From Azotobacter salinestris (GTDB taxonomy: Bacteria > Pseudomonadota > Gammaproteobacteria > Pseudomonadales > Pseudomonadaceae): a stretch of DNA of 64,000 nucleotides. The stretch covers positions 1,067,001 through 1,131,000 of the forward strand of contig NZ_CP045302.1 of assembly GCF_009363155.1 (NCBI RefSeq). Direction: 5' to 3'. Positions within the stretch are counted from its first letter, which is position 1; the number at the start of each line of letters is the position of its first letter. Positions 1-64,000 of this stretch are shown in pieces. Made by a program: the position numbers and the translations under genes. Below the pieces are notes generated by a model, which saw nothing but the letters and a program-made list of their open reading frames with translations, had not been told where the DNA came from and ran no database searches.

Positions 1-21
1 CCCTGCCGAGAATTTCCGACC

Positions 22-705
22 ATGCGCATTCTGGTCATCGAAGACAACCGCGACATCCTCGCCAACGTGCTCGACTATCTGGAGCTCAAGGGCTACACGG
101 TCGACTGCGCCCAGGACGGATTGAGCGGACTGCACCTGGCGGCCGCAGGGCAGTACGACCTGATCGTGCTGGACATCATGCTGCCGGGGATCGACGGCTA
201 CCAGGTCTGCGAACGCCTGCGCCGCGATGCGGGCATCGAGACGCCGATCATCATGCTGACCGCCCGCGACGCGCTGGACGACCGCCTGCAGGGCCTCAAC
301 AGCGGCGCCGACGACTACCTGCTCAAGCCCTTCGCCCTGTCCGAGCTGGTGGCGCGCATCGAGGCGGTACTGCGCCGCACCCAAGGCAGCCGCAAGCGCC
401 AGCTGCAGGTCGGCGACCTGGTCTACGACCTGGACACCCTGAGCGTCAGCCGCGCCGGCAAGCCGCTGCGGCTGAACCCGATCGGCTACAAGCTGCTGGC
501 CATCCTGATGCAGAAGAGCCCGGCGGTGGTGCGCCGGGAGTTCCTGGAGAACGCCCTGTGGGGCGACGATCTGCCGGAGAGCGACAGCCTGCGCAGCCAC
601 ATCCACCAATTGCGCCAGGCGCTCGACAAGCCCTTCGACAAGCCCCTGCTGCACACCATCCACGGCGTCGGCTACCGCCTGACGGAGAACCCGGATGCCA
701 GTTAG
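22..705 (+). CDS. colR: OmpR-family response regulator ColR
   Basis: Response regulator of 227 residues. The receiver domain (about 1-115) shows acidic residues E7/D8, phosphoacceptor D51 in VLDIMLPG, T80 and K102 in LLKPF. A C-terminal winged helix (about 125-222) of the OmpR/PhoB type follows, ending in HTIHGVGYRL. It should receive phosphate from the kinase encoded next and bind promoters in the cytoplasm. In Pseudomonas, ColRS controls envelope and metal-stress genes, and colR-colS is followed by a methyltransferase gene and an inaA-like gene, as here; that order and the 227-residue length support the name. The kinase gene starts 168 bases downstream, a wide gap for a two-component pair. 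Confidence 0.9.
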   Translation: MRILVIEDNRDILANVLDYLELKGYTVDCAQDGLSGLHLAAAGQYDLIVLDIMLPGIDGYQVCERLRRDAGIETPIIMLTARDALDDRLQGLNSGADDYLLKPFALSELVARIEAVLRRTQGSRKRQLQVGDLVYDLDTLSVSRAGKPLRLNPIGYKLLAILMQKSPAVVRREFLENALWGDDLPESDSLRSHIHQLRQALDKPFDKPLLHTIHGVGYRLTENPDAS

Positions 706-873
706 GCTGAGTCATCCATTGCTTCCCCGCTTGCGTTTCTGGCGCCCCCCGGAGGACGGGTCTGTTTTGGCACGGCGCTGCCTTGTTCGTCGTTCATTCG
801 GAATGACCGAACCTCTCTCCTCCCCCCTTGCCCTGTGCCGAAACAGGCTCCGTCGCAACGAGGGAAACAAGGG

Positions 874-2139
874 ATGACACACCCCAAGCAGCCCTTCGCC
901 CGGCGCATCGTCATCGCCTTCACCCTGATGACGCTGGTGGTCAGCGGCTTCTTTTCCCTGAGCATCGTCGCCATCGTCCACTTCGTCGAGAAGCATCTGG
1001 TCTCCCAGGAGCTGAAGAGCGAACTGGACATCGTGATCAACCAGGACATCCGCCAGGGGCTCGTCCCGCGGCTGGATGCCACCACCCGCTTCTTCGCCTC
1101 GAACCTGCCGCAATACCCCATCCCCGAACCGCTGCAGCAGGTCGAAAAGGGCTTCAGCGAACTGCGCGAGGACGGCCGCGCCTACTATGTCTACGCGACG
1201 AAGAAAGACGGCCAGACCTACATGCTGGTGGAGGACCAGAGCGAGTTCGAGGAACGCGAGCAGCTGCTGTTCAAGGTGATCCTGCTCTGCTTCCTGCTGA
1301 GCGTGATCGGCGCCTGGCTGCTCGGCCTGCTGCTGGCGCGCAAGGTGATCGCGCCGGTCACCCGCCTCGCGCGCCAGGTCCGCCACCGCGACCAGTTGCT
1401 GCCGCTGGCCCCGCCGCTGGCGCCGGAATACCCCGACGACGAGGTCGGCCACCTGGCGGCGGCCTTCGACAGTACCCTCGGCCAGCTGCGCCAGAGCCTG
1501 GATCGCGAGCGCCTGTTCACCAGCGACGTCAGCCACGAACTGCGCACCCCGCTGATGGTCATCCAGGGCGCCTGCGAACTGCTCGGCGAGGCCGATCTGC
1601 AGCCCCAGGCCAGCCGCCAGGTGGCGCGGATCGGCCGGGCCGCCCAGGAAATGCACGAGCTGGTGCAGACCTTCCTGATCCTCGCCCGCGCCCGGCACGA
1701 GGAGGCCACCACCGGCGGCAGCGCCACCCTGGCCAGCGTGGCGAAGGAGCAGAGCCAGCGCTGGGGGCCGCCGATCCGCGCCAAGGGCCTGGACTTCGAG
1801 CTGATCGTGGAAGGCGAGGACCATGCCCTCTACAATCTCACCTTCCTGCGCACGGTCCTCTCCAACCTGCTGCGCAACGCCCTGCACTACACCGAGAGCG
1901 GCACGGTGCGGCTGATCCTGGAGAACGGCGGCTTCCGCGTCGAGGACAGCGGCGCGGGCATCCCCGCCGAGCAGCGCGAGCGCATCTTCCAGCCCTTCGT
2001 GCGCGGCGAGCAGGCCCGTGGCGAGGGTCTCGGTCTCGGGCTTTCGCTGGTCAAGCGGATCTGTACGCACCAGGGCTGGCAGGTCCGGGTGAGCGACCTG
2101 GAGACGGGCGGCAGCTGCTTCCGGATCCGTCTGAAATAG
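874..2139 (+). CDS. colS: Sensor histidine kinase ColS
   Basis: Inner-membrane histidine kinase of 421 residues from the ATG preceded by GAGGGAAACAAGGG; an upstream in-frame ATG at 835 has no such site. Transmembrane helix 1 is about 13-35 and helix 2 about 132-155, leaving a periplasmic domain of about 95 residues. HAMP-like linker, then the dimerisation helix with HELRTPL (phosphoacceptor H221), N-box around NLLRNALHYT, and the ATP lid DSGAGIP/GLGLGLSL. The periplasmic domain carries E124-x-x-E127 (and E126-x-x-E129), like the ExxE motif reported to bind Fe3+/Zn2+ in Pseudomonas putida ColS. Metal sensing here is inferred from that motif and from synteny. Confidence 0.9.
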   Translation: MTHPKQPFARRIVIAFTLMTLVVSGFFSLSIVAIVHFVEKHLVSQELKSELDIVINQDIRQGLVPRLDATTRFFASNLPQYPIPEPLQQVEKGFSELREDGRAYYVYATKKDGQTYMLVEDQSEFEEREQLLFKVILLCFLLSVIGAWLLGLLLARKVIAPVTRLARQVRHRDQLLPLAPPLAPEYPDDEVGHLAAAFDSTLGQLRQSLDRERLFTSDVSHELRTPLMVIQGACELLGEADLQPQASRQVARIGRAAQEMHELVQTFLILARARHEEATTGGSATLASVAKEQSQRWGPPIRAKGLDFELIVEGEDHALYNLTFLRTVLSNLLRNALHYTESGTVRLILENGGFRVEDSGAGIPAEQRERIFQPFVRGEQARGEGLGLGLSLVKRICTHQGWQVRVSDLETGGSCFRIRLK

Positions 2140-2264
2140 CCACGGCGCCTGGCACCATCGCGACGAACGGAACGCCACCGATCCCGTCCTGTCATTTTTT
2201 GGCAACGGGTCGTTGCGTTTCGCGGTACTATCGCCATCATCCCCAGCCCAACGAACTCCTTGCC

Positions 2265-2960
2265 ATGTCGAGAACACGCATCAGCGGACTGGAACTACCG
2301 CGCCATTTCGGCCAGACCCAGGCCGCACAATGCCTGGCCAGGCATTGCGACCGTCTTGTCCGGCAGCTTTCCCACTGGCGTGACGGACAACTGATCCGGC
2401 GTGCGCTGAAGCAGGCCGGCGATCCCAATCTGCTCCTGGATCTGCCGTGCGGCGCCGGCCGCTTCTGGCCCCTGCTGACCGAGCAAGCCAACCGGGTGGT
2501 GCTCGCCGCCGACAGCTCGGCGGAAATCCTGTCGGTGGTCGAAGCCAACCACGCCGACGAGGTGCTGGCCCGGGTGCGGACCTTCCAGACCTCTCCCGTC
2601 GCCATCGACCTGCCCGACAACGCGGTCGACGGCATCTTCTGCATGCGCCTGCTGCACCACGTCGCCGACCGCGAGAGCCGCCTGGCCATCCTCCGCGAGT
2701 TCCACCGGGTCAGCCGCGACAGCCTGATCATCTCCCTGTGGGTGGACGGCAACTTCAAGGCCTGGCGGCGCCGCTATCTGGCGCAGCTGCGCGCGGCGCA
2801 GGAAGGCCGCGCCGAGAAGCGCAACCGCTTCGTCATCGAGCGGGCCACCATCGAGGCCGAATTCCGCGAAGTCGGCTTCGACATCGCCGGCCACCACGAC
2901 GCCCTGCCTGGCTATGCCATGCGGCGCATCTATGTGTTGCACAAGAGGACCTCTGCGTGA
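2265..2960 (+). CDS. Class I SAM-dependent methyltransferase (WarB-like)
   Basis: Methyltransferase of 231 residues with a Rossmann-type SAM site: motif I LLDLPCGAGRFWPL (about 57-70), an acidic residue after beta-2 (AADSSAE), and the DGIFCMRLLHHV motif typical of small-molecule or glycan methyltransferases. The start chosen is the ATG at 2265. It ends in a 4-base GTGA overlap with the next gene, so the two are translationally coupled. In Pseudomonas the gene in this position (warB) belongs to LPS core modification and is downstream of ColRS. The substrate cannot be read from the sequence; LPS or another envelope glycan is the likely target. Confidence 0.8.
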   Translation: MSRTRISGLELPRHFGQTQAAQCLARHCDRLVRQLSHWRDGQLIRRALKQAGDPNLLLDLPCGAGRFWPLLTEQANRVVLAADSSAEILSVVEANHADEVLARVRTFQTSPVAIDLPDNAVDGIFCMRLLHHVADRESRLAILREFHRVSRDSLIISLWVDGNFKAWRRRYLAQLRAAQEGRAEKRNRFVIERATIEAEFREVGFDIAGHHDALPGYAMRRIYVLHKRTSA

Positions 2961-3667
2961 CCGAATCGATCGCCTTGCAGTCGTTGGACTCCTTCGCCGG
3001 AACCTTCCAGTGCTGGTGGAACCGCCAGGGGGAATGGGTTGAGGAACCCAATGCCCGTCGGGCCGGGGAAAGCGGCGTGCAGCGCCTGAGCGCGCACAGC
3101 GTGCCGCTCTACAGCAAGCGCCAGACCGGCCACCTCTACCACTCGCTGCGCCACCCCCTCGGCCGGCCGACCGTGCTGCGCGAGCAGGATGCCCTCGAGG
3201 CCGTCGAGCGTCTCGGCGTGCGGGTGCCGAAGATCGTCTTCTGTTCGGCGCGCAAGACCGACGGCAAGTGGCAGGCCCTGCTGGTCACCGAGTCGCTGGA
3301 GGGCTTCGTCAGCCTGGACGACTGGTACCGTGGCGATGCGCGCCAGCGCTGGGGCGAAGCGGTCCACCGGCAGGTGCTCGAGCAGCTGGCCCTGACCCTC
3401 AGCCGCCTGCACCGGGGCCACTGGCAGCACGGCTGCTGCTATCCCAAGCACATCTTCGTCAAGGTCGAGGAGCGCGACGGACGCCCGCAGGTGGAGATCG
3501 CCCTGATCGACCTGGAAAAGAGCCGCCAGCGCCTGCGCGTCGCCACCGCCTCGCGGCGCGACCTGGACCAGCTGCGCCGCCACAGCCCGGCCATGTCGCC
3601 GGCCGAGTGGGCCGTCCTCAAGGCCGCCTACGACAAGGCCCTGGCCGCGCCGGCCGAAGACGCCTGA
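2957..3667 (+). CDS. inaA: InaA/WaaP-like lipopolysaccharide kinase family protein
   Basis: Protein of 236 residues starting at GTG 2957, overlapping the methyltransferase stop. It has the eukaryotic-protein-kinase-like fold of the Kdo/WaaP/InaA family: a loop motif HGCCYPKHIFV (about residues 156-166) stands for the catalytic loop and ALIDLEKSRQR for the metal-binding segment. Members phosphorylate LPS core sugars or remain without known substrate. The coupling to the methyltransferase and the position behind colRS point to envelope maintenance. A strong hairpin terminator directly downstream closes the unit. Confidence 0.8.
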   Translation: MTESIALQSLDSFAGTFQCWWNRQGEWVEEPNARRAGESGVQRLSAHSVPLYSKRQTGHLYHSLRHPLGRPTVLREQDALEAVERLGVRVPKIVFCSARKTDGKWQALLVTESLEGFVSLDDWYRGDARQRWGEAVHRQVLEQLALTLSRLHRGHWQHGCCYPKHIFVKVEERDGRPQVEIALIDLEKSRQRLRVATASRRDLDQLRRHSPAMSPAEWAVLKAAYDKALAAPAEDA

Positions 3668-3672
3668 GTGCA

Positions 3673-3702
3673 CAGAGGGCTTCGGCCCTCTCCTTGTTCT
3701 TC
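3673..3702 (+). terminator. Rho-independent terminator after the ColRS unit
   Basis: Six-base-pair stem GAGGGC/GCCCTC with a stable TTCG loop, followed by the pyrimidine-rich TCCTTGTTCTT, starting six bases after the stop codon of the InaA-like gene. Confidence 0.75.
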
Positions 3703-4572
3703 GGGCTGACGCTCGGCCGGCAGCCTCCCGTCCGAGGCGCCGCCCCGAACGACTGCGCCGAAGCCCGAGGCGCCCTCCCCGGCCGTCACCTTTCATTCGC
3801 ACAATCCGGCGCAAATGCCCTGCGGAACCGCCCGGTTCAGGCCCCGGGCCATCGGTCGGACGGGAAGGTATGCGCTCCATCCCCACGCCCCTTTACGGCA
3901 GGGGGATAGCGAAACGCGAACAGGCTCTCAGGCATCCGGAAAGCCCCCCGGCGAGTGCGCCGCAGCGTTGCAAAGAATTACTCGGACATTGAGCCAAGTG
4001 TAAATAAATATTTAATCGCACCAACTTTCCCGAACGAAAACAGTCCTCAGCAACCTGCCCGAACAACCTCCGATAGATGACAGAATGTTTCGTTGCATTC
4101 GGTTTCATTTGTCGGGCAGATCCAATATTTCAATTTCATTAACGTATGACCGTGGATCGCACTTCGTCATGCGCCGCATGCTCGTCACTCATGAAGTGGG
4201 TCCCTGTCAGCCCATTGATTCAGGAGGTATGCCATGAATAACCGGCACTTCCGGACAGAACGTGCCGCAAGCCACATCCGAAGTTCACATGCAATCCGGA
4301 CTCACCGTGCCGAGGCCTGCCCGGCAGTACGGTCGGCTTGCGGATCGCACGTCCCCGCCGACCGCCATCCTACCTCCGGGACCAGGCCGCGACTGCCTCC
4401 GGACGCCTCCACGGGCATGGCACCTTCACACCCCGTCTAGCGCGAAGCGCCGGTCAGCGCGACCGGGCCGCCCAGGCGGACTCCATCGATCGCATGGAAA
4501 CCGATGCCGAGCGAAAGGCTCCGCATCCGCTATTTCTATTGCCTGCGGAAAAGGAACGATATTTTATTCAAC
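3703..4572. other. Long intergenic stretch, AT-rich in the middle
   Basis: About 870 bases without a gene I can defend. The segment around 3995-4150 is much richer in A/T than its surroundings (for example TAAATAAATATTTAATCG) and looks like promoter or leader DNA. A 68-codon open frame at 4234-4440 has a very good ribosome site (AGGAGG six bases before the ATG), but its product (MNNRHFRTERAASHIRSSH...) has no recognisable features, so I treat it as a weak candidate only. Confidence 0.5.
4234..4440 (+). CDS. Possible small protein with strong ribosome site
   Basis: Sixty-eight codons from an ATG preceded by TTCAGGAGGTATGCC, one of the best Shine-Dalgarno sites of the window. The product is basic, rich in Arg, His, Ser and Pro, without signal peptide or membrane segment, and I do not recognise it. 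It could be a real small protein, a leader peptide, or the 5' part of a decayed gene. Confidence 0.25.
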   Translation: MNNRHFRTERAASHIRSSHAIRTHRAEACPAVRSACGSHVPADRHPTSGTRPRLPPDASTGMAPSHPV

Positions 4573-4842
4573 ATGAAAACCATGAAATCACTCCTGGCCA
4601 CCACTGCACTTGCGACAGCCACTCCGGGCATCGCCGAAGTCACCAACTCGGAAACTTGCAAAGCCAAGCCCTATGAATATTCGATGAACCTGGATATTGC
4701 CGAACTGATAAAGATCGAATATCGCCGACCCACACCTCTTTATTGCGGTGTCGTGCCGGCGGAAATGACTTATCGGGACTCCGGCGGCAAGATCAAGGTC
4801 GTCGAATATTTGTATCCCGATACCAGCGGCTGCATGGATTGA
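4573..4842 (+). CDS. Small secreted protein, DUF2790-like
   Basis: Protein of 89 residues with a short signal peptide (MKTMKSLLATTALATATPGIA, cleavage near residue 21-22). The mature part contains the block YSMNLDIAELIKIE followed by CGVVPAEMTYRDSGGK and a C-terminal cysteine. This matches my memory of the DUF2790 family of small periplasmic Pseudomonas proteins, which are often induced by copper or other stress. Three cysteines remain in the mature part. Function unknown. It is a single gene on the plus strand, convergent with the DUF4432 gene. Confidence 0.65.
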   Translation: MKTMKSLLATTALATATPGIAEVTNSETCKAKPYEYSMNLDIAELIKIEYRRPTPLYCGVVPAEMTYRDSGGKIKVVEYLYPDTSGCMD

Positions 4843-4936
4843 AACTTGAGGGCCTGAAACAGACAGCGGCGGAAGATCCGCCCGGGCGAGCCTGTCGACT
4901 GCCCGGGCGACTCTTGCGCCGCGATGCGATGCGGGA

Positions 4937-6151
4937 TCAGTTCCCGCCCAGATCGACCAGCGGCGTTTCGCGCACTTCGGTTGGACGCCCAGCCTGGATC
5001 TCGTCGATCCGCTGCAGGGCCTGCTCCACGTCCGCCCTGCCGGCGAGCAGCGTGAAGCCTAGCTGGAAGTGGCGCTGCTCCCGGGGGCCGATGGTCGGCA
5101 CCAGGCCCAGCGGGCGCTGGAAGCGGCGGTTGTAGGAGAAGCTGGTACCGGGCTCCAGGCCGGTGACGTAGCCCTGGCGCTCGGTGTCGGTGTTCTTCCA
5201 CAGGGAGAACACCGGCAGCTGGCCGATATCGAAGGCGACCGCCACGCCGCGGTCGCCGGCGCGGTTGTGCAGCACGGCCAGGCTTTCGCCCAGCGCATCG
5301 CCGTAGGGAATCAGGTTGTAGACGGTCTCGTCGTAACCCTCGGTCGGCCCGCGGTAGCTCTGCCATTCGTCCAGTTCGCCGCGGGCCCTTTCGTTGAACG
5401 GCGACACCTGTTTGACCGGGGCGACGAAGCGTGCGCCCTGCTCCAGCAGCGGGCTGCCGAAGTTGTTGTGGTAGAGCGCCTGGTACTCCCTGGGATAGTC
5501 GCCGCGGTTGGTCAGGCTGTCGTCAAGGCTGAAGCTCAGCGCGCCCGGCTCGGTGCTCAGTTCGCTGACGATGGCGAAGTCGACTTTCTTGAACGCCTGC
5601 TCCTTCAGCTCGCCGCGCAGGCGGATGGTATGCGGCGGCTTCTCGTCGACGGTCAGCACCACCCGCGACGCCGGGATGTTCGATGCCCGGCCGTGCAGGC
5701 TGAGCAGTTCGCCGTTGTCCACGCCGGGATGACCGATCCACTCGTAGCCGCAGCGGGTGACCAGTTCGTTGAAGCCCTCCAGCCAGCCGAGGCCGCCGCG
5801 GGCGTTCCGCTCGATGAACGCCGGGTTGACCACCTCGCCGACCGGCGAATCCCAGCCCAGACGGACGTCGCCGGCCACCGCGCGCAGCACGTTCATGCCG
5901 CGGGTCGGCACCACGCTGATGGTCATGGCGCCGTTGTCGATGTCGATCAGGCAGACGCCTTCCTGGCGTCCGCCGTGCAGGGTGCGCAGGCTGATCGAGA
6001 ACGGCCTGTCGGTCTCGATGCCCAGCTGTCGGCTATCGATGCTCCAGTTCTGCGGGGGCCTGTCGCTGTCGATCAGGACAAACTCGCGGACCGGTGCGGG
6101 CATGGCGCTGGCGATGGCGCCCGGGCCGTCGGGGCCGGAATGCTTCTTCAT
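4937..6151 (-). CDS. DUF4432 family (aldose-1-epimerase-like fold) protein
   Basis: Protein of 404 residues; the ATG at 6151 follows CAGGGATTCACC and is preferred over an upstream in-frame ATG at 6190. The sequence (ISVVPTRGMNVLRA, LHGRASNIPASRV, FGSPLLEQGARFVAPVKQVSPF, GLEPGTSFSYNRRFQRPLG) matches DUF4432, galactose-mutarotase-like beta-sandwich proteins. Such proteins bind and may epimerise sugars. It is the last gene of the hexose cluster, 142 bases after the sugar kinase, so a role with the same sugar (mutarotation or related isomerisation) is plausible. No signal peptide. Confidence 0.7.
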   Translation of the reverse strand: MKKHSGPDGPGAIASAMPAPVREFVLIDSDRPPQNWSIDSRQLGIETDRPFSISLRTLHGGRQEGVCLIDIDNGAMTISVVPTRGMNVLRAVAGDVRLGWDSPVGEVVNPAFIERNARGGLGWLEGFNELVTRCGYEWIGHPGVDNGELLSLHGRASNIPASRVVLTVDEKPPHTIRLRGELKEQAFKKVDFAIVSELSTEPGALSFSLDDSLTNRGDYPREYQALYHNNFGSPLLEQGARFVAPVKQVSPFNERARGELDEWQSYRGPTEGYDETVYNLIPYGDALGESLAVLHNRAGDRGVAVAFDIGQLPVFSLWKNTDTERQGYVTGLEPGTSFSYNRRFQRPLGLVPTIGPREQRHFQLGFTLLAGRADVEQALQRIDEIQAGRPTEVRETPLVDLGGN

Positions 6152-6293
6152 GGTGAATCCCTGTGCATTTGATCGGGTTGTCGGCCGCACGGGCCGAGAG
6201 GGGAACGAGGGAGACGGGGACGCGCAGGCGGCGCCCTCTCTCCCCGCTCCTCCGAAATCAGCGCGCGCCGATCCGGACCACGCTGAATACAGG

Positions 6294-7265
6294 TTAGACG
6301 ACCGGCTCCGGCCGGCCGGCCGGAGCCGCCAGCTCGTGGCGACGCGGCAGGTCCGGACCGCGACGCTGGCAGGTCAGCGCCGCCGCCGCCTGGGCGAAGG
6401 CGAGCATCTGCTCGAGGTGGGTCTTCTCCAGGCTGTCTAGCCCGGCCGGACGGTCGAAGCCCTGCTCGGCCAGGTAGGTGATCAAGGCCGCCTGGAAGGT
6501 GTCGCCGGCGCCCACGGTATCCACCATGGTGATCGCGTTGGCCGGGCTGGACCAGCTGCCGTGGGCGCGGCTGAACACCATCACGCCGTTCTCGCCGCGG
6601 GTGAGGAACACCAGACGGCACTGGTGCTGCAGGAAGCGCTCGGCCATTACCGCCGGGTCCTCGCCCGGATAGAGCAGCTCCAGGTCCTCCTCGCTGACCT
6701 TGACCAGGTGGGCATGCCGGGCGAAGGCGCCGATCCGCTCGCGCCAGACGTCGAGGTCGGGCTCGACGTTGAGGCGCACGTTCGGGTCGAGGGTGATCAG
6801 CAGCTCCTGCGAGGCCCTCTCCACCACCCCGTAGAGGGTGTCCGCGGTCGGCTGCACGACCAGCGAGTAGGAGCCGACATGGATGCCGCGCACCTCGCCG
6901 CCCAGCGCGGGCACCTGCTCCGGACGCAGCTGGCGGTCCGCTCCGGAATGCCCGTAGAAGCTGTAGTGGGGCACGCCCTGGCCGTCCACGGCGACCAGAC
7001 TGAGGGTGGTGGTGGCCGCCTCGAGCGGGACCAGATAGCGGGTCGACACCCCCTCGTCCTCCAGCACCTGACGCAACTGCAGGCCGAGAAAATCGCTGGA
7101 GATCCCGGTCAGCAGGGCGGAATCCACCCCCAGCCGGCTGAGCCCCACCGCCACGTTGAAGGGAGAGCCGCCGGCAATCGCCTTGAAGCCCACCTGGCGG
7201 GGCAGTTCACTGTGCGCTGGCTCGACGAACAGGTCGAACAGCGCTTCGCCGCATACTAGAAACAT
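6294..7265 (-). CDS. PfkB-family sugar kinase, probably fructokinase
   Basis: Cytoplasmic kinase of 323 residues. PfkB signature 1 is GGSPFNVAVGLSRLG near residue 29; signature 2 is DTVGAGDTFQAAL with the catalytic Asp of GAGD. The start at 7265 follows AGAGGTGCGC. The short N-terminus and the neighbouring pgi, zwf and transporter genes argue for fructose as substrate, giving F6P that the adjacent isomerase turns into G6P. 2-Keto-3-deoxygluconate or another ketose cannot be excluded from sequence alone. Sixty-four bases separate it from the transporter, containing a strong perfect hairpin. Confidence 0.75.
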   Translation of the reverse strand: MFLVCGEALFDLFVEPAHSELPRQVGFKAIAGGSPFNVAVGLSRLGVDSALLTGISSDFLGLQLRQVLEDEGVSTRYLVPLEAATTTLSLVAVDGQGVPHYSFYGHSGADRQLRPEQVPALGGEVRGIHVGSYSLVVQPTADTLYGVVERASQELLITLDPNVRLNVEPDLDVWRERIGAFARHAHLVKVSEEDLELLYPGEDPAVMAERFLQHQCRLVFLTRGENGVMVFSRAHGSWSSPANAITMVDTVGAGDTFQAALITYLAEQGFDRPAGLDSLEKTHLEQMLAFAQAAAALTCQRRGPDLPRRHELAAPAGRPEPVV

Positions 7266-7294
7266 TGCGCACCTCTTGCTCTCGGATTTCGACG

Positions 7295-7323
7295 GCGCCG
7301 GGAAAGCCGTTTTCCCGGCGCCT
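7295..7323 (-). other. Perfect intercistronic hairpin between transporter and kinase
   Basis: GGCGCCGGGAAA is followed after five bases by TTTCCCGGCGCC, a perfect 12-bp stem. No T-run follows in either direction, so it is more likely an mRNA-stabilising or processing hairpin between two operon genes than a terminator. Confidence 0.6.
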
Positions 7324-7329
7324 GCCGGT

Positions 7330-8610
7330 TTATTCGGCCTTGGCGGCCAGGCTGGACGCACAGGACTCGGCCGGCTTCTGGTAAAGCCCGTACAGCGCCA
7401 CCACTACACAGCAGGCGAACGGCACGATGAAGGACATCGCCATGCCCGAAGCATCGGCGATCGCCCCCATGACCAGCGGCAGGACCGCGGCGCCGACCAG
7501 GGCCATCACCAGGATCGAGCCGCCCCGGTTGGTCTGCCGGCCCAGGCCCTGCACGCCCATGCCGAAGATGGTCGGGTACATGATCGACATGAAGAAATAC
7601 ATGGCGATCATCGCGATGACCGAAACCTTCTCCACCGCCAGCATGGCGACGACGCTCAGGAAGGCGCAGGCGATGGCGTTGAACACCAGCAGGTTGCGCG
7701 CCGGGATGCGGCGCATCAGCCAGGTGCCGGAGAAACGGCCGATCATGTAGCCGATCATCGCCACCGAGAGCAGGAAGGAACAGAACTGGGGCGTGCTGCC
7801 CTGCCAGTGCTCCAGGGCGAAATTGATGAAGTAGGCCCCGACCCCGACATAGGCGCCGATGTTGCAGAACTGTGCCAGCAGGGCGAAGGTGAAGTTCTTC
7901 TGGCGCCACAGCGAGACGTCCTCCCCGGCCGGCGCCTCGGCGGCCTCAACCTCGCTGCCGACCTCAGGGAAGGCGGTGCGGGCGAAGACCACCATCAGCC
8001 CCACCACCAGCACGGCGAGCGACACGTAGATCAGCGAGGTCGGCGCGATGGTGCTGCCGGCCAGCTCGAACGGCGGCGCGTAGAGCACCGCACCGCCGAT
8101 CATCGGCCCGAGGAACACCCCCAGGCCGTTGAAGGACTGGGCGAAGTTCAGGCGCTGCACGGTCTTGTCCGGATTGCCCAGTGCGGCGGCGTAGAGGTTG
8201 GCGGACACTTCCAGGCAGGCCAGGCCGCAGGCGAGCACGAAGAGCGCGATCAGGAAGGCGCTGAAGGTCGCGGCCATGGACGCCGGCACGAAGAGCAGCG
8301 CGCCGATCGCGAACAGGGCCAGGCCGAGCAGGATGCCGGCCTTGTAGCCGCAGCGCTCCATGAACAGGCCGACCGGCAGCGCCATGATGAAGTAGGCGCC
8401 GAAGTAGGCGGTCTGGATCAGGCCGGACTTGGCCCGGGAGATGTTCAGGGTTTCCTGGAAATGGTGGTTCAGGACGTCCAGCAGGCCATGGGACAACCCC
8501 CACATGAAGAACAGCGCCGTCACCAGGACAAAGGCGAAGGTCGTGGAAATGGGAGCGGTCTTTCCGGCCGTGGCTTGCGAGCGCTCCTGCAGACTGACTT
8601 CGATGTTCAT
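7330..8610 (-). CDS. MFS sugar:H+ symporter, FucP/GluP type
   Basis: Membrane protein of 426 residues with about 12 transmembrane segments. The N-terminal half has FVLVTALFFMWGLSHGLLDVLNHHFQ, typical of the FucP (fucose/galactose/glucose:H+ symporter) subfamily, and GAYFIMALPVGLFMERCGYKAG as the first MFS loop. Start at 8610 follows TCCAAGAGGAAAGGTTAG. It lies between pgi and the sugar kinase, so it most likely imports the hexose that the kinase phosphorylates; I infer fructose, with glucose, galactose or mannose as alternatives. Confidence 0.8.
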   Translation of the reverse strand: MNIEVSLQERSQATAGKTAPISTTFAFVLVTALFFMWGLSHGLLDVLNHHFQETLNISRAKSGLIQTAYFGAYFIMALPVGLFMERCGYKAGILLGLALFAIGALLFVPASMAATFSAFLIALFVLACGLACLEVSANLYAAALGNPDKTVQRLNFAQSFNGLGVFLGPMIGGAVLYAPPFELAGSTIAPTSLIYVSLAVLVVGLMVVFARTAFPEVGSEVEAAEAPAGEDVSLWRQKNFTFALLAQFCNIGAYVGVGAYFINFALEHWQGSTPQFCSFLLSVAMIGYMIGRFSGTWLMRRIPARNLLVFNAIACAFLSVVAMLAVEKVSVIAMIAMYFFMSIMYPTIFGMGVQGLGRQTNRGGSILVMALVGAAVLPLVMGAIADASGMAMSFIVPFACCVVVALYGLYQKPAESCASSLAAKAE

Positions 8611-8698
8611 CTAACCTTTCCTCTTGGAGTTATTGTTCAGGTACGGACAGGCCCGCGCCCTGTGGCGCAGGCCTGCCGGGTGCAACACCCCGTCGGGA

Positions 8699-10366
8699 TC
8701 AGCCGCGGTGACGGCCGCGGAAGTAGTCGATCAGGCCCTGGGTCGAGGAGTCCTCGGCCGGCGGTGCCTCGTAGCTGGTCAGGCGGCCGTAGACGTTCTT
8801 GCCGAGCTCCTTGCCCAGCTCGACGCCCCACTGGTCGAAGGAGTTGATGCCCCAGACCACCCCTTGGACGAACACCTTGTGCTCGTACAGGGCGATCAGC
8901 GCGCCGAGGCGGCTGGGGTTGAGGGTTTCCACCACCAGGGTGTTGCTCGGCCGGTTGCCGGGGATCACCTTGTGCGGCGCCAGGCGCTTCACTTCCGCTT
9001 CCGCCAGGCCCTTGGCGCGCAACTCGGCCTCGGCCTCCTCGCGGCTCTTGCCACACATCAGCGCCTGGCTCTGCGACAGGCAGTTGGCGTACAGCCACTG
9101 GTGGTGGTCGGCCACCGGGTTGTGGCTGACCACCGGCACGATGAAGTCCGCCGGGATCAGCGGAGTGCCCTGGTGCAGCAGCTGGTGGTAGGCGTGCTGG
9201 CCGTTGCAGCCGACGCCGCCCCAGATCACCGGGCCGGTGCCGCAGGACACCGGGCTGCCGTCCTGGCGCACGCTCTTGCCGTTGGACTCCATGTCCATCT
9301 GCTGCAGGTGCTTGACGAAGTTGCGCAGGTAGTGGTCGTAGGGCAGGAAGGCGTGGGTCTGCGCGCCCCAGAAGTTGTGGTACCAGATGCCGAGCATGGC
9401 CAGCAGCACCGGCATGTTGTTCTCGAACGGCTCGTTGCGGAAATGGCAGTCCATGGCGTAGGCGCCAGACAGCAGGTCCTTGAAGTTGGCCATGCCGATG
9501 GCCAGGGCGATCGGCAGGCCGATGGCCGACCACAGCGAATAGCGCCCGCCGACCCAGTCCCACATCGGGAAGATGTTCTTCTCGCGGATGCCGAACTCGA
9601 TCGCCGCCTGCTTGTTGCTGCTCACCGCGATGAAGTGGCGATAGAGCTTTTCCTCGGTCCCCCCCTTGGCCAGGTACCAGGTGCGCGCGGCCTGGGCGTT
9701 CTTCAGGGTCTCCAGGGTGCCGAAGGTCTTGCTGGAGATGATGAACAGGGTGGTCTCGGCGTTCAGCCGCGCGGTCAGCTCGCGGAACTCACTGCCGTCG
9801 ATGTTCGCCAGGTAGTGGCAGCGCACGCCGGACTGCTGGGTGTAGGGCAGAAGCGCCTCGGACACCAGCTCGGGGCCGAGGTAGGAGCCGCCGATGCCGA
9901 TGTTCACCACGTCGGTGATGGCCTTGTCGTTGTAGCCACGCCACAGCTTGTTGTGGATGCGCCCGACGATGTCGGTCATCTGCGCCAGGGCGGCGTGCAC
10001 GTCGCGCATGATGTTGTGGCCGTCGATGACCAGGCTGTCGCCCATCGGGCGACGCAACGCGGTGTGCAGGACCGGGCGGCCTTCCGAGGCGTTGATCCTC
10101 TCGCCGTCGAACATCGCCCGGGTGGCCTGCTCGACGCCGGCCTCGCGGGCCAGGTTGACCAGCAGGTCGCGGGTTTCCTGGGTGATGAGGTTCTTCGAGT
10201 AGTCGAGGAAGAGGCCGCAGCTGGTGGTGGAGAACTCGTCGAAACGGCCGGGATCGCTCAGGAACGCCTCGCGCATGTGGAAGTTCTGCATGGCCTGGCG
10301 GTGTTCCTGCAGGGCCCGCCAGGAGGCCAGAGCGGTGACGTCGAACGCGTGCTGGTAGTAGCTCAT
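8699..10366 (-). CDS. pgi: Glucose-6-phosphate isomerase
   Basis: Full-length enzyme of 555 residues interconverting F6P and G6P in the cytoplasm. Recognisable segments are [18 protein letters not shown], the PGI signature region [19 protein letters not shown], and the C-terminal [14 protein letters not shown] carrying the catalytic Lys. In an organism using the Entner-Doudoroff route, it feeds fructose-derived F6P back to G6P for Zwf. Genes before and after are on the same strand with gaps of 103 and 88 bases; the gap after it holds a GC-rich hairpin without a T-run, so readthrough into the transporter is likely. Confidence 0.95.
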
Positions 10367-10469
10367 GGAGTACGGCTTCCTTCAATCTGTCTTGGACTTG
10401 TAAGGGGTGCGTCTGATACGGCCATCCTGACTGGCTGCGAAGCGGAGCGTTCCCTCGCGGTCCGCGGCC

Positions 10470-11169
10470 TCAAGGGCTCCAGTGGATCTCCAGCCCGTCG
10501 CCGAGGAAGGCGCGGATCGGCATGCGCAGCGGATCGGCACGCAGGGCCTGGCGCAGGGTCTCCAGCTTGGCCGGGCCCTGGATGGCCAGGCAGCGCAGGC
10601 GTGCCCGCGCCAGCACCGGCCAGGTCAGACTAATCCGCGGGTGCGGCGCGACCGGCGCGAGCATCGCCATGCATGGCTCGGCGCAGGTGCCGGCCAGGGC
10701 CTGGGCGAGGTTCGGGCTGCCGGGGAACAGCGAGGCGGTGTGGCCGTCCTCGCCCATGCCCAGCACCACCGCATCGACCGGCCGCTTGAGCGCCGCCAGC
10801 GCCCGGCCGGCCAGGCGGGCCGCCTCCTCCAGGCTGGCCGCCGGCTGGTAGAGGCCGAGGAAGCTCGCCGCGGCAGCCGGGCCCTGCAGCAGATGGCGGC
10901 GCACCAGCGCTTCGTTGCTGCCGTCCTGGTCCGGCGCCACCCAGCGCTCGTCGACCAGGCCGACCTGCACCCGGCTCCAGTCCAGCTCGCGGGCAGACAG
11001 CGCCTCGAAGAAGGGCACCGGGCTGCGCCCGCCCGATACCAAGAGACTGGCCCGGCCATCGGTGTCGATGGCCTGGCGCAGCACCTCGGCCACGCGGTCG
11101 GCCAGGCCCTCGGCCAGGGCGGCGCCGTCGGCCAGCGACCGAGTCACCAGCCCGGCCGGCAGATCGAGT

Positions 11170-11183
<14 letters not shown>
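10470..11183 (-). CDS. pgl: 6-phosphogluconolactonase
   Basis: Enzyme of 237 residues hydrolysing 6-phosphogluconolactone to 6-phosphogluconate. Motifs: [14 protein letters not shown] near the N-terminus, [20 protein letters not shown], and [16 protein letters not shown], the DevB/Pgl signature. The ATG at 11183 has GGAGGAGC seven bases upstream and lies inside the 3' end of zwf, overlapping it by 14 bases; the two are translationally coupled, as in Pseudomonas zwf-pgl-eda operons. Here pgi, not eda, follows. Confidence 0.93.
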
Positions 11184-12636
<1,453 letters not shown>

Positions 12637-12705
12637 GGCGCTTGTTCTTTTTGTAAAAGAAGGCGCAATAAAACCATCATTGAATCGATTCATCAACAGC
12701 AAATG

Positions 12706-12720
12706 TTGTTATAAAAACAA
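12706..12720 (-). promoter_or_regulatory. HexR-type operator upstream of zwf
   Basis: TTGT, seven bases, ACAA: an exact match to the HexR consensus TTGT-N7/8-ACAA described for Pseudomonas zwf promoters. It sits in an unusually AT-rich stretch (about 12640-12745), 70-84 bases before the zwf start codon. hexR itself, often next to zwf, is not in the window. Confidence 0.7.
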
Positions 12721-12745
12721 ATTTTATAGTAGAAAGATATTATTG

Positions 12746-13035
12746 GACCCAGTCGCTCGCGTGCCATGGGACATCACCCTGCACGCTTCGCCTGAGCCGC
12801 GGAGACGGGCGAATCGAGAGGCAGTTGCCGATCGACGTGATACCCGGCGGCATGGCCGGCAGGTCCGGGAACGGACCCGGCCCTTCCGGAGCACGCATCG
12901 GCTGGCGGAGATCGTCTTCGCCATGGTCGCTCTGCCGGCGGCGGAGCAGTTCGCGCCCGAGGCCGGCAGCCGGTTCCGTTAGGTCCTGGCTGCCGGGCAA
13001 GGTTCCCCCAGACGTCGCGCCGGGGAAGAAAAGGC
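12746..13035. other. Gap between zwf promoter and crotonase gene
   Basis: About 290 bases with high GC. Open frames on both strands are short, lack good starts and do not resemble proteins I know. I see nothing to annotate. Confidence 0.4.
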
Positions 13036-13794
13036 TCAGCGCCCCTCGAACCGCGGCGGGCGCTTTTCGCCGAGCGCGCGCAGCCCTTCCTGGAAGTCCG
13101 CCGAGGCCGAGCAGTGCTGCACGTCCGCCTCCACCGCCGTGCGGTCCAGGGTGCCGCGGGCGGCCGCGTTCAGGTGGCGCTTCATGCCGGCCACCGCCAG
13201 CGGGGCCAGTTCCGCCAGGTTAGCGGCCAGCGCCTCGGTCGCCTCGGCCAGCCGCTCGGGACTGTCGTACAGGTGGGTGAGCAGGCCGACCTCCAGCATG
13301 CCCCTGGCGTCGAGCTTCTCGCAGGCGAGGATCAGCCGCTTGGCGGCGTTCAGCCCGAGGCGCGACACGTAGCGCTGGAACAGCCCGGCGTAGAGGTGCA
13401 GGCCGAAGCGCGCCGCCGGCATGAGCATCTGCGCTGCCGGGCCGCCGAGGCGGAAGTCGCAGGCCAGCAGGATGTCGGTGGCGCCGCCGAACACCCCGCC
13501 CTGCACCTCGGCGATGGTCAGGGGACGCAGGTTCTCCAGGGCGTCGGCGACCGTCTCGAAGCGCCCGCCGTCGCCGGCCGCGGCCAGGTCGTCGAAGCTG
13601 TAGCCGGCGCAGAAATGCCGCCCCTCGGCGCGCAACAGCACCACCCGCACCTGCGGCGCCGCCTCGATGCGCGCCAGGCAATCCAGCAGCGCCGTCAGGT
13701 CCGCCTCCTCCAGGCGGTTGGCCTTGTCCGGCCGCCGCAGGCGCAGGGTCGCCAGGGGGCCGGAAATCTCCAGGGAAGGGATGCTGCCACTCAT
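13036..13794 (-). CDS. Enoyl-CoA hydratase/isomerase (crotonase) family protein
   Basis: Protein of 252 residues with the crotonase fold: an LRLRRPDKANRLEEADLTALL start, oxyanion-hole segment HFCAGYSFDDLAAAG, and VQGGVFGGATDILLACDFRL. The usual catalytic Glu of the GGGCEL block is replaced (GGATDI), so the reaction may be something other than hydration. It is transcribed away from the sigma-54 activator gene, with 160 bases between starts. Context of 3-hydroxybutyrate/acetoacetate genes suggests a short-chain acyl-CoA substrate, but this is inference. Confidence 0.75.
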   Translation of the reverse strand: MSGSIPSLEISGPLATLRLRRPDKANRLEEADLTALLDCLARIEAAPQVRVVLLRAEGRHFCAGYSFDDLAAAGDGGRFETVADALENLRPLTIAEVQGGVFGGATDILLACDFRLGGPAAQMLMPAARFGLHLYAGLFQRYVSRLGLNAAKRLILACEKLDARGMLEVGLLTHLYDSPERLAEATEALAANLAELAPLAVAGMKRHLNAAARGTLDRTAVEADVQHCSASADFQEGLRALGEKRPPRFEGR

Positions 13795-13955
13795 GAGTCA
13801 CTCCTGACCGAACCGATCGATCCGCCCATTCTCAAGGCACCCCGGCTCGCCCTCAAGGCGTCGATGGTCGCCCCCGCTTCCGAGCCCGGCTTGCAGTGCG
13901 GCCGCTCTTGAGCGAACGTCCGCAGCAGGACCCTCTTCACGCAGCGGAGCGCAGC

Positions 13956-15344
<1,389 letters not shown>

Positions 15345-15353
<9 letters not shown>

Positions 15354-15444
15354 CGGGAACAATCCCGAAAATGGGAATCCGCCGACCTCGCCTCTAATCG
15401 CCCCTCCAGCCGCTCCTGCAGCCGCATCTTTCCCGAATATGGGA
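15345..15444 (+). promoter_or_regulatory. Three near-identical palindromes, probable activator sites
   Basis: TCCCGATAACGGGA (15345-15358, overlapping the stop codon of the activator gene), TCCCGAAAATGGGA (15363-15376) and TCCCGAATATGGGA (15431-15444) are 14-bp palindromes of one type. A half site TCCCGA follows at 15460. They lie 54-153 bases upstream of a -24/-12 promoter, the distance expected for enhancer sites of a sigma-54 activator. Confidence 0.7.
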
Positions 15445-15497
15445 AAGCACTGCCGTGCATCCCGAAAAAATCCTTATGAATCAATGGGCAACTTCGA

Positions 15498-15512
15498 TGG
15501 CATGGAATTCGC
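15498..15512 (+). promoter_or_regulatory. Putative sigma-54 (-24/-12) promoter
   Basis: TGGCATGGAATTCGC has GG and GC separated by exactly ten bases, the invariant spacing of -24/-12 promoters, with good agreement to TGGCAC-N5-TTGC. It is 120 bases before the permease start codon, downstream of the three palindromes. Confidence 0.65.
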
Positions 15513-15631
15513 TGTAAGAAATTCCGCGGACTTCCGCACCGATAACAACAATATCCCCCGTCGTGATCCATCCTTAGCGCAGGCCATTGACGGCCTTCCG
15601 CTCGACACGGCAGGTTCAAGGAGATTCCCCC

Positions 15632-17023
15632 ATGAGTGTCATCGTCGCCCTCGCGGCCCTGGCTCTGCTCATGCTGGCCGCCTACCGCGGCTACAGCGTG
15701 ATCCTCTTCGCCCCCATCGCCGCCCTCAGCGCCGTGCTGCTGACCGACACCAGCGCGGTAGCACCGGCCTTCAGCGGGGTGTTCATGGAAAAGATGGTCG
15801 GCTTCATCAAGCTGTACTTCCCGGTGTTCCTGCTCGGCGCGGTGTTCGGCAAGCTGATCGAACTGTCCGGTTTTTCCCGCTCCATCGTCAGCGCGGCGAT
15901 CCGCCTGCTCGGCACCCGCCAGGCGATGCTGGTGATCGTGCTGGTCTGCGCCCTGCTCACCTTCGGCGGGGTGTCGCTGTTCGTGGTGGTGTTCGCGGTC
16001 TATCCGTTCGCCGCCGAGATGTTCCGCCAGAGCGACATCCCCAAGCGCCTGATCCCGGCGACCATCGCCCTCGGCGCCTTCACCTTCACCATGACCGCCC
16101 TGCCGGGCACCCCGCAGATCCAGAACATCATCCCCAGCGCCTTCTTCGGCACCAACGCCTGGGCCGCCCCCTGGCTGGGGCTGATCGGCTCCCTGTTCAT
16201 CCTCGTGGTCGGCATGCTCTACCTGCAGCGCCAGCTGCACAAGGCCCGGCGCGCCGGCGAGGGCTACGGCACGCAGCTTCGCAACGAACCGGAAACCGCC
16301 GCCGACCTGCGCCTGCCCAACCCCTGGCTGGCGCTCTCGCCGCTGCTGCTGGTGGGCGTCTCGAACCTGCTGCTGACCGGCCTGATCCCGCTCTGGTACG
16401 GCGCCAGCCACAGCCTGCAGCTGGTCGGCATGCCGGCGCCGCTGGTGACCGACGTGAACAGGCTGACCGCTATCTGGGCGGTGGAAGGCGCCCTGCTGCT
16501 GGGCATTCTGCTGGTGCTGGCGAGCAGCTTCGGCACGGTGCGCAGCCGGCTCGCCGAAGGCACCCAGACGGCCGTGGGCGGCGCCCTGCTGGCGGCGATG
16601 AACACCGCCTCGGAGTACGGCTTCGGTGGCGTGATCGCCTCGCTGCCCGGCTTCGTGCTGGTGGCCGACGCCCTGGAGGCCATCCCCAACCCGCTGATCA
16701 ACGAGGCCATCACCGTGAACCTGCTGGCGGGCATCACCGGCTCCGCCTCGGGCGGCATGAGCATCGCCCTGGCGGCCATGTCCGATACTTTCATAGCCGC
16801 CGCCAACGCCGCGCAGATCCCCCTGGAGGTGCTGCACCGGGTGGCCTCCATGTCCAGCGGCGGGATGGACACCCTGCCGCACAACGGCGCGGTGATCACC
16901 CTGCTGGCGGTCACCGGACTGACCCATCGCGAGGCCTACAAGGACATCTTCGGCATCACGCTGATCGCCACCCTCGCCGTGTTCTTCATCATCGGCGTGT
17001 TCTACGCCACCGGTCTGGTCTGA
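15632..17023 (+). CDS. GntP-family permease, probably for 3-hydroxybutyrate
   Basis: Membrane protein of 463 residues with a dozen or more hydrophobic segments, GntP/CitM-like (YPFAAEMFRQSDIPKRLIPATIALGAFTFTM; GITGSASGGMSIALAA). The ATG at 15632 has AAGGAGA seven bases upstream. GntP members move gluconate and other hydroxy acids with protons; being first in an operon with 3-hydroxybutyrate dehydrogenase 20 bases downstream makes D-3-hydroxybutyrate the likely substrate. Expression is probably sigma-54 dependent. Confidence 0.8.
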   Translation: MSVIVALAALALLMLAAYRGYSVILFAPIAALSAVLLTDTSAVAPAFSGVFMEKMVGFIKLYFPVFLLGAVFGKLIELSGFSRSIVSAAIRLLGTRQAMLVIVLVCALLTFGGVSLFVVVFAVYPFAAEMFRQSDIPKRLIPATIALGAFTFTMTALPGTPQIQNIIPSAFFGTNAWAAPWLGLIGSLFILVVGMLYLQRQLHKARRAGEGYGTQLRNEPETAADLRLPNPWLALSPLLLVGVSNLLLTGLIPLWYGASHSLQLVGMPAPLVTDVNRLTAIWAVEGALLLGILLVLASSFGTVRSRLAEGTQTAVGGALLAAMNTASEYGFGGVIASLPGFVLVADALEAIPNPLINEAITVNLLAGITGSASGGMSIALAAMSDTFIAAANAAQIPLEVLHRVASMSSGGMDTLPHNGAVITLLAVTGLTHREAYKDIFGITLIATLAVFFIIGVFYATGLV

Positions 17024-17043
17024 ACGACCAAGGAGACAAGCCC

Positions 17044-17817
17044 ATGACGATTCTCGGCGGCAAGACCGCTCTGGTCACCGGCTCCACCAGCGGCATCGGC
17101 CTGGGCATCGCCCACTGCCTGGCCGCCGCCGGCGCCAACCTGGTGCTCAACGGCTTCGGCGACGCGCAGCAGGCGCTGCAGTCGGTGCGCAGTCACGGCC
17201 ACGAAGTGCGCCACCATCCGGCCGACATGTCCAGGCCCGAAGAAATCGCCGCGCTGATGGCGTTCGCCGAAGGCGAGTTCGGCGGTGTCGACATCCTGGT
17301 CAACAACGCCGGCATCCAGCATGTGGCCCCGGTCGAGGAATTCCCGCCGGAGCGCTGGGACAGCGTCCTCGCCATCAACCTCTCCTCGGCCTTCCACACC
17401 ACCCGCCTGGCCCTGCCCGGCATGCGCCGGCGCAACTGGGGGCGGATCGTCAACATCGCCTCGGTGCACGGCCTGGTCGCCTCGGCGCAGAAGTCCGCCT
17501 ACGTCGCCGCCAAGCACGGCCTGCTCGGCCTGACCAAGGTGGTCGCCCTGGAAACCGCGCAGACCCCCATCACCTGCAACGCGATCTGCCCCGGCTGGGT
17601 GCTGACGCCCCTGGTGCAGCAGCAGATCGACGCCCGCGCCCTGGCCAGCGGCGACCCCGTCGGCGCCCGCCACGACCTCCTGGCCGAGAAGCAGCCGTCG
17701 CTGGAGTTCGTCACCCCCGAGCAGCTCGGCGCGCTGGTGCTGTTCCTCTGCAGCGAATCGGCCAGCCAGGTGCGCGGCGCGGCCTGGAACATGGACGGCG
17801 GCTGGGCGGCGCAGTGA
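17044..17817 (+). CDS. bdhA: D-3-hydroxybutyrate dehydrogenase
   Basis: SDR enzyme of 257 residues oxidising 3-hydroxybutyrate to acetoacetate with NAD+. NAD motif GSTSGIGLGIA at the N-terminus, NNAGIQHVAPVEEFP, catalytic Ser in NIASVHG and YxxxK in YVAAKHG. The HVAPVEEFPPERW segment and the glutamine-rich C-terminal region (LVQQQIDARA) are typical of PHB-cycle 3-hydroxybutyrate dehydrogenases rather than general SDRs. Lies between the hydroxy-acid permease and the acetoacetate transporter/CoA-transferase genes, completing a route to acetoacetyl-CoA. Confidence 0.9.
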   Translation: MTILGGKTALVTGSTSGIGLGIAHCLAAAGANLVLNGFGDAQQALQSVRSHGHEVRHHPADMSRPEEIAALMAFAEGEFGGVDILVNNAGIQHVAPVEEFPPERWDSVLAINLSSAFHTTRLALPGMRRRNWGRIVNIASVHGLVASAQKSAYVAAKHGLLGLTKVVALETAQTPITCNAICPGWVLTPLVQQQIDARALASGDPVGARHDLLAEKQPSLEFVTPEQLGALVLFLCSESASQVRGAAWNMDGGWAAQ

Positions 17818-17902
17818 CGCACGCCGCCGCCGAAGAACGATGACGACCGGAGCGACGACAATGGCAACGACAACGACAATAACAACACCCAGGAAGCACT
17901 CA

Positions 17903-19246
17903 ATGTTCGCCAGGATCACCCACCTCTGCGTGCTGCTGGTGCAGCGCTACCTGCCATCGCCCTTCGTGTTCTCCGCCCTGCTCACCCTGCTGGTGCTGGC
18001 CGCCGGCATGCTCTTCACCGGCCAGAGCCTGCCGGCCATGATCCGCCACTGGAACGCCGGCTTCTGGACCCTGCTGGCCTTCGCCATGCAGATGGCGCTG
18101 ATCTTCGTCACCGGCCACGCCCTGGCCAACGCGCCGGCGGTCAGCCGCCAGCTCGACCGCCTCGCCGGCCTGGCGCGCAGCCCCGGCCAGGCGGTGGTGC
18201 TGGTCACCCTGGTGGCGCTGGCCGGCTGCTGGCTCAACTGGGGCTTCGGCCTGGTGGTCGGCGCGGTGTTCGCCCAGGCCCTGGCGCGGCGGGTCGTCGG
18301 CGTCGACTATCCGCTGCTGGTGGCCGCCGCCTACTCGGGCTTTCTGGTCTGGCATGGCGGCCTGTCCGGTTCGATTCCGCTGGCCCTGGCCAGCGGCGGC
18401 GCCGATCTTGCGCGCGTCTCCGGCGGCGTGCTCACCGAGGCCATCGGCATCCAGCGCAGCCTGTTCACCCCGCTCAACCTCGCCATCGTCGCCGGCCTGG
18501 CGATCGGCCTGCCGCTGCTCAACCGCGCCATGCACCCGCACGAGGGCGCCCGGGTGGCCGATCCCGCCCTGCTCGCCGAGGTGCGCCCGCAGCCGCCGCG
18601 TCGCGACACCCCGGCCCAGCGCCTGGACGACAGCCGCCTGCTCGGCCTGGCGCTGGTCGGCATGGCGCTGGTGTATTTCGTCGGCCACTTCGCCAGCCAG
18701 GGCTTCGCCCTCGGCCTGAACGTGGTGATCGCCCTGTTCCTGTTCGCCGGCCTGCTGCTGCACGGCACCCCGGAACGCTACATGCGCGCCATGGACGAGA
18801 GCGTGCGCGGCATCGGCGGCATCGTCCTGCTGTTCCCGTTCTACGCCGGGATCATGGGCATGATGATGGGCGCCAACGCCGAGGGCGTGTCCCTCGGCCG
18901 GCAGATCAGCGAGGCCTTCGTCGCCTGGTCCAGCGCCGACACCTTCCCGCTGCTGGCCTTCCTCAGCGCCGGGGTGGTCAACGTCTTCGTGCCCTCCGGC
19001 GGCGGCCAGTGGGCGGTGCAGGGTCCCATCATGCTGCCGGCCGGCCAGGCCCTCGGTGTCGCCCCGGAAGTCACCGCCATGGCCATCGCCTGGGGCGACG
19101 CCTGGACCAACATGATCCAGCCGTTCTGGGCCCTGCCGCTGCTCGGCATCGTCGGCCTGGGCGCCCGCGACATCATGGGCTATTGCTTGATCATGCTGCT
19201 CTATTCCGGGGCGGTGATCTGCGCGGCCTTCTATTTCCTGACCTGA
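17903..19246 (+). CDS. atoE: Short-chain fatty acid (acetoacetate) transporter AtoE
   Basis: Membrane protein of 447 residues, close to E. coli AtoE (440), with many hydrophobic segments. Diagnostic pieces: [40 protein letters not shown], and [21 protein letters not shown] near the C-terminus. The start at 17903 has AGGAAG six bases before the ATG; two upstream in-frame ATGs would add only a Thr-rich low-complexity leader. It should import acetoacetate or other short-chain acids for the CoA transferase encoded next. Confidence 0.88.
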
Positions 19247-19289
19247 TCCGCCCGCGGCGGACGGTCCCGCACCATCGAGAGAGGAACCC

Positions 19290-19988
19290 ATGAACAAGCT
19301 CTATCCCAGCGCCCAGGACGCCCTCGACGGGCTGGTGGAGGACGGCATGACCCTCGCCGTCGGCGGCTTCGGCCTGTGCGGCATTCCCGAGACGCTGATC
19401 GCCGCCCTGCGCGACTCCGGCAGGAAGCAGCTCACCGTCATCAGCAACAACGCCGGCGTCGACGGCTTCGGCCTCGGCCTGCTGCTGGAGACCCGGCAGA
19501 TCCGCAAGATGATTTCCTCCTACGTCGGCGAGAACAAGGAGTTCGAGCGCCAGTACCTGTCCGGCGAACTCGAGTTGGAGTTCACCCCTCAGGGCACCCT
19601 GGCCGAGAAGCTGCGCGCCGGCGGCGCCGGCATCCCCGCCTTCTATACGAAAACCGGCTACGGCACCCTGGTCGCCGAGGGCAAGGAAACCCGCCAGTTC
19701 GACGGCGAGTGGTACGTGATGGAGAGGTCGCTGACCGCCGACGTCGCCCTGGTCAAGGCCTGGAAGGCCGACAAGGCCGGCAACCTGCTGTTCAGGAAGA
19801 CCGCGCGCAACTTCAACCCGCTGGCGGCGATGGCCGGGCGGATCTGCGTGGCCGAGGTCGAGGAGATCGTCGAGACCGGCGAGCTCCACCCCGACCAGGT
19901 CCACCTGCCGGGCATCTACGTGCAGCGCCTGGTGCTCAACCCCAGTCCCGAAAAACGCATCGAACAACGTACCCTGCGGAGTGCCTGA
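19290..19988 (+). CDS. 3-oxoacid CoA-transferase subunit A
   Basis: Subunit of 232 residues with the family I CoA-transferase alpha signature [20 protein letters not shown] and [15 protein letters not shown]. With the B subunit it would transfer CoA from succinyl-CoA to acetoacetate. Ribosome site GAGAGGAA precedes the ATG, and two bases separate its stop from the start of subunit B. AtoD is the acetyl-CoA-using alternative; the length and sequence look more like ScoA. Confidence 0.9.
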
Positions 19989-19990
19989 CC

Positions 19991-20620
19991 ATGGCCTGGA
20001 ATCGTGAACAGATGGCGCAGCGCGCCGCCCGGGAGCTGCAGGACGGCTTCTACGTCAACCTCGGCATCGGCCTGCCGACCCTGGTCGCCAACTACATCCC
20101 CGACGGCATGGAGGTCTGGCTGCAGAGCGAGAACGGCCTGCTCGGCATCGGCCCCTTCCCCACCGAGGAGGAGGTCGACCCGGACCTGATCAATGCCGGC
20201 AAGCAGACCGTCACCACCGTCCCGGGCAGCAGCTTCTTCGACAGCGCCGCCTCCTTCGCCATGATCCGCGGCGGCCACATCGACCTGTCGATCCTCGGCG
20301 CCATGCAGGTCTCCGAGCACGGCGACCTGGCCAACTGGATGATCCCCGGCAAGATGGTCAAGGGCATGGGCGGGGCCATGGACCTGGTGGCCGGGGTGCG
20401 CCGCGTGGTGGTGCTGATGGAACACTGCGCCAAGGGCGGCGCGCACAAGCTCCTCGAGCGCTGCGACCTGCCGCTGACCGGCGTCGGGGTGGTCGACCGG
20501 ATCATCACCGACCTGGGCGTGCTCGACGTCACCGAGCAGGGCCTGAAACTGGTCGAGCTGGCCGAGGGGGTGACCTTCGAGCACCTGCAGCAGGCTACCG
20601 GCTGCCCGATCCGGCGCTGA
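19991..20620 (+). CDS. 3-oxoacid CoA-transferase subunit B
   Basis: Subunit of 209 residues containing the catalytic Glu in [14 protein letters not shown] and the conserved [25 protein letters not shown] block. It forms the active transferase with subunit A and delivers acetoacetyl-CoA to thiolase, so hydroxybutyrate carbon enters central metabolism. Start ATG is two bases after the A-subunit stop; strong translational coupling is expected. Confidence 0.92.
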
Positions 20621-20962
20621 CGGCGCCTGACTGGCGGCGGCCGGCCGTTTCCCTTCCGGCATGGCTGTATGCGGGTTCCACCCCATGCCTCATGCCTCTT
20701 GCGCGGCTGCCTGCGGGCATCGCGCTTTTTTATTCCGAGCGGGCGCCCCGTGCGGCGGCGCCTGAACGAAAACGGTGGACAAGCAAAGCGTTGTCCACCC
20801 TACCCAGCCTGCTCTCCCACGCAGGGTGGATAACGGCGCAGCCTTATCCACCGCCCGGCACCGCCACGCGGCGGGAAGCCCCCTCGCCCCTGTGCAGCGA
20901 AGCAGCCGAGGGGTTAGCCTTGGCCAGGCGATCACAACAACTACTAAGGAAGGATCCATCCC
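20621..20962. other. Intergenic region with two REP-like hairpins
   Basis: 340 bases between the CoA transferase and the metallo-hydrolase. It contains two related inverted repeats (20774-20799 and 20825-20852). I see no clear promoter for the hydrolase gene. Confidence 0.6.
20774..20852. repeat. Pair of REP-like inverted repeats
   Basis: GGTGGACAA...TTGTCCACC (20774-20782/20791-20799) and GGTGGATAA...TTATCCACC (20825-20833/20844-20852) are two variants of one palindrome, with the flanking CCCTACC/GCAGGGT words common to intergenic repeats in pseudomonads. Confidence 0.7.
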
Positions 20963-21829
20963 ATGCGTACCCTGACCACCCTGCCCGGCAACAGCCAGAA
21001 ACTCGACGGCGGCGCCATGTTCGGCAACGCCCCGCGCGCCATGTGGGAGCGCTGGATGCCGGCCGACGAGCTGCACCGCATCGACCTCGGCTGCCGCGCC
21101 CTGCTGGTGCGCGAGGACGGGCGCAATATCCTGGTGGAAACCGGCATCGGCGCCTTCTTCAGCCCCGAGCTGAAGGAGCGCTACGGCGTGCAGGAGAGCC
21201 GCCACGTGCTGCTCGACAAGCTCGAGGCGCAAGGCCTGTCCGACGCCGACATCGACGTGGTGGTGCTCACCCACCTGCATTTCGACCACGCCGGCGGCCT
21301 GCTCGCCCCCTGGGCCGAGGGCGAGCCGCCGCGCCTGCTGTTTCCCAACGCGCGCTTCGTCACCGGCCGCCGCCAGTGGCAGCGCGCCTGCCAGCCGCAC
21401 GCCCGCGACCGCGCCTCCTACATCCCGGAACTGCTGGAGCTGCTGGAAGCCAGCGGCCGCCTGGAACTGCTCGACGACGGTCAGACCTCCGCGGTGCTCG
21501 GCCCGGACTGGCGCTTCCACGTCAGCGACGGCCACACCCCCGGCCAGTTGCTGCCCGAGGTGGCGATGCCCGGCGGCCCGGTGGTGTTCGCCGGCGACCT
21601 GGTTCCCGGCGCGCCCTGGGTGCACCTGCCGATCACCATGGGCTACGACCGCTTCCCGGAAGGCCTGATCGAGGAAAAGACCGCCCTGCTCGAAGACCTG
21701 CTGGCCCGCGGTGGCCGCCTGGTCTTCACCCACGACCCCAAGGTCGCCATGGGCCGCCTGACCCGCGACGCCAAGGGCCGCTTCGGCCTCAGCGAAAGCA
21801 GCGGCGAGGTGGTGCAACTGGCCGAGTGA
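20963..21829 (+). CDS. Metallo-beta-lactamase-fold hydrolase
   Basis: Protein of 288 residues with the zinc motif [10 protein letters not shown] (HxHxDH, about 95-104), a later GDGHTPGQ-like segment ([10 protein letters not shown]) and D in [10 protein letters not shown] as metal ligands. The start is preceded by AAGGAAGG. Same strand as the hydroxybutyrate operon but 342 bases away and behind REP hairpins, so joint expression is uncertain. Related family members hydrolyse lactones or thioesters; the substrate is unknown. A strong terminator follows. Confidence 0.8.
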
Positions 21830-21839
21830 GGCCCGCCGG

Positions 21840-21869
21840 ATGAAAAAGGGCCTGCGGGCCCTTTTTCAT
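21840..21869 (+). terminator. Rho-independent terminator, probably bidirectional
   Basis: ATGAAAAAGGGCC/GGCCCTTTTTCAT around a four-base loop: a 13-bp stem with A-run and T-run on either side, ten bases after the hydrolase stop. Confidence 0.85.
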
Positions 21870-21986
21870 GCCATGGCCTGTCCGCCTGTGCGCCTGTCCT
21901 GCACCGGATGTCGACTCCCCGGAACCAGGCGCGGCCTTCCCCTCTCACTAGGGACGTCGAGGAACGGAAACGAAGGAGGGAAGGCG

Positions 21987-22448
21987 ATGACCGTCCAGGT
22001 GCAGAGCGACATGCGCAAATCCATGCTTGCCACGGCGTTGATCGGCATCGGCCTGATGGCCGGCGTGGATGAAATCGTCTTCCACCAGCTGCTCGGCTGG
22101 CATCATTTCTACGATCTGGCCACGCCGCAGATCGCGCTGTTCTCCGACGGCCTGCTGCACTCCGCCGAGCTGATCGTGCTGGTCGCCGGCTTCTTCCTGC
22201 TGCTCGACCTGCGCGGCAGGCAGGCCCTCGCCCCGACCGCCGCCTGGGCCGGCCTCTTCATCGGCCTCGGTGGCTTCCAGCTGTTCGACGGCATCGTCGA
22301 CCACAAGGTGCTGCGGCTGCACCAGATCCGCTACGGCATCGACAACCTGCTGACCTACGACCTCCTCTGGAACGCCTCGGGCGCGGTGCTGCTGCTGATC
22401 GGACTGCTGCTGTCCAGGCGCCTGCGTGCCCGCCCCCGGATGGCCTGA
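21987..22448 (+). CDS. DUF2243 membrane protein
   Basis: Protein of 153 residues with four hydrophobic segments. LIGIGLMAGVDEIVFHQLLGWHHFYD and DGIVDHKVLRLHQIRY are the conserved blocks of DUF2243, rich in histidines near membrane ends. The ATG at 21987 follows GGAGGGAAGGCG. Six bases separate it from the CtaG-like gene; the same pair occurs together in other bacteria, suggesting a joint role linked to metal or haem-copper oxidase assembly, which is inference. Confidence 0.75.
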   Translation: MTVQVQSDMRKSMLATALIGIGLMAGVDEIVFHQLLGWHHFYDLATPQIALFSDGLLHSAELIVLVAGFFLLLDLRGRQALAPTAAWAGLFIGLGGFQLFDGIVDHKVLRLHQIRYGIDNLLTYDLLWNASGAVLLLIGLLLSRRLRARPRMA

Positions 22449-22454
22449 TCGCGC

Positions 22455-23294
22455 ATGGAGCACACCGCCCATGCCCAGCCCCACGCCGGCAGCGCCCTGG
22501 CCTTCCTGCTCCTCGCCCTGCTGCTCGGTGCCTATGCACTGGCCACCCGCCCAGGACGCGCCGGACGGCGCTGGAGCCCCTGGCGCACGCTGAGCTTCGC
22601 CCTCGGCACCGCCCTGCTCGGCCTGGCCCTGGCGCCGCCCTTGGCTGCCTTCGCCCATGCCGACCTGCGCGGGCACATGCTCCAGCACCTGCTGCTGGGC
22701 ATGTTCGCGCCCCTCGCCCTGGTCCTGGGGGCGCCCGGCACCTTGTTGCTGCGCAGCCTGCCGAGGCGGGCTGCGCGCGCGCTGGTGGCCTTCCTGGCCA
22801 CCCGGCCGGTGCGGACGCTGATCCATCCGCTGACGGCGCTGGCGCTGGATATCGGCGGCATGTACCTGCTCTACCTGACGCCCTTGTACGCCTTCAGCAC
22901 CAACGATCCGGCCGTGCACTTCCTGGTGCACCTGCACTTTCTGCTGTCGGGCTACCTGTTCACCTGGTCCATCGCCGGCCCCGATCCCGCGCCGCACCGC
23001 CCGGGTCTGAAGCTGCGCCTCGGCGTGCTGTTTCTCGGCACCGCCCTGCACGCCACCCTCGGCAAGCTCATGTACGCCTATGGGTTTCCGCAGGGCACGG
23101 CGCACGACTTGCGCGAGATCCAGGCCGCCGCGCAGCTCATGTACTATGGCGGAGACGTGGCGGAACTGCTGCTGGCGATCGCCTTCTTCGCGCGCTGGTT
23201 TCGCCGGTCACACGCCGGGCCACTCGGCGCCCTCTCCCCACCGGAAAAAGGAAAGACAGCGGCGCCTGCCGTCACCTGCCGGCCCGACAGATGA
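22455..23294 (+). CDS. CtaG-like cytochrome c oxidase assembly membrane protein
   Basis: Polytopic protein of 279 residues (about seven hydrophobic segments) of the caa3_CtaG family (PF09678). Typical pieces: HADLRGHMLQHLLLGMFAPLALVLGAP, HFLVHLHFLLSGYLFTWSIAGPDPAP, and QLMYYGGDVAELLLA. The N-terminus MEHTAHAQPHAG is histidine-rich. The family is implicated in copper-dependent oxidase assembly. Coupled to the DUF2243 gene. Confidence 0.8.
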   Translation: MEHTAHAQPHAGSALAFLLLALLLGAYALATRPGRAGRRWSPWRTLSFALGTALLGLALAPPLAAFAHADLRGHMLQHLLLGMFAPLALVLGAPGTLLLRSLPRRAARALVAFLATRPVRTLIHPLTALALDIGGMYLLYLTPLYAFSTNDPAVHFLVHLHFLLSGYLFTWSIAGPDPAPHRPGLKLRLGVLFLGTALHATLGKLMYAYGFPQGTAHDLREIQAAAQLMYYGGDVAELLLAIAFFARWFRRSHAGPLGALSPPEKGKTAAPAVTCRPDR

Positions 23295-23315
23295 GTCCGG
23301 GAACACGAAAGCAGA

Positions 23316-23534
23316 TCAGGCCCCGCCTTCCTGCAGACGCTGCAGCTCCCGCCGCACCATGCCGGCGTACTGCGGCGGGCTCAAGGCATACAGCTCCCCC
23401 GCCACCCAGCTCAGCCAGCGCGCGCCGAGGCGCGCGCGTTCGGCCAGCAGCCGCTCGGCCTCGGCCAGCGCCCGCGCCTGATGGGTGCGGTGGTAGTCGG
23501 CGCGGGAAGGCTTGTCGTGGTCGTGGTCGTGCAT
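23316..23534 (-). CDS. Small conserved-looking cytoplasmic protein, unknown
   Basis: Protein of 72 residues starting MHDHDHDKPSRADYHRTHQARALAEAER... in blocks: a His/Asp-rich head that could bind metal, then two amphipathic helices ending RRELQRLQEGGA. I do not recognise it. It sits 37 bases downstream of another unknown gene on the same strand, whose neighbours are convergent or divergent, so the two form their own unit. Confidence 0.5.
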   Translation of the reverse strand: MHDHDHDKPSRADYHRTHQARALAEAERLLAERARLGARWLSWVAGELYALSPPQYAGMVRRELQRLQEGGA

Positions 23535-23571
23535 GGCTTCTCCCGAAAGGTCGACGGCGCGCGGCAGTCGC

Positions 23572-24033
23572 TCAGACCAGTTCCTCGTCGTCGCGGACCA
23601 GCACGCAGCGCCGGCCCTGCTCGTCCTCGCTGCAGTCGTAGACGTAGAACATCGCCACCTCGCCCGTTTCCAGCGTGGCCGCCACGTAGTCGCCGGGCTC
23701 GACCGTGAAGAAGCCGCGCGATGCCGGCGCGGCCTCGCATTCGATCAGGGCGGTGACGAACAGCGCCGGATCGTTCTCGTCGAAGTAGTCGGCGCGCATC
23801 TGCTCGTCCCACTCCGCCGGCGCCTGGAACGGCCCGGTGAACAAGATTTTGGCATCGCCCAGATCCTCCTCCTCGGCCTCCGGGTCGCGCTCGTCCGGCC
23901 GGTAGAGGGTGCAGTCCTGCGCCGCCCCGTCGCCGAGGATCGCCTGCCGCGCCGCCAGCCGCCGCTGCGGGTCCAGCCCGGCGGCCTGGCACATCTGCGT
24001 CCATACCGCATCCGCCTGTTCGTTCTGTTTCAT
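23572..24033 (-). CDS. Acidic protein of unknown function
   Basis: Protein of 153 residues, strongly acidic (DERDPEAEEEDLGD; DYFDENDPALF; EDEQGRR), without signal peptide or membrane helix. Start at 24033 has GGAGA upstream. The part ILFTGPFQAPAEWDEQMRADYFDENDPALFV suggests a compact beta-rich domain. Not recognised. First gene of a two-gene unit with the 72-residue protein; divergent from the nucleoside transporter. Confidence 0.6.
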   Translation of the reverse strand: MKQNEQADAVWTQMCQAAGLDPQRRLAARQAILGDGAAQDCTLYRPDERDPEAEEEDLGDAKILFTGPFQAPAEWDEQMRADYFDENDPALFVTALIECEAAPASRGFFTVEPGDYVAATLETGEVAMFYVYDCSEDEQGRRCVLVRDDEELV

Positions 24034-24222
24034 GGGAATCTCCGTTGTCGTGGGGCTGCCGGCCGTTCGGCCGTGCGCCGTATTGTCCCGCATTCGGGAA
24101 CGGCGGATCAGCCCCGGCATCGCGCTCCGCAACCGAAGTGGGGCGAGCAACCAGGCCCGCACCGCGGATACACTGGCGCCCCCACAGACGACGGGGAGAT
24201 CGATCACCGGGAGAGCGCGCGC

Positions 24223-25485
24223 ATGTTCAGCATATTTCAGGGGCTTTTGGGGCTGGCCGTGATGATCCTGCTGGCCTGGACGATCGGCGAACGGCGTTCG
24301 CGGGTGCGGCCCCGGGTGATCGTCGCCGGGCTTTTGTGCCAGTTCGCGCTGGCGGCCGTGCTGCTGAAGTTTCCCGGCGCCAGCCGTTTGTTCGAGCCCC
24401 TGACCGCGCTGGTGCAGGCCCTGCAACAGGCCACCGCGGCCGGCAGCGCCTTCGTCTTCGGCTTCATCGGCGGCGGCGCGGCGCCCTATGCCGTCACCAG
24501 CCCGTCCAACGGTTTCGTGCTGGCCTTCCAGGCGTTGCCGCTGGTGCTGGTGATCAGCGCCCTGTCGGCGCTGCTGTTTCACTGGCGCATCCTGCCGCTG
24601 GTCGTCAGGGGATTCTCCTGGCTGCTGCAGAAGGCCTTCGGCATCGGCGGCGCCGTGGGCTTTGCCAGCGCCGCCAATGTCTTCGTCGGCATGACCGAGG
24701 CCCCCTTGCTGATTCGCCCCTATCTGGCAGGCATGTCGCGCAGCGAACTGTTCGCCGTGATGGTCACCGGCATGGCCACCATCGCCGGAACCGTGATGGT
24801 GCTCTATGCCACCTTTCTGCAAGGCAGCATTCCCGATCCGGTCCGGCATCTGCTGATCGCCTCGCTGATCAGCGCGCCGGCGGCCCTGCTGATCGCCCAT
24901 GTGATGATTCCGCCCGGACAGGACCCGGCGGAACCGCAAGGCCCGTCCCTGCCGCCGGCGGAGCGGCTCCGCTACCACAGCGCCATGGATGCCGTGACCC
25001 GCGGCACCCTGGACGGCCTGCAGCTCTGGCTCAACATCATCGCCATGCTGCTGGTGCTGGTCGCGCTGGTGCATCTGGTCAACCTGGGCCTGGCCTGGCT
25101 GCCGGCGGTTGCCGGCGCGCCGCTGACCCTGGAGCGCCTGCTCGGCTGGGCAATGGCCCCCATCGTCTGGCTGACCGGCATTCCCTGGGCCGAGGCCATG
25201 ACCGCCGGGGCGCTGATGGGCGTCAAGACGGTGCTGAACGAGTTCATCGCCTATATCCAGCTCGCCGGCCTGCCGGAAGGCGCGCTGAGCGAACGCAGCC
25301 GCCTGATCATGACCTACTCGCTGTGCGGATTTTCCAACATCGGCAGCCTGGGCATCCTGATCGGCGGCCTGGGCGCGCTGGCGCCGGAACGCCGCGGCGA
25401 AATCGTCGAACTCGGGCTGCGCGCCCTCTATGCCGGCACCCTGGCGACCCTGATGACGGGGGCGGTGGTCGGGCTGATTGTCTGA
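24223..25485 (+). CDS. Concentrative nucleoside transporter (CNT/NupC family)
   Basis: Membrane protein of 420 residues. The CNT domains are visible in order: N-terminal gate LLGLAVMILLAWTIGERR, FVFGFIGGGAAPYAVTSPSNGFVLAFQALPLVL, GFASAANVFVGMTEAPLLIRPYL (substrate-site region), and the C-terminal EAMTAGALMGVKTVLNEFIAYIQL and YSLCGFSNIGSLGILIGGLG. It should take up nucleosides with H+ or Na+ across the inner membrane. GGGAG precedes the ATG. Stands alone. Confidence 0.88.
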   Translation: MFSIFQGLLGLAVMILLAWTIGERRSRVRPRVIVAGLLCQFALAAVLLKFPGASRLFEPLTALVQALQQATAAGSAFVFGFIGGGAAPYAVTSPSNGFVLAFQALPLVLVISALSALLFHWRILPLVVRGFSWLLQKAFGIGGAVGFASAANVFVGMTEAPLLIRPYLAGMSRSELFAVMVTGMATIAGTVMVLYATFLQGSIPDPVRHLLIASLISAPAALLIAHVMIPPGQDPAEPQGPSLPPAERLRYHSAMDAVTRGTLDGLQLWLNIIAMLLVLVALVHLVNLGLAWLPAVAGAPLTLERLLGWAMAPIVWLTGIPWAEAMTAGALMGVKTVLNEFIAYIQLAGLPEGALSERSRLIMTYSLCGFSNIGSLGILIGGLGALAPERRGEIVELGLRALYAGTLATLMTGAVVGLIV

Positions 25486-25690
25486 GGGTTTCCAGGCGCC
25501 TGCGCGGCCCCCCAGGCCAGCGACACACCCGACCGCCACGCTGCGCCACACGTCGGGAGACAGGACGGGCGTCACAGAATAGCCATACTTGTCCTGAAAT
25601 TCCGCTGGAACGCGGGGTCCTTCCCAAAGCACGACTCTCTTCATCTGGCCGGGAGCAGCCGGATCCAAGGGGGCCAGGAGATTTCCGCGA

Positions 25691-26782
25691 TTGAAGATTG
25701 CGCAGATCGTCCCGCTCTACGAGGCCGTACCGCCACACCTGTACGGCGGTACCGAACGGGTGGTCGCGCACCTGACCGAGGCACTGATCGAGCTGGGGCA
25801 CGAGGTGACCCTGTTCGCCTCGGCCGACTCGCGCACCCGTGCCCGGCTGGTGGCGATGCGCAAGCAGGCGCTGCGGCTGGACCCCGCGCCGCTCAAGTCG
25901 GACCTGGCGAGCCACCTCGTCCTGCTGCAGGAAGTCCGGCGCCATGCCGACGAGTTCGACGTCCTGCACTTTCACACCGACCTGCTGCATTTCCCGTTCT
26001 TCGAGGACATGGCCGGGCGGACGCTGACCACGGTGCACGGGCGGCTCGACATGAAGGACCTGTCCGAGGCCTACCGGCGCTGGAACGCCTTCCCGCTCGC
26101 CTCGATCTCCGAGGACCAGCGCAAGCCCCTGCCCTTCGCGCACTGGCACGGGACGGTCCATCACGGCGTCGACGACGAACGCTTTCACTACCACGACCAG
26201 CATGACGCCCCCGGCGACGGCTACCTCGCCTTCCTCGGGCGCATGTCGCCGGAAAAGCGGCCCGACCGCGCCATCGCCATCGCAATACGCGCCGGCATGC
26301 ACCTGAAGATGGCTGCCAAGGTCGATGCGGCGGATCGCGAATACTTCGAGCGGAGCATCCGTCCGTTGCTGGACCATCCGCTGATCGAATTCCTCGGCGA
26401 AATCAGCGACGCCGACAAGGTGGAGCTCCTCGGCAATGCGAGTGCGCTGCTGTTCCCCATCGACTGGCCGGAGCCCTTCGGGCTGGTGATGATCGAGGCG
26501 ATGGCCTGCGGCACGCCGGTCGTCGCCTGGCGCTGCGGGTCCGTGCCGGAAGTGATCGAACAGGGCGTGACCGGGCTCATCGTCGACAGCGACGAGCAGG
26601 CCGTGGCGGCGGTCCACGAAGCGCTGAGCCTCGACCGGCGGCGTGTGCGCGCCGCCTTCGAGCGGCGCTTCTCGTCGAAGATCATGGCGAGCGCCTATGT
26701 CGATCTCTACCGGCGGCTGCCCGCCCTCGCCAAGCACGGCCTGGCATCCGCCCCTCCCCCGCAAGGAGGCTCGAACCCATGA
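25691..26782 (+). CDS. GT4-family glycosyltransferase
   Basis: Protein of 363 residues beginning at a TTG with AGGAGA upstream. GT-B fold: N-terminal VPPHLYGGTERVVAHLTEAL (acceptor-side glycine motif), C-terminal nucleotide-sugar domain with LGRMSPEKRPDRAI and EPFGLVMIEAMACGTPVVAWRCGSVPEVI (E-x7-E motif, about residues 258-266). The 3' end overlaps the amylo-alpha-1,6-glucosidase gene by four bases (ATGA), so the enzymes are made together. Role could be synthesis of a storage or compatible glucan; the donor is not evident. Confidence 0.85.
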   Translation: MKIAQIVPLYEAVPPHLYGGTERVVAHLTEALIELGHEVTLFASADSRTRARLVAMRKQALRLDPAPLKSDLASHLVLLQEVRRHADEFDVLHFHTDLLHFPFFEDMAGRTLTTVHGRLDMKDLSEAYRRWNAFPLASISEDQRKPLPFAHWHGTVHHGVDDERFHYHDQHDAPGDGYLAFLGRMSPEKRPDRAIAIAIRAGMHLKMAAKVDAADREYFERSIRPLLDHPLIEFLGEISDADKVELLGNASALLFPIDWPEPFGLVMIEAMACGTPVVAWRCGSVPEVIEQGVTGLIVDSDEQAVAAVHEALSLDRRRVRAAFERRFSSKIMASAYVDLYRRLPALAKHGLASAPPPQGGSNP

Positions 26783-28944
26783 CCCAGGGGATGACCCGGG
26801 AGCCGGCGCTCGCCGAGCTCGATATCGAGGAGGTGCTCGAGCGCACCCCGCAACGCCTGCTCGTGCTCAAGGAGGGCGACACCTTCCTGGTGGCCGACAT
26901 TTATGGCGACGTGACCGGAGACGCCGACGGGCTCTTCCATGACGACACCCGGATCCTGTCGATCTTCCGCCTGCGCTTCGCCGGCCAGAAGCCCTCGCTG
27001 CTGTCGGGCATGGTGAGCCAGGACAACGTGTTCTTCACCGCCCACATGACCAATCATCCGCTGTCGCCGCTGGAAAGCTCGGCCACCCCCAAGGGCGTCA
27101 TCCACATCGAGCGCAAGCGCTTCCTCTGGGACGGGCGGATCTTCGAGCGCATCTGTCTGTTCAACTATGGCGATCAGCCGATGCAGGCGCCGCTGACGCT
27201 GCAGTTCACGGCCGATTTCCACGACATGTTCGAGGTGCGCGGCGAGACGCGCCCGAAGCGCGGCCAACTGCATCCGGCGCAGGTCGGCGACCGCACCGTG
27301 CAATTGAGCTACACCGGGCTGGATCAGCGGCGGCGCGGCGTCCGTATCGAGTTCTCGGAGGCGCCCGGACAGCTGGACGAGGGCTGCGCCGAATTCCTGG
27401 TCGACATCCGCGAACACGCCTGCTGGACGCTGCATGTGGAGATCGGCACCGGGCCGGCGGCGGTCCCCGACAGCACCCGCTACCGGGCGGCGGCGGCCGC
27501 GGCGCGGCGCAGCATGCGCGCCCGCCAGCGCCGCGGCGCGCGCCTGCAGTCGTCGGCGCGCCTGTTCCAGGGCTGGCTGGACAAGTCGCGGTCCGACCTG
27601 GCGCTGCTGACCACCGAGCTGCCGACCGGCCCCTATCCCTATGCGGGCATTCCCTGGTTCTCGACCCCCTTCGGCCGCGACGCCATCATCACCGCCCTGC
27701 AGACCCTGTGGCTCGACCCGGCCCTGGCGCAGGGCGTGCTGGCCTTCCTGGCCCGCCATCAGGCCAGCCAGACCTCGACCTTCCGCGACTCCGAGCCGGG
27801 CAAGATCATGCACGAGATGCGCAAGGGCGAGATGGCCGCGGTCAACGAGCTGCCCTTCGCCCAGTACTACGGCGGCGTCGACACCACGCCGCTGTTCGTC
27901 GTGCTGGCCGGGGCCTATGCCGAGCGGATGGGCGACGTCCAGGCGGTCGATCCCATCTGGCCGGCCCTGGAGGCCGCCGCCCAGTGGATAGAGCGCAGCG
28001 CCGCCAGCACCGCCAACGGCTTCCTCAGCTATGCGCGCGGCGAGACCAGCGGCCTGGCCAACCAGGGCTGGAAGGACAGCCACGACTCGGTGTTCCACCA
28101 GAACGGCACCACCCCGGAAGGACCGATCGCCCTCATCGAGGTGCAGGGCTATGCCTACCGGGCCTATCTGAGCATGGCCGAACTCGCCGCCTGGCGCGGC
28201 GCCGCCGAGGCGGCCGAGCACTGGCGGCAGCGCGCGCAGGAACTGCGCACCGCGGTCGAGCGGCATTTCTGGCAGGACGACCTGCGCTTCTACGCGCTCG
28301 CCCTGGACGGAACGGGCCGGCCCTGCCGGGTGCGCGCCTCCAATGTCGGCCATCTGCTGTACATGGGCCTGCCGACTCCGGAGCGCGGGCAGGCGCTGGT
28401 GCGCCAGCTGCTGTCGCGCGCCTTCAACTCCGGCTGGGGCATCCGCACCCTGCCGCCCGAGGCGGTACGCTTCAATCCCATGTCGTACCACAACGGCTCG
28501 GTCTGGCCGCACGACGTCGTCCTGGGCGCCGCCGGCATGGCGCGCTACGGGGAGCGCGAGGGCATCGTGCATCTGATGAGCGGCCTGTTCGAGGCCGCCA
28601 CGCAGTTCGGCATGCGCCTGCCGGAACTGTTCTGCGGCTTCGAGCGCATCTCCGGCGAGGCGCCGATCGCCTACCCGGTCGCCTGTCTGCCGCAGGCCTG
28701 GGCCGCCGGCTCGGTATTCATGCTGCTGCAGGCCTGCCTCGGCCTGCGCATCGATACCCGCCGCCAGACCATCGAGGTGGAGCAGCCGCGCCTGCCGATC
28801 GAAATCGACCGCCTGCAGGTCCGCCACCTGCACATCGGCAAGCAGAGCGTCGACCTGAACTTCCAGCGGCTGGGTCCGCGCGTGGTGGCCTTCATCGAAC
28901 AGCAGCACGGCCCGCAGCCGGTGCGGCTGTCGGTGCAGTTCTGA
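26779..28944 (+). CDS. Amylo-alpha-1,6-glucosidase/GDE-like glycoside hydrolase
   Basis: Protein of 721 residues. N-terminal domain of glycogen-debranching-N type (about 20-230; DGLFHDDTRILSIFRLRF) and a C-terminal (alpha/alpha)6 barrel (about 290-700) with GIPWFSTPFGRDAIITALQTLWLDP, NQGWKDSHDSVFHQNG and FNPMSYHNGSVWPHD, carrying the acidic residues expected for an inverting glucosidase. Overlaps the upstream glycosyltransferase by four bases. Many alphaproteobacterial and pseudomonad genomes pair these two activities; the substrate is uncertain (glycogen-like glucan, trehalose- or glucosylglycerate-related oligosaccharides). Confidence 0.85.
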   Translation: MTQGMTREPALAELDIEEVLERTPQRLLVLKEGDTFLVADIYGDVTGDADGLFHDDTRILSIFRLRFAGQKPSLLSGMVSQDNVFFTAHMTNHPLSPLESSATPKGVIHIERKRFLWDGRIFERICLFNYGDQPMQAPLTLQFTADFHDMFEVRGETRPKRGQLHPAQVGDRTVQLSYTGLDQRRRGVRIEFSEAPGQLDEGCAEFLVDIREHACWTLHVEIGTGPAAVPDSTRYRAAAAAARRSMRARQRRGARLQSSARLFQGWLDKSRSDLALLTTELPTGPYPYAGIPWFSTPFGRDAIITALQTLWLDPALAQGVLAFLARHQASQTSTFRDSEPGKIMHEMRKGEMAAVNELPFAQYYGGVDTTPLFVVLAGAYAERMGDVQAVDPIWPALEAAAQWIERSAASTANGFLSYARGETSGLANQGWKDSHDSVFHQNGTTPEGPIALIEVQGYAYRAYLSMAELAAWRGAAEAAEHWRQRAQELRTAVERHFWQDDLRFYALALDGTGRPCRVRASNVGHLLYMGLPTPERGQALVRQLLSRAFNSGWGIRTLPPEAVRFNPMSYHNGSVWPHDVVLGAAGMARYGEREGIVHLMSGLFEAATQFGMRLPELFCGFERISGEAPIAYPVACLPQAWAAGSVFMLLQACLGLRIDTRRQTIEVEQPRLPIEIDRLQVRHLHIGKQSVDLNFQRLGPRVVAFIEQQHGPQPVRLSVQF

Positions 28945-28994
28945 GGAGGCGGGACCTTTGGGGGGACGTGGCCCCGCCCCCCTCACCCCGGAGA

Positions 28995-29023
28995 CGAAAA
29001 AGGCCCGCTTGGCTGCGGGCCTC
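28995..29023 (-). terminator. Terminator beside a tRNA 3'-end fragment
   Basis: On the minus strand AGGCCCGC-AGCCAA-GCGGGCCT followed by TTTTCG. It closely resembles the terminator behind tRNA-Thr at 40589-40612 in sequence and distance from the tRNA end. It could also stop plus-strand transcription from the hydrolase. Confidence 0.65.
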
Positions 29024-29031
29024 GATCCGAC

Positions 29032-29054
29032 TGGCGCGGCAGCGGGAATCGAAC
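29032..29054 (-). other. tRNA 3'-end-like fragment (T-loop to CCA)
   Basis: Minus strand GTTCGATTCCCGCTGCCGCGCCA: a T-loop (TTCGATT), the 3' T-stem half, an acceptor-like strand and CCA. The 5' T-stem half does not pair and no tRNA body follows, so only the part downstream of the T-loop is present. A minus-strand terminator comes right after, as behind a real tRNA. Looks like an attachment-site remnant or a truncated tRNA gene. Confidence 0.45.
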
Positions 29055-29765
29055 GACACCGGCCAAGGCCGCACGAATACTGATCGGGCGGCCGCAGGTG
29101 GCGCTGCGTGTGGGTTGGCCTCGCTGGCGGTCTGGTCGGCATGGTGTGCCGGCGACGTGTCGTCAGTTGGGCCATGATCCCTGCCAATCGCGACGGCCAG
29201 CTTCGGTGGGGTCAGCAGATATTCGGAAAAAGCGGGAAGGTGTGCCCAGTGAGACGATCTGGGCTCGGTGCCAAGTGCTGAAGCGATGACAGCCCGCCCT
29301 CGCGCTCGACCAGCTCAGGCCCATGGATACGGGATCCGGTTACCCGGCCCTGGCCTCCCAGATCACACCGGCAATGGCTACCACCGACAACAGTGCCCAA
29401 AACTCAAGCTCCACGTCCATCGCAGACCTCCCGCAACACTACTGAGCGATCACCATTACCTTGTACACCGAAGATTCAGATAACGGAACCAAGATTGATA
29501 AATCGATTCAGCAATGCTGATAGAAGGTGGCTCGAGCCGAGGGGTCCGGGATTTGCCCTATACGGCCGAGCCGACGAATGCCGGTGCGAGCTTTGCGGAA
29601 AGGGAAAAAAGCGGGGCACGCCGTCTCCATGGCGATGTGCCCGGACTTTCCGCCCACCTTGCATGGGGTGTTTCGCCGATCGGCCAGCAACCTGACAGCA
29701 AAGCCCCCTGCGGAGAAATAGGTGCATCGCTGCGAGAGATGCTGGAACACTTTTCATCGGCGCAA
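29055..29765. other. Non-coding edge of the accessory island
   Basis: About 700 bases with no coding sequence I can support; open frames on both strands are short and mutually contradictory. Composition is less GC-rich than neighbouring genes, fitting decayed mobile DNA. No integrase remnant recognised. Confidence 0.4.
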
Positions 29766-29909
29766 ACAAAAACGGCGAGGGGTTAGCCTCGCCGCTTCGT
29801 AATCACCACATCCCTGGGGCTCATCATCCTGATGAAGTAGCCGCTATCCTGCGACTTTCCTTGGCCGCCATCCTTGGTCAGCCTGCGTCGATCCTTCGAC
29901 GTCTTTGTG
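29766..29909 (-). ncRNA. Rsm-type (RsmZ-like) regulatory small RNA
   Basis: Predicted RNA of about 145 nt that should titrate RsmA/CsrA. The minus strand carries a series of GGA motifs shown in hairpin loops: GTCGA-AGGA-TCGAC (29887-29900), CCA-AGGA-TGG (29868-29877), CGC-AGGATA-GCG (29842-29853) and TCATC-AGGAT-GATGA (29821-29835), plus CCAAGGAAAG and CCAGGGATG. It ends with the terminator CGGCGAGG/CCTCGCCG (29773-29794) and a T-rich run. A GacA box and a -10-like TAGAGT (29916-29921) are upstream, placing the start near 29909. Shared segments with the RNA body at 52.95-53.08 kb support one family. Confidence 0.8.
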
Positions 29910-29965
29910 GGATTCACTCTACCGGGGCAGCCGGCCTGGATAAATTGGGAAAGCTCTCGATCTTT

Positions 29966-29983
29966 TGTAGGCCATGACTTACA
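29966..29983 (-). promoter_or_regulatory. GacA box of the Rsm-type RNA
   Basis: Minus strand TGTAAGTCATGGCCTACA, matching the Gac upstream activating sequence TGTAAG-N6-CTTACA in 11 of 12 defined bases. Its centre is about 65 bases before the predicted RNA start, the usual position for rsmX/Y/Z promoters. Confidence 0.8.
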
Positions 29984-30251
29984 GGGAGAAAGGCGCCTGA
30001 TGTTTAGGCGCTTGAGATCCGTGGCCCCTCGCACGCAGGCCGGCAGCGCGCAGGGTTTTCCCGGCGATCTTCATGCGGTGCACGATGCTGGCGAGCATCG
30101 CGGCCTCGATGGGCTCTTGTTCGTGAACCTGCAGCTCCAGGGCTGCGCGCAGCGCTTGGAAAGGCGTATCAGGCCGCTGATGCGCGATCTGGCTCTTGAG
30201 ATGCGGAAAGCGGAAAAGGCTTGGCACGAACAGCTGGAATGACCCTGCAGG

Positions 30252-30545
30252 TTATCCCTCCTTTGACGAAGCCTTGAGCGCCCCATGGCGCGTGGGAGTG
30301 ATCAGCTCCAGAAGGGTTTCCCTCTGCCCGGCCGTCCTGACGACCTGACAGAGGTCCCCCTGACCGACTGTGGTGTGCTTGCCGACATGCTCCGCCAGGT
30401 AGGTTTGCGATTTGCACGACACTCCATTGCGGCTGCACACCAGGCAAGCGAAGGACTCGGCCTCCGACTCATCCTGAGCTTGGGCAAGATGCGGTCGTTT
30501 GGGGATATTGAGCGCCTCGTCTGCTCCAGGATGCCCGAGAAAGGA
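30252..30545 (-). other. Open frame continuing behind the HsdR remnant, zinc-finger-like
   Basis: Directly after the stop of the HsdR C-terminal fragment the same frame stays open for about 97 codons. The product includes a candidate C2H2-like motif: CLVC followed after 15 residues by HVGKH, with a further Cys in between. There is no ATG; a GTG lies between the two first cysteines. A third open segment in the same frame follows to 29979 (FPHLKSQIAHQRPDTPFQALRAALE in part). They may be small island genes with unusual starts or decayed parts of one. Not recognised. Confidence 0.3.
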
Positions 30546-31175
30546 TCAAACCGCCTGCTCCTCCACGGTCGTCAGCAGCTTGTAGATCACCCTGGCGAAC
30601 GCCCGGCTCTTGGCCACGTTGTCGAGCACTTCCAGCGACAGCTTTTCATGATCGGTCATCGCGTCGAGCACGATGTCCTCCACGCGCTTGGGGAACAGGC
30701 CGTGCATTACCTGTTCGGCGGGCTGGCTGTTGACCTGAGCCATGACGTCTTCCTCGCGGCTGATGCGCTGGGCGATGCCGGTGAGGAAGTGCAGCTGGTC
30801 CTCGTCGCTGACTTCGGCGCCGAAGATGTCGTTGAGCGCCTCGATGATTTCCGAGAGCTGTTTCTTTTCCGGGTCGTGGGGCTTGCCGCTGCCCACGGCG
30901 CTGGCCGGGTCGAGGCTGTAGTCGCCCTGCTCCTCGCTCAGGCGCAGGTCGTGCTCGGCGCGTTTGGTCAGGCGGTAGTGGGTCAATTGCAGTTCGGAAA
31001 CGTCGATGTCGTCCTCCTGCAGGCGGTCGATGCGCAGCAGCGGGTGCAGGTGCTTGGCATAATCGAGCAGTTTTTGATAGTCGGCACTGCTGCGATAGAG
31101 GCGCGAATCGTCGAGCAGTTGATCCAGCAGTGAGCGGGCAGCCTCTGACTCGAACAGGTCTTGCTGATACATCAT
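30546..31175 (-). pseudogene. C-terminal remnant of a type I restriction HsdR subunit
   Basis: 209 codons resembling only the C-terminal helical domain of HsdR proteins: LLDYAKHLHPLLRI, a central IIEALNDIFGAEVSDEDQLHFLTGIAQ, and the end DNVAKSRAFARVIYKLL. Nuclease and helicase domains are absent. The complete hsdR at 36.8-40.3 kb has its own different C-terminus, so this is from a second system. It could also survive as a stand-alone protein: it has two tandem ATG starts and an intact frame. Last recognisable gene of the minus-strand island series. Confidence 0.6.
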
Positions 31176-31221
31176 GGCTGGTCACTTCGTCCTTGAATGA
31201 GTTCTGATGAGGCTCGGTCGA

Positions 31222-31854
31222 TCAGTCGCAAGAGTCGAGCGACGGATGCACGGCAAGCGCCCCGGCCAGCCCAGCGGCGAACAGGCGGACGATGGGCTCC
31301 GGAGTCAGCACCGCGACCTCCTGCCCGGCCGGGATGATCGGCTGCAGCGGCGAATAGCCGGCGAACGACCAACGCCACTGGTGGCCCTTCCAGAGCAGCA
31401 CGCACTCGCCGTCGTGCTCGATCATGCTGCCGTCCGGAAGCTCGGCGAGCTTCGCGGTCCAGGTACGCTGGCTGCCGTCATCGTTGAGGCGGGCGGCGTG
31501 CAGCAGGTTGTCGATGGCCTTGGCCGACAGGTCCTGCTGCTCCGGGAAGGCCCTGGCCCAGGCCGCCTTGAACCGCTTGTAGTCCGGGCAGCGGCATTCG
31601 GCGCAAGGGCGGTGGCCGGCGGCGTAGGCGGTCGGCTCGTCGAGGAAGAACAGCTCGGTGTAGCTGTTCGGCGCCATCAGCTCGCGCTTGCGCTCCTTGA
31701 AGGACAGCGCACAGGTGATCCACGGCTTGATCTTCCACGGGCTGACGATCTGCCGCTCGGCGTTGTGCAGTCGGCCGCGGTTGCCCATGAAGGTGCCGCG
31801 CGCGGAGACGGCATGCAGTTGGCTGTGGGGATCGACACGGTTTTGCAGGGGCAT
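31222..31854 (-). CDS. Conserved protein of unknown function with GHRPCAEC motif
   Basis: Protein of 210 residues. The central segment YTELFFLDEPTAYAAGHRPCAECRCPDYKRF has cysteines 84, 87 and 89 in a setting like the Ada metal-binding GxRPCxxC motif. I remember homologues in many bacteria annotated only as hypothetical, starting near KNRVTPxG...ARGTxMGNRGxLHD, which supports the start at 31854 (MPLQNRVDPH). Two stop/start overlaps around 31857-31869 couple it to the preceding gene. A DNA- or nucleotide-related role is a guess. Confidence 0.7.
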   Translation of the reverse strand: MPLQNRVDPHSQLHAVSARGTFMGNRGRLHNAERQIVSPWKIKPWITCALSFKERKRELMAPNSYTELFFLDEPTAYAAGHRPCAECRCPDYKRFKAAWARAFPEQQDLSAKAIDNLLHAARLNDDGSQRTWTAKLAELPDGSMIEHDGECVLLWKGHQWRWSFAGYSPLQPIIPAGQEVAVLTPEPIVRLFAAGLAGALAVHPSLDSCD

Positions 31855-31856
31855 GA

Positions 31857-32732
31857 CTAGCAAGTCCATTCAGTTGCGTTACGTTGTGGGCGAGCAAAGC
31901 GTTGGCGGTCCTGGTTGATGCGGGCGACCACATCGTGCAGACCATCACTCAACAGGCTTGCCTCGGTGTCCTGGCGCATTTGCACAAGCCAGGGCGAGTC
32001 GCCAGAAAAATGCCCCCAGAACTCGTGATCTGCCGCAAGCGGGTGCGGCTTGGCTTTCCGCAGCAACTCGGGGATCAGCCCCTGGCAGTGACTCAGCGTG
32101 TGCAGGCTCGCTGCTGGCATGACCGAGCGGCGCATGATTGCCCCATGGACATGCGCCAAGGCCAACATTTGCATCAAATGCAGCACGCCGGGAGGGTGAC
32201 CGAAGTGCGAGCCCAGAGTCAGGTGGTAGTAGCGGCTCAGATAGTCGTCATCCACATCCAAAAACTCTTCGAGCACCACGGCGAAGTAGCCCGATGAGTC
32301 TGCCGTGATGACCGCGCTGTCGCTGGTGAGCAGATGCAGCTTGTAGCGGAGCCGCTGGTCAGCCTGTGAGGCATGCTCCCGAAACCACGCATGCAGCTTG
32401 CCGGGGTTCTTATAGCTGTCGATCAGCGTATGAGCTTGCTCGGAGATACCATCCAGCCAGTCTGGATTCAGGGCGAAAAAATCCGCCATCCAGTTTATGT
32501 GAGACGGCCTGATAACCCTCTTGAGCTCGTCGGCATTGGACAGCTCGAACTGCGTCGGCTGCAGATCGGCTGGCAACAGCCGGTTGATCTGCGTGCGCTC
32601 GATACCATGGGCCTCGAATGCCTGCAGGACACGTGCGGCCTGCAGGCGAACAGGATTGGCGCGATTCTGTAGCCAGCCGATTACTCGGAAAAGAGGGCCG
32701 AACAACGATTGGGCAATTTGCAGCAAATCCAT
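31857..32732 (-). CDS. Unknown protein of the restriction island
   Basis: Protein of 291 residues; no signal peptide. Predicted mainly helical. The N-terminal 60 residues (LQIAQSLFGPLFRVIGWLQNRANP; AARVLQAFEAHGIERTQINRLLP) look like a small helical, perhaps HTH-like, domain. The middle contains SDSAVITADSSGYFAVVLEEFLDVDDDYLSRYYHL. I do not recognise the family. It follows hsdS after 35 bases on the same strand, so it may be an accessory part of the defence island. Confidence 0.6.
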   Translation of the reverse strand: MDLLQIAQSLFGPLFRVIGWLQNRANPVRLQAARVLQAFEAHGIERTQINRLLPADLQPTQFELSNADELKRVIRPSHINWMADFFALNPDWLDGISEQAHTLIDSYKNPGKLHAWFREHASQADQRLRYKLHLLTSDSAVITADSSGYFAVVLEEFLDVDDDYLSRYYHLTLGSHFGHPPGVLHLMQMLALAHVHGAIMRRSVMPAASLHTLSHCQGLIPELLRKAKPHPLAADHEFWGHFSGDSPWLVQMRQDTEASLLSDGLHDVVARINQDRQRFARPQRNATEWTC

Positions 32733-32767
32733 GGGCGATCCTTGCGTCTGCAGGGTCCAGTAGTGGC

Positions 32768-34117
32768 TCAGGCGTTCTCTTTCGTCTTGCGTCCGCGCCT
32801 GGCTTTGAGTGCACTCGTACGCTGAGCCTGAATGCGTTCCAGCAGAACGCTGGCCGGTTCGTCGTTCGGGTCCTGCGGCACCAGTTCGCCGCGGAAGGCC
32901 TTGGCGAGGATGCTCCGGGTCAGGCGGTCGATGCGTGTTTTCGCCTCGTTGACCTTGGCTTCCAGCTGGTCGGCGAAGGCGAACAGTTGCTCGACGCGGC
33001 GGACGATTTCGGTTTGTTCGGCAGGCGGCGGAATATGAACAGGGATTTCGTTCATGTTTTTCTGATTCAGCTTCGGCTGGGCTGATCCGCTAACCCACGG
33101 CGTGATATCGAGAGTATTCAGGTAGATCGCCAAGTAAGCATTTGAATGCCCGGGTGGGCTGGCAATGACGTGGGCGTGATTGTTCACCCAGATCTGCCCT
33201 TTGGCGAGGAAGGCAATAGGTTTGGCACGAGTCAGAAGGTTCGCACCATCTTCACCAACCAGCACAAACTCGCCGTCGTGCGTATAGCCGTCAATGCTAT
33301 CGATCTGCCCCGTCGCACCGAAATAGGGATACCCGCCCCTCCGAGACTCGCGCTCTTTGGCCGAGATAGGCTTGCGAGCACCATCATGGTTGATGGCGTA
33401 GCGCCCCAAAGGAACTACAGACCAGCCGGTAGGCAAGTCGGCACTGTCACACTGCAGCTCACCACCCGATTGGACTCCACGCCATTCCTCCGTCAACCGC
33501 CCGGAAACGGCGGCGGCGAGGACGGACTGGCGGAAGCGTTTGAGCAGCGCGGGGATGCCGTCGATGCGGGCTTTCAGGGTATTGACCTGGGCCAGCAGTT
33601 CGTCGAGCTTGGCGGCGATGCGGGTTTGTTCGGCGAGCGGCGGCAGCGGTATGCGAATTTCTCTCAGCGCTTGCTGGGAAATGTTGCGCATTGACAACTG
33701 ATTGCCTGTAGCGAGATTTTCGATCTGCTTTCGGCCAGCCTGCGAACGCAGACAAACCAGCAGCCATGACTTGGCCTCGTCGGGAAGCACAAGGCGCAGA
33801 ACCTTGTCGCTGAGGTAGAGACTCTTCGAGATCTTCTTGACTAAAACGCAGGAGCCAACAAGCTCAAGCGTGTTGGCCCGCGAAATCAGGAAGTCGCCGA
33901 GCTGAATCTTTTCTTCTGGCTTGAGGTGGCTCGAATCAAACAGCGTCTTGCTTTCCTGCTCATCGAACTCCCCCCAAGTAACCGCACTGATTTTTACCAG
34001 CCCATTTTCATCGCCCTGCGGTGGCCGCTCTTCGCACTTGACGCTCTTGCCTGTCTCGATGCGCTCGACAATGTCGCCAAGCGTGCAGGCAGCCCAGCCA
34101 CTCGGCAACTCACTCAT
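32768..34117 (-). CDS. hsdS: Type I restriction-modification specificity subunit HsdS
   Basis: Protein of 449 residues with two target-recognition domains (about 5-160 and 215-375) separated by the conserved central helices PLAEQTRIAAKLDELLAQ...SVLAAAVSGRL (158-207), mirrored at the C-terminus by PPAEQTEIVRRVEQLFAFADQL...SILAKAFRGEL. It sets the bipartite DNA target for the HsdM/HsdR complex. The ATG at 34117 overlaps the hsdM stop by eight bases (GGATGAGTGA), giving strong coupling. Confidence 0.93.
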   Translation of the reverse strand: MSELPSGWAACTLGDIVERIETGKSVKCEERPPQGDENGLVKISAVTWGEFDEQESKTLFDSSHLKPEEKIQLGDFLISRANTLELVGSCVLVKKISKSLYLSDKVLRLVLPDEAKSWLLVCLRSQAGRKQIENLATGNQLSMRNISQQALREIRIPLPPLAEQTRIAAKLDELLAQVNTLKARIDGIPALLKRFRQSVLAAAVSGRLTEEWRGVQSGGELQCDSADLPTGWSVVPLGRYAINHDGARKPISAKERESRRGGYPYFGATGQIDSIDGYTHDGEFVLVGEDGANLLTRAKPIAFLAKGQIWVNNHAHVIASPPGHSNAYLAIYLNTLDITPWVSGSAQPKLNQKNMNEIPVHIPPPAEQTEIVRRVEQLFAFADQLEAKVNEAKTRIDRLTRSILAKAFRGELVPQDPNDEPASVLLERIQAQRTSALKARRGRKTKENA

Positions 34118-35660
34118 CCCCAGCCCCTTCTGCAACCACTTCCAACCCCATCACCTCCGCCAGCATGCGCTTCTGCGCTGTAGCCTCGTCCCCCGCGCCC
34201 AGCGCCTGCATCAGCGCATCCAGCTCGCGCAGCGCCTCGGTCAGTTCGGCCATGGCTTCGCCGGCAAGCACTTCCGGGGTGGGCAGGTCGGCGGCGTCGA
34301 TGCTGCTGTCGTCCTTCAGCCAGCTGATGTCCAGCGAGTCGCCGCGCTCGGCGATCTCCTTGCGGGTGAAGCAGCGGAAGCGGCTGGCCTCGCCGATGCC
34401 CTCGACGTTCTCGGCGCGCAGGCTGTTGCCGTTGGGGTCCTCGCCGTAGGCGTCCTCGAAGGGCTTGAGATGCGCGGCGCCGAACGGGGTGCGCTTGCCG
34501 AAGCTGGGCATGTTGCTGCGCAGATCAAAAATCCACACGCGCTTGGTGCAGCCCTCTTCCTGCCGGGGATCGTCCGCCGTGCCCTTCTGGAAGAACAGCA
34601 CGTTGGTCTTCACCCCCTGGGCGTAGAAGATGCCGGTGGGCAGGCGCAGGATAGTGTGCAGGTTGCACTTGTCCATCAGGTCGCGGCGCACTTCGGTGCC
34701 GACCCCGGCCTCGAACAGCACGTTGTCCGGCAGCACCACGGCGGCGCGTCCGCCAGGCTTGAGGCCACGGTAGATGTGCTGGAGGAAGGCCAGCTGCTTG
34801 TTGCTGGTGCGGTAGGTGAGGTCGTCGCGGGTCGGCCCACCGCCGCCCTTGGCGGTGCCGAAGGGCGGATTGGAGAGGATGACATCGACCTTCGGCAGCC
34901 CGGCGCCGGTCTGGCCGAGGGCGTTGCCCAGGTGCACCACGCCCTCGGCGTCGCCTTCCATGCCGTGCAGCAGGCAGTTCATCAGCGCCAGCCGGCGGGT
35001 GCCGGGCACCAGCTCGATGCCGACGTAGGCCTGGGTGCGCTGGAAGCGGCGGGCCTTGTCGTCGAGATCGTAGAGGTCGTCGGTGTGCTGCTTGATGTAG
35101 GCGTCGGCGGCGATCAGAAAGCCCGCGGTGCCGGCGGCCGGGTCCTGGATGGTCTCGCCCGGCTGCGGACGGATGCAGCGGATGATGCTGTCGATCAGCG
35201 GGCGCGGAGTGAAGTACTGGCCGGCGCCGGACTTGGTCTCGCTGGCGTTCTTCTCCAAGAGGCCTTCGTAGAGATCGCCGAGGCCGTCCTCGCGGGCACT
35301 GAACCAGTCGATGCCGTCGAGGCTTTTGATCAGTTGTTCGAGGTGGCGCGGCTCCTTGAGACGGGTCTGAGCGTCGGCGTAGATGGCGGCGATCAGCGGG
35401 TCGCTGTTCTGGCCGAGGTCGAGGAGCATCTGCCGGTAGTGGTTGAGCAGGTTGAGCCCGGACTTGCCGGCCAGATCCGGCCAGCGCGCGCCGGCGGGCA
35501 GCTTGTGGCCGAAGTCGTCGTTGTTCTGCACCTGCTCGTATTCCATCTTGATGAACAGCAACAGGACCAGCTCGGTGACGTAGTCGCTGTAGTTGATGCC
35601 GTCGTCGCGCAGGACGTCGCAGAGGTTCCAGAGTTTCTGGACGATGTCGGAATTGGTCAT
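34110..35660 (-). CDS. hsdM: Type I restriction-modification N6-adenine methyltransferase HsdM
   Basis: Protein of 516 residues. N-terminal HsdM helical domain, SAM motif I DPAAGTAGF (173-181) and catalytic NPPF (264-267). With HsdS it methylates the host's recognition sites; with HsdR it restricts unmodified DNA. The gene follows the Abi gene by 39 bases and overlaps hsdS. Whole frame intact. Confidence 0.95.
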   Translation of the reverse strand: MTNSDIVQKLWNLCDVLRDDGINYSDYVTELVLLLFIKMEYEQVQNNDDFGHKLPAGARWPDLAGKSGLNLLNHYRQMLLDLGQNSDPLIAAIYADAQTRLKEPRHLEQLIKSLDGIDWFSAREDGLGDLYEGLLEKNASETKSGAGQYFTPRPLIDSIIRCIRPQPGETIQDPAAGTAGFLIAADAYIKQHTDDLYDLDDKARRFQRTQAYVGIELVPGTRRLALMNCLLHGMEGDAEGVVHLGNALGQTGAGLPKVDVILSNPPFGTAKGGGGPTRDDLTYRTSNKQLAFLQHIYRGLKPGGRAAVVLPDNVLFEAGVGTEVRRDLMDKCNLHTILRLPTGIFYAQGVKTNVLFFQKGTADDPRQEEGCTKRVWIFDLRSNMPSFGKRTPFGAAHLKPFEDAYGEDPNGNSLRAENVEGIGEASRFRCFTRKEIAERGDSLDISWLKDDSSIDAADLPTPEVLAGEAMAELTEALRELDALMQALGAGDEATAQKRMLAEVMGLEVVAEGAGDE

Positions 35661-35699
35661 GGGGTACTCGTGGCCAAACAGGTGTTCGGAAAGCCGGCG

Positions 35700-36695
35700 T
35701 CAGTGTGGCGCCTGCCAGAAGGGGTCTTGCTGCCAGTCCTGCGGGAAGCCCATGGCGCGCAGGTCGACCTCGGGAAACTCGGCCAGCAGATCATGCAGGC
35801 GTCGGTCCCAGCTGGTGTGCGGGCTGACCTGACGCATCAGGTGGTTGAGGATGCACAGCACCGGGAACATGCGATTGTGCGCGCCGGGCCTGCGCAACTG
35901 TTCGGGCCAGGGGAAGGCGGGCTTCTTCGGCAGCTCGGGGCGAATGCCCAGCTCGCGGTTCCACAGCCGGGCATGGTGGGCGCAGATGTTGCGGACGGTG
36001 GTCAGGGTGTGCAGCCAGGATTCCAGCAGCGGTGCGACCAGACCGAGGCGCCTGGCGATGGCCTTGCGGTCGGCGTCATGCGCCAGCCCCGCATAGAGGT
36101 GGGACAGGTCGCCCAGCGTCAGCTCTTCCATCATCGCCCAGCCGGGCATCAGCTCAGGCTCGCGGTAGGTCAGCGGGTAGTGGCGGGCGTAGCTTTCCCG
36201 GGCGCGCTGCTGCTTGAGCTGGGCCTTGCGCTGCTCGTCGGGGAGCCGGTCGATGCGCCGGCAGTCCCGTTCGTAGTCGTGCAGGGCTCGCTGCTGCTTG
36301 TCACGCACGCTGCCGAGCAGACGCTGGTGGTCGTACTGGCGCTGGAAGCAGGCGGCCTGCAGATACCAGTGGGCGCCACGGTTCGGCCCCATGTGGTTGC
36401 TGATCGCGGCGCGGGCGGCCACTTCCACCCGCTCGATGGCGTCCATCGCCAGCAGGCGCAGGCGGCGGTCGAAGTCGTAGAGGCGGGTCAGGCTGCGAAA
36501 GCCGGTGCCGGAACGGAAGCCGTGCTGCGGATCGTCGGCGAGCTGGAAGGGCCGCATGTAGGGCGTCAGGCGGAAGAAGCTGACTGCCTCGAGGAAGTGG
36601 CGGGCGCGTGCTTCGTCCTGGATCTGCAGGCCGCGCGCCTTGAGCAGGGCGATCTGCCCGGCGATATCGATGGCGGGCTTGTCGAAGACCCTCAT
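35700..36695 (-). CDS. Abi family (AbiD/AbiF, Abi_2) HEPN protein
   Basis: Protein of 331 residues. The Abi_2 family layout is visible: an N-terminal ALLKARGLQIQDEARARHFLEAVSFFRLTPYMRPF, then YDFDRRLRLLAMDAIERVEVAARAAISNHMG, and a C-terminal HEPN RNase motif R235-NICA-H240-H241 (Rx4H). Such proteins act in phage defence by abortive infection, probably cutting RNA. ATG at 36695 chosen because the family starts shortly before the helix; three upstream codons exist in frame. It is placed between hsdR and hsdM, an arrangement seen in other type I loci. A structured RNA gene lies directly upstream. Confidence 0.85.
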   Translation of the reverse strand: MRVFDKPAIDIAGQIALLKARGLQIQDEARARHFLEAVSFFRLTPYMRPFQLADDPQHGFRSGTGFRSLTRLYDFDRRLRLLAMDAIERVEVAARAAISNHMGPNRGAHWYLQAACFQRQYDHQRLLGSVRDKQQRALHDYERDCRRIDRLPDEQRKAQLKQQRARESYARHYPLTYREPELMPGWAMMEELTLGDLSHLYAGLAHDADRKAIARRLGLVAPLLESWLHTLTTVRNICAHHARLWNRELGIRPELPKKPAFPWPEQLRRPGAHNRMFPVLCILNHLMRQVSPHTSWDRRLHDLLAEFPEVDLRAMGFPQDWQQDPFWQAPH

Positions 36696-36715
36696 GCGAC
36701 ACAATCTCCAGGCAT

Positions 36716-36770
36716 AAAAAACCCGCTCAATTTGTGCGTAGCTGCCGAAGCAGCCATAGGCATGGCGGGT
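36716..36770 (-). ncRNA. Predicted structured RNA upstream of the Abi gene
   Basis: Minus strand: an outer stem ACCCGC (36765-36770) with GCGGGT (36721-36726), enclosing an inner stem-loop of GGCTGC/GCAGCT around a UUCG loop (about 36738-36757) and a single-stranded part CGCACAAATTGA, ending in a run of six T. Total about 55-60 nt. A promoter with TTGCAA (36806-36811), a 17-base spacer and TAGGCT (36783-36788) would start it almost exactly at the outer stem. Rfam describes an abiF-associated RNA with a terminator-like 3' end; I believe this belongs there or is functionally equal, but could not run a covariance search. Confidence 0.6.
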
Positions 36771-36782
36771 GTATTGCGCGCA

Positions 36783-36811
36783 AGCCTATTCACAAGCGTC
36801 CGGTTTTGCAA
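36783..36811 (-). promoter_or_regulatory. Candidate promoter of the Abi-associated RNA
   Basis: TTGCAA and TAGGCT with 17 bases between them on the minus strand, in the 148-base gap between hsdR and the Abi gene. Matches to consensus are moderate (4/6 and 3/6); the spacing and the distance to the RNA structure make it credible. Confidence 0.4.
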
Positions 36812-36843
36812 GGACTCTGGCTCCATGTCGATGGGCGGGCGCT

Positions 36844-39800
36844 TCAGCTCGCCACCGGCCACAGGTTATCGTTCAGCGCTTCCAGCACCACGGCCAGGTG
36901 GCCGCCGAGGCGCTTGTCGAGCTGCCGGCTACCGCCGTCGTTCTTGAAGGCCTCGCCGATCTGCCTGTCGTCGATCACTACCTCATGCACCAGCTGCTTG
37001 GCGAGGCGCTCCAGCCACTTGCGCTGTACCGGCGTCCACGGCTGCAGGGCGTAGATCGTCTGCATGGCGTTAGCCACCCGCTGCTCGAACGGCAGCAGGG
37101 CTTCGCCGAGGGCGGCGCGGCGGATGAAGCCGATGATGCTGGCGGCGATTTCCTGGTTGGTCTGGTTGCGCCAGGCGCTCTGCAGGCTGGCTTCGCTGAA
37201 GCCGTGCCCATCCAGCAGCAGGCGCACCTCGCGCAGCTGTTCGCGGGTCAGGTCCTGCGGGCGGTTGACCACCACGCCGAGGGCCACCGACTGGTTGAGC
37301 TGGTTCCTGATGAAGTCGTTGAAGCTTTCCAGGTAGTCGACCGGCTTCTGGTTGGCGCCGTAGTTCTGTTCGCGCACCAGCAGCTCGTCGCTGTGGGTAG
37401 AAATGACCGGGTAGTTTTCCGAGCCGAGCAGCGCGTTGACCGCGGCGAGCTGGTCGAGCAGCTGGGCGTGCTGGCGGACGAACTGCGCAGCCTGCTGCGG
37501 ACCGAGCTGGTGCAGGTGCTGGTGCAGCTTGTCCGGCGCCACGCCCCAGGCGTCTTCCAGTTCGGCGAGCTTGTGCTTGAGCGTCGGCTTGTCCTCGGCC
37601 TTATGGCTGGCCTTGCGCAGGATGCGCATGACCCGCTGGCTGAGCTGGTCGAGCACGTCGTGGGCATGGCTGCTGTCCGGCTGGCTGCCGGGAGCGTCGA
37701 GGCTGGCCGGGTTGATCAGCTCGTTGACCAGTTGCTCGAGGCTGACGTTGGGATCCTTGACCAGCGGCTTCATGGTGTCCACCGGCTCGAGGCTGGCGTA
37801 GAGGTCGACCGGGTCGTAGATGCGGAACACGGTCTTGCCGATTTCATCGCAGCGGCGGGTGGCGCGGCCCTTCATCTGTTCGTAGAGGATGCGCGAGCGC
37901 ACCCGGCGCATGAACACCAGGTGGCAGATGCGCGGCACGTCGATGCCGGTGGTGAGCAGGTCGACGGTGATGGCGATGCTCGGGTAACGCTCGTTCTTGT
38001 ACTGACGGATCAGCTGTTCGACCTTGTCGCTCTGCCCGGTGATGATCTGCACGGCGGCCTGGTTGTACTGCTCGCCGTGGACTTCCTTGAAGGCCTCGTC
38101 GAGCAGGTTCTTGACCCGCTCGGCGTGGGCCTGGTTGACGCAGAAGATCATCGCCTTCTCGTCGCCCAGCGGGTCGAGCTCCTGGGCCAGCTGCTCGCAG
38201 ATCACCTGGTCGAAGCCGGGGGTGATGACCCGGCGGTTGAAGGATTCGATCTCGAAGTCGAGTTCGTCTTCCAGCTCCGCCACGTCCACCTCGCCGGTGG
38301 CGGTGTTGATGACGCTGACGCTGTCGCCCTTGGCGAAATGGATGCCGTTCTGGCTGAGCAGGGTCTTGTAGCGGATCGGCGGTTCGTGGTCGATCAGCCA
38401 GTCGTCGGCCACCGCCTCGCGGTAGCTGTAGGTGAACACCGGGGCGCCGAAGATCTCGCTGGTGTGCTTGGCCGGGGTGGCGGTGAGGCCGATGCGGCAG
38501 GCGTCGAAGTACTCCAGCACGCGGCGGTACTGGGACAGGTACTGGCTGTGGTCGCGCACGGCCAGCTCGCCCTCGGTCATCTCCTGGTCGAGGGTGTAAC
38601 CGCGGTGCGCCTCGTCGACGATGATGCAGTCGAAGGCGTCGATGGGCGGCGGCTGGTCGGACTGGAAGATGCGCCGCACCATGGCCTGCACGGTGGCGAC
38701 CTGGATGCGCGTTTCGGCCTCGGCGGCCATGTCGCCGAGCTGCTTGATGTCATAGATCTGCGCCAGGGTGTGGTTCTGCTCGAGGGCCGCCTCGTTGAAA
38801 GCGTCGAGGGCCTGCTGGCCGAGGGCGCTGCGGTCGACCAGGAACAGGATGCGGCGGAAGCGCTCGGCTTTCAGCAGCCGGTACATCAGGCCGATGATGG
38901 TGCGCGTCTTGCCGGTGCCGGTGGCCATGGCCAGCAGGCACTGGCGGCGGTTGGCGGCCAGCGCCTGCTCCACCGCTTTGATGGCGTTTTCCTGGTAGTC
39001 GCGCAGCCGCAGGTAGGCGAAGCCTTCCTGCTGGAGCCTGGCCTCGGCCTCGGCGCGGCTGCGCTTGAGCAGGTCGAGCAGGCCCTCGGGGGTGTGGAAG
39101 TCCTGCAGCGGGCGGCGCAGATTGGCCGGGCTGCGCAGGTCGCGGAACCAGATGCCGGACTGTTCGGCGAGCTGCTTGATGTACGGGCGGCCATTGCAGG
39201 CGAAGGCGAACGGCACGCGGAACTGGCCGCCCTGCCCGTCCGCCCAGCCGTCGCCCTCGCCGCTCAGCAGCCAGGCCGGCTGCAGCTCGCCCTGGAGCAC
39301 GAACTGGCGGGCGTAGCGCTCGGCCTGATGGATGCGGTCGGCGATGTTGATGCGCTTGCGTTTGGCCTCGACGATGGCCACCGGGGTGAGGCCGGCGAAC
39401 AGCACGTAGTCGGCCGCCTCGCCCGGCTTGCTGGTCGGCCACTCGGCGATGGCCTTGTGCTTGCCCTTTTCCGGGCGGGCGCCCTTGCGCCAGGTGAGGT
39501 CGAGCGAGTCGGCTTCCCAGCCGGCATCGTTGAGCTGCTGGTCGATGAGGATGCGGGTCAGGTCTTCGTTGAGGTCGAACTGGCTGCTGGCCTGCTGCGT
39601 CCTGTGCATGACCTGCTGGGCGGCCTGCGGCTGGCTCTCCAGCTGCTGGTGCAGCGCCTGCAGACGCTCCTCGAACTCGGCGCGGGTCCTGGCCAGCGCG
39701 GCCTCGTGCTCCAGGGCGAGCTGCTCGTAGGTGCGCGCCTCCTCGTCCATCTGCCCGGCGAGGCTGGCGTACTCGTCATTCTCCCGTGCCAGCAGCTCGG

Positions 39801-40320
39801 CCATCTGCTGGTTGCTCTCCAGCTGCTGACGGCTGTCGCCCAGCTCGGCGCGCAACTGCTCGATCTGCTCCTGCAGCTCGCGCAGCGGGGCGCTGGGGTC
39901 GGCGGGGGTGACGAAGGGGCCGGGCCTGAAGGCGCCACCGGCCTTGCCGAACGACTGGTGATACCAGATGGCCAGGGCGCGGGCGACCTTGAGCCCGTCC
40001 AGCGCCTCGCGGTGCTGGGTGCGGAATTCGTGGGTGGCCTTGTTGCCCTCGATGCGCAGGGTGTGGAACAGGTTGCGGATGTTGCCGTCGAGCTGGATCT
40101 CGCGGCTCAGGCGGTACAGCAGATCAGCCTGACTGAGGGTGGCATCGAACTCGATGCCGGCGCGTACCGCCAGATCCTGGGCCAGCGCCTCGCCGAGCTG
40201 GCGCAGCTTGATCAGCGTGGTGTTGGGATCGCTGGCGAATACGCGCTCGGCCGTGCTGGCGAGCTGGAAGAAGACTGGGTCGTGCTCCTTGAGGAAGGCG
40301 AAGTTACTGCTCTCTGCCAT
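36844..40320 (-). CDS. hsdR: Type I restriction endonuclease subunit HsdR
   Basis: Protein of 1158 residues, complete. Order: DUF4145-like head (about 85-125, HTLRIEGNKATHEF), coiled coil (about 143-236), nuclease domain with D304 and E318-A-K320 (PD-ExK), helicase motor with Walker A GTGKT (468-472) and DEAH (569-572), SF2 motif VI region RATRRCDEIGK, and an EcoEI-type C-terminal domain. It translocates and cuts DNA lacking HsdM methylation. First gene of the minus-strand series hsdR, RNA, abi, hsdM, hsdS and two unknown genes. The gene is preceded by about 270 bases of non-coding DNA up to tRNA-Thr. Confidence 0.95.
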   Translation of the reverse strand: MAESSNFAFLKEHDPVFFQLASTAERVFASDPNTTLIKLRQLGEALAQDLAVRAGIEFDATLSQADLLYRLSREIQLDGNIRNLFHTLRIEGNKATHEFRTQHREALDGLKVARALAIWYHQSFGKAGGAFRPGPFVTPADPSAPLRELQEQIEQLRAELGDSRQQLESNQQMAELLARENDEYASLAGQMDEEARTYEQLALEHEAALARTRAEFEERLQALHQQLESQPQAAQQVMHRTQQASSQFDLNEDLTRILIDQQLNDAGWEADSLDLTWRKGARPEKGKHKAIAEWPTSKPGEAADYVLFAGLTPVAIVEAKRKRINIADRIHQAERYARQFVLQGELQPAWLLSGEGDGWADGQGGQFRVPFAFACNGRPYIKQLAEQSGIWFRDLRSPANLRRPLQDFHTPEGLLDLLKRSRAEAEARLQQEGFAYLRLRDYQENAIKAVEQALAANRRQCLLAMATGTGKTRTIIGLMYRLLKAERFRRILFLVDRSALGQQALDAFNEAALEQNHTLAQIYDIKQLGDMAAEAETRIQVATVQAMVRRIFQSDQPPPIDAFDCIIVDEAHRGYTLDQEMTEGELAVRDHSQYLSQYRRVLEYFDACRIGLTATPAKHTSEIFGAPVFTYSYREAVADDWLIDHEPPIRYKTLLSQNGIHFAKGDSVSVINTATGEVDVAELEDELDFEIESFNRRVITPGFDQVICEQLAQELDPLGDEKAMIFCVNQAHAERVKNLLDEAFKEVHGEQYNQAAVQIITGQSDKVEQLIRQYKNERYPSIAITVDLLTTGIDVPRICHLVFMRRVRSRILYEQMKGRATRRCDEIGKTVFRIYDPVDLYASLEPVDTMKPLVKDPNVSLEQLVNELINPASLDAPGSQPDSSHAHDVLDQLSQRVMRILRKASHKAEDKPTLKHKLAELEDAWGVAPDKLHQHLHQLGPQQAAQFVRQHAQLLDQLAAVNALLGSENYPVISTHSDELLVREQNYGANQKPVDYLESFNDFIRNQLNQSVALGVVVNRPQDLTREQLREVRLLLDGHGFSEASLQSAWRNQTNQEIAASIIGFIRRAALGEALLPFEQRVANAMQTIYALQPWTPVQRKWLERLAKQLVHEVVIDDRQIGEAFKNDGGSRQLDKRLGGHLAVVLEALNDNLWPVAS

Positions 40321-40588
40321 GCTCTATCCCTTGAAATCGTCCCCCGGCTATCCGGAGATGGTGGTGTCGTGGGGAGGATGATGCCAGACAGATGGCACCC
40401 GGGAGTACTCGAACAGAGCCGCAGGCTTGCGGCGTTGCGGGGGTCAATCGCTGGTACGCACGGAACCCGGACGATCGGCTCGTTGCCACCGACGCGGAAA
40501 CCACCGAGTGCCTGGCCGAGTGGGCTGTATTGAGGGGGGCGTTGCGGTCCTGGTGTCACCCCAGTGATAGCCCACCCCGAAAACGAAA

Positions 40589-40612
40589 AAGGCCCGCATC
40601 GCTGCGAGCCTT
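40589..40612 (-). terminator. Terminator of tRNA-Thr
   Basis: Minus strand AAGGCTCGC-AGCGAT-GCGGGCCTT followed by TTT, eight bases after the tRNA 3' end; a near copy of the structure at 28995-29023. Confidence 0.75.
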
Positions 40613-40620
40613 GATTTTTC

Positions 40621-40696
40621 TGGTGCCGGTGAAAGGAATCGAACCCTCGACCTTCTCATTACGAATGAGCCGCTCTACCGACTGAGCTACACCGGC
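40621..40696 (-). tRNA. tRNA-Thr (CGT)
   Basis: Complete 76-nt tRNA with encoded CCA (40621-40623). Acceptor stem GCCGGTG/CACCGGC, D-arm AGCTCAGTCGGTAGAGC, anticodon CGT (40661-40663) in a TTCGTAA loop, T-arm GAGGGTTCGATTCCTTTC. Reads ACG. It marks the right border of the restriction island; tRNA genes are frequent integration sites. Confidence 0.95.
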
Positions 40697-40794
40697 GGAA
40701 AACGCCGCACATTATTCAAATTCGGCCGCGTCAGCTCAAGCCCCGCAGCGGCGAAAGCAGCAAATTTTTTCCGCGTATCAGGCAGTTGGCCGCA

Positions 40795-41631
40795 TCAGCG
40801 GCGTTCGATGCGCTCGTCGTGGATGGCGATCAGACCCTGCTTGTAGAGGCCGCCGATGGCCTTCTTGAAGCTGCCCTTGCTGACGCCGAACAGGCGGGCG
40901 ATCAGTTCCGGCGGGCTCTTGTCGCCGAGCGGCAGCACGCCGCCCTCCTCGTCCAGGCGCGCAAGGATGCGCTCGGCCAGCTCGTCGCGGGCGGCCTGGC
41001 CGGCCGGCTGCAAGGTCAGGCTGATCCTGCCGTCGTCGCGCACTTCCTTGATGTAGCCCTGCTCGCGCATGCCGCCGCGCAGGAGCTTGAACACCTCGTT
41101 CTTGTGGATCAGCCCCCAGTGCTGGCCGTCGATGATGGCCTTGAAGCCCAGCGGGGTCGGCTCGACCACCAGCAGGTCCACCGCCTGGCCTGGCTGGTAG
41201 CGGGCCGGGGTCTTGTCCAGGTAGCGGTCGAGCCGCGCGGTGGCGACGATGCGCCGGGTGCGCGGGTCGAGGTAGGCGTGGACCACGCAGTAGTCGCCGA
41301 CCTGCAGCGGGCGCTTCTCTTCGGAATGGGGCAGCAGCAGGTCCTTGGGCAGGCCCCAGTCGAGAAACAGGCCGACGCGGTTGATCTGCACCACCTTGAG
41401 ACTGGCGAAGCCGCCGACCTGGATCTTCGGCCGCAGTGTGGTGGCGATGAGCCGGTCGTCGCTGTCCAGGTAGACGAAGACGTTCAGCCAGTCGCCGACC
41501 TCGCTCGGCGAATCCTTGGGCACGTAGCGCCGGGGCAGGAGGATCTCGCCGTCCGCACCGCCGTCGAGATAGAGGCCGAAGTCGGTGTGCTTGACCACCT
41601 GCAGGGAATTGAACCGCCCAATGAGTGCCAT
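40795..41631 (-). CDS. CvfB-like S1 RNA-binding protein
   Basis: Protein of 278 residues with several S1-type beta-barrels: IGRFNSLQVVKHTDFGLYLDGGADGEILLPRRYVP and SLKVVQINRVGLFLDWGLPKDLLLPHSEE, followed by a third S1-like part and a C-terminal winged helix (SPPELIARLFGVSKGSFKKAIGGLYKQGLI). This is the CvfB family (S1 repeats plus wHTH), RNA-binding proteins affecting virulence or gene expression. ATG at 41631 is preferred over an in-frame ATG ten codons upstream. Confidence 0.85.
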   Translation of the reverse strand: MALIGRFNSLQVVKHTDFGLYLDGGADGEILLPRRYVPKDSPSEVGDWLNVFVYLDSDDRLIATTLRPKIQVGGFASLKVVQINRVGLFLDWGLPKDLLLPHSEEKRPLQVGDYCVVHAYLDPRTRRIVATARLDRYLDKTPARYQPGQAVDLLVVEPTPLGFKAIIDGQHWGLIHKNEVFKLLRGGMREQGYIKEVRDDGRISLTLQPAGQAARDELAERILARLDEEGGVLPLGDKSPPELIARLFGVSKGSFKKAIGGLYKQGLIAIHDERIERR

Positions 41632-41722
41632 CTTGAATACCTTGCTTGCCGGGGGCGGCATTCTACTCGCCGGGCAGGCCCGGTTGGGGGCGAATTCGCC
41701 CGCCCGATACCCGGCGGCCTGT

Positions 41723-42853
41723 TCAGGGTGCCAGGCCGAGGCGCAACAATTTACCGCTCGTCTCGTCGGTCAGCACGTAGAGGTAGCCGTCCGGCCCCTG
41801 ACGGACGTCGCGGATGCGGGTGTCCAGGTCCTCGAGCAGGCGCTCCTCATGGACGATGCGGTCGCCGTCCAGCGCCAGGCGGATCATGCAACGATCGACC
41901 AGGGCGCCGATGAACAGGCTGTGCTGCCAGGCGGGGAAGCGTTCCGCGTCGTAGAAGGCCATGCCGCTGACCGCCGGCGACTTCTCCCAGACGTAGTGCG
42001 GCGGCTCGGTGCCCGCGACGGTCTTGCCGCGGGCTTCGGGGATCGGCAGGAAGGAATAGTTGATGCCGTGGGTGGCCAGCGGCCAGCCGTAGTTCCTGCC
42101 CGGCTCCGGGATGTTGATCTCGTCGCCGCCGCGCGGCCCGTGCTCGTGGGTCCAGAGGCGGCCGGTCCAGGGGTTGAGCGCGGCGCCCTGCTGGTTGCGG
42201 TGGCCGTAGGACCAGATCTCCGGGCGTGCGCCCTGGCGGCCGACGAAGGGGTTGTCCTCGGGCACACGGCCGTCCGGATAGATACGCACCAGCTTGCCCT
42301 GCAGCTTGCCGAGATCCTGGGCGGTCGGCCGCTGGTTGTTCTCGCCGAGGGCGATGAACAGATGGCCGTCACGGTCGAACACCAGCCGCGAGCCGAAGTG
42401 GATGCCGGTGGAGAGCTTCGGCTGCTGGCGGAAGATCACCTGGAAATCCTCCAGCCGGCGCATATCCCCGGACAGCCGGCCGCGGCCCACGGTGGTGCCG
42501 GCCTGACCGTCGTCCCCGGCCTCGGCATAGGACAGATAGACCAGCCGATCCTCGGCGAATTGTGGTGACAGCGCCACGTCGAGCAGCCCGCCCTGCCCGC
42601 GGGCGAAGACCCTGGGCATCCCGTCCAGGGGCTCGGACAGGCGGCCATCGGCGAACAGCCGTAGGCGGCCGGGTCGCTCGGTGATCAGCATGCCCCGGCC
42701 ATCCGGCAGAAAGGCCACTGCCCAGGGATGCTCCAGGCCGTCGACCACCGGGTCGACCTGCACGACCCCCTTTTCACTGGGGTACTGGGCCGCCTGGACG
42801 GCCGGGATCAGCAGCATGGGGCAGAACAGGGCAAGCAGGCAGAGAGGACGCAT
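41723..42853 (-). CDS. Periplasmic PQQ-dependent aldose sugar dehydrogenase (YliI-like)
   Basis: Protein of 376 residues with signal peptide (MRPLCLLALFCPMLLIPAVQA, cleavage about 21). Six-bladed GSDH-type propeller: GLEHPWAVAFLPDGRGMLITERPGRL, HFGSRLVFDRDGHLFIALGEN, WSYGHRNQQGAALNP, and LWTHEHGPRGGDEIN carrying the PQQ/Ca site residues. It oxidises aldose sugars in the periplasm and passes electrons to the respiratory chain. AAGGAA precedes the ATG. Stand-alone gene. Confidence 0.88.
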   Translation of the reverse strand: MRPLCLLALFCPMLLIPAVQAAQYPSEKGVVQVDPVVDGLEHPWAVAFLPDGRGMLITERPGRLRLFADGRLSEPLDGMPRVFARGQGGLLDVALSPQFAEDRLVYLSYAEAGDDGQAGTTVGRGRLSGDMRRLEDFQVIFRQQPKLSTGIHFGSRLVFDRDGHLFIALGENNQRPTAQDLGKLQGKLVRIYPDGRVPEDNPFVGRQGARPEIWSYGHRNQQGAALNPWTGRLWTHEHGPRGGDEINIPEPGRNYGWPLATHGINYSFLPIPEARGKTVAGTEPPHYVWEKSPAVSGMAFYDAERFPAWQHSLFIGALVDRCMIRLALDGDRIVHEERLLEDLDTRIRDVRQGPDGYLYVLTDETSGKLLRLGLAP

Positions 42854-42898
42854 GTTCGAGTTCCTTTCGTGAAAGAGGGACGCGGCCAGTATTACTGT

Positions 42899-42957
42899 AG
42901 GAGCCCGCTTGCTGGCGATGCCTTTCGCGGCTACGAATCGCCGGCAAGCTGGCTCCT
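42899..42957. repeat. REP/BIME-type inverted repeat
   Basis: AGGAGCCCGCTTGCTGGCGAT (42899-42919) and its inverted partner ATCGCCGGCAAGCTGGCTCCT (42937-42957) flank a 17-base loop; sequence type known from Pseudomonas intergenic REP elements. Confidence 0.8.
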
Positions 42958-43045
42958 GGGCAATCGCATGAAATGCCCGCCGGATAGCGGACTGGCAAGA
43001 TTGTGCGTCGAGCTGTCTGGTGTCTTCTTCGGCTCTTGTGCTGTA

Positions 43046-43508
43046 GCTGCTTGCCGAAGTGGTTCGGCATTCCCTGTTTCGGCCTCCCGGCCGAGTCACT
43101 TTTTCTTGTTCTGGCCAAGAAAAAGTGACCAGAAAGAAGGCCACCCCCTCATCCGGTCCCGGCTGCACCGGGCTTCCCTCCCTGCGTCGTCGCTCCAGGG
43201 GCTCGTCCCGAAGGGGGAATGGGTATAGCCCCCACCTTCGCGAACAAAAAGCAGAAAGCCTTTCAAGACTGAGCCCTCATCTGCAGGCAACTCTCCCGTC
43301 CGAGGCCGAGCGCAGGTGTCGCGCAGCGGGGCGAGCCGCAGGAGGCGGCGACCCTCGGAGCGGCACCGGAGCGAGGAAGCCCCGGCGCAGCGGGGGCCGG
43401 ATGATCGGGCGCGCTTTCTCTTTGGTTACTTTCTCTTTCGCGCAAGCAAAGAGAAGTGGCTCGGCCGGGGAGCCGAAACAGGGAGTGTCCATGTACTCGG
43501 CAAGCAGC
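43046..43508. repeat. Foldback element with about 110-bp imperfect inverted arms
   Basis: The left arm (43046-43156) and right arm (43397-43508) are inverted copies in blocks: GCTGCTTGCCGA, TCCCTGTTTCGGC (43071-43083; inverted at 43472-43484), CCCGGCCGAG, an internal CACTTTTTCTTG/CAAGAAAAAGTG hairpin (43097-43127) that is diverged on the right, and CATCCGG. The 240-base centre has no gene. Looks like a non-autonomous, MITE-like element. Confidence 0.6.
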
Positions 43509-43579
43509 CATGCCAAGGCTCATACACTCTTGCCAGTTCAACCCCAACCCTCTCGCAGTTTCATGCGATCGTCATGAAT

Positions 43580-43589
43580 TTAACGTTAA
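43580..43589. promoter_or_regulatory. Perfect palindrome TTAACGTTAA upstream of levansucrase
   Basis: Ten-base palindrome with a central CG, 57 bases before the levansucrase start codon. The central CG is typical of LacI-family operators. Related palindromes lie upstream of the levanase (47925 and 48003). Confidence 0.5.
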
Positions 43590-43645
43590 CAATCATTACA
43601 TGAGATGCTAGCATCGCGGCCGCTTTTAAAACGAAAGGAAATATC

Positions 43646-45232
43646 ATGTTACTCATCGACCAACGCATTCGGCGCTCTCTGGTCAGCGGGATCGCTGCGA
43701 CGGCGCTGTTCAGCAGCGCCACGGCAGTCATTGCGGCTCCCCATCTGGAACCCGGCCCCGAGCCCACCTTGCACACGCAGGAGGCATTCGCGCCCGAGGG
43801 CAACTTCACAGCGAAGTGGACTCGTGCCGACGCGCGTCAGATCAAGCGGATGTCGGACCCGAGGGCTGTCTCGCGTCAGAGCTCGATGCCTGCGGAATAC
43901 ACCATGCCCAACGTCCCGCAGGACTTCCCCGACATGTCGAACGAGCAGGTCTGGGTGTGGGACTCCTGGCCCCTGACCGACGCCAACGCGAACCAGTACA
44001 GCGTCAACGGGCAGGAGATCATCTTCTCCCTCGTCGCCGACCGGAACCTCGGCTTCGACGACCGCCACGTGTACGCGAAGATCGGCTACTTCTACCGCCC
44101 GGCCGGCATCCCTGCCGAACAGCGGCCGGCGAACGGCGGCTGGACCTACGGCGGTCTCGTCTTCGACGAGGGCGTCACCGGCCAGATCTTCGAGGACCAG
44201 TCGTTCAGCCACCAGACGCAGTGGTCGGGCTCGGCGCGCATCTTCCCGGGCGGCGAGGTCAAGCTGTTCTTCACGGATGTCGCGTTCTATCGTGATGCCT
44301 CGGGCAAGGACATCAAGCCGTACGACCCGAAGATCGCGCTCAGCGTCGGCAAGGTGCACGCCAACAAGGAGGGCGTGAAGTTCACCGGCTTCGACAAGGT
44401 CATTCCGCTCCTGTCGGCCGACGGTACCTACTACCAGACCGGTGAGCAGAACCCGTACTTCAACTTCCGCGACCCGTTCACCTTCGAGGACCCGGCCCAC
44501 CCGGGCGAGACCTTCATGGTCTTCGAGGGCAACTCGGCCATGCCGCGAGAGTCCGCCGCGTGCAACGCGGAGGACCTCGGCTACCGGGAGGGCGACCCCT
44601 ACGCCGAGACCGTCGAGGAGGTGAACGCGTCGGGTGCGCCCTACCAGATCGGCAACATCGGTTTGGCGAAGGCGAAGAACGCCGACCTTACCGAGTGGGA
44701 GTTCCTGCCGCCGATCCTCTCGGCGAACTGCGTGACCGACCAGACCGAACGGCCGCAGATCTACATGAAGGACGGCAAGTACTACCTCTTCACCATCAGC
44801 CACCGCGGCACCTACGCGGCCGGCCTTGATGGCCCCGAGGGCGTGTACGGCTTCGTGGGCGACGGTATCCGCAGCGATTACCAGCCGATGAACCAGGGAT
44901 CCGGGCTGGTGCTCGGCAACCCGACGAACCTCAACTTCAACGGCGGGTTCCCCTTCGCTCCCGACTACAACCAGCCCTTCGGCCACTTCCAGTCGTACTC
45001 GCACTACGTAATGCCGGGCGGCCTGGTGCAGTCGTTCATCGACACGATCGGCACCGAGGGCAACTTCCGGCGCGGCGGCACCCTCGCACCGACCGTGAAG
45101 ATCGACATCGAAGGGGCGTCGTCGGCGGTCGACTACTCCTACGGTGCCTACGGCGGCGGGCTGGGTGGCTGGGCCGACATCCCGGCGAACCTCAATGTGA
45201 ACCCGGGCGGTCAGATCAAGCCGCTGAAGTAA
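43646..45232 (+). CDS. Levansucrase (GH68)
   Basis: Secreted enzyme of 528 residues splitting sucrose and polymerising fructose to levan. Signal peptide about 1-30 (SGIAATALFSSATAVIA). GH68 catalytic residues are visible: nucleophile D106 in VWVWDSWPL, D276 in FRDPF and general acid E368 in TERPQIY. AAGGAAAT precedes the ATG. The acidic, Tyr/Gly-rich sequence, frequent CTC and TCG codons and T-less terminator hairpins downstream suggest an actinobacterial origin, unlike neighbouring Pseudomonas-type genes. A levanase lies 640 bases further, in opposite orientation. Confidence 0.9.
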   Translation: MLLIDQRIRRSLVSGIAATALFSSATAVIAAPHLEPGPEPTLHTQEAFAPEGNFTAKWTRADARQIKRMSDPRAVSRQSSMPAEYTMPNVPQDFPDMSNEQVWVWDSWPLTDANANQYSVNGQEIIFSLVADRNLGFDDRHVYAKIGYFYRPAGIPAEQRPANGGWTYGGLVFDEGVTGQIFEDQSFSHQTQWSGSARIFPGGEVKLFFTDVAFYRDASGKDIKPYDPKIALSVGKVHANKEGVKFTGFDKVIPLLSADGTYYQTGEQNPYFNFRDPFTFEDPAHPGETFMVFEGNSAMPRESAACNAEDLGYREGDPYAETVEEVNASGAPYQIGNIGLAKAKNADLTEWEFLPPILSANCVTDQTERPQIYMKDGKYYLFTISHRGTYAAGLDGPEGVYGFVGDGIRSDYQPMNQGSGLVLGNPTNLNFNGGFPFAPDYNQPFGHFQSYSHYVMPGGLVQSFIDTIGTEGNFRRGGTLAPTVKIDIEGASSAVDYSYGAYGGGLGGWADIPANLNVNPGGQIKPLK

Positions 45233-45253
45233 CGGATCTCACGAAGAGGCGAA

Positions 45254-45287
45254 GAGGCGCCCGGCTGGATTTCCAGCCGGGCGCCTC
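45254..45287 (+). terminator. T-less hairpin terminator of levansucrase
   Basis: Perfect 15-bp stem GAGGCGCCCGGCTGG/CCAGCCGGGCGCCTC with a four-base loop, 20 bases after the stop and without a T-run; a style common in actinobacteria. Confidence 0.65.
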
Positions 45288-45311
45288 GCTGTGTGTGCCT
45301 GGACTTGAGAA

Positions 45312-45349
45312 GGGCGGGATGCGGCGTCAACAGTCGCCGCATCCCGCCC
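45312..45349 (+). terminator. Second T-less hairpin
   Basis: Perfect 15-bp stem GGGCGGGATGCGGCG/CGCCGCATCCCGCCC with eight-base loop, 24 bases after the first hairpin; probably a back-up terminator brought in with the levansucrase gene. Confidence 0.55.
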
Positions 45350-45355
45350 GCTCCT

Positions 45356-45744
45356 ATCACTGACAAGCTCGGGAGCTACGCGGTGACGAACCGGGAAAGG
45401 GGACTGAACCTCGAACACCGCCAGCACAAGGGATTGAACAACCGGGCGGAGAACTCGCACCAGCCGACCCGAGTACGCGAGAAGGTGATGCGCCGCTTCG
45501 AGTCGGCGCGCCAGTTGCAACGGCTCCAGTGGCAACAGTTCGCTTCGATCCACGCCCAGGTCGCCAACCCGTTCATGCCCTGCCGCTACCCCTCGAACGC
45601 ATAGCAGAAACGAGCGGTACGCACCCAAGCCTTTGCGGCTCGAGAAAAGGGTGACGTGCGCCCCGATGCCCGGACGGTTCGCCGCGTGAGTTCTTCATCC
45701 TCGCGCTACGTTCTCGGTCGGCCGCCCATCAACAACGTGACAGT
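45356..45744 (+). mobile_element. Truncated IS6-like element, left copy
   Basis: Contains the last 82 or so codons of an IS6-family DDE transposase (TDKLGSYAV...; HKGLNNRAENSHQPTRVREKVMRRF; QQFASIHAQVAN), ending at a stop at 45602-45604, plus about 140 bases of right-end DNA finishing at GTGACAGT. The 5' part with the first catalytic residues is missing. An inverted, more decayed copy lies at 48065-48490. Confidence 0.75.
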
Positions 45745-45855
45745 GCCGCTTGAACAGCGCCACCGCCTCGTCTTCGGACAACGCCAGCACCTGCACCAGC
45801 GCCATCGTCCGGGCTTCGGCCTTCAGCAGGAAATGGAGCGACGTGGCACCGGTTC
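45745..45855 (-). mobile_element. N-terminal fragment of an IS1595-like transposase
   Basis: On the minus strand the frame LHFLLKAEARTMALVQVLA followed by LSEDEAVALFKR matches the N-terminus of IS1595/ISXO2 transposases, just before their zinc-ribbon. It is cut at the boundary with the IS6-like end (CACTGTCAC), so the IS6-like element inserted into, or recombined with, the older element. Confidence 0.45.
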
Positions 45856-45874
45856 ATGAGGATTCGTCATGCGC

Positions 45875-47575
45875 TCAGTCTGCGGGCGCCACTGGCTCAC
45901 CAGGTGAGCCACCGTTGCCTTGGGGTGCCTGCTCCATATGCCGCTCAATCGGCGCGATCGCGAGCGGCGTGAGTCGGAAGGAGCGCAGTTCGGTGTCGCC
46001 GCCGAGCGACTCGACCGAGAGCCCGTTCGCGCCGGAGGCCCCGAACGCGAGATTCGAGAGCACGGCCTCGCCGTCGTTCACGAAGACCTCGACCGAGGCC
46101 GCATCGACGATGATGTCAAGGGTGACGACGCCGTCGCGCGCCGGCGCCGGGGCCGTACGAACCTCGCGGTAGACCTCGGGCATCCGCTCGGCCGCGGCAT
46201 CCGCGGCGCGCGCGACGAAGGCGACGCCGTGCACGAAGTCGTACCCGACGGTCGTGAAGTGCCCGCCGCCCTCCTTGACGCGGAACCGCACCTCGTTGGC
46301 GCCCGAGGCCGCATCGAGCTCGGCCCGGAGTCGGTAGGCATCGGATTTCGGCTGGGGGAGCGTCGTCCCCGAGGCTGCCGTCACCCGTACCTTGGAGCGC
46401 ACCTCGGCATTACCCGCGAGCTTGTCGAGCGCGTCGACGGGCTGCGAGACGAGCAGCGGCTCGCCGTCGACCGAGCGCAGCTCGATGCGTCGCACGATCG
46501 AGTCGGCGCCGCCGTGCCAGTCGTCGGTCGGCAGCTTGGTGGCGTAGGCCCAGTTGTTGAGCCAGCCGATGGCGTAGCGGGAGGCGAGGCGTTCGGCGTC
46601 GTCCTGGCGCGGGTCGTCCCACGTCACGGTGGCGTAGAAGTCGGCGCCCGAGTCGAGCCAACGCGGTTCGTCGCGATCCGCGGTGAAGCGCTCGCCGTCC
46701 CAGTCGCCGGTCCAGTACACGGTTCCCGTGGTCATGCCCTTGCTGGCGCCGTTCCCGCCTGCCGCGAGCACCCATCGCGTGTTCGCCGGGTCACCGTCGA
46801 CCGACATGCGGAACAGGTCGGGGCACTCGAGGATGCCGAGGTCGTCGCGCTCGAAGCCCGATCGGTACGTCCAGCGCTTCAGGTCGGGCGAAGTGTAGAA
46901 GCCGATCTTGTCGCCCTCGGCGAGCGCCATGAGCCACTCGTCGCGGGCGTCGTCCCAGATGATCTTCGGGTCACGCCAGTGCTCGGCGCCCGGGTTGTCC
47001 ATGACGGGGTTGCCGTCGTACGCCTCGAAGCGGTAGCCGCCGTCGGTCGAGACGAAGAGCGACTGCCGTTGCACGCCCTCGTGCTGCTGGGTCATGACGG
47101 CGATCACCGCGCCGGCGCCGAAGCCCGCGGTGTTCTCGGTGTCGATCACGGCGCTGCCGGTCTCGATGTCGCCGAGGCCGTTCTTGTACTTGTCGATCGC
47201 GACGCCGTGATCCTGCCAGTGCACGAGGTCGGTCGAGGTCGCGTGGTACCACTCGGTGCCGTTCCCCTTGGGGTAGTCGGCGTTGTAGAGGTAGTAGTAG
47301 TGCCAGACGCCGTCGATCAGGATCGGGCGCTGGGGATCGTTCATCCAGTGCTTGGCGGGGGTGAGGTGCACCGCGGGCCGGTAGGGCGACCAGTCGGCCG
47401 GCCGCGAGAACCTGGATGATTCGGTCGGCGGCGGGCTCGACGGCTCGGGGACTGGCGGGGTCGCCGGACCGAGCGCGAACACGAACACCGCCACGGTCGC
47501 GGCGACGAGCAGCGCGGCGAGCGCGCAGACCGATGCGCGCCGAGCTGCGCGCCTCGAGGTGGGATTGCAGTTCAT
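45875..47575 (-). CDS. Exo-levanase/fructan hydrolase (GH32)
   Basis: Protein of 566 residues. N-terminus basic with one hydrophobic segment (about 15-37), either signal peptide or membrane anchor, then a Pro/Ser linker. GH32 catalytic triad: D80 in WMNDPQ, D202 in RDPK and E250 in ECPDLF. A C-terminal beta-sandwich follows (FRVKEGGGHFTTVGYDF; VEVFVNDGEAVLS). It should release fructose from levan or inulin. The last 20 residues (EQAPQGNGGSPGEPVAPAD) look like a linker and may once have led to an anchor. Codon use and domain style are actinobacterial; lies between the two IS6-like fragments. Confidence 0.88.
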   Translation of the reverse strand: MNCNPTSRRAARRASVCALAALLVAATVAVFVFALGPATPPVPEPSSPPPTESSRFSRPADWSPYRPAVHLTPAKHWMNDPQRPILIDGVWHYYYLYNADYPKGNGTEWYHATSTDLVHWQDHGVAIDKYKNGLGDIETGSAVIDTENTAGFGAGAVIAVMTQQHEGVQRQSLFVSTDGGYRFEAYDGNPVMDNPGAEHWRDPKIIWDDARDEWLMALAEGDKIGFYTSPDLKRWTYRSGFERDDLGILECPDLFRMSVDGDPANTRWVLAAGGNGASKGMTTGTVYWTGDWDGERFTADRDEPRWLDSGADFYATVTWDDPRQDDAERLASRYAIGWLNNWAYATKLPTDDWHGGADSIVRRIELRSVDGEPLLVSQPVDALDKLAGNAEVRSKVRVTAASGTTLPQPKSDAYRLRAELDAASGANEVRFRVKEGGGHFTTVGYDFVHGVAFVARAADAAAERMPEVYREVRTAPAPARDGVVTLDIIVDAASVEVFVNDGEAVLSNLAFGASGANGLSVESLGGDTELRSFRLTPLAIAPIERHMEQAPQGNGGSPGEPVAPAD

Positions 47576-48064
47576 GATTCTCCGTGTTGGGTGTCGAGCA
47601 CCGATCAGAGCTTGTCGCCGAGGCGTTCATCAAACCCTCATGCGTCTTCGCAGCAGGACTTGGGGAGCGGATGCGTCACTCGAGGAATTCTCGGCCACGC
47701 AGGCCAACTCCAAATCGATTTGCAAAAGGAGGGGCTCCGCTCTCGATGGATCGGATTCCGCTGAGCGCGCAGAGCACCTGCGAGCAGATGCGGATCCTCG
47801 GAATTCCGCGGACTCTCGCGGAGGGCGAGCGCTTCGAGACACCCGTCGCCTGAAATCGAATCCGTGCGCCGCCATGGAAACAGCGGGGTGTGCCCTCCCC
47901 CACTCATATGAAAGAAGTACTTTATTCACGTGAAGGACCACGTTCCGACACGTTCGATGGATGGCCTGGAACGGGTTCGGAGGGGAGCAGTTGCCGCCAA
48001 AGTTAACGTGAACATCAGTATGGGCCCACCCAGAATGCGGGTCAAGTCGTCATCTGGAGGAGGT
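47576..48064. other. Upstream region of the levanase
   Basis: About 490 bases without a convincing gene; several overlapping short frames exist on both strands. It contains two LacI-like palindromes (47925 and 48003) and an AT-richer stretch at 47908-47935, so the levanase promoter probably lies here, with a long leader of 300 bases or more. Confidence 0.45.
47925..48013. promoter_or_regulatory. Two LacI-type palindromes upstream of the levanase
   Basis: TTCACGTGAA (47925-47934) is a perfect palindrome; GTTAACGTGAAC (48002-48013) is a near-perfect one. Both share the TTnACGTnAA form with TTAACGTTAA in front of levansucrase, suggesting a common regulator. The second also shares the following ATC with the levansucrase site. 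Confidence 0.5.
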
Positions 48065-48490
48065 ACTGTCACGTTCGTTATTGATGGGTGGCCGTCCGAG
48101 AACGTAGCGCGAGGATGAAGAACTCGCGCGGCGAACCGTCCGGGCATCGGGGCGCACGTTACCCTTTCCCATTTCCCGAGCCGCAAAGGCTTGGGCGCGT
48201 ACCGCTCGTTTCCGCCGTGCGTTCGAGGGGTAGCGGCAGTGCATGAACAGGTGGGCGACCTGAGCGTGGATCGAAGCGAACTGTTGTAACTGGAGCCGTT
48301 GCAACTGGCGCGCCGATTCGAAGCGGCGCATCACCTTCTCGCGTACCCGGGTCGGCTGGTGCGAGTTCTCCGTCCGGTTGTTCAATCCCTTGTGCTGGCG
48401 GTGTTCGAGGTTCAGTCCCCTTTCCCGTTTCGCCGCCGCGTAGCTCCGAGCTTGTCGGTGACCAGTACTCGCGGAGCGCGCTCTGCAGTC
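48065..48490 (-). mobile_element. Truncated, frameshifted IS6-like element, right copy
   Basis: Inverted copy of the element at 45356-45744. It starts slightly further upstream in the transposase (VTAERAPRVLVTDKLG), then has a one-base deletion in the CTCGGAGC segment that shifts the frame, and the stop codon of the left copy (TAG) is CGG here. Both ends therefore face outward-to-inward around the levanase. It stops about 45 bases before the pseudouridine-synthase gene. Confidence 0.75.
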
Positions 48491-48534
48491 ACGCCGGCGA
48501 GTACAATGGCCGCCCGATTCCGAGTGCCTTCGCC

Positions 48535-49245
48535 ATGACCGAACCCATCCGCCTGTCCAAACGCCTGGTCGAGCTGACCCACTGCTCGCGCCGGGAAGCC
48601 GAGCTGTATATCGAAGGAGGTTGGGTCAGTGTCGACGGGCGGGTGGTCGACGAGCCGCAGTTCAAGGTCGGTGATGAGGCAGTCGTGCTGCATCCGGATG
48701 CCGTGGCCGCGCCGGTCGAGCCGGTGACCCTGCTGCTGCACAAGCCGGCCGGCGAGAGCATCGAGCAGGCATTGCAGCGCCTCGGCCCGGCGACCCGCGC
48801 GGACAGCGACCACGGCCCGCAGCACCCGCTCGCCCGGCACTTTCGCAAGCTCACCGCGCTGTTGCCGCTGGAGCCTGCCGCCAGCGGCCTGCAGGTGTTC
48901 AGCCAGCAGCGCGGCGTGCTGCGCCGGCTGGGCGAGGACGGCGACACGCTGGAGCAGGAGTTCGTCGTCGAAGTCGCCGGCGAGCTGATCGACGGCGGTC
49001 TGGCCCGGCTCGGCCACGGCCTCGACTACCGGGGCCGGCCGCTGCCGCCGTGCAAGGTCAGTTGGCAGAGCGAAAGGCATTTACGCTTCGCCCTCAAGGC
49101 GCCGCAGGCCGGGCAGATCGCGCACATGTGCCGGAGCGTCGGGCTCGAGGTGCTGAGCCTCAGGCGCATCCGCATCGGCCGTCTGGCCATGGCCAGGCTG
49201 CCGACAGGCCAATGGCGCTATCTGGGCGAGCACGAGCGCTTCTGA
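48535..49245 (+). CDS. RsuA/RluF-like pseudouridine synthase homologue lacking the catalytic Asp
   Basis: Protein of 236 residues: an S4 RNA-binding domain (about 6-55, RLSKRLVELTHCSRREAELYIEGGWVSV in part) and a pseudouridine-synthase domain with LLHKPAG. Where active enzymes have GRLDxDTxGL, this protein reads LPLEPAASGL, so the catalytic Asp is Glu113. C-terminal LRRIRIGRLAMARLPTGQWRYL fits the RsuA/RluB/E/F family. It would bind rRNA; pseudouridylation is doubtful. The IS6-like remnant ends just upstream, possibly replacing its native promoter. Confidence 0.8.
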   Translation: MTEPIRLSKRLVELTHCSRREAELYIEGGWVSVDGRVVDEPQFKVGDEAVVLHPDAVAAPVEPVTLLLHKPAGESIEQALQRLGPATRADSDHGPQHPLARHFRKLTALLPLEPAASGLQVFSQQRGVLRRLGEDGDTLEQEFVVEVAGELIDGGLARLGHGLDYRGRPLPPCKVSWQSERHLRFALKAPQAGQIAHMCRSVGLEVLSLRRIRIGRLAMARLPTGQWRYLGEHERF

Positions 49246-49264
49246 ATCATGGCGCCACGCTCTC

Positions 49265-50937
<1,673 letters not shown>

Positions 50938-51021
50938 GTCTTATATTGAACTGCCATCGGTGAAAGACACGCTTTTTGCCTGTCTGAAACGGAGATCCTT
51001 TCCAAGCGCAGGGAGCCACCC

Positions 51022-52044
51022 ATGTTCTTTCGTTCGCGCAACAACCGCTCGACCGTGAGTCTTGCCCTGCAGGGCGGCGGCGCCCATGGCGCCTTCACCT
51101 GGGGCGTTCTGGATGCGCTGCTGGAGGACGGCCGGCTCGATTTCGCGGGCATCAGCGGCACCAGCGCCGGCGCGATGAACGCGACCGTACTGGCCCACGG
51201 CCTGCTGCAGGGCGGGCGAGACGGCGCGCGGGAAGCGCTGGCCGGCTTCTGGCAGGCGGTGGCCAGCAGCGCCCCGCTGCTCAATGCCGGCGCCAACATC
51301 CGCAGCGGCTATCCGGCGACCGGCCTCAAGCTGATGCTCTACTGGACCCAGTTGCTATCGCCGCGCCAGCTCAATCCGCTCAACGTCAATCCGCTGCGCG
51401 ACATCCTCGTCTCGCTGGTCGATTTCGAGCGCCTGCGCGCGGACTGTCCGCTCAAGCTGTTCATCGCCGCGACCAACGCCAATACCGGCCGCCTGCGGCT
51501 TTTCCGCAGCCACGAACTGAGCGAGGACTGCGTGCTGGCCTCGGCCTGCCTGCCGACCTACCACCACACCGTGGAGATCGACGGCGAGCCCTACTGGGAC
51601 GGCGCCTTCTCGGCGAATCCGGCGGTGTTTCCGCTGGTCTACGAATGCGATGCGAACGACATCCTGCTCGTCCTGCTCAGCCCCATGGCCCACGGCAGGA
51701 CGCCGCAGAGCGTCGAGGAGATCCGCCGCCGCACGCAGGAATTGGCGTTCAAGTCCACCTTCCTGCGCGAGATGCACAGCCTCGCCCACGCCCGCGAACA
51801 TGCCGCCCGCACGCTGCTGCCCCTGAGCAAGCTGGAGCGGCGCCTGACCCAGACCCATCTGCACATGATCGCCGACGACGCGCTGATGGGCCGGCTCGCC
51901 GCGGAATCGAAGATGACCACCAGCCAGCCCTTTCTGGAAATGCTCCGCGACCAGGGCCGTTCACAGGCCCTGGCCTGGCTCGAAAGCCATTACCGGGCAA
52001 TCGGCAGACGTTCCTCGGTGGACATCGCCACCGTGTTCCTCTGA
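51022..52044 (+). CDS. Patatin-like phospholipase
   Basis: Protein of 340 residues. Oxyanion loop LQGGGAHGAF (17-25), nucleophile elbow GTSAG with S48, and the dyad Asp in YWDGAFSANP. It hydrolyses acyl esters of lipids, on the cytoplasmic side as no signal is present. Ribosome site GGGAG upstream. Its 3' end overlaps the open frame of the convergent binding-protein gene by up to 84 bases. Confidence 0.87.
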   Translation: MFFRSRNNRSTVSLALQGGGAHGAFTWGVLDALLEDGRLDFAGISGTSAGAMNATVLAHGLLQGGRDGAREALAGFWQAVASSAPLLNAGANIRSGYPATGLKLMLYWTQLLSPRQLNPLNVNPLRDILVSLVDFERLRADCPLKLFIAATNANTGRLRLFRSHELSEDCVLASACLPTYHHTVEIDGEPYWDGAFSANPAVFPLVYECDANDILLVLLSPMAHGRTPQSVEEIRRRTQELAFKSTFLREMHSLAHAREHAARTLLPLSKLERRLTQTHLHMIADDALMGRLAAESKMTTSQPFLEMLRDQGRSQALAWLESHYRAIGRRSSVDIATVFL

Positions 52045-52908
52045 GCCACGGCCATGAGGGGCGTCCCGGCAGGTCCCCTGCGGCGCGGCGCTTCTCTTGC
52101 GGGCGGCCCACTTGCGCACGGAAGGCGCCAGCTCCAGCTGGTAGCGCTGGAAGATGGCGGGGACCGTGCCATCGGCGATCAGCGCCTGGAGGCCCCGCTC
52201 GAAGGCTTCGAACTTTTCCGGCGAAACCCGCTCGCGGGAGAAGGCGATGGCGTAGCCGACTTTCTTGAACAGGCCGACCTCGCGGACGTTGTTCAATTGG
52301 TGCTGCTCGATCAGGCGGCGGGCGATGATGGGGTTCATGATCACCATGCCATTGCCGAAGCGTCCCGCATTGAGCTTGCGCATCAGGCGCAGATTGTCGG
52401 ACTCCAGGTGAATATTCGCCGAGGGAATATCCTGCAGGCGCTGCCTGACCACATTGGCCGTTCCCGAGGGCCCCAGCGTGTAGAAGTCGCGACGCTCCCC
52501 GCTCTCCGGGCGCCAGCTCTGCAGGGGATTGGAGCGATGGGCGTAAAGGTTGAGGCTGGAGTCGATCAGCACCGGACTGAAGCGGAGTTCGATCGCCCGC
52601 TCGTAGATGGGAATGATGGCGAAGACGGCATCGGTCTGTCCCTGTTCGAGCATCGCCAGGGAGCGGCGCCAGGGCACCAGGCCGATCGGACAGTCGTAGC
52701 GGATATGGGCACAGACCGCCTGCACGGTTTCGACGAAAGGACCACGGGGGACCGGAGCCGTCCCGCTGGGCATGTCCCTGGAGGAAAAGTCGAAGGACAG
52801 GAATTCACCGGTCACGAAGCGCAGCTCCATGGCCTTGGCCGGCCAGGGCAGCAACAGCATCCAGATCATCAGGAACACACGTATCGACATCGACTGACTA
52901 CCCACCAT
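51961..52908 (-). CDS. Periplasmic solute-binding-protein-like (SBP_bac_3 type)
   Basis: Protein of up to 315 residues. Signal peptide MSIRVFLMIWMLLLPWPAKA lies behind seven N-terminal residues if the first ATG is used; the second ATG at 52890 is equally possible. The body resembles polar-amino-acid binding proteins without ABC neighbours (VPWRRSLAMLEQGQTDAVFAIIPIYERAIELRFSP; KKVGYAIAFSRERVSPEKFEAFERGL). The last 45-50 residues (from AARKRSAAPQG) look unnatural and run antisense into the patatin gene; the true end may have been lost by a frameshift or stop loss near 52110. Sensor or substrate-binding role, unknown ligand. Confidence 0.65.
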   Translation of the reverse strand: MVGSQSMSIRVFLMIWMLLLPWPAKAMELRFVTGEFLSFDFSSRDMPSGTAPVPRGPFVETVQAVCAHIRYDCPIGLVPWRRSLAMLEQGQTDAVFAIIPIYERAIELRFSPVLIDSSLNLYAHRSNPLQSWRPESGERRDFYTLGPSGTANVVRQRLQDIPSANIHLESDNLRLMRKLNAGRFGNGMVIMNPIIARRLIEQHQLNNVREVGLFKKVGYAIAFSRERVSPEKFEAFERGLQALIADGTVPAIFQRYQLELAPSVRKWAARKRSAAPQGTCRDAPHGRGSEEHGGDVHRGTSADCPVMAFEPGQGL

Positions 52909-52942
52909 GAACCGGATACAGGGAGTCTACTTTTTCTGCGGG

Positions 52943-53078
52943 CAAAAAAAGAGGCGAGGATAACCTCGCCTGCTCTTCAGTCCTTTTTTTCCCTTTTTTC
53001 CTGACTCATCGTCCTGATGATTCGTCGTCCTGCGAAGTCCCTGGCTGTCATCCGCGGCAGCCCGTGTCACTCCGTCGA
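52943..53078 (-). ncRNA. Body of a second Rsm-type RNA (3' exon)
   Basis: Minus strand with repeated GGA motifs: CGACGGAGTG, GCCGCGGATG, CCAGGGAC, CGCAGGACG, the hairpin TCATC-AGGAC-GATGA (53006-53020), then AGTCAGGA...AGGACT, and the terminator GGCGAGG-TTAT-CCTCGCC (52953-52970) with a seven-T run. Order and words match the RNA at 29.8 kb almost block by block (GGCTG, GGATG, GCCA.GGA, TCGCAGGA, TCATCAGGA). Its 5' end directly meets the group II intron end, so the RNA appears split by the intron. Confidence 0.7.
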
Positions 53079-53119
53079 GTCGGGTAGGGATTGGCCATTA
53101 CTGGCCCATCCCCCCCTAA

Positions 53120-53153
53120 GAACCGTGCGTGCGATTTTCACCGCACACGGCTC
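53120..53153 (-). ncRNA. Domain V of the group II intron
   Basis: Thirty-four nucleotides, GAGCCGTGTGCGG-TGAAA-...-CGCACGCACGGTTC type: AGC catalytic triad region at the 5' side, GAAA tetraloop and two-base bulge. The typical catalytic hairpin. Confidence 0.9.
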
Positions 53154-53214
53154 AAGCCTACATGAAGCCAAAGCTTGGCCGGCAACGCACGGAGTGTTGC
53201 GGGCGACTATACCA

Positions 53215-54948
53215 CTATAAGCCGCTGTGGAGCAGTTCTACCTGTCTATCCTGGCTGTGGACCAGTGCATGGCAGTTCGGGTGAAGCAGCACGCGATTGC
53301 TCCGGGTATCTGGCCCGCCGTCCACCCGCCTGATGACGTGGTGATCGTGCCAACCGGTCTCCTTGCTGATCGCATGCCCACACAGGGCGCATTGACCCTG
53401 CTGTCGCCGGAAAAGCCCGAGGATCTGTCCCCGATAACGCAGCTTGTGCTGCATCCGTTGGACTCTCAGTTTCTCCCACTTCAGCTCCTGCGCCGCGTCG
53501 TAGGGCTGGTAGTCTCCCGGAAGACGCTTGTGGCGCACGATCGTGGTGTCGGCCAGCGCATATAGCCGACGGTACTTCACCTCTGCCTTGCTGTTTCTGT
53601 ATGGGAACGCGAACACCCAGTTCCGTCCGTTTATGGAGTGAAAGTATTTCTTCCGAATCCACACCGCGGACTTCTTCGGATGCCTGCGTTTCGCCCACCT
53701 CCAGAGTCGCCAGTGGATCAGGTGATCCAGCGTGCTGAAGGTTTTTTGCGCTACTGCCGAGGCATGGTAGTGCGCCCATCCCCGTAGCACCGGGTTCAGC
53801 TGGCCGATCAACGCTTCCTGCGTCAGGGTGCCGCTGCCTTTGATGATCTCCCGCACCTTCCGATAGAACGCCGAGACGTTCTCCTTCGAGGGTTTGATCA
53901 GCAGCTTGTCCTTTCTGTAGGGCGATTTCGGCACGTATTTCCTGAAGTTCCACCCCAGAAAATCGAAGCCCTGGTGGATATGCGTGATCTGCGTTTTCTC
54001 CCGGGACAGCTCGACCCCTCGTACCGACAGGAATTGCTCGACCCAAGGTTTGACCTCGTTTTCCAGCAGCTCCTTGGAGGCTGCCGTAATCACGAAATCA
54101 TCCGCATAACGCACCACTTGGACTTTCGTCCTCTCGGCCTTCTTGACGCCCAGCTTCTTTGCCAGATGGCGTTTCAGCTGGGTTTCCAGGCCATTCAGGG
54201 TGGCGTTCGCCAGACAGGGAGAGATGATGCCTCCCTGTGGCGTCCCGGCTTCCGTGGCCATGATTTGTCGCCGGTCGATCACTCCGGCACTCAACCACTT
54301 GCGCAGCACCGTCCGGTCCATGGGGACATTCCGGCACAGCCAGTCGTGGTTGATGTTGTCAAAGAACCCCTTGATGTCGCCCTCCAGCATCCATTGCGGA
54401 CTGTCCTGCCGTGACAGCAGGGCAAAGAGTTCGACCATGGCATCGGCGGTCGAGCGGTCTGGGCGGAAGCCATAACTTTTCGGATCGCTGGTGCTTTCTA
54501 TGACAGGTTCCAAGGCGAGCAGATAGAGCGCCTGCATGGCCCGATCCAACATCGTCAGGATACCCAGCGGGCGTTTTTCCTGCTTGCCGGGTTTCGGTAT
54601 CCACACCCGCCGAAGCGGTTGCGGCCGATACCCTCTCTTTTCTGACAAACGCATCACGGCCTGGAACTTCGAGCGGGGCGTTGCCCATTTCTCTCCATCC
54701 ACGCCCGGGGTCTTGCGACCCCGATTCTCCGTGACTCGCCGCACGGCCAGACAGCGGCCGTGAAACGAGTGGGTCAGCATCCGTTGCAGGCGTTTAACCC
54801 TGCGCCAGTCGCCTTCCCCTGTTGCCTGCGCAATCTTCAACTGCGTTTTCCGAACGGAGGTCTGGATTCTGGCCCAGTCGAGACTGTGCCAACCCGTCAC
54901 CCCGCCGAAGGACGCAGACTTTGCCGGTGTTGCTGGCTGCGTTTTCAT
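53215..54948 (-). CDS. Group II intron reverse transcriptase/maturase with HNH domain
   Basis: Protein of 577 residues from the ATG at 54948 (an upstream in-frame ATG at 55047 is less likely because it extends into domain I-III RNA). Reverse transcriptase blocks RT0-7 (about 40-330) with RKTPGVDG, IPKPGKQEKRPLGI and catalytic YADD (281-284); maturase domain X (about 360-470); DNA-binding and HNH endonuclease with CALC...HHVI...NCHALVH (about 525-570). It supports splicing and retrohoming of the intron. Confidence 0.93.
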   Translation of the reverse strand: MKTQPATPAKSASFGGVTGWHSLDWARIQTSVRKTQLKIAQATGEGDWRRVKRLQRMLTHSFHGRCLAVRRVTENRGRKTPGVDGEKWATPRSKFQAVMRLSEKRGYRPQPLRRVWIPKPGKQEKRPLGILTMLDRAMQALYLLALEPVIESTSDPKSYGFRPDRSTADAMVELFALLSRQDSPQWMLEGDIKGFFDNINHDWLCRNVPMDRTVLRKWLSAGVIDRRQIMATEAGTPQGGIISPCLANATLNGLETQLKRHLAKKLGVKKAERTKVQVVRYADDFVITAASKELLENEVKPWVEQFLSVRGVELSREKTQITHIHQGFDFLGWNFRKYVPKSPYRKDKLLIKPSKENVSAFYRKVREIIKGSGTLTQEALIGQLNPVLRGWAHYHASAVAQKTFSTLDHLIHWRLWRWAKRRHPKKSAVWIRKKYFHSINGRNWVFAFPYRNSKAEVKYRRLYALADTTIVRHKRLPGDYQPYDAAQELKWEKLRVQRMQHKLRYRGQILGLFRRQQGQCALCGHAISKETGWHDHHVIRRVDGGPDTRSNRVLLHPNCHALVHSQDRQVELLHSGL

Positions 54949-55877
54949 ACAGTCCTCCTCAAGGTCGCGAACTCTCGAGGCGGACTGCCCCCAAGGGGTG
55001 GAGTCCGCCCCTCGGGTCGTTTTCATGCTGGAATCAGCGGTTTTCATTGCGCCTGTAGACCAGGTGCACGTCAGCCAGGGTTATCCCCTGCCGATACTTT
55101 TTCAACCGGTATACGACCCATTACAGGTCGCCCTTCGCTTCTTGCACCGTCCCATTCCCCACACCCCTCAGCGCCCCTTGCGGGTCGCCTGCCCGTGCCG
55201 TTGCCGGCCGTTGGCGGGTGGTCGGGATTACCACGTTCCCCGGAACGCATCGATTCCCCGTTTAGGCTCCGTCTTTCCCCCGGCAGGTGTCTGGTACCGC
55301 ATCGCATCCGGTGACTGCGATGACCACCTGCGGTGCCGTTTTTGGCTGAGGCCGATAATTGCCGTAGGCCCCGTTATCTTAACGAGGGTTCGATCGACGA
55401 TTCACATGCGTTAGCCATGCGGGTTGGGTCACTAGCCCCCCTGTGCCCGTGCAATTCGGACACAGCGCGCGCTCCGTCACCGGATCGCGCTTCTCTGACG
55501 AGAGGAGACATTGTTGATCGGGCTTCACACCCCGGGGTTGGCCCCCGACGCATGCCGATCTAGTGAACTGGCGGGTACACGCCAGGCTCGGTACTCCCTG
55601 AACCAGCGGAGCTGAGCAATGCAATCCGGAGCTGTCGCTCCGTGCTTGGTTGAAAACACCTCCGGCGTCTCACGACGGGGGCGAAGGCCAAAACAGCCGA
55701 GTCGCTCCGAAGGTGAATTCTGCCCCGGAGGGCCTTATTCACCCTCAGGGGTTCTCGAAATATTTTTGAAACGGATTCGAATGGTTCGAACCGTTCTTTC
55801 TCAGGCGTCCAGATCAAATTTTGACCGTTTCCGGTCAAATCTGAGGCGCATTTACCCCGTCAGACGGGGATCATGCC

Positions 55878-55920
55878 TCCCCGCAGGCGGGTCTTTTTAG
55901 CCTGGGCAAGCCAGGTGTTT
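55878..55920 (+). other. Two tandem terminator-like hairpins inside the intron 5' part
   Basis: CCCG-CAGG-CGGG followed by TCTTTTT and CCTGG-GCAAG-CCAGG followed by TGTTTTT on the plus strand. On the minus strand they would be stems within intron domain I. They could stop antisense transcription into the intron, or simply be structural helices. Confidence 0.4.
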
Positions 55921-56018
55921 TTAGGCTTATTTAGGCTTCAGCTCCTTGAATATCAAGAAGTTAGGTGCCACAGGGAGCTACCCCAACCAAGCGATCGACA
56001 CGAGCATACGTGTCGCAC

Positions 56019-56125
56019 CACGGGGAAGATATTAGCGCGCGCGCCGGGCCGGACAAGGGGACAAAACCCGCCCCTTGTGCCATGGGCGCCTCTTCAACCG
56101 AAATAAAATCCCAATCAATTCAATT
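56019..56125 (-). ncRNA. Predicted 5' exon of the split Rsm-type transcript
   Basis: From the predicted start behind a GacA box to the intron 5' end. It holds an AT-rich start, one GGGA motif and a seven-pair hairpin CAAGGGG/CCCCTTG. It is longer than the few nucleotides that precede the first GGA hairpin in the RNA at 29.9 kb, so extra sequence may have entered here. Assignment as exon rests on the IBS1/EBS1 match and the promoter. Confidence 0.45.
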
Positions 56126-56131
56126 AATTAA

Positions 56132-56203
56132 ATACTACTCGACAGCCTGCCCGGCACGCAGGCAGCTACCCTGCCTACACCGCATGTAGGTAATGACTTA
56201 CAC
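56132..56203 (-). promoter_or_regulatory. GacA box with -10 element
   Basis: TGTAAGTCATTACCTACA (56203-56186 on the minus strand) matches TGTAAG-N6-CTTACA in 11 of 12 defined bases and shares 16 of 18 bases with the box of the RNA at 29.9 kb. A -10-like TAGTAT (56137-56132) follows after 48 bases, against 44 in the first case. Confidence 0.75.
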
Positions 56204-56347
56204 GCCGCCGGGCAATCGGGACGATTTCGACCGGGGAAAACCGTGCAACGCCTGCAGCGGGGCTGTCCCGCGAACACGTGCCGGCCCGTCGTAAGAGTTG
56301 TCGGGCCGCAAGCGGGACGCCGCGGCTTCGGCGATGGGCGGCCGTCC

Positions 56348-56491
56348 TCAGCTCGGCACTCGACGCGGCTCGGCCCCCGTCTCAACCGCGGCTTCGGCCG
56401 CATGCGGTCGCGTCAGACGCTCCACATAAAGCCCGGCCGCGAACAGGGCAGCGCCTGCAAGCGTGAGAAGAAACATGGTGTCTATCGACAT
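56348..56491 (-). CDS. Very small single-pass membrane protein
   Basis: Forty-seven residues: MSIDTMFLLTLAGAALFAAG start, one hydrophobic helix (about 5-22), then a basic/acidic tail. GGAGGG lies seven bases before the ATG. No family recognised. It is too short for gene callers with usual limits, but the ribosome site and the clean membrane helix support it. Same strand as another small membrane protein 163 bases upstream. Confidence 0.45.
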   Translation of the reverse strand: MSIDTMFLLTLAGAALFAAGLYVERLTRPHAAEAAVETGAEPRRVPS

Positions 56492-56654
56492 GGGACGCCC
56501 TCCGTGGCGACGTGGTGGAGCTGCTCCGCCGATCAGGCTCGACGGATAGCCGGTTGGCTGCACAGCGGCCCGGGCGGAGCCGGGTTTTCCTTGCGTGCCC
56601 CGCATCGCCGCCAGGCCATCCGGCCGTGGACGAACGGGCGAGCGGAACGGGATT

Positions 56655-56807
56655 TCAGAAGAGCAACCCCAGAAAGGCCGTGCCGTACACCAGAAGCATC
56701 CCTACTTCCAGACAGCGCGTGAAGACGTCTTTCCGGCGGTTGTGCCTGTTCGCCTCATTCTCTTTCCTTGCCTCAAGGCAAGGATCGCACTCGTTGATCT
56801 GCCGCAT
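56655..56807 (-). CDS. Very small membrane protein with charged N-terminus
   Basis: Fifty residues: MRQINECDPCLEARKENEAN start with CDPC (two cysteines that could bind metal), a basic stretch NRHNRRKDVFTR, and a C-terminal hydrophobic helix EVGMLLVYGTAFLGLLF. The ATG follows AGAGGGATTTGTGC. A tail-anchored topology is likely. Not recognised. Might be co-transcribed with the 47-residue protein. Confidence 0.45.
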   Translation of the reverse strand: MRQINECDPCLEARKENEANRHNRRKDVFTRCLEVGMLLVYGTAFLGLLF

Positions 56808-57109
56808 GCACAAATCCCTCTTTCTTTTTTTATAGCTTCCCGGCCAGCGGCCTGCCGAGCTACAAGGCCTCTCCAGCGCATTTCGTGAAGCACTGGACAA
56901 AAGAGGAACGACCATCGGCCTGCCCTGCATCTAAGTAAGGTGAGGCACTGCACAACGGTCAAGGCCGGCACGCAAAAACAACCCATGCCCCGGCGGCCTA
57001 CCCGACGGAGTGGCGTCTGCGCCCCGTCCGGCATCTAGACTGCCTGGCGACGACGGGGCCCCGCCGCAAGCGGAGCGCCATCCCCCCTACCCAACCCATG
57101 AGGAAAGAC
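56808..57109. other. Divergent promoter region
   Basis: 300 bases between the minus-strand small genes and the plus-strand alcohol dehydrogenase. Short open frames overlap on both strands without features. No repeats or operators recognised. Confidence 0.4.
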
Positions 57110-58109
57110 ATGAGCATCCGCACCCTGCGCGTACAGCCCGGCGGCGGCTTCGAGCGCGTCACCCTGGAAACCAGCGAGCCGGTCGAGCCGAAGACCGGCG
57201 AGATCGTCGTGCGCATCCGCGCCAGCTCGCTCAACTACCACGACTACCTGGTGGTCAGCGGCGCCTGGGGCCCGGGCGAGCTGCGCATTCCCCTGTCGGA
57301 CGGCGCCGGCGAAGTCCTGGCGGTGGGCAGCGGAGTCAGCGAATTCGCCCCCGGCGACCGGGTGGTCAGCACCTTCTTCCCGACCTGGCAGGACGGCGAG
57401 CCCGAGGTCGAGGGCTTCGCCACGGTGCCGGGCGACGGCATCGACGGTTTCGCCCGCGAGCAGGTGACCATGCCGGCGACCGCCTTCACCCATGCGCCCA
57501 AGGGCTGGAGCCACGCCGAGGCGGCGACCCTCACCACCGCCGGGCTGACCGCCTGGCGCGCGCTGATGGAAGATGGCGCCCTCAAGCCCGGCGAGACCGT
57601 GCTGGTGCAGGGCAGCGGCGGGGTCTCGGTGTTCGCCCTGCAGTTCGCCAAGCTGGCCGGGGCGACGGTCATCGCCACCTCCTCGAGCGATGACAAGCTC
57701 GCCCGCCTCGAGGCCCTGGGCGCGGACCAGTTGATCAACTACCGCAAGGACCCGCAGTGGGGCGACACGGTCCGTCGCCTGACCGGCGGACGCGGCGTCG
57801 ACCACGTCATCGAGGTGGGCGGACCGGCTACGCTGGAACAATCGATGATCGCCGCACGCATCGGCGGGCACATCGCGGTGATCGGCATCCTCGGCGCACC
57901 TGCCGCTGGCAACGGCCTTGACCCGGCAACTGCGCCTGCAGGGCCTGATCGTCGGCAGCCGCCGCCAGCAGCGGGACATGATCCGGGCCATCGAGGCGAC
58001 GGGCATGCGCCCGGTCATCGATCGCCACTTTTCCCTGACGGAAATGGTCGAAGCCTTCCGGCACGAGGAAAGCGGGCAGCATTTCGGGAAAATCTGCCTG
58101 GATATCTGA
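57110..58109 (+). pseudogene. Zinc-type (MDR) alcohol dehydrogenase, frameshifted
   Basis: The first 265 residues are a typical medium-chain NAD(P)-dependent reductase: SLNYHDYLVVSGAWG, DGAGEVLAVGSGVSEFAPGDRV, VLVQGSGGVSVFALQFAKLAGA and GADQLINYRK, without structural-zinc cysteines. After GGHIAVIGILG (about 57890) the homologous sequence continues in another frame as LPLATALTRQLRLQG to EESGQHFGKICLDI, ending at 58109. One base was gained or lost near 57890-57905. Either the gene is inactive or the sequence has an error. AGGAAAG precedes the ATG at 57110. Confidence 0.75.
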
Positions 58110-58139
58110 GGAGATGCCATTGACCCCGGGAGACGAGCC

Positions 58140-59138
58140 TTGAACCTGACCACCACCTATCTGGGCCTGTCCCTGCGCAATCCGCTGATCGCCTCGGCTT
58201 CGCCGCAGAACGCCGAGCTCGATCACCTGCGCCGGCTGGACGACGCCGGGATCGGTGCGGTCGTGCTGCCCTCCGTGTTCCAGGAGCAGCTGGAGGCCGG
58301 CACCAACGACTACGCCAGCATCGGCGCCGCCTGCAGCGACGTGCCGGCGTTTCTCCCGCCGGTCGACGGCGGCCCCTACGGGATGATTCCGGAAAGCCAC
58401 CTGGCGCTGATCATGCGCGCCAAGGCCGAGCTGTCGGTACCGGTCATCGCCAGCCTCAACGGCGCCTCGGCCAGTCACTGGACGCGCTACGCCGCCCTGC
58501 TGGAGGAGGCCGGCGCCGATGCCCTGGAGCTCAACCTGTACTTCGTGCCGGTCGATCCGCTGGAGCCCGGCACGGCGGTCGAGCAGCGCTACCTCGACGT
58601 GCTGGCCGCCGTGCGCCAGGCCGTGAAGATCCCGGTGGCGGTGAAGATGCCGCCCTACTTCAGCTCCATCGGCAACATGGCCAGCCGTCTGCTGGAAGGC
58701 GGCGCCGACGGCCTGGTGATCTTCAACCGCTACCTGCAGCCGGACATCGACCTGCAGCGCCTGGAGCTGTTCAGCACCCTGGAGCTGAGCAGCCCCGGGG
58801 AAATGCGCCTGCCGCTCCAGTGGATCGCCCTGCTGGCCGGGCGGGTCAAGGGCTCGCTGGCCGCCTCCGGCGGCGTGGAGGACGTCGAGCAGGTGGTGAA
58901 GTACCTGCTGGCCGGCGCCGATGCGGTGATGACCACCGCCGCCATCCTGCGCCACGGCCCCGCCTACGCGCGCACCCTGCTCTCCGGCCTGGAGGCCTGG
59001 CTGCTGAGCCAGCGCAGCCAGTCGCTGGAACAGATCCGCGGACAGATGAGCTGGACGCGACTGCAGAAGCACGACAACTACGTGCGCGCCAACTACATGC
59101 ACCTGCTGGAGAGCTACGGCGGTCCGCGGCCGGATTGA
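58140..59138 (+). CDS. Dihydroorotate dehydrogenase-like protein
   Basis: Flavin TIM-barrel protein of 332 residues starting at TTG with GGGAGACGAG upstream. [53 protein letters not shown] and [32 protein letters not shown] follow the DHODH fold, but the usual catalytic Cys/Ser loop is not evident. Homologues are annotated dihydroorotate-dehydrogenase-like, often near pyruvate:flavodoxin oxidoreductase; function is unclear. Thirty bases after the frameshifted dehydrogenase. Confidence 0.8.
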
Positions 59139-59301
59139 GCCGCGCCCCGGCGGCAGGCGCCAACCGGCGGCGCAGAGCGGCCCGGCCCCGGCGCAGATCA
59201 ATGGGAGGCGAACCAGCCCGTCGTTATACTCGCGGCAGACACGCCCGCGCCCGCCGACCGGGTCTCCGGGCGCCTCCCATGCAGTCAGGAATCCACACCC
59301 C

Positions 59302-60374
59302 ATGAAGCAGGAAGGCAAGAACCGTCTCGTCCGGGGCCTGTTGGCCATCGCGCTGCTGACCGGCGCCGCCGGCCTGGCCTGGCTGGAGCTGCGCCCGACC
59401 GGCCTCGGCGAAGGCTTCGCCAGCGGCAACGGCCGCATCGAGGCGACCGAGGTCGACGTGGCGACCAAACTCTCCGGCCGCATCGCCGAGATCAACGTCG
59501 ACGAGGGCGACTTCGTCCAGCCGGGCCAGATCCTGGCACGCATGGACACCCAGGTGCTGGAGGCCCAGCTGGGCGAGGCCCAGGCCCAGGTGAGCAAGGC
59601 CGAGAGCGCCATCCTGACCGCCCGTGCGCGGGTCGCCCAGCGCCAGAGCGAACAGGCCGCCGCCGAGTCCGTGGTGCGCCAGCGGCAGGCCGAACTGGTC
59701 GCGGCGGAGAAGCACTTCCAGCGCACCGATGCCCTGGTCAAGCGCAATGCCGTGTCGCGCCAGCAACTCGACGACGACCGCGCCAGCATGCTGAGCGCCC
59801 AGGCGGCGTTGGCCACGGCACGCGCCCAGGTGCTTTCGGCCGAAGCCGCGATCAAGGCCGCCGAATCCGAGGTGATCGAGGCCGAATCCACCCTGGAGGC
59901 CGCCAGGGCGACGGTCAGGCGCCTGCAGGCGGACATCGACGACAGCCAGCTGAAGACCGACCGGGTGGCCCGCGTGCAGTACCGGGTGGCCGAGCCGGGC
60001 GAGGTGCTCGCCGCCGGCGGCAAGGTGCTCAACCTGATCGACCTGACCGACGTCTACATGACCTTCTTCCTGCCCACCCGCCAGGCCGGCCGGGTGGCCC
60101 TGGGCAGCGATGCCCACCTGGTGGTGGACGCCGCGCCGGACTACGTGATCCCGGCACGGATCAGCTACGTCGCCAGCGTCGCCCAGTTCACCCCCAAGAC
60201 CGTTGAGACCGAGAGCGAGCGGGAGAAGCTGATGTTCCGCATCAAGGCGCGGATCGACCCGCAGCTTCTGGAAAGGCATCTCGAGCACGTCAAGACCGGC
60301 CTGCCGGGCCGGGCCTACGTGCGGCTCGACCCGGCGGCCGAATGGCCCGCCCACCTGCAGGTCAACCTGGCCCC

Positions 60375-60378
<4 letters not shown>
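59302..60378 (+). CDS. HlyD-family membrane fusion protein
   Basis: Protein of 358 residues: N-terminal membrane anchor (about 10-28), lipoyl half ([26 protein letters not shown]), a long alanine-rich coiled coil (about 85-215), second lipoyl half and a beta-barrel ([17 protein letters not shown]). It bridges the inner-membrane ABC transporter to an outer-membrane channel. Its stop overlaps the start of the ABC gene (ATGA), as in the yhiI-rbbA-yhhJ arrangement of E. coli. Confidence 0.9.
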
Positions 60379-63092
<2,714 letters not shown>

Positions 63093-63093
63093 C

Positions 63094-64000
63094 GTGCGCA
63101 AGCTCACCAACATCCTGCAGCTCGGCATCAAGGAACTGCGCAGCCTGTACCGCGACCCGGCACTGCTGCTGCTGATCCTCTACTCCTTCACCCTGGGCGT
63201 GTATTCCAGCGCCACCAGTCTGCCGGAATCCCTCTATCGCGCCACCCTGGCGGTGGTCGACGAGGACCGCTCGCAGGCTTCCCACCGCATCGTCGACGCC
63301 TTCCGTGAGCCCTACTTCCTGCCGCCGCAGTACATCGACAGCGCCGCGATGGACAGCGGCATGGACGCCGGGCGCTATACCTTCACCCTGAACATTCCGC
63401 CGAAGTTCCAGCAGGACCTGCTGGCCGGACGCACCCCGACCATCCAGCTCAACGTCGATGCCACCCAGGTCAGCCAGGCCTTCACCGGCGCCGGGCACAT
63501 CCAGCAGATCGTCGACGAAGAGGTCGCCGAGTTCGTCCGGCGCTACCGCAGCGCGGAGATCCCGGCGATCGACGCGGTGGTGCGCATGGAATACAACCCC
63601 AACCTGGTGAGCGCCTGGTTCGGCGCGCTGAACGAGGTGGCCAACCAGATCACCATGCTGGCGATCATCCTCACCGGCGCGGCGCTGATCCGCGAGCGCG
63701 AGCACGGCACCATCGAGCACCTGCTGGCGATGCCGGTCACCCCGTTGGAGATCATGCTGGCCAAGGTCTGGTCCATGGGCGCGGTGGTGCTGGTCGCCTC
63801 GATCCTCTCCCTGCAGCTGGTCGTCCGCCGCTGGCTGGAGGTGCCGCTGCAGGGCTCGATGGCGCTGTTTCTCGCCGCCACCGTGCTGCACCTGTTCGCC
63901 GTCACCTCGATGGGCATCTTCTTCGGCACCCTGGCCCGCTCCATGCCGCAGCTGGGACTGCTGATCATCCTCGCGCTGATACCGCTGCAGATCCTCTCCG
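63094..64000 (+). CDS. ABC-2 type permease, YhhJ-like (runs off the window)
   Basis: Begins at GTG 63094, one base after the RbbA stop, with AGGAGAAG upstream. About 302 codons are visible: RKLTNILQLGIKELRSLYRD, a first membrane helix, a periplasmic domain of about 150 residues, and ABC-2 helices from TMLAIILTGAALIREREHGTIEHLLAMPVTP on. It completes the exporter as second membrane subunit. The 3' end lies outside the window. Confidence 0.88.
   Translation, partial: MRKLTNILQLGIKELRSLYRDPALLLLILYSFTLGVYSSATSLPESLYRATLAVVDEDRSQASHRIVDAFREPYFLPPQYIDSAAMDSGMDAGRYTFTLNIPPKFQQDLLAGRTPTIQLNVDATQVSQAFTGAGHIQQIVDEEVAEFVRRYRSAEIPAIDAVVRMEYNPNLVSAWFGALNEVANQITMLAIILTGAALIREREHGTIEHLLAMPVTPLEIMLAKVWSMGAVVLVASILSLQLVVRRWLEVPLQGSMALFLAATVLHLFAVTSMGIFFGTLARSMPQLGLLIILALIPLQILS

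What the first reader, a model, noticed from the sequence alone, without database searches (positions are those of the whole stretch)
52943..56203. Gac-controlled Rsm-type RNA apparently split by a group II intron
Seen: a GacA box (56186-56203) with a -10 at the proper distance; an intron whose 5' end (GTGCG at 56018) is fixed by a perfect IBS1/EBS1 match; and, directly behind the intron 3' end, a GGA-hairpin RNA body and terminator (52943-53078) that matches the Rsm RNA at 29.8 kb. Known: RsmX/Y/Z RNAs sequester RsmA and are driven by GacA. Inference: functional RNA would require splicing, making the intron an extra control point, or the RNA has been disabled. I know of no described Rsm RNA interrupted by an intron.
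Basis: partly seen in the sequence, partly recalled or inferred. Interest (0 to 1): 0.88.

Follow-up and report, generated by a model that had tools for sequence, protein, structure and literature searches.

The report
Intron wedged at small-RNA start site
A mobile self-splicing intron sits about four letters into a gene for a regulatory small RNA, and it belongs to a family of introns that lands almost always ten letters past the core promoter box of bacterial genes, many of them housekeeping genes, an insertion habit a 2015 review does not list.

Summary
The core observation holds. A complete group II intron (56018-53079, minus strand; intact RT/maturase/HNH protein) separates an RsmZ-type RNA (Rfam RF00166, 84.6 bits) from its GacA box. 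Two same-genus genomes have the empty site with a continuous rsmZ (CCGTG|TCGACGG); a third carries the same insertion.

The promoter is not near 56138/56125: the conserved rsmZ -10 (TAATAT, 56034-56029) ends 10 nt before the intron, so the 5' exon is about 4 nt (CGUG) and a spliced RNA would be about 138 nt. The true EBS1 is CACCGG at 55313-55308, with one mismatch.

The insertion follows a family rule. In 52 of 55 distinct sites of related introns a TANNNT -10 box starts 15-17 nt upstream of the 5' splice site (background 1.5%), with a weak -35 signal at 17-bp spacing; most sites lie just upstream of genes such as glnS, efp, dnaX, fur, ftsY, secB. EBS1 and EBS2 covary with DNA at -1..-6 and -9..-13, mostly upstream of the RNA start. 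A 2015 review lists only homing sites, terminators and attC as targets; Michel 2007 could not be read. Whether this rsmZ still yields functional RNA is open.

The parts
56186..56203 (-). GacA box (TGTAAGTCATTACCTACA)
   Evidence: Sequence; matching box in empty relatives L012/L014 and in the interrupted G002 copy L042 at -184 from the intron
56051..56056 (-). -35-like element TTGTCC
   Evidence: TTG(C/T) at the matching place in most Pseudomonadaceae rsmZ promoters
56029..56034 (-). -10 element TAATAT of rsmZ, at -16..-11 from the intron
   Evidence: Conserved in most rsmZ orthologues; same offset, allowing +/-1, in 52 of 55 sites of the intron family
56027..56031 (-). IBS2 (-13..-9, TATCT), upstream of the predicted RNA start
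   Evidence: Covaries with EBS2 across 55 sites
56019..56024 (-). IBS1 (-6..-1, CCCGTG)
   Evidence: Covaries with EBS1 across 54 sites, z about 21
56019..56022 (-). Predicted 5' exon of the sRNA, CGTG (+1..+4)
   Evidence: Alignment with uninterrupted rsmZ; RF00166 position 1 falls 4 nt before the junction
53079..56018 (-). Group II intron, 2940 nt
   Evidence: Rfam RF02012 and RF00029; junctions fixed by empty sites and by family ends GTGCGACACG...CTACCCGAC
55996..56015 (-). 5'-terminal hairpin CGACACG-TATGCT-CGTGTCG
   Evidence: Sequence; exact CGTGTCG within 70 nt in 17 of 55 sites; the leading GTGCGACACG was itself the search pattern for 5' ends
55437..55586 (-). Intron catalytic core match (D1D4-7)
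   Evidence: RF02012, 90.6 bits
55375..55380 (-). EBS2 (AAGATA), pairs fully with IBS2
   Evidence: Covariation scan, intron nt 639-644
55308..55313 (-). EBS1 (CACCGG), 5 of 6 pairs with CCCGTG, C.C mismatch at -4
   Evidence: Covariation scan, intron nt 706-711
53215..54948 (-). Intron-encoded protein: RVT_N, RVT_1, GIIM maturase, HNH endonuclease, 577 aa, no stops
   Evidence: Pfam, NCBIfam TIGR04416 360 bits
53079..53155 (-). Domains V and VI and 3' splice site
   Evidence: RF00029, 65.8 bits
52945..53078 (-). 3' exon: RsmZ RNA from about +5 to the terminator
   Evidence: RF00166 84.6 bits; 87% identical to the uninterrupted orthologue in L012
29766..29903 (-). Second RsmZ-type RNA, uninterrupted, with its own GacA box at 29983-29966 (close type, ~80 nt)
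   Evidence: RF00166 54.2 bits; sequence

Best explanation
The locus is a Gac-controlled rsmZ gene into which a complete, probably mobile group II intron has inserted between about +4 and +5 of the transcript, 10 nt behind the -10 hexamer. Placement (shown by comparison): the intron belongs to a clade that recognises DNA by EBS1 pairing with -1..-6, EBS2 pairing with -9..-13, and a further T-16 A-15 (with T-11) motif that coincides with the sigma70 -10 element; insertion at this fixed spot puts the intron directly under a host promoter and leaves the promoter and nearly the whole leader of the gene intact. Consequence (inferred): IBS2 and part of IBS1 exist in the DNA but not in the RNA made from that promoter, so the site can be homed into as DNA, while spliced host RNA offers little for the excised intron to attack. 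For mRNAs the gene can still be translated from its own start site even without splicing. For rsmZ, which needs a defined 5' hairpin, precise splicing would restore it, while the unspliced RNA keeps the downstream GGA hairpins but not hairpin 1. I think this copy yields less or altered RsmZ; the genome has 14 other RsmZ-family matches.
For: Empty sites and a second interrupted genome. Conserved rsmZ promoter layout. 52 of 55 non-redundant sites with TANNNT at -15..-17 vs 1.5% background; best TTGACA match at spacer 16-18 averages 2.73 vs control 2.34 (sd 0.10, max 2.55), peaking at 17. EBS1 z about 21, EBS2 z 10-16; per-position pairing 0.83-0.98 at -1..-6 and 0.80-0.95 at -9..-13. T-16 and A-15 lie outside the covarying positions. 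50 of 53 sites have a same-strand ATG ORF within 300 nt, 35 within 60 nt, 20 of them named by NCBIfam. Joined efp and glnS sites occur uninterrupted at up to 100% identity in other species. The clade is monophyletic (support 0.96) apart from one tip, L168, which itself has TATTAT 9 nt upstream; groEL stop-codon and tRNA introns fall outside. Hairpin 1 alone: -7.6 kcal/mol joined, -4.2 and refolded when unspliced. Excised group II introns attack spliced host mRNA (PMC6003770).
Against: No RNA data: start site, splicing and RsmZ level are not measured. The full-length fold does not show hairpin 1 in the minimum-energy structure of either version. The -35 signal is weak. The 55 sites include some at the same gene in different species. 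Exceptions exist (L131/L151 behind a stop codon; L071 apparently inside an ORF). The 5' ends were located with the pattern GTGCGACACG, so clade members with another 5' end were hardly sampled.
Confidence: 0.8

Rival explanations
1. One reading: transcription starts near 56125, the 5' exon is about 107 nt, and regulated splicing gives a ~240-nt functional Rsm RNA.
For: Box and RNA are on the same strand and an AT-rich stretch lies about 60-70 nt behind the box. Some rsmZ genes, including the one at 29.8 kb, do have the box ~80 nt upstream. A longer 5' exon would offer full IBS1 and IBS2 to splicing.
Against: Orthologues at this locus have the box 179-181 nt before the RNA and a conserved TAATAT just before it; the intron family sits at that -10 offset generally.
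Confidence: 0.1
2. The TANNNT motif is only a DNA sequence read by the intron protein; promoter location is a by-product of such AT-rich motifs being rare inside genes and of selection against insertions in genes.
For: The intron protein contributes to target specificity through contacts with DNA exons (PMC4424553). A few sites are not promoters.
Against: The -35 peak at 17 bp and the short distance to gene starts show that the sites are largely real promoters; this does not exclude the rival as the cause of the placement.
Confidence: 0.45
3. This rsmZ copy is simply inactivated by the insertion and tolerated because the genome has many other Rsm RNAs.
For: 15 RF00166 matches in the genome; ~4-nt 5' exon with a mismatch at -4.
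Against: RNA body, terminator, GacA box and promoter remain conserved, and the first stem is fully complementary across the junction; a recent insertion could also explain this.
Confidence: 0.45

Closest known systems
RsmZ / PrrB regulatory RNA (RF00166)
   Same: Sequence and structure match over the full model, GacA box, rsmZ-type promoter, terminator
   Different: Interrupted at about +4/+5 by a 2.9-kb intron
Azotobacter groEL stop-codon group II intron (Ferat 2003, cited in PMC10012718; A. vinelandii and A. chroococcum, PMC4465626)
   Same: Related RT protein, same genus, placed where it spares an important gene; a neighbour in the protein tree
   Different: Inserts in a stop codon, begins GTGCGACGAGAG rather than GTGCGACACG, no -10 box at the offset
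Class C group II introns behind transcription terminators or at attC sites (reviewed in PMC4424553)
   Same: Target a generic gene-expression element rather than one gene
   Different: Here the element is a promoter -10 box, and the protein carries an endonuclease domain

Membership tests
Group II intron | Domain V/VI and core structure | tested here: met
   RF00029 65.8 bits, RF02012 90.6 bits, both above gathering
Group II intron | Encoded RT/maturase | tested here: met
   RVT_1, GIIM, HNH; TIGR04416
Group II intron | EBS-IBS pairing with the flanking exon | tested here: met
   Covariation in the family; this copy 5 of 6 for EBS1, full for EBS2
Group II intron | Splicing and mobility | not testable with these tools
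   Needs RNA and mobility assays
RsmZ RNA | Sequence and structure match to RF00166 | tested here: met
   84.6 bits vs gathering 44
RsmZ RNA | Binds RsmA and is driven by GacA | not testable with these tools
   Box and promoter conserved; binding and expression not measured
Promoter-placed intron clade (as described here) | TANNNT ending 9-11 nt before the 5' splice site | tested here: met
   TAATAT at -16..-11; 52 of 55 relatives
Promoter-placed intron clade (as described here) | Not previously described | tested here: inconclusive
   Not among the three target types in the 2015 review; Michel 2007 not held
Class C (terminator/attC) group II introns | Insertion behind a terminator hairpin or at attC | tested here: not met
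   The site is a promoter; the empty site is a continuous rsmZ

The most novel reading that the evidence does not exclude
A lineage of group II introns has evolved a fourth kind of target, the sigma70 -10 element: it reads the box and the next ten bases as DNA and thereby keeps most of its recognition sequence out of the host RNA, which lets it live in front of housekeeping genes without attacking their spliced transcripts; in rsmZ this has placed a regulatory RNA under intron splicing.
Probability: 0.4. Interest if true: 0.9.

Novelty: new variant of a known kind. Interest (0 to 1): 0.78.

Why it matters
Bacterial group II introns are described as mostly outside housekeeping genes (PMC4424553, PMC6003770), and the 2015 review lists three target types. 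A lineage that sits at a fixed step behind -10 boxes of housekeeping genes would add a fourth, would help explain how such introns coexist with those genes, and gives a direct test: does hiding IBS2 and part of IBS1 upstream of the RNA start protect the host transcript? The rsmZ case is the sharpest version, because a small RNA, unlike an mRNA, cannot simply be translated from an unspliced precursor.

Tried and rejected
Searching for EBS1 as a perfect complement near a presumed coordination loop gave scattered hits at non-homologous places; an alignment-wide covariation scan replaced it. Regulated splicing with a 107-nt 5' exon was rejected on the conserved promoter layout. A class C terminator intron was rejected (the site is a promoter). 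Inheritance of the insertion from the common ancestor is not favoured: intron copies in G000 and G002 are 92-94% identical while the 3' flank is 82%, and G001 and G003 lack it; gene conversion is not excluded. In fragmented G002 the two intron copies could not be joined across contigs; the EBS1 read from contig C116 fits the rsmZ site better than its own flank, possibly an assembly mix. Literature searches for promoter-targeted introns found none in the open library.

Full report
WHERE. The window lies in a 5.29-Mb, 3-contig genome. Its genus carries many RsmZ-family RNAs (15 matches here; 8, 10 and 9 in the three same-genus genomes; mostly one elsewhere in the family). RsmZ1-7 and RsmY are known GacA-dependent RNAs of A. 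vinelandii (PMC12923157).

OBSERVATION. The RsmZ match (84.6 bits), the intron domains (90.6 and 65.8 bits) and the second RsmZ (54.2 bits) are above their gathering scores. The intron protein is complete. Joining the flanks of the window and aligning with L012 and L014 shows a continuous rsmZ there, joined at CCGTG|TCGACGG. A third genome, G002, has the insertion too: 3' side L039, 5' side L042, with the GacA box at -184. Its two sides lie on different contigs, so their continuity is inferred.

PROMOTER AND 5' EXON. In most Pseudomonadaceae rsmZ loci the GacA box is 178-192 nt upstream of the RNA start and a TAATAT-like -10 ends 6-7 nt before it; a minority have the box at about 80 nt. The empty orthologues of this locus (179 and 181 nt) are of the long type. 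In the window the -10 is 56034-56029 and the RNA start about 56022.

THE FAMILY RULE. Related introns were found by their protein or intron DNA, not by their flanks, and were given 5' ends by the pattern GTGCGACACG (GTACGACACG also accepted). Of 102 ends, 55 are non-redundant in the 40 nt upstream. T at -16 is found in 47, A at -15 in 48, T at -11 in 46. TANNNT at -15, -16 or -17 occurs in 52 of 55, against a mean of 1.5% for three adjacent offsets elsewhere upstream; the best TTGACA match at spacers 16-18 is 2.73 against 2.34 (sd 0.10) in control offsets, peaking at 17. Of 53 sites with both ends, 50 have a same-strand ATG ORF within 300 nt and 35 within 60 nt, median 37.5. Twenty named by NCBIfam include glnS, efp, dnaX, dapA, tig, fur, guaB, secB, rpiA, argF, coaBC, ftsY, def, ribF, rimO, ahcY, an octaprenyl diphosphate synthase, rnt, ubiE and tcdA. 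Joined 120-nt efp and glnS sites are found uninterrupted in other species, at 100% identity in one and two of them respectively.

RECOGNITION. A scan of the aligned intron 5' regions against the flank found one column each for EBS1 (z about 21 for -6..-1) and EBS2 (z 10-16 for windows between -13 and -6); pairing is 83-98% at -1..-6 and 80-95% at -9..-13. T-11 is nearly constant and so shows no covariation itself. T-16 and A-15 lie outside both pairings. In this window EBS2 AAGATA pairs fully with TATCTT, and EBS1 CACCGG pairs 5 of 6 with CCCGTG. Whether the protein or the state of the promoter provides the -16/-15 reading was not tested.

TREE. In a FastTree of 62 proteins the promoter-placed introns form one clade (54 tips, support 0.96) that contains one tip labelled as outgroup, L168, whose own site reads TATTAT 9 nt upstream; L155/L161 (groEL stop codon), L156 and L169 (in a tRNA gene) lie outside.

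FUNCTION (inferred). With a start at 56022 the RNA holds only CGUG of IBS1, of which three bases pair with EBS1, and no IBS2. Splicing could therefore be weak. Joined, the first 20 nt form a 7-bp hairpin (-7.6 kcal/mol); with the intron end in place they form a different, weaker one (-4.2). The minimum-energy fold of the whole RNA does not show hairpin 1 in either case, so this is a local argument. Qu et al. report that group II introns reduce host gene expression by targeting spliced mRNA (PMC6003770); promoter placement would spare the transcript from this. That link is my hypothesis.

KNOWN OR NEW. The 2015 review names three target specificities: homing sites, terminators, attC (PMC4424553). 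Promoter -10 boxes are not among them, and open-library searches found no report. Michel et al. 2007, on specialised lineages and cited for the Azotobacter intron, could not be read; the novelty claim is conditional on it.

Noticed in passing
L169 (G609:C1, minus strand), intron 5' end near nt 600 and 3' end at 3186 in reverse orientation: A related group II intron splits a tRNA gene: GCGGGTGTAGCTCAATGGTAGAGCAGAAGCTTCCCAAGC|intron|TTAAGACGAGGGTTCGATTCCCTTCACCCGCTCCA; probably tRNA-Gly(CCC), judged by eye.
   Followed up: partly
G000 (15 matches), G001, G002, G003: Genus-wide expansion of RsmZ-family RNAs, including matches on the two smaller contigs of the window's genome.
   Followed up: no
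L033/L036, L054, L068: The ftsY promoter is occupied by introns of this family in several species, with a remnant in G003 (L158).
   Followed up: partly
efp and glnS leaders in several g16 genomes: The 120-nt leader matches in two pieces separated by a short insertion of roughly 60-200 nt, not at the intron junction.
   Followed up: no
L131, L151: Two family members sit just behind a stop codon (AAGATCAAGTAATTG|) rather than behind a -10 box.
   Followed up: no
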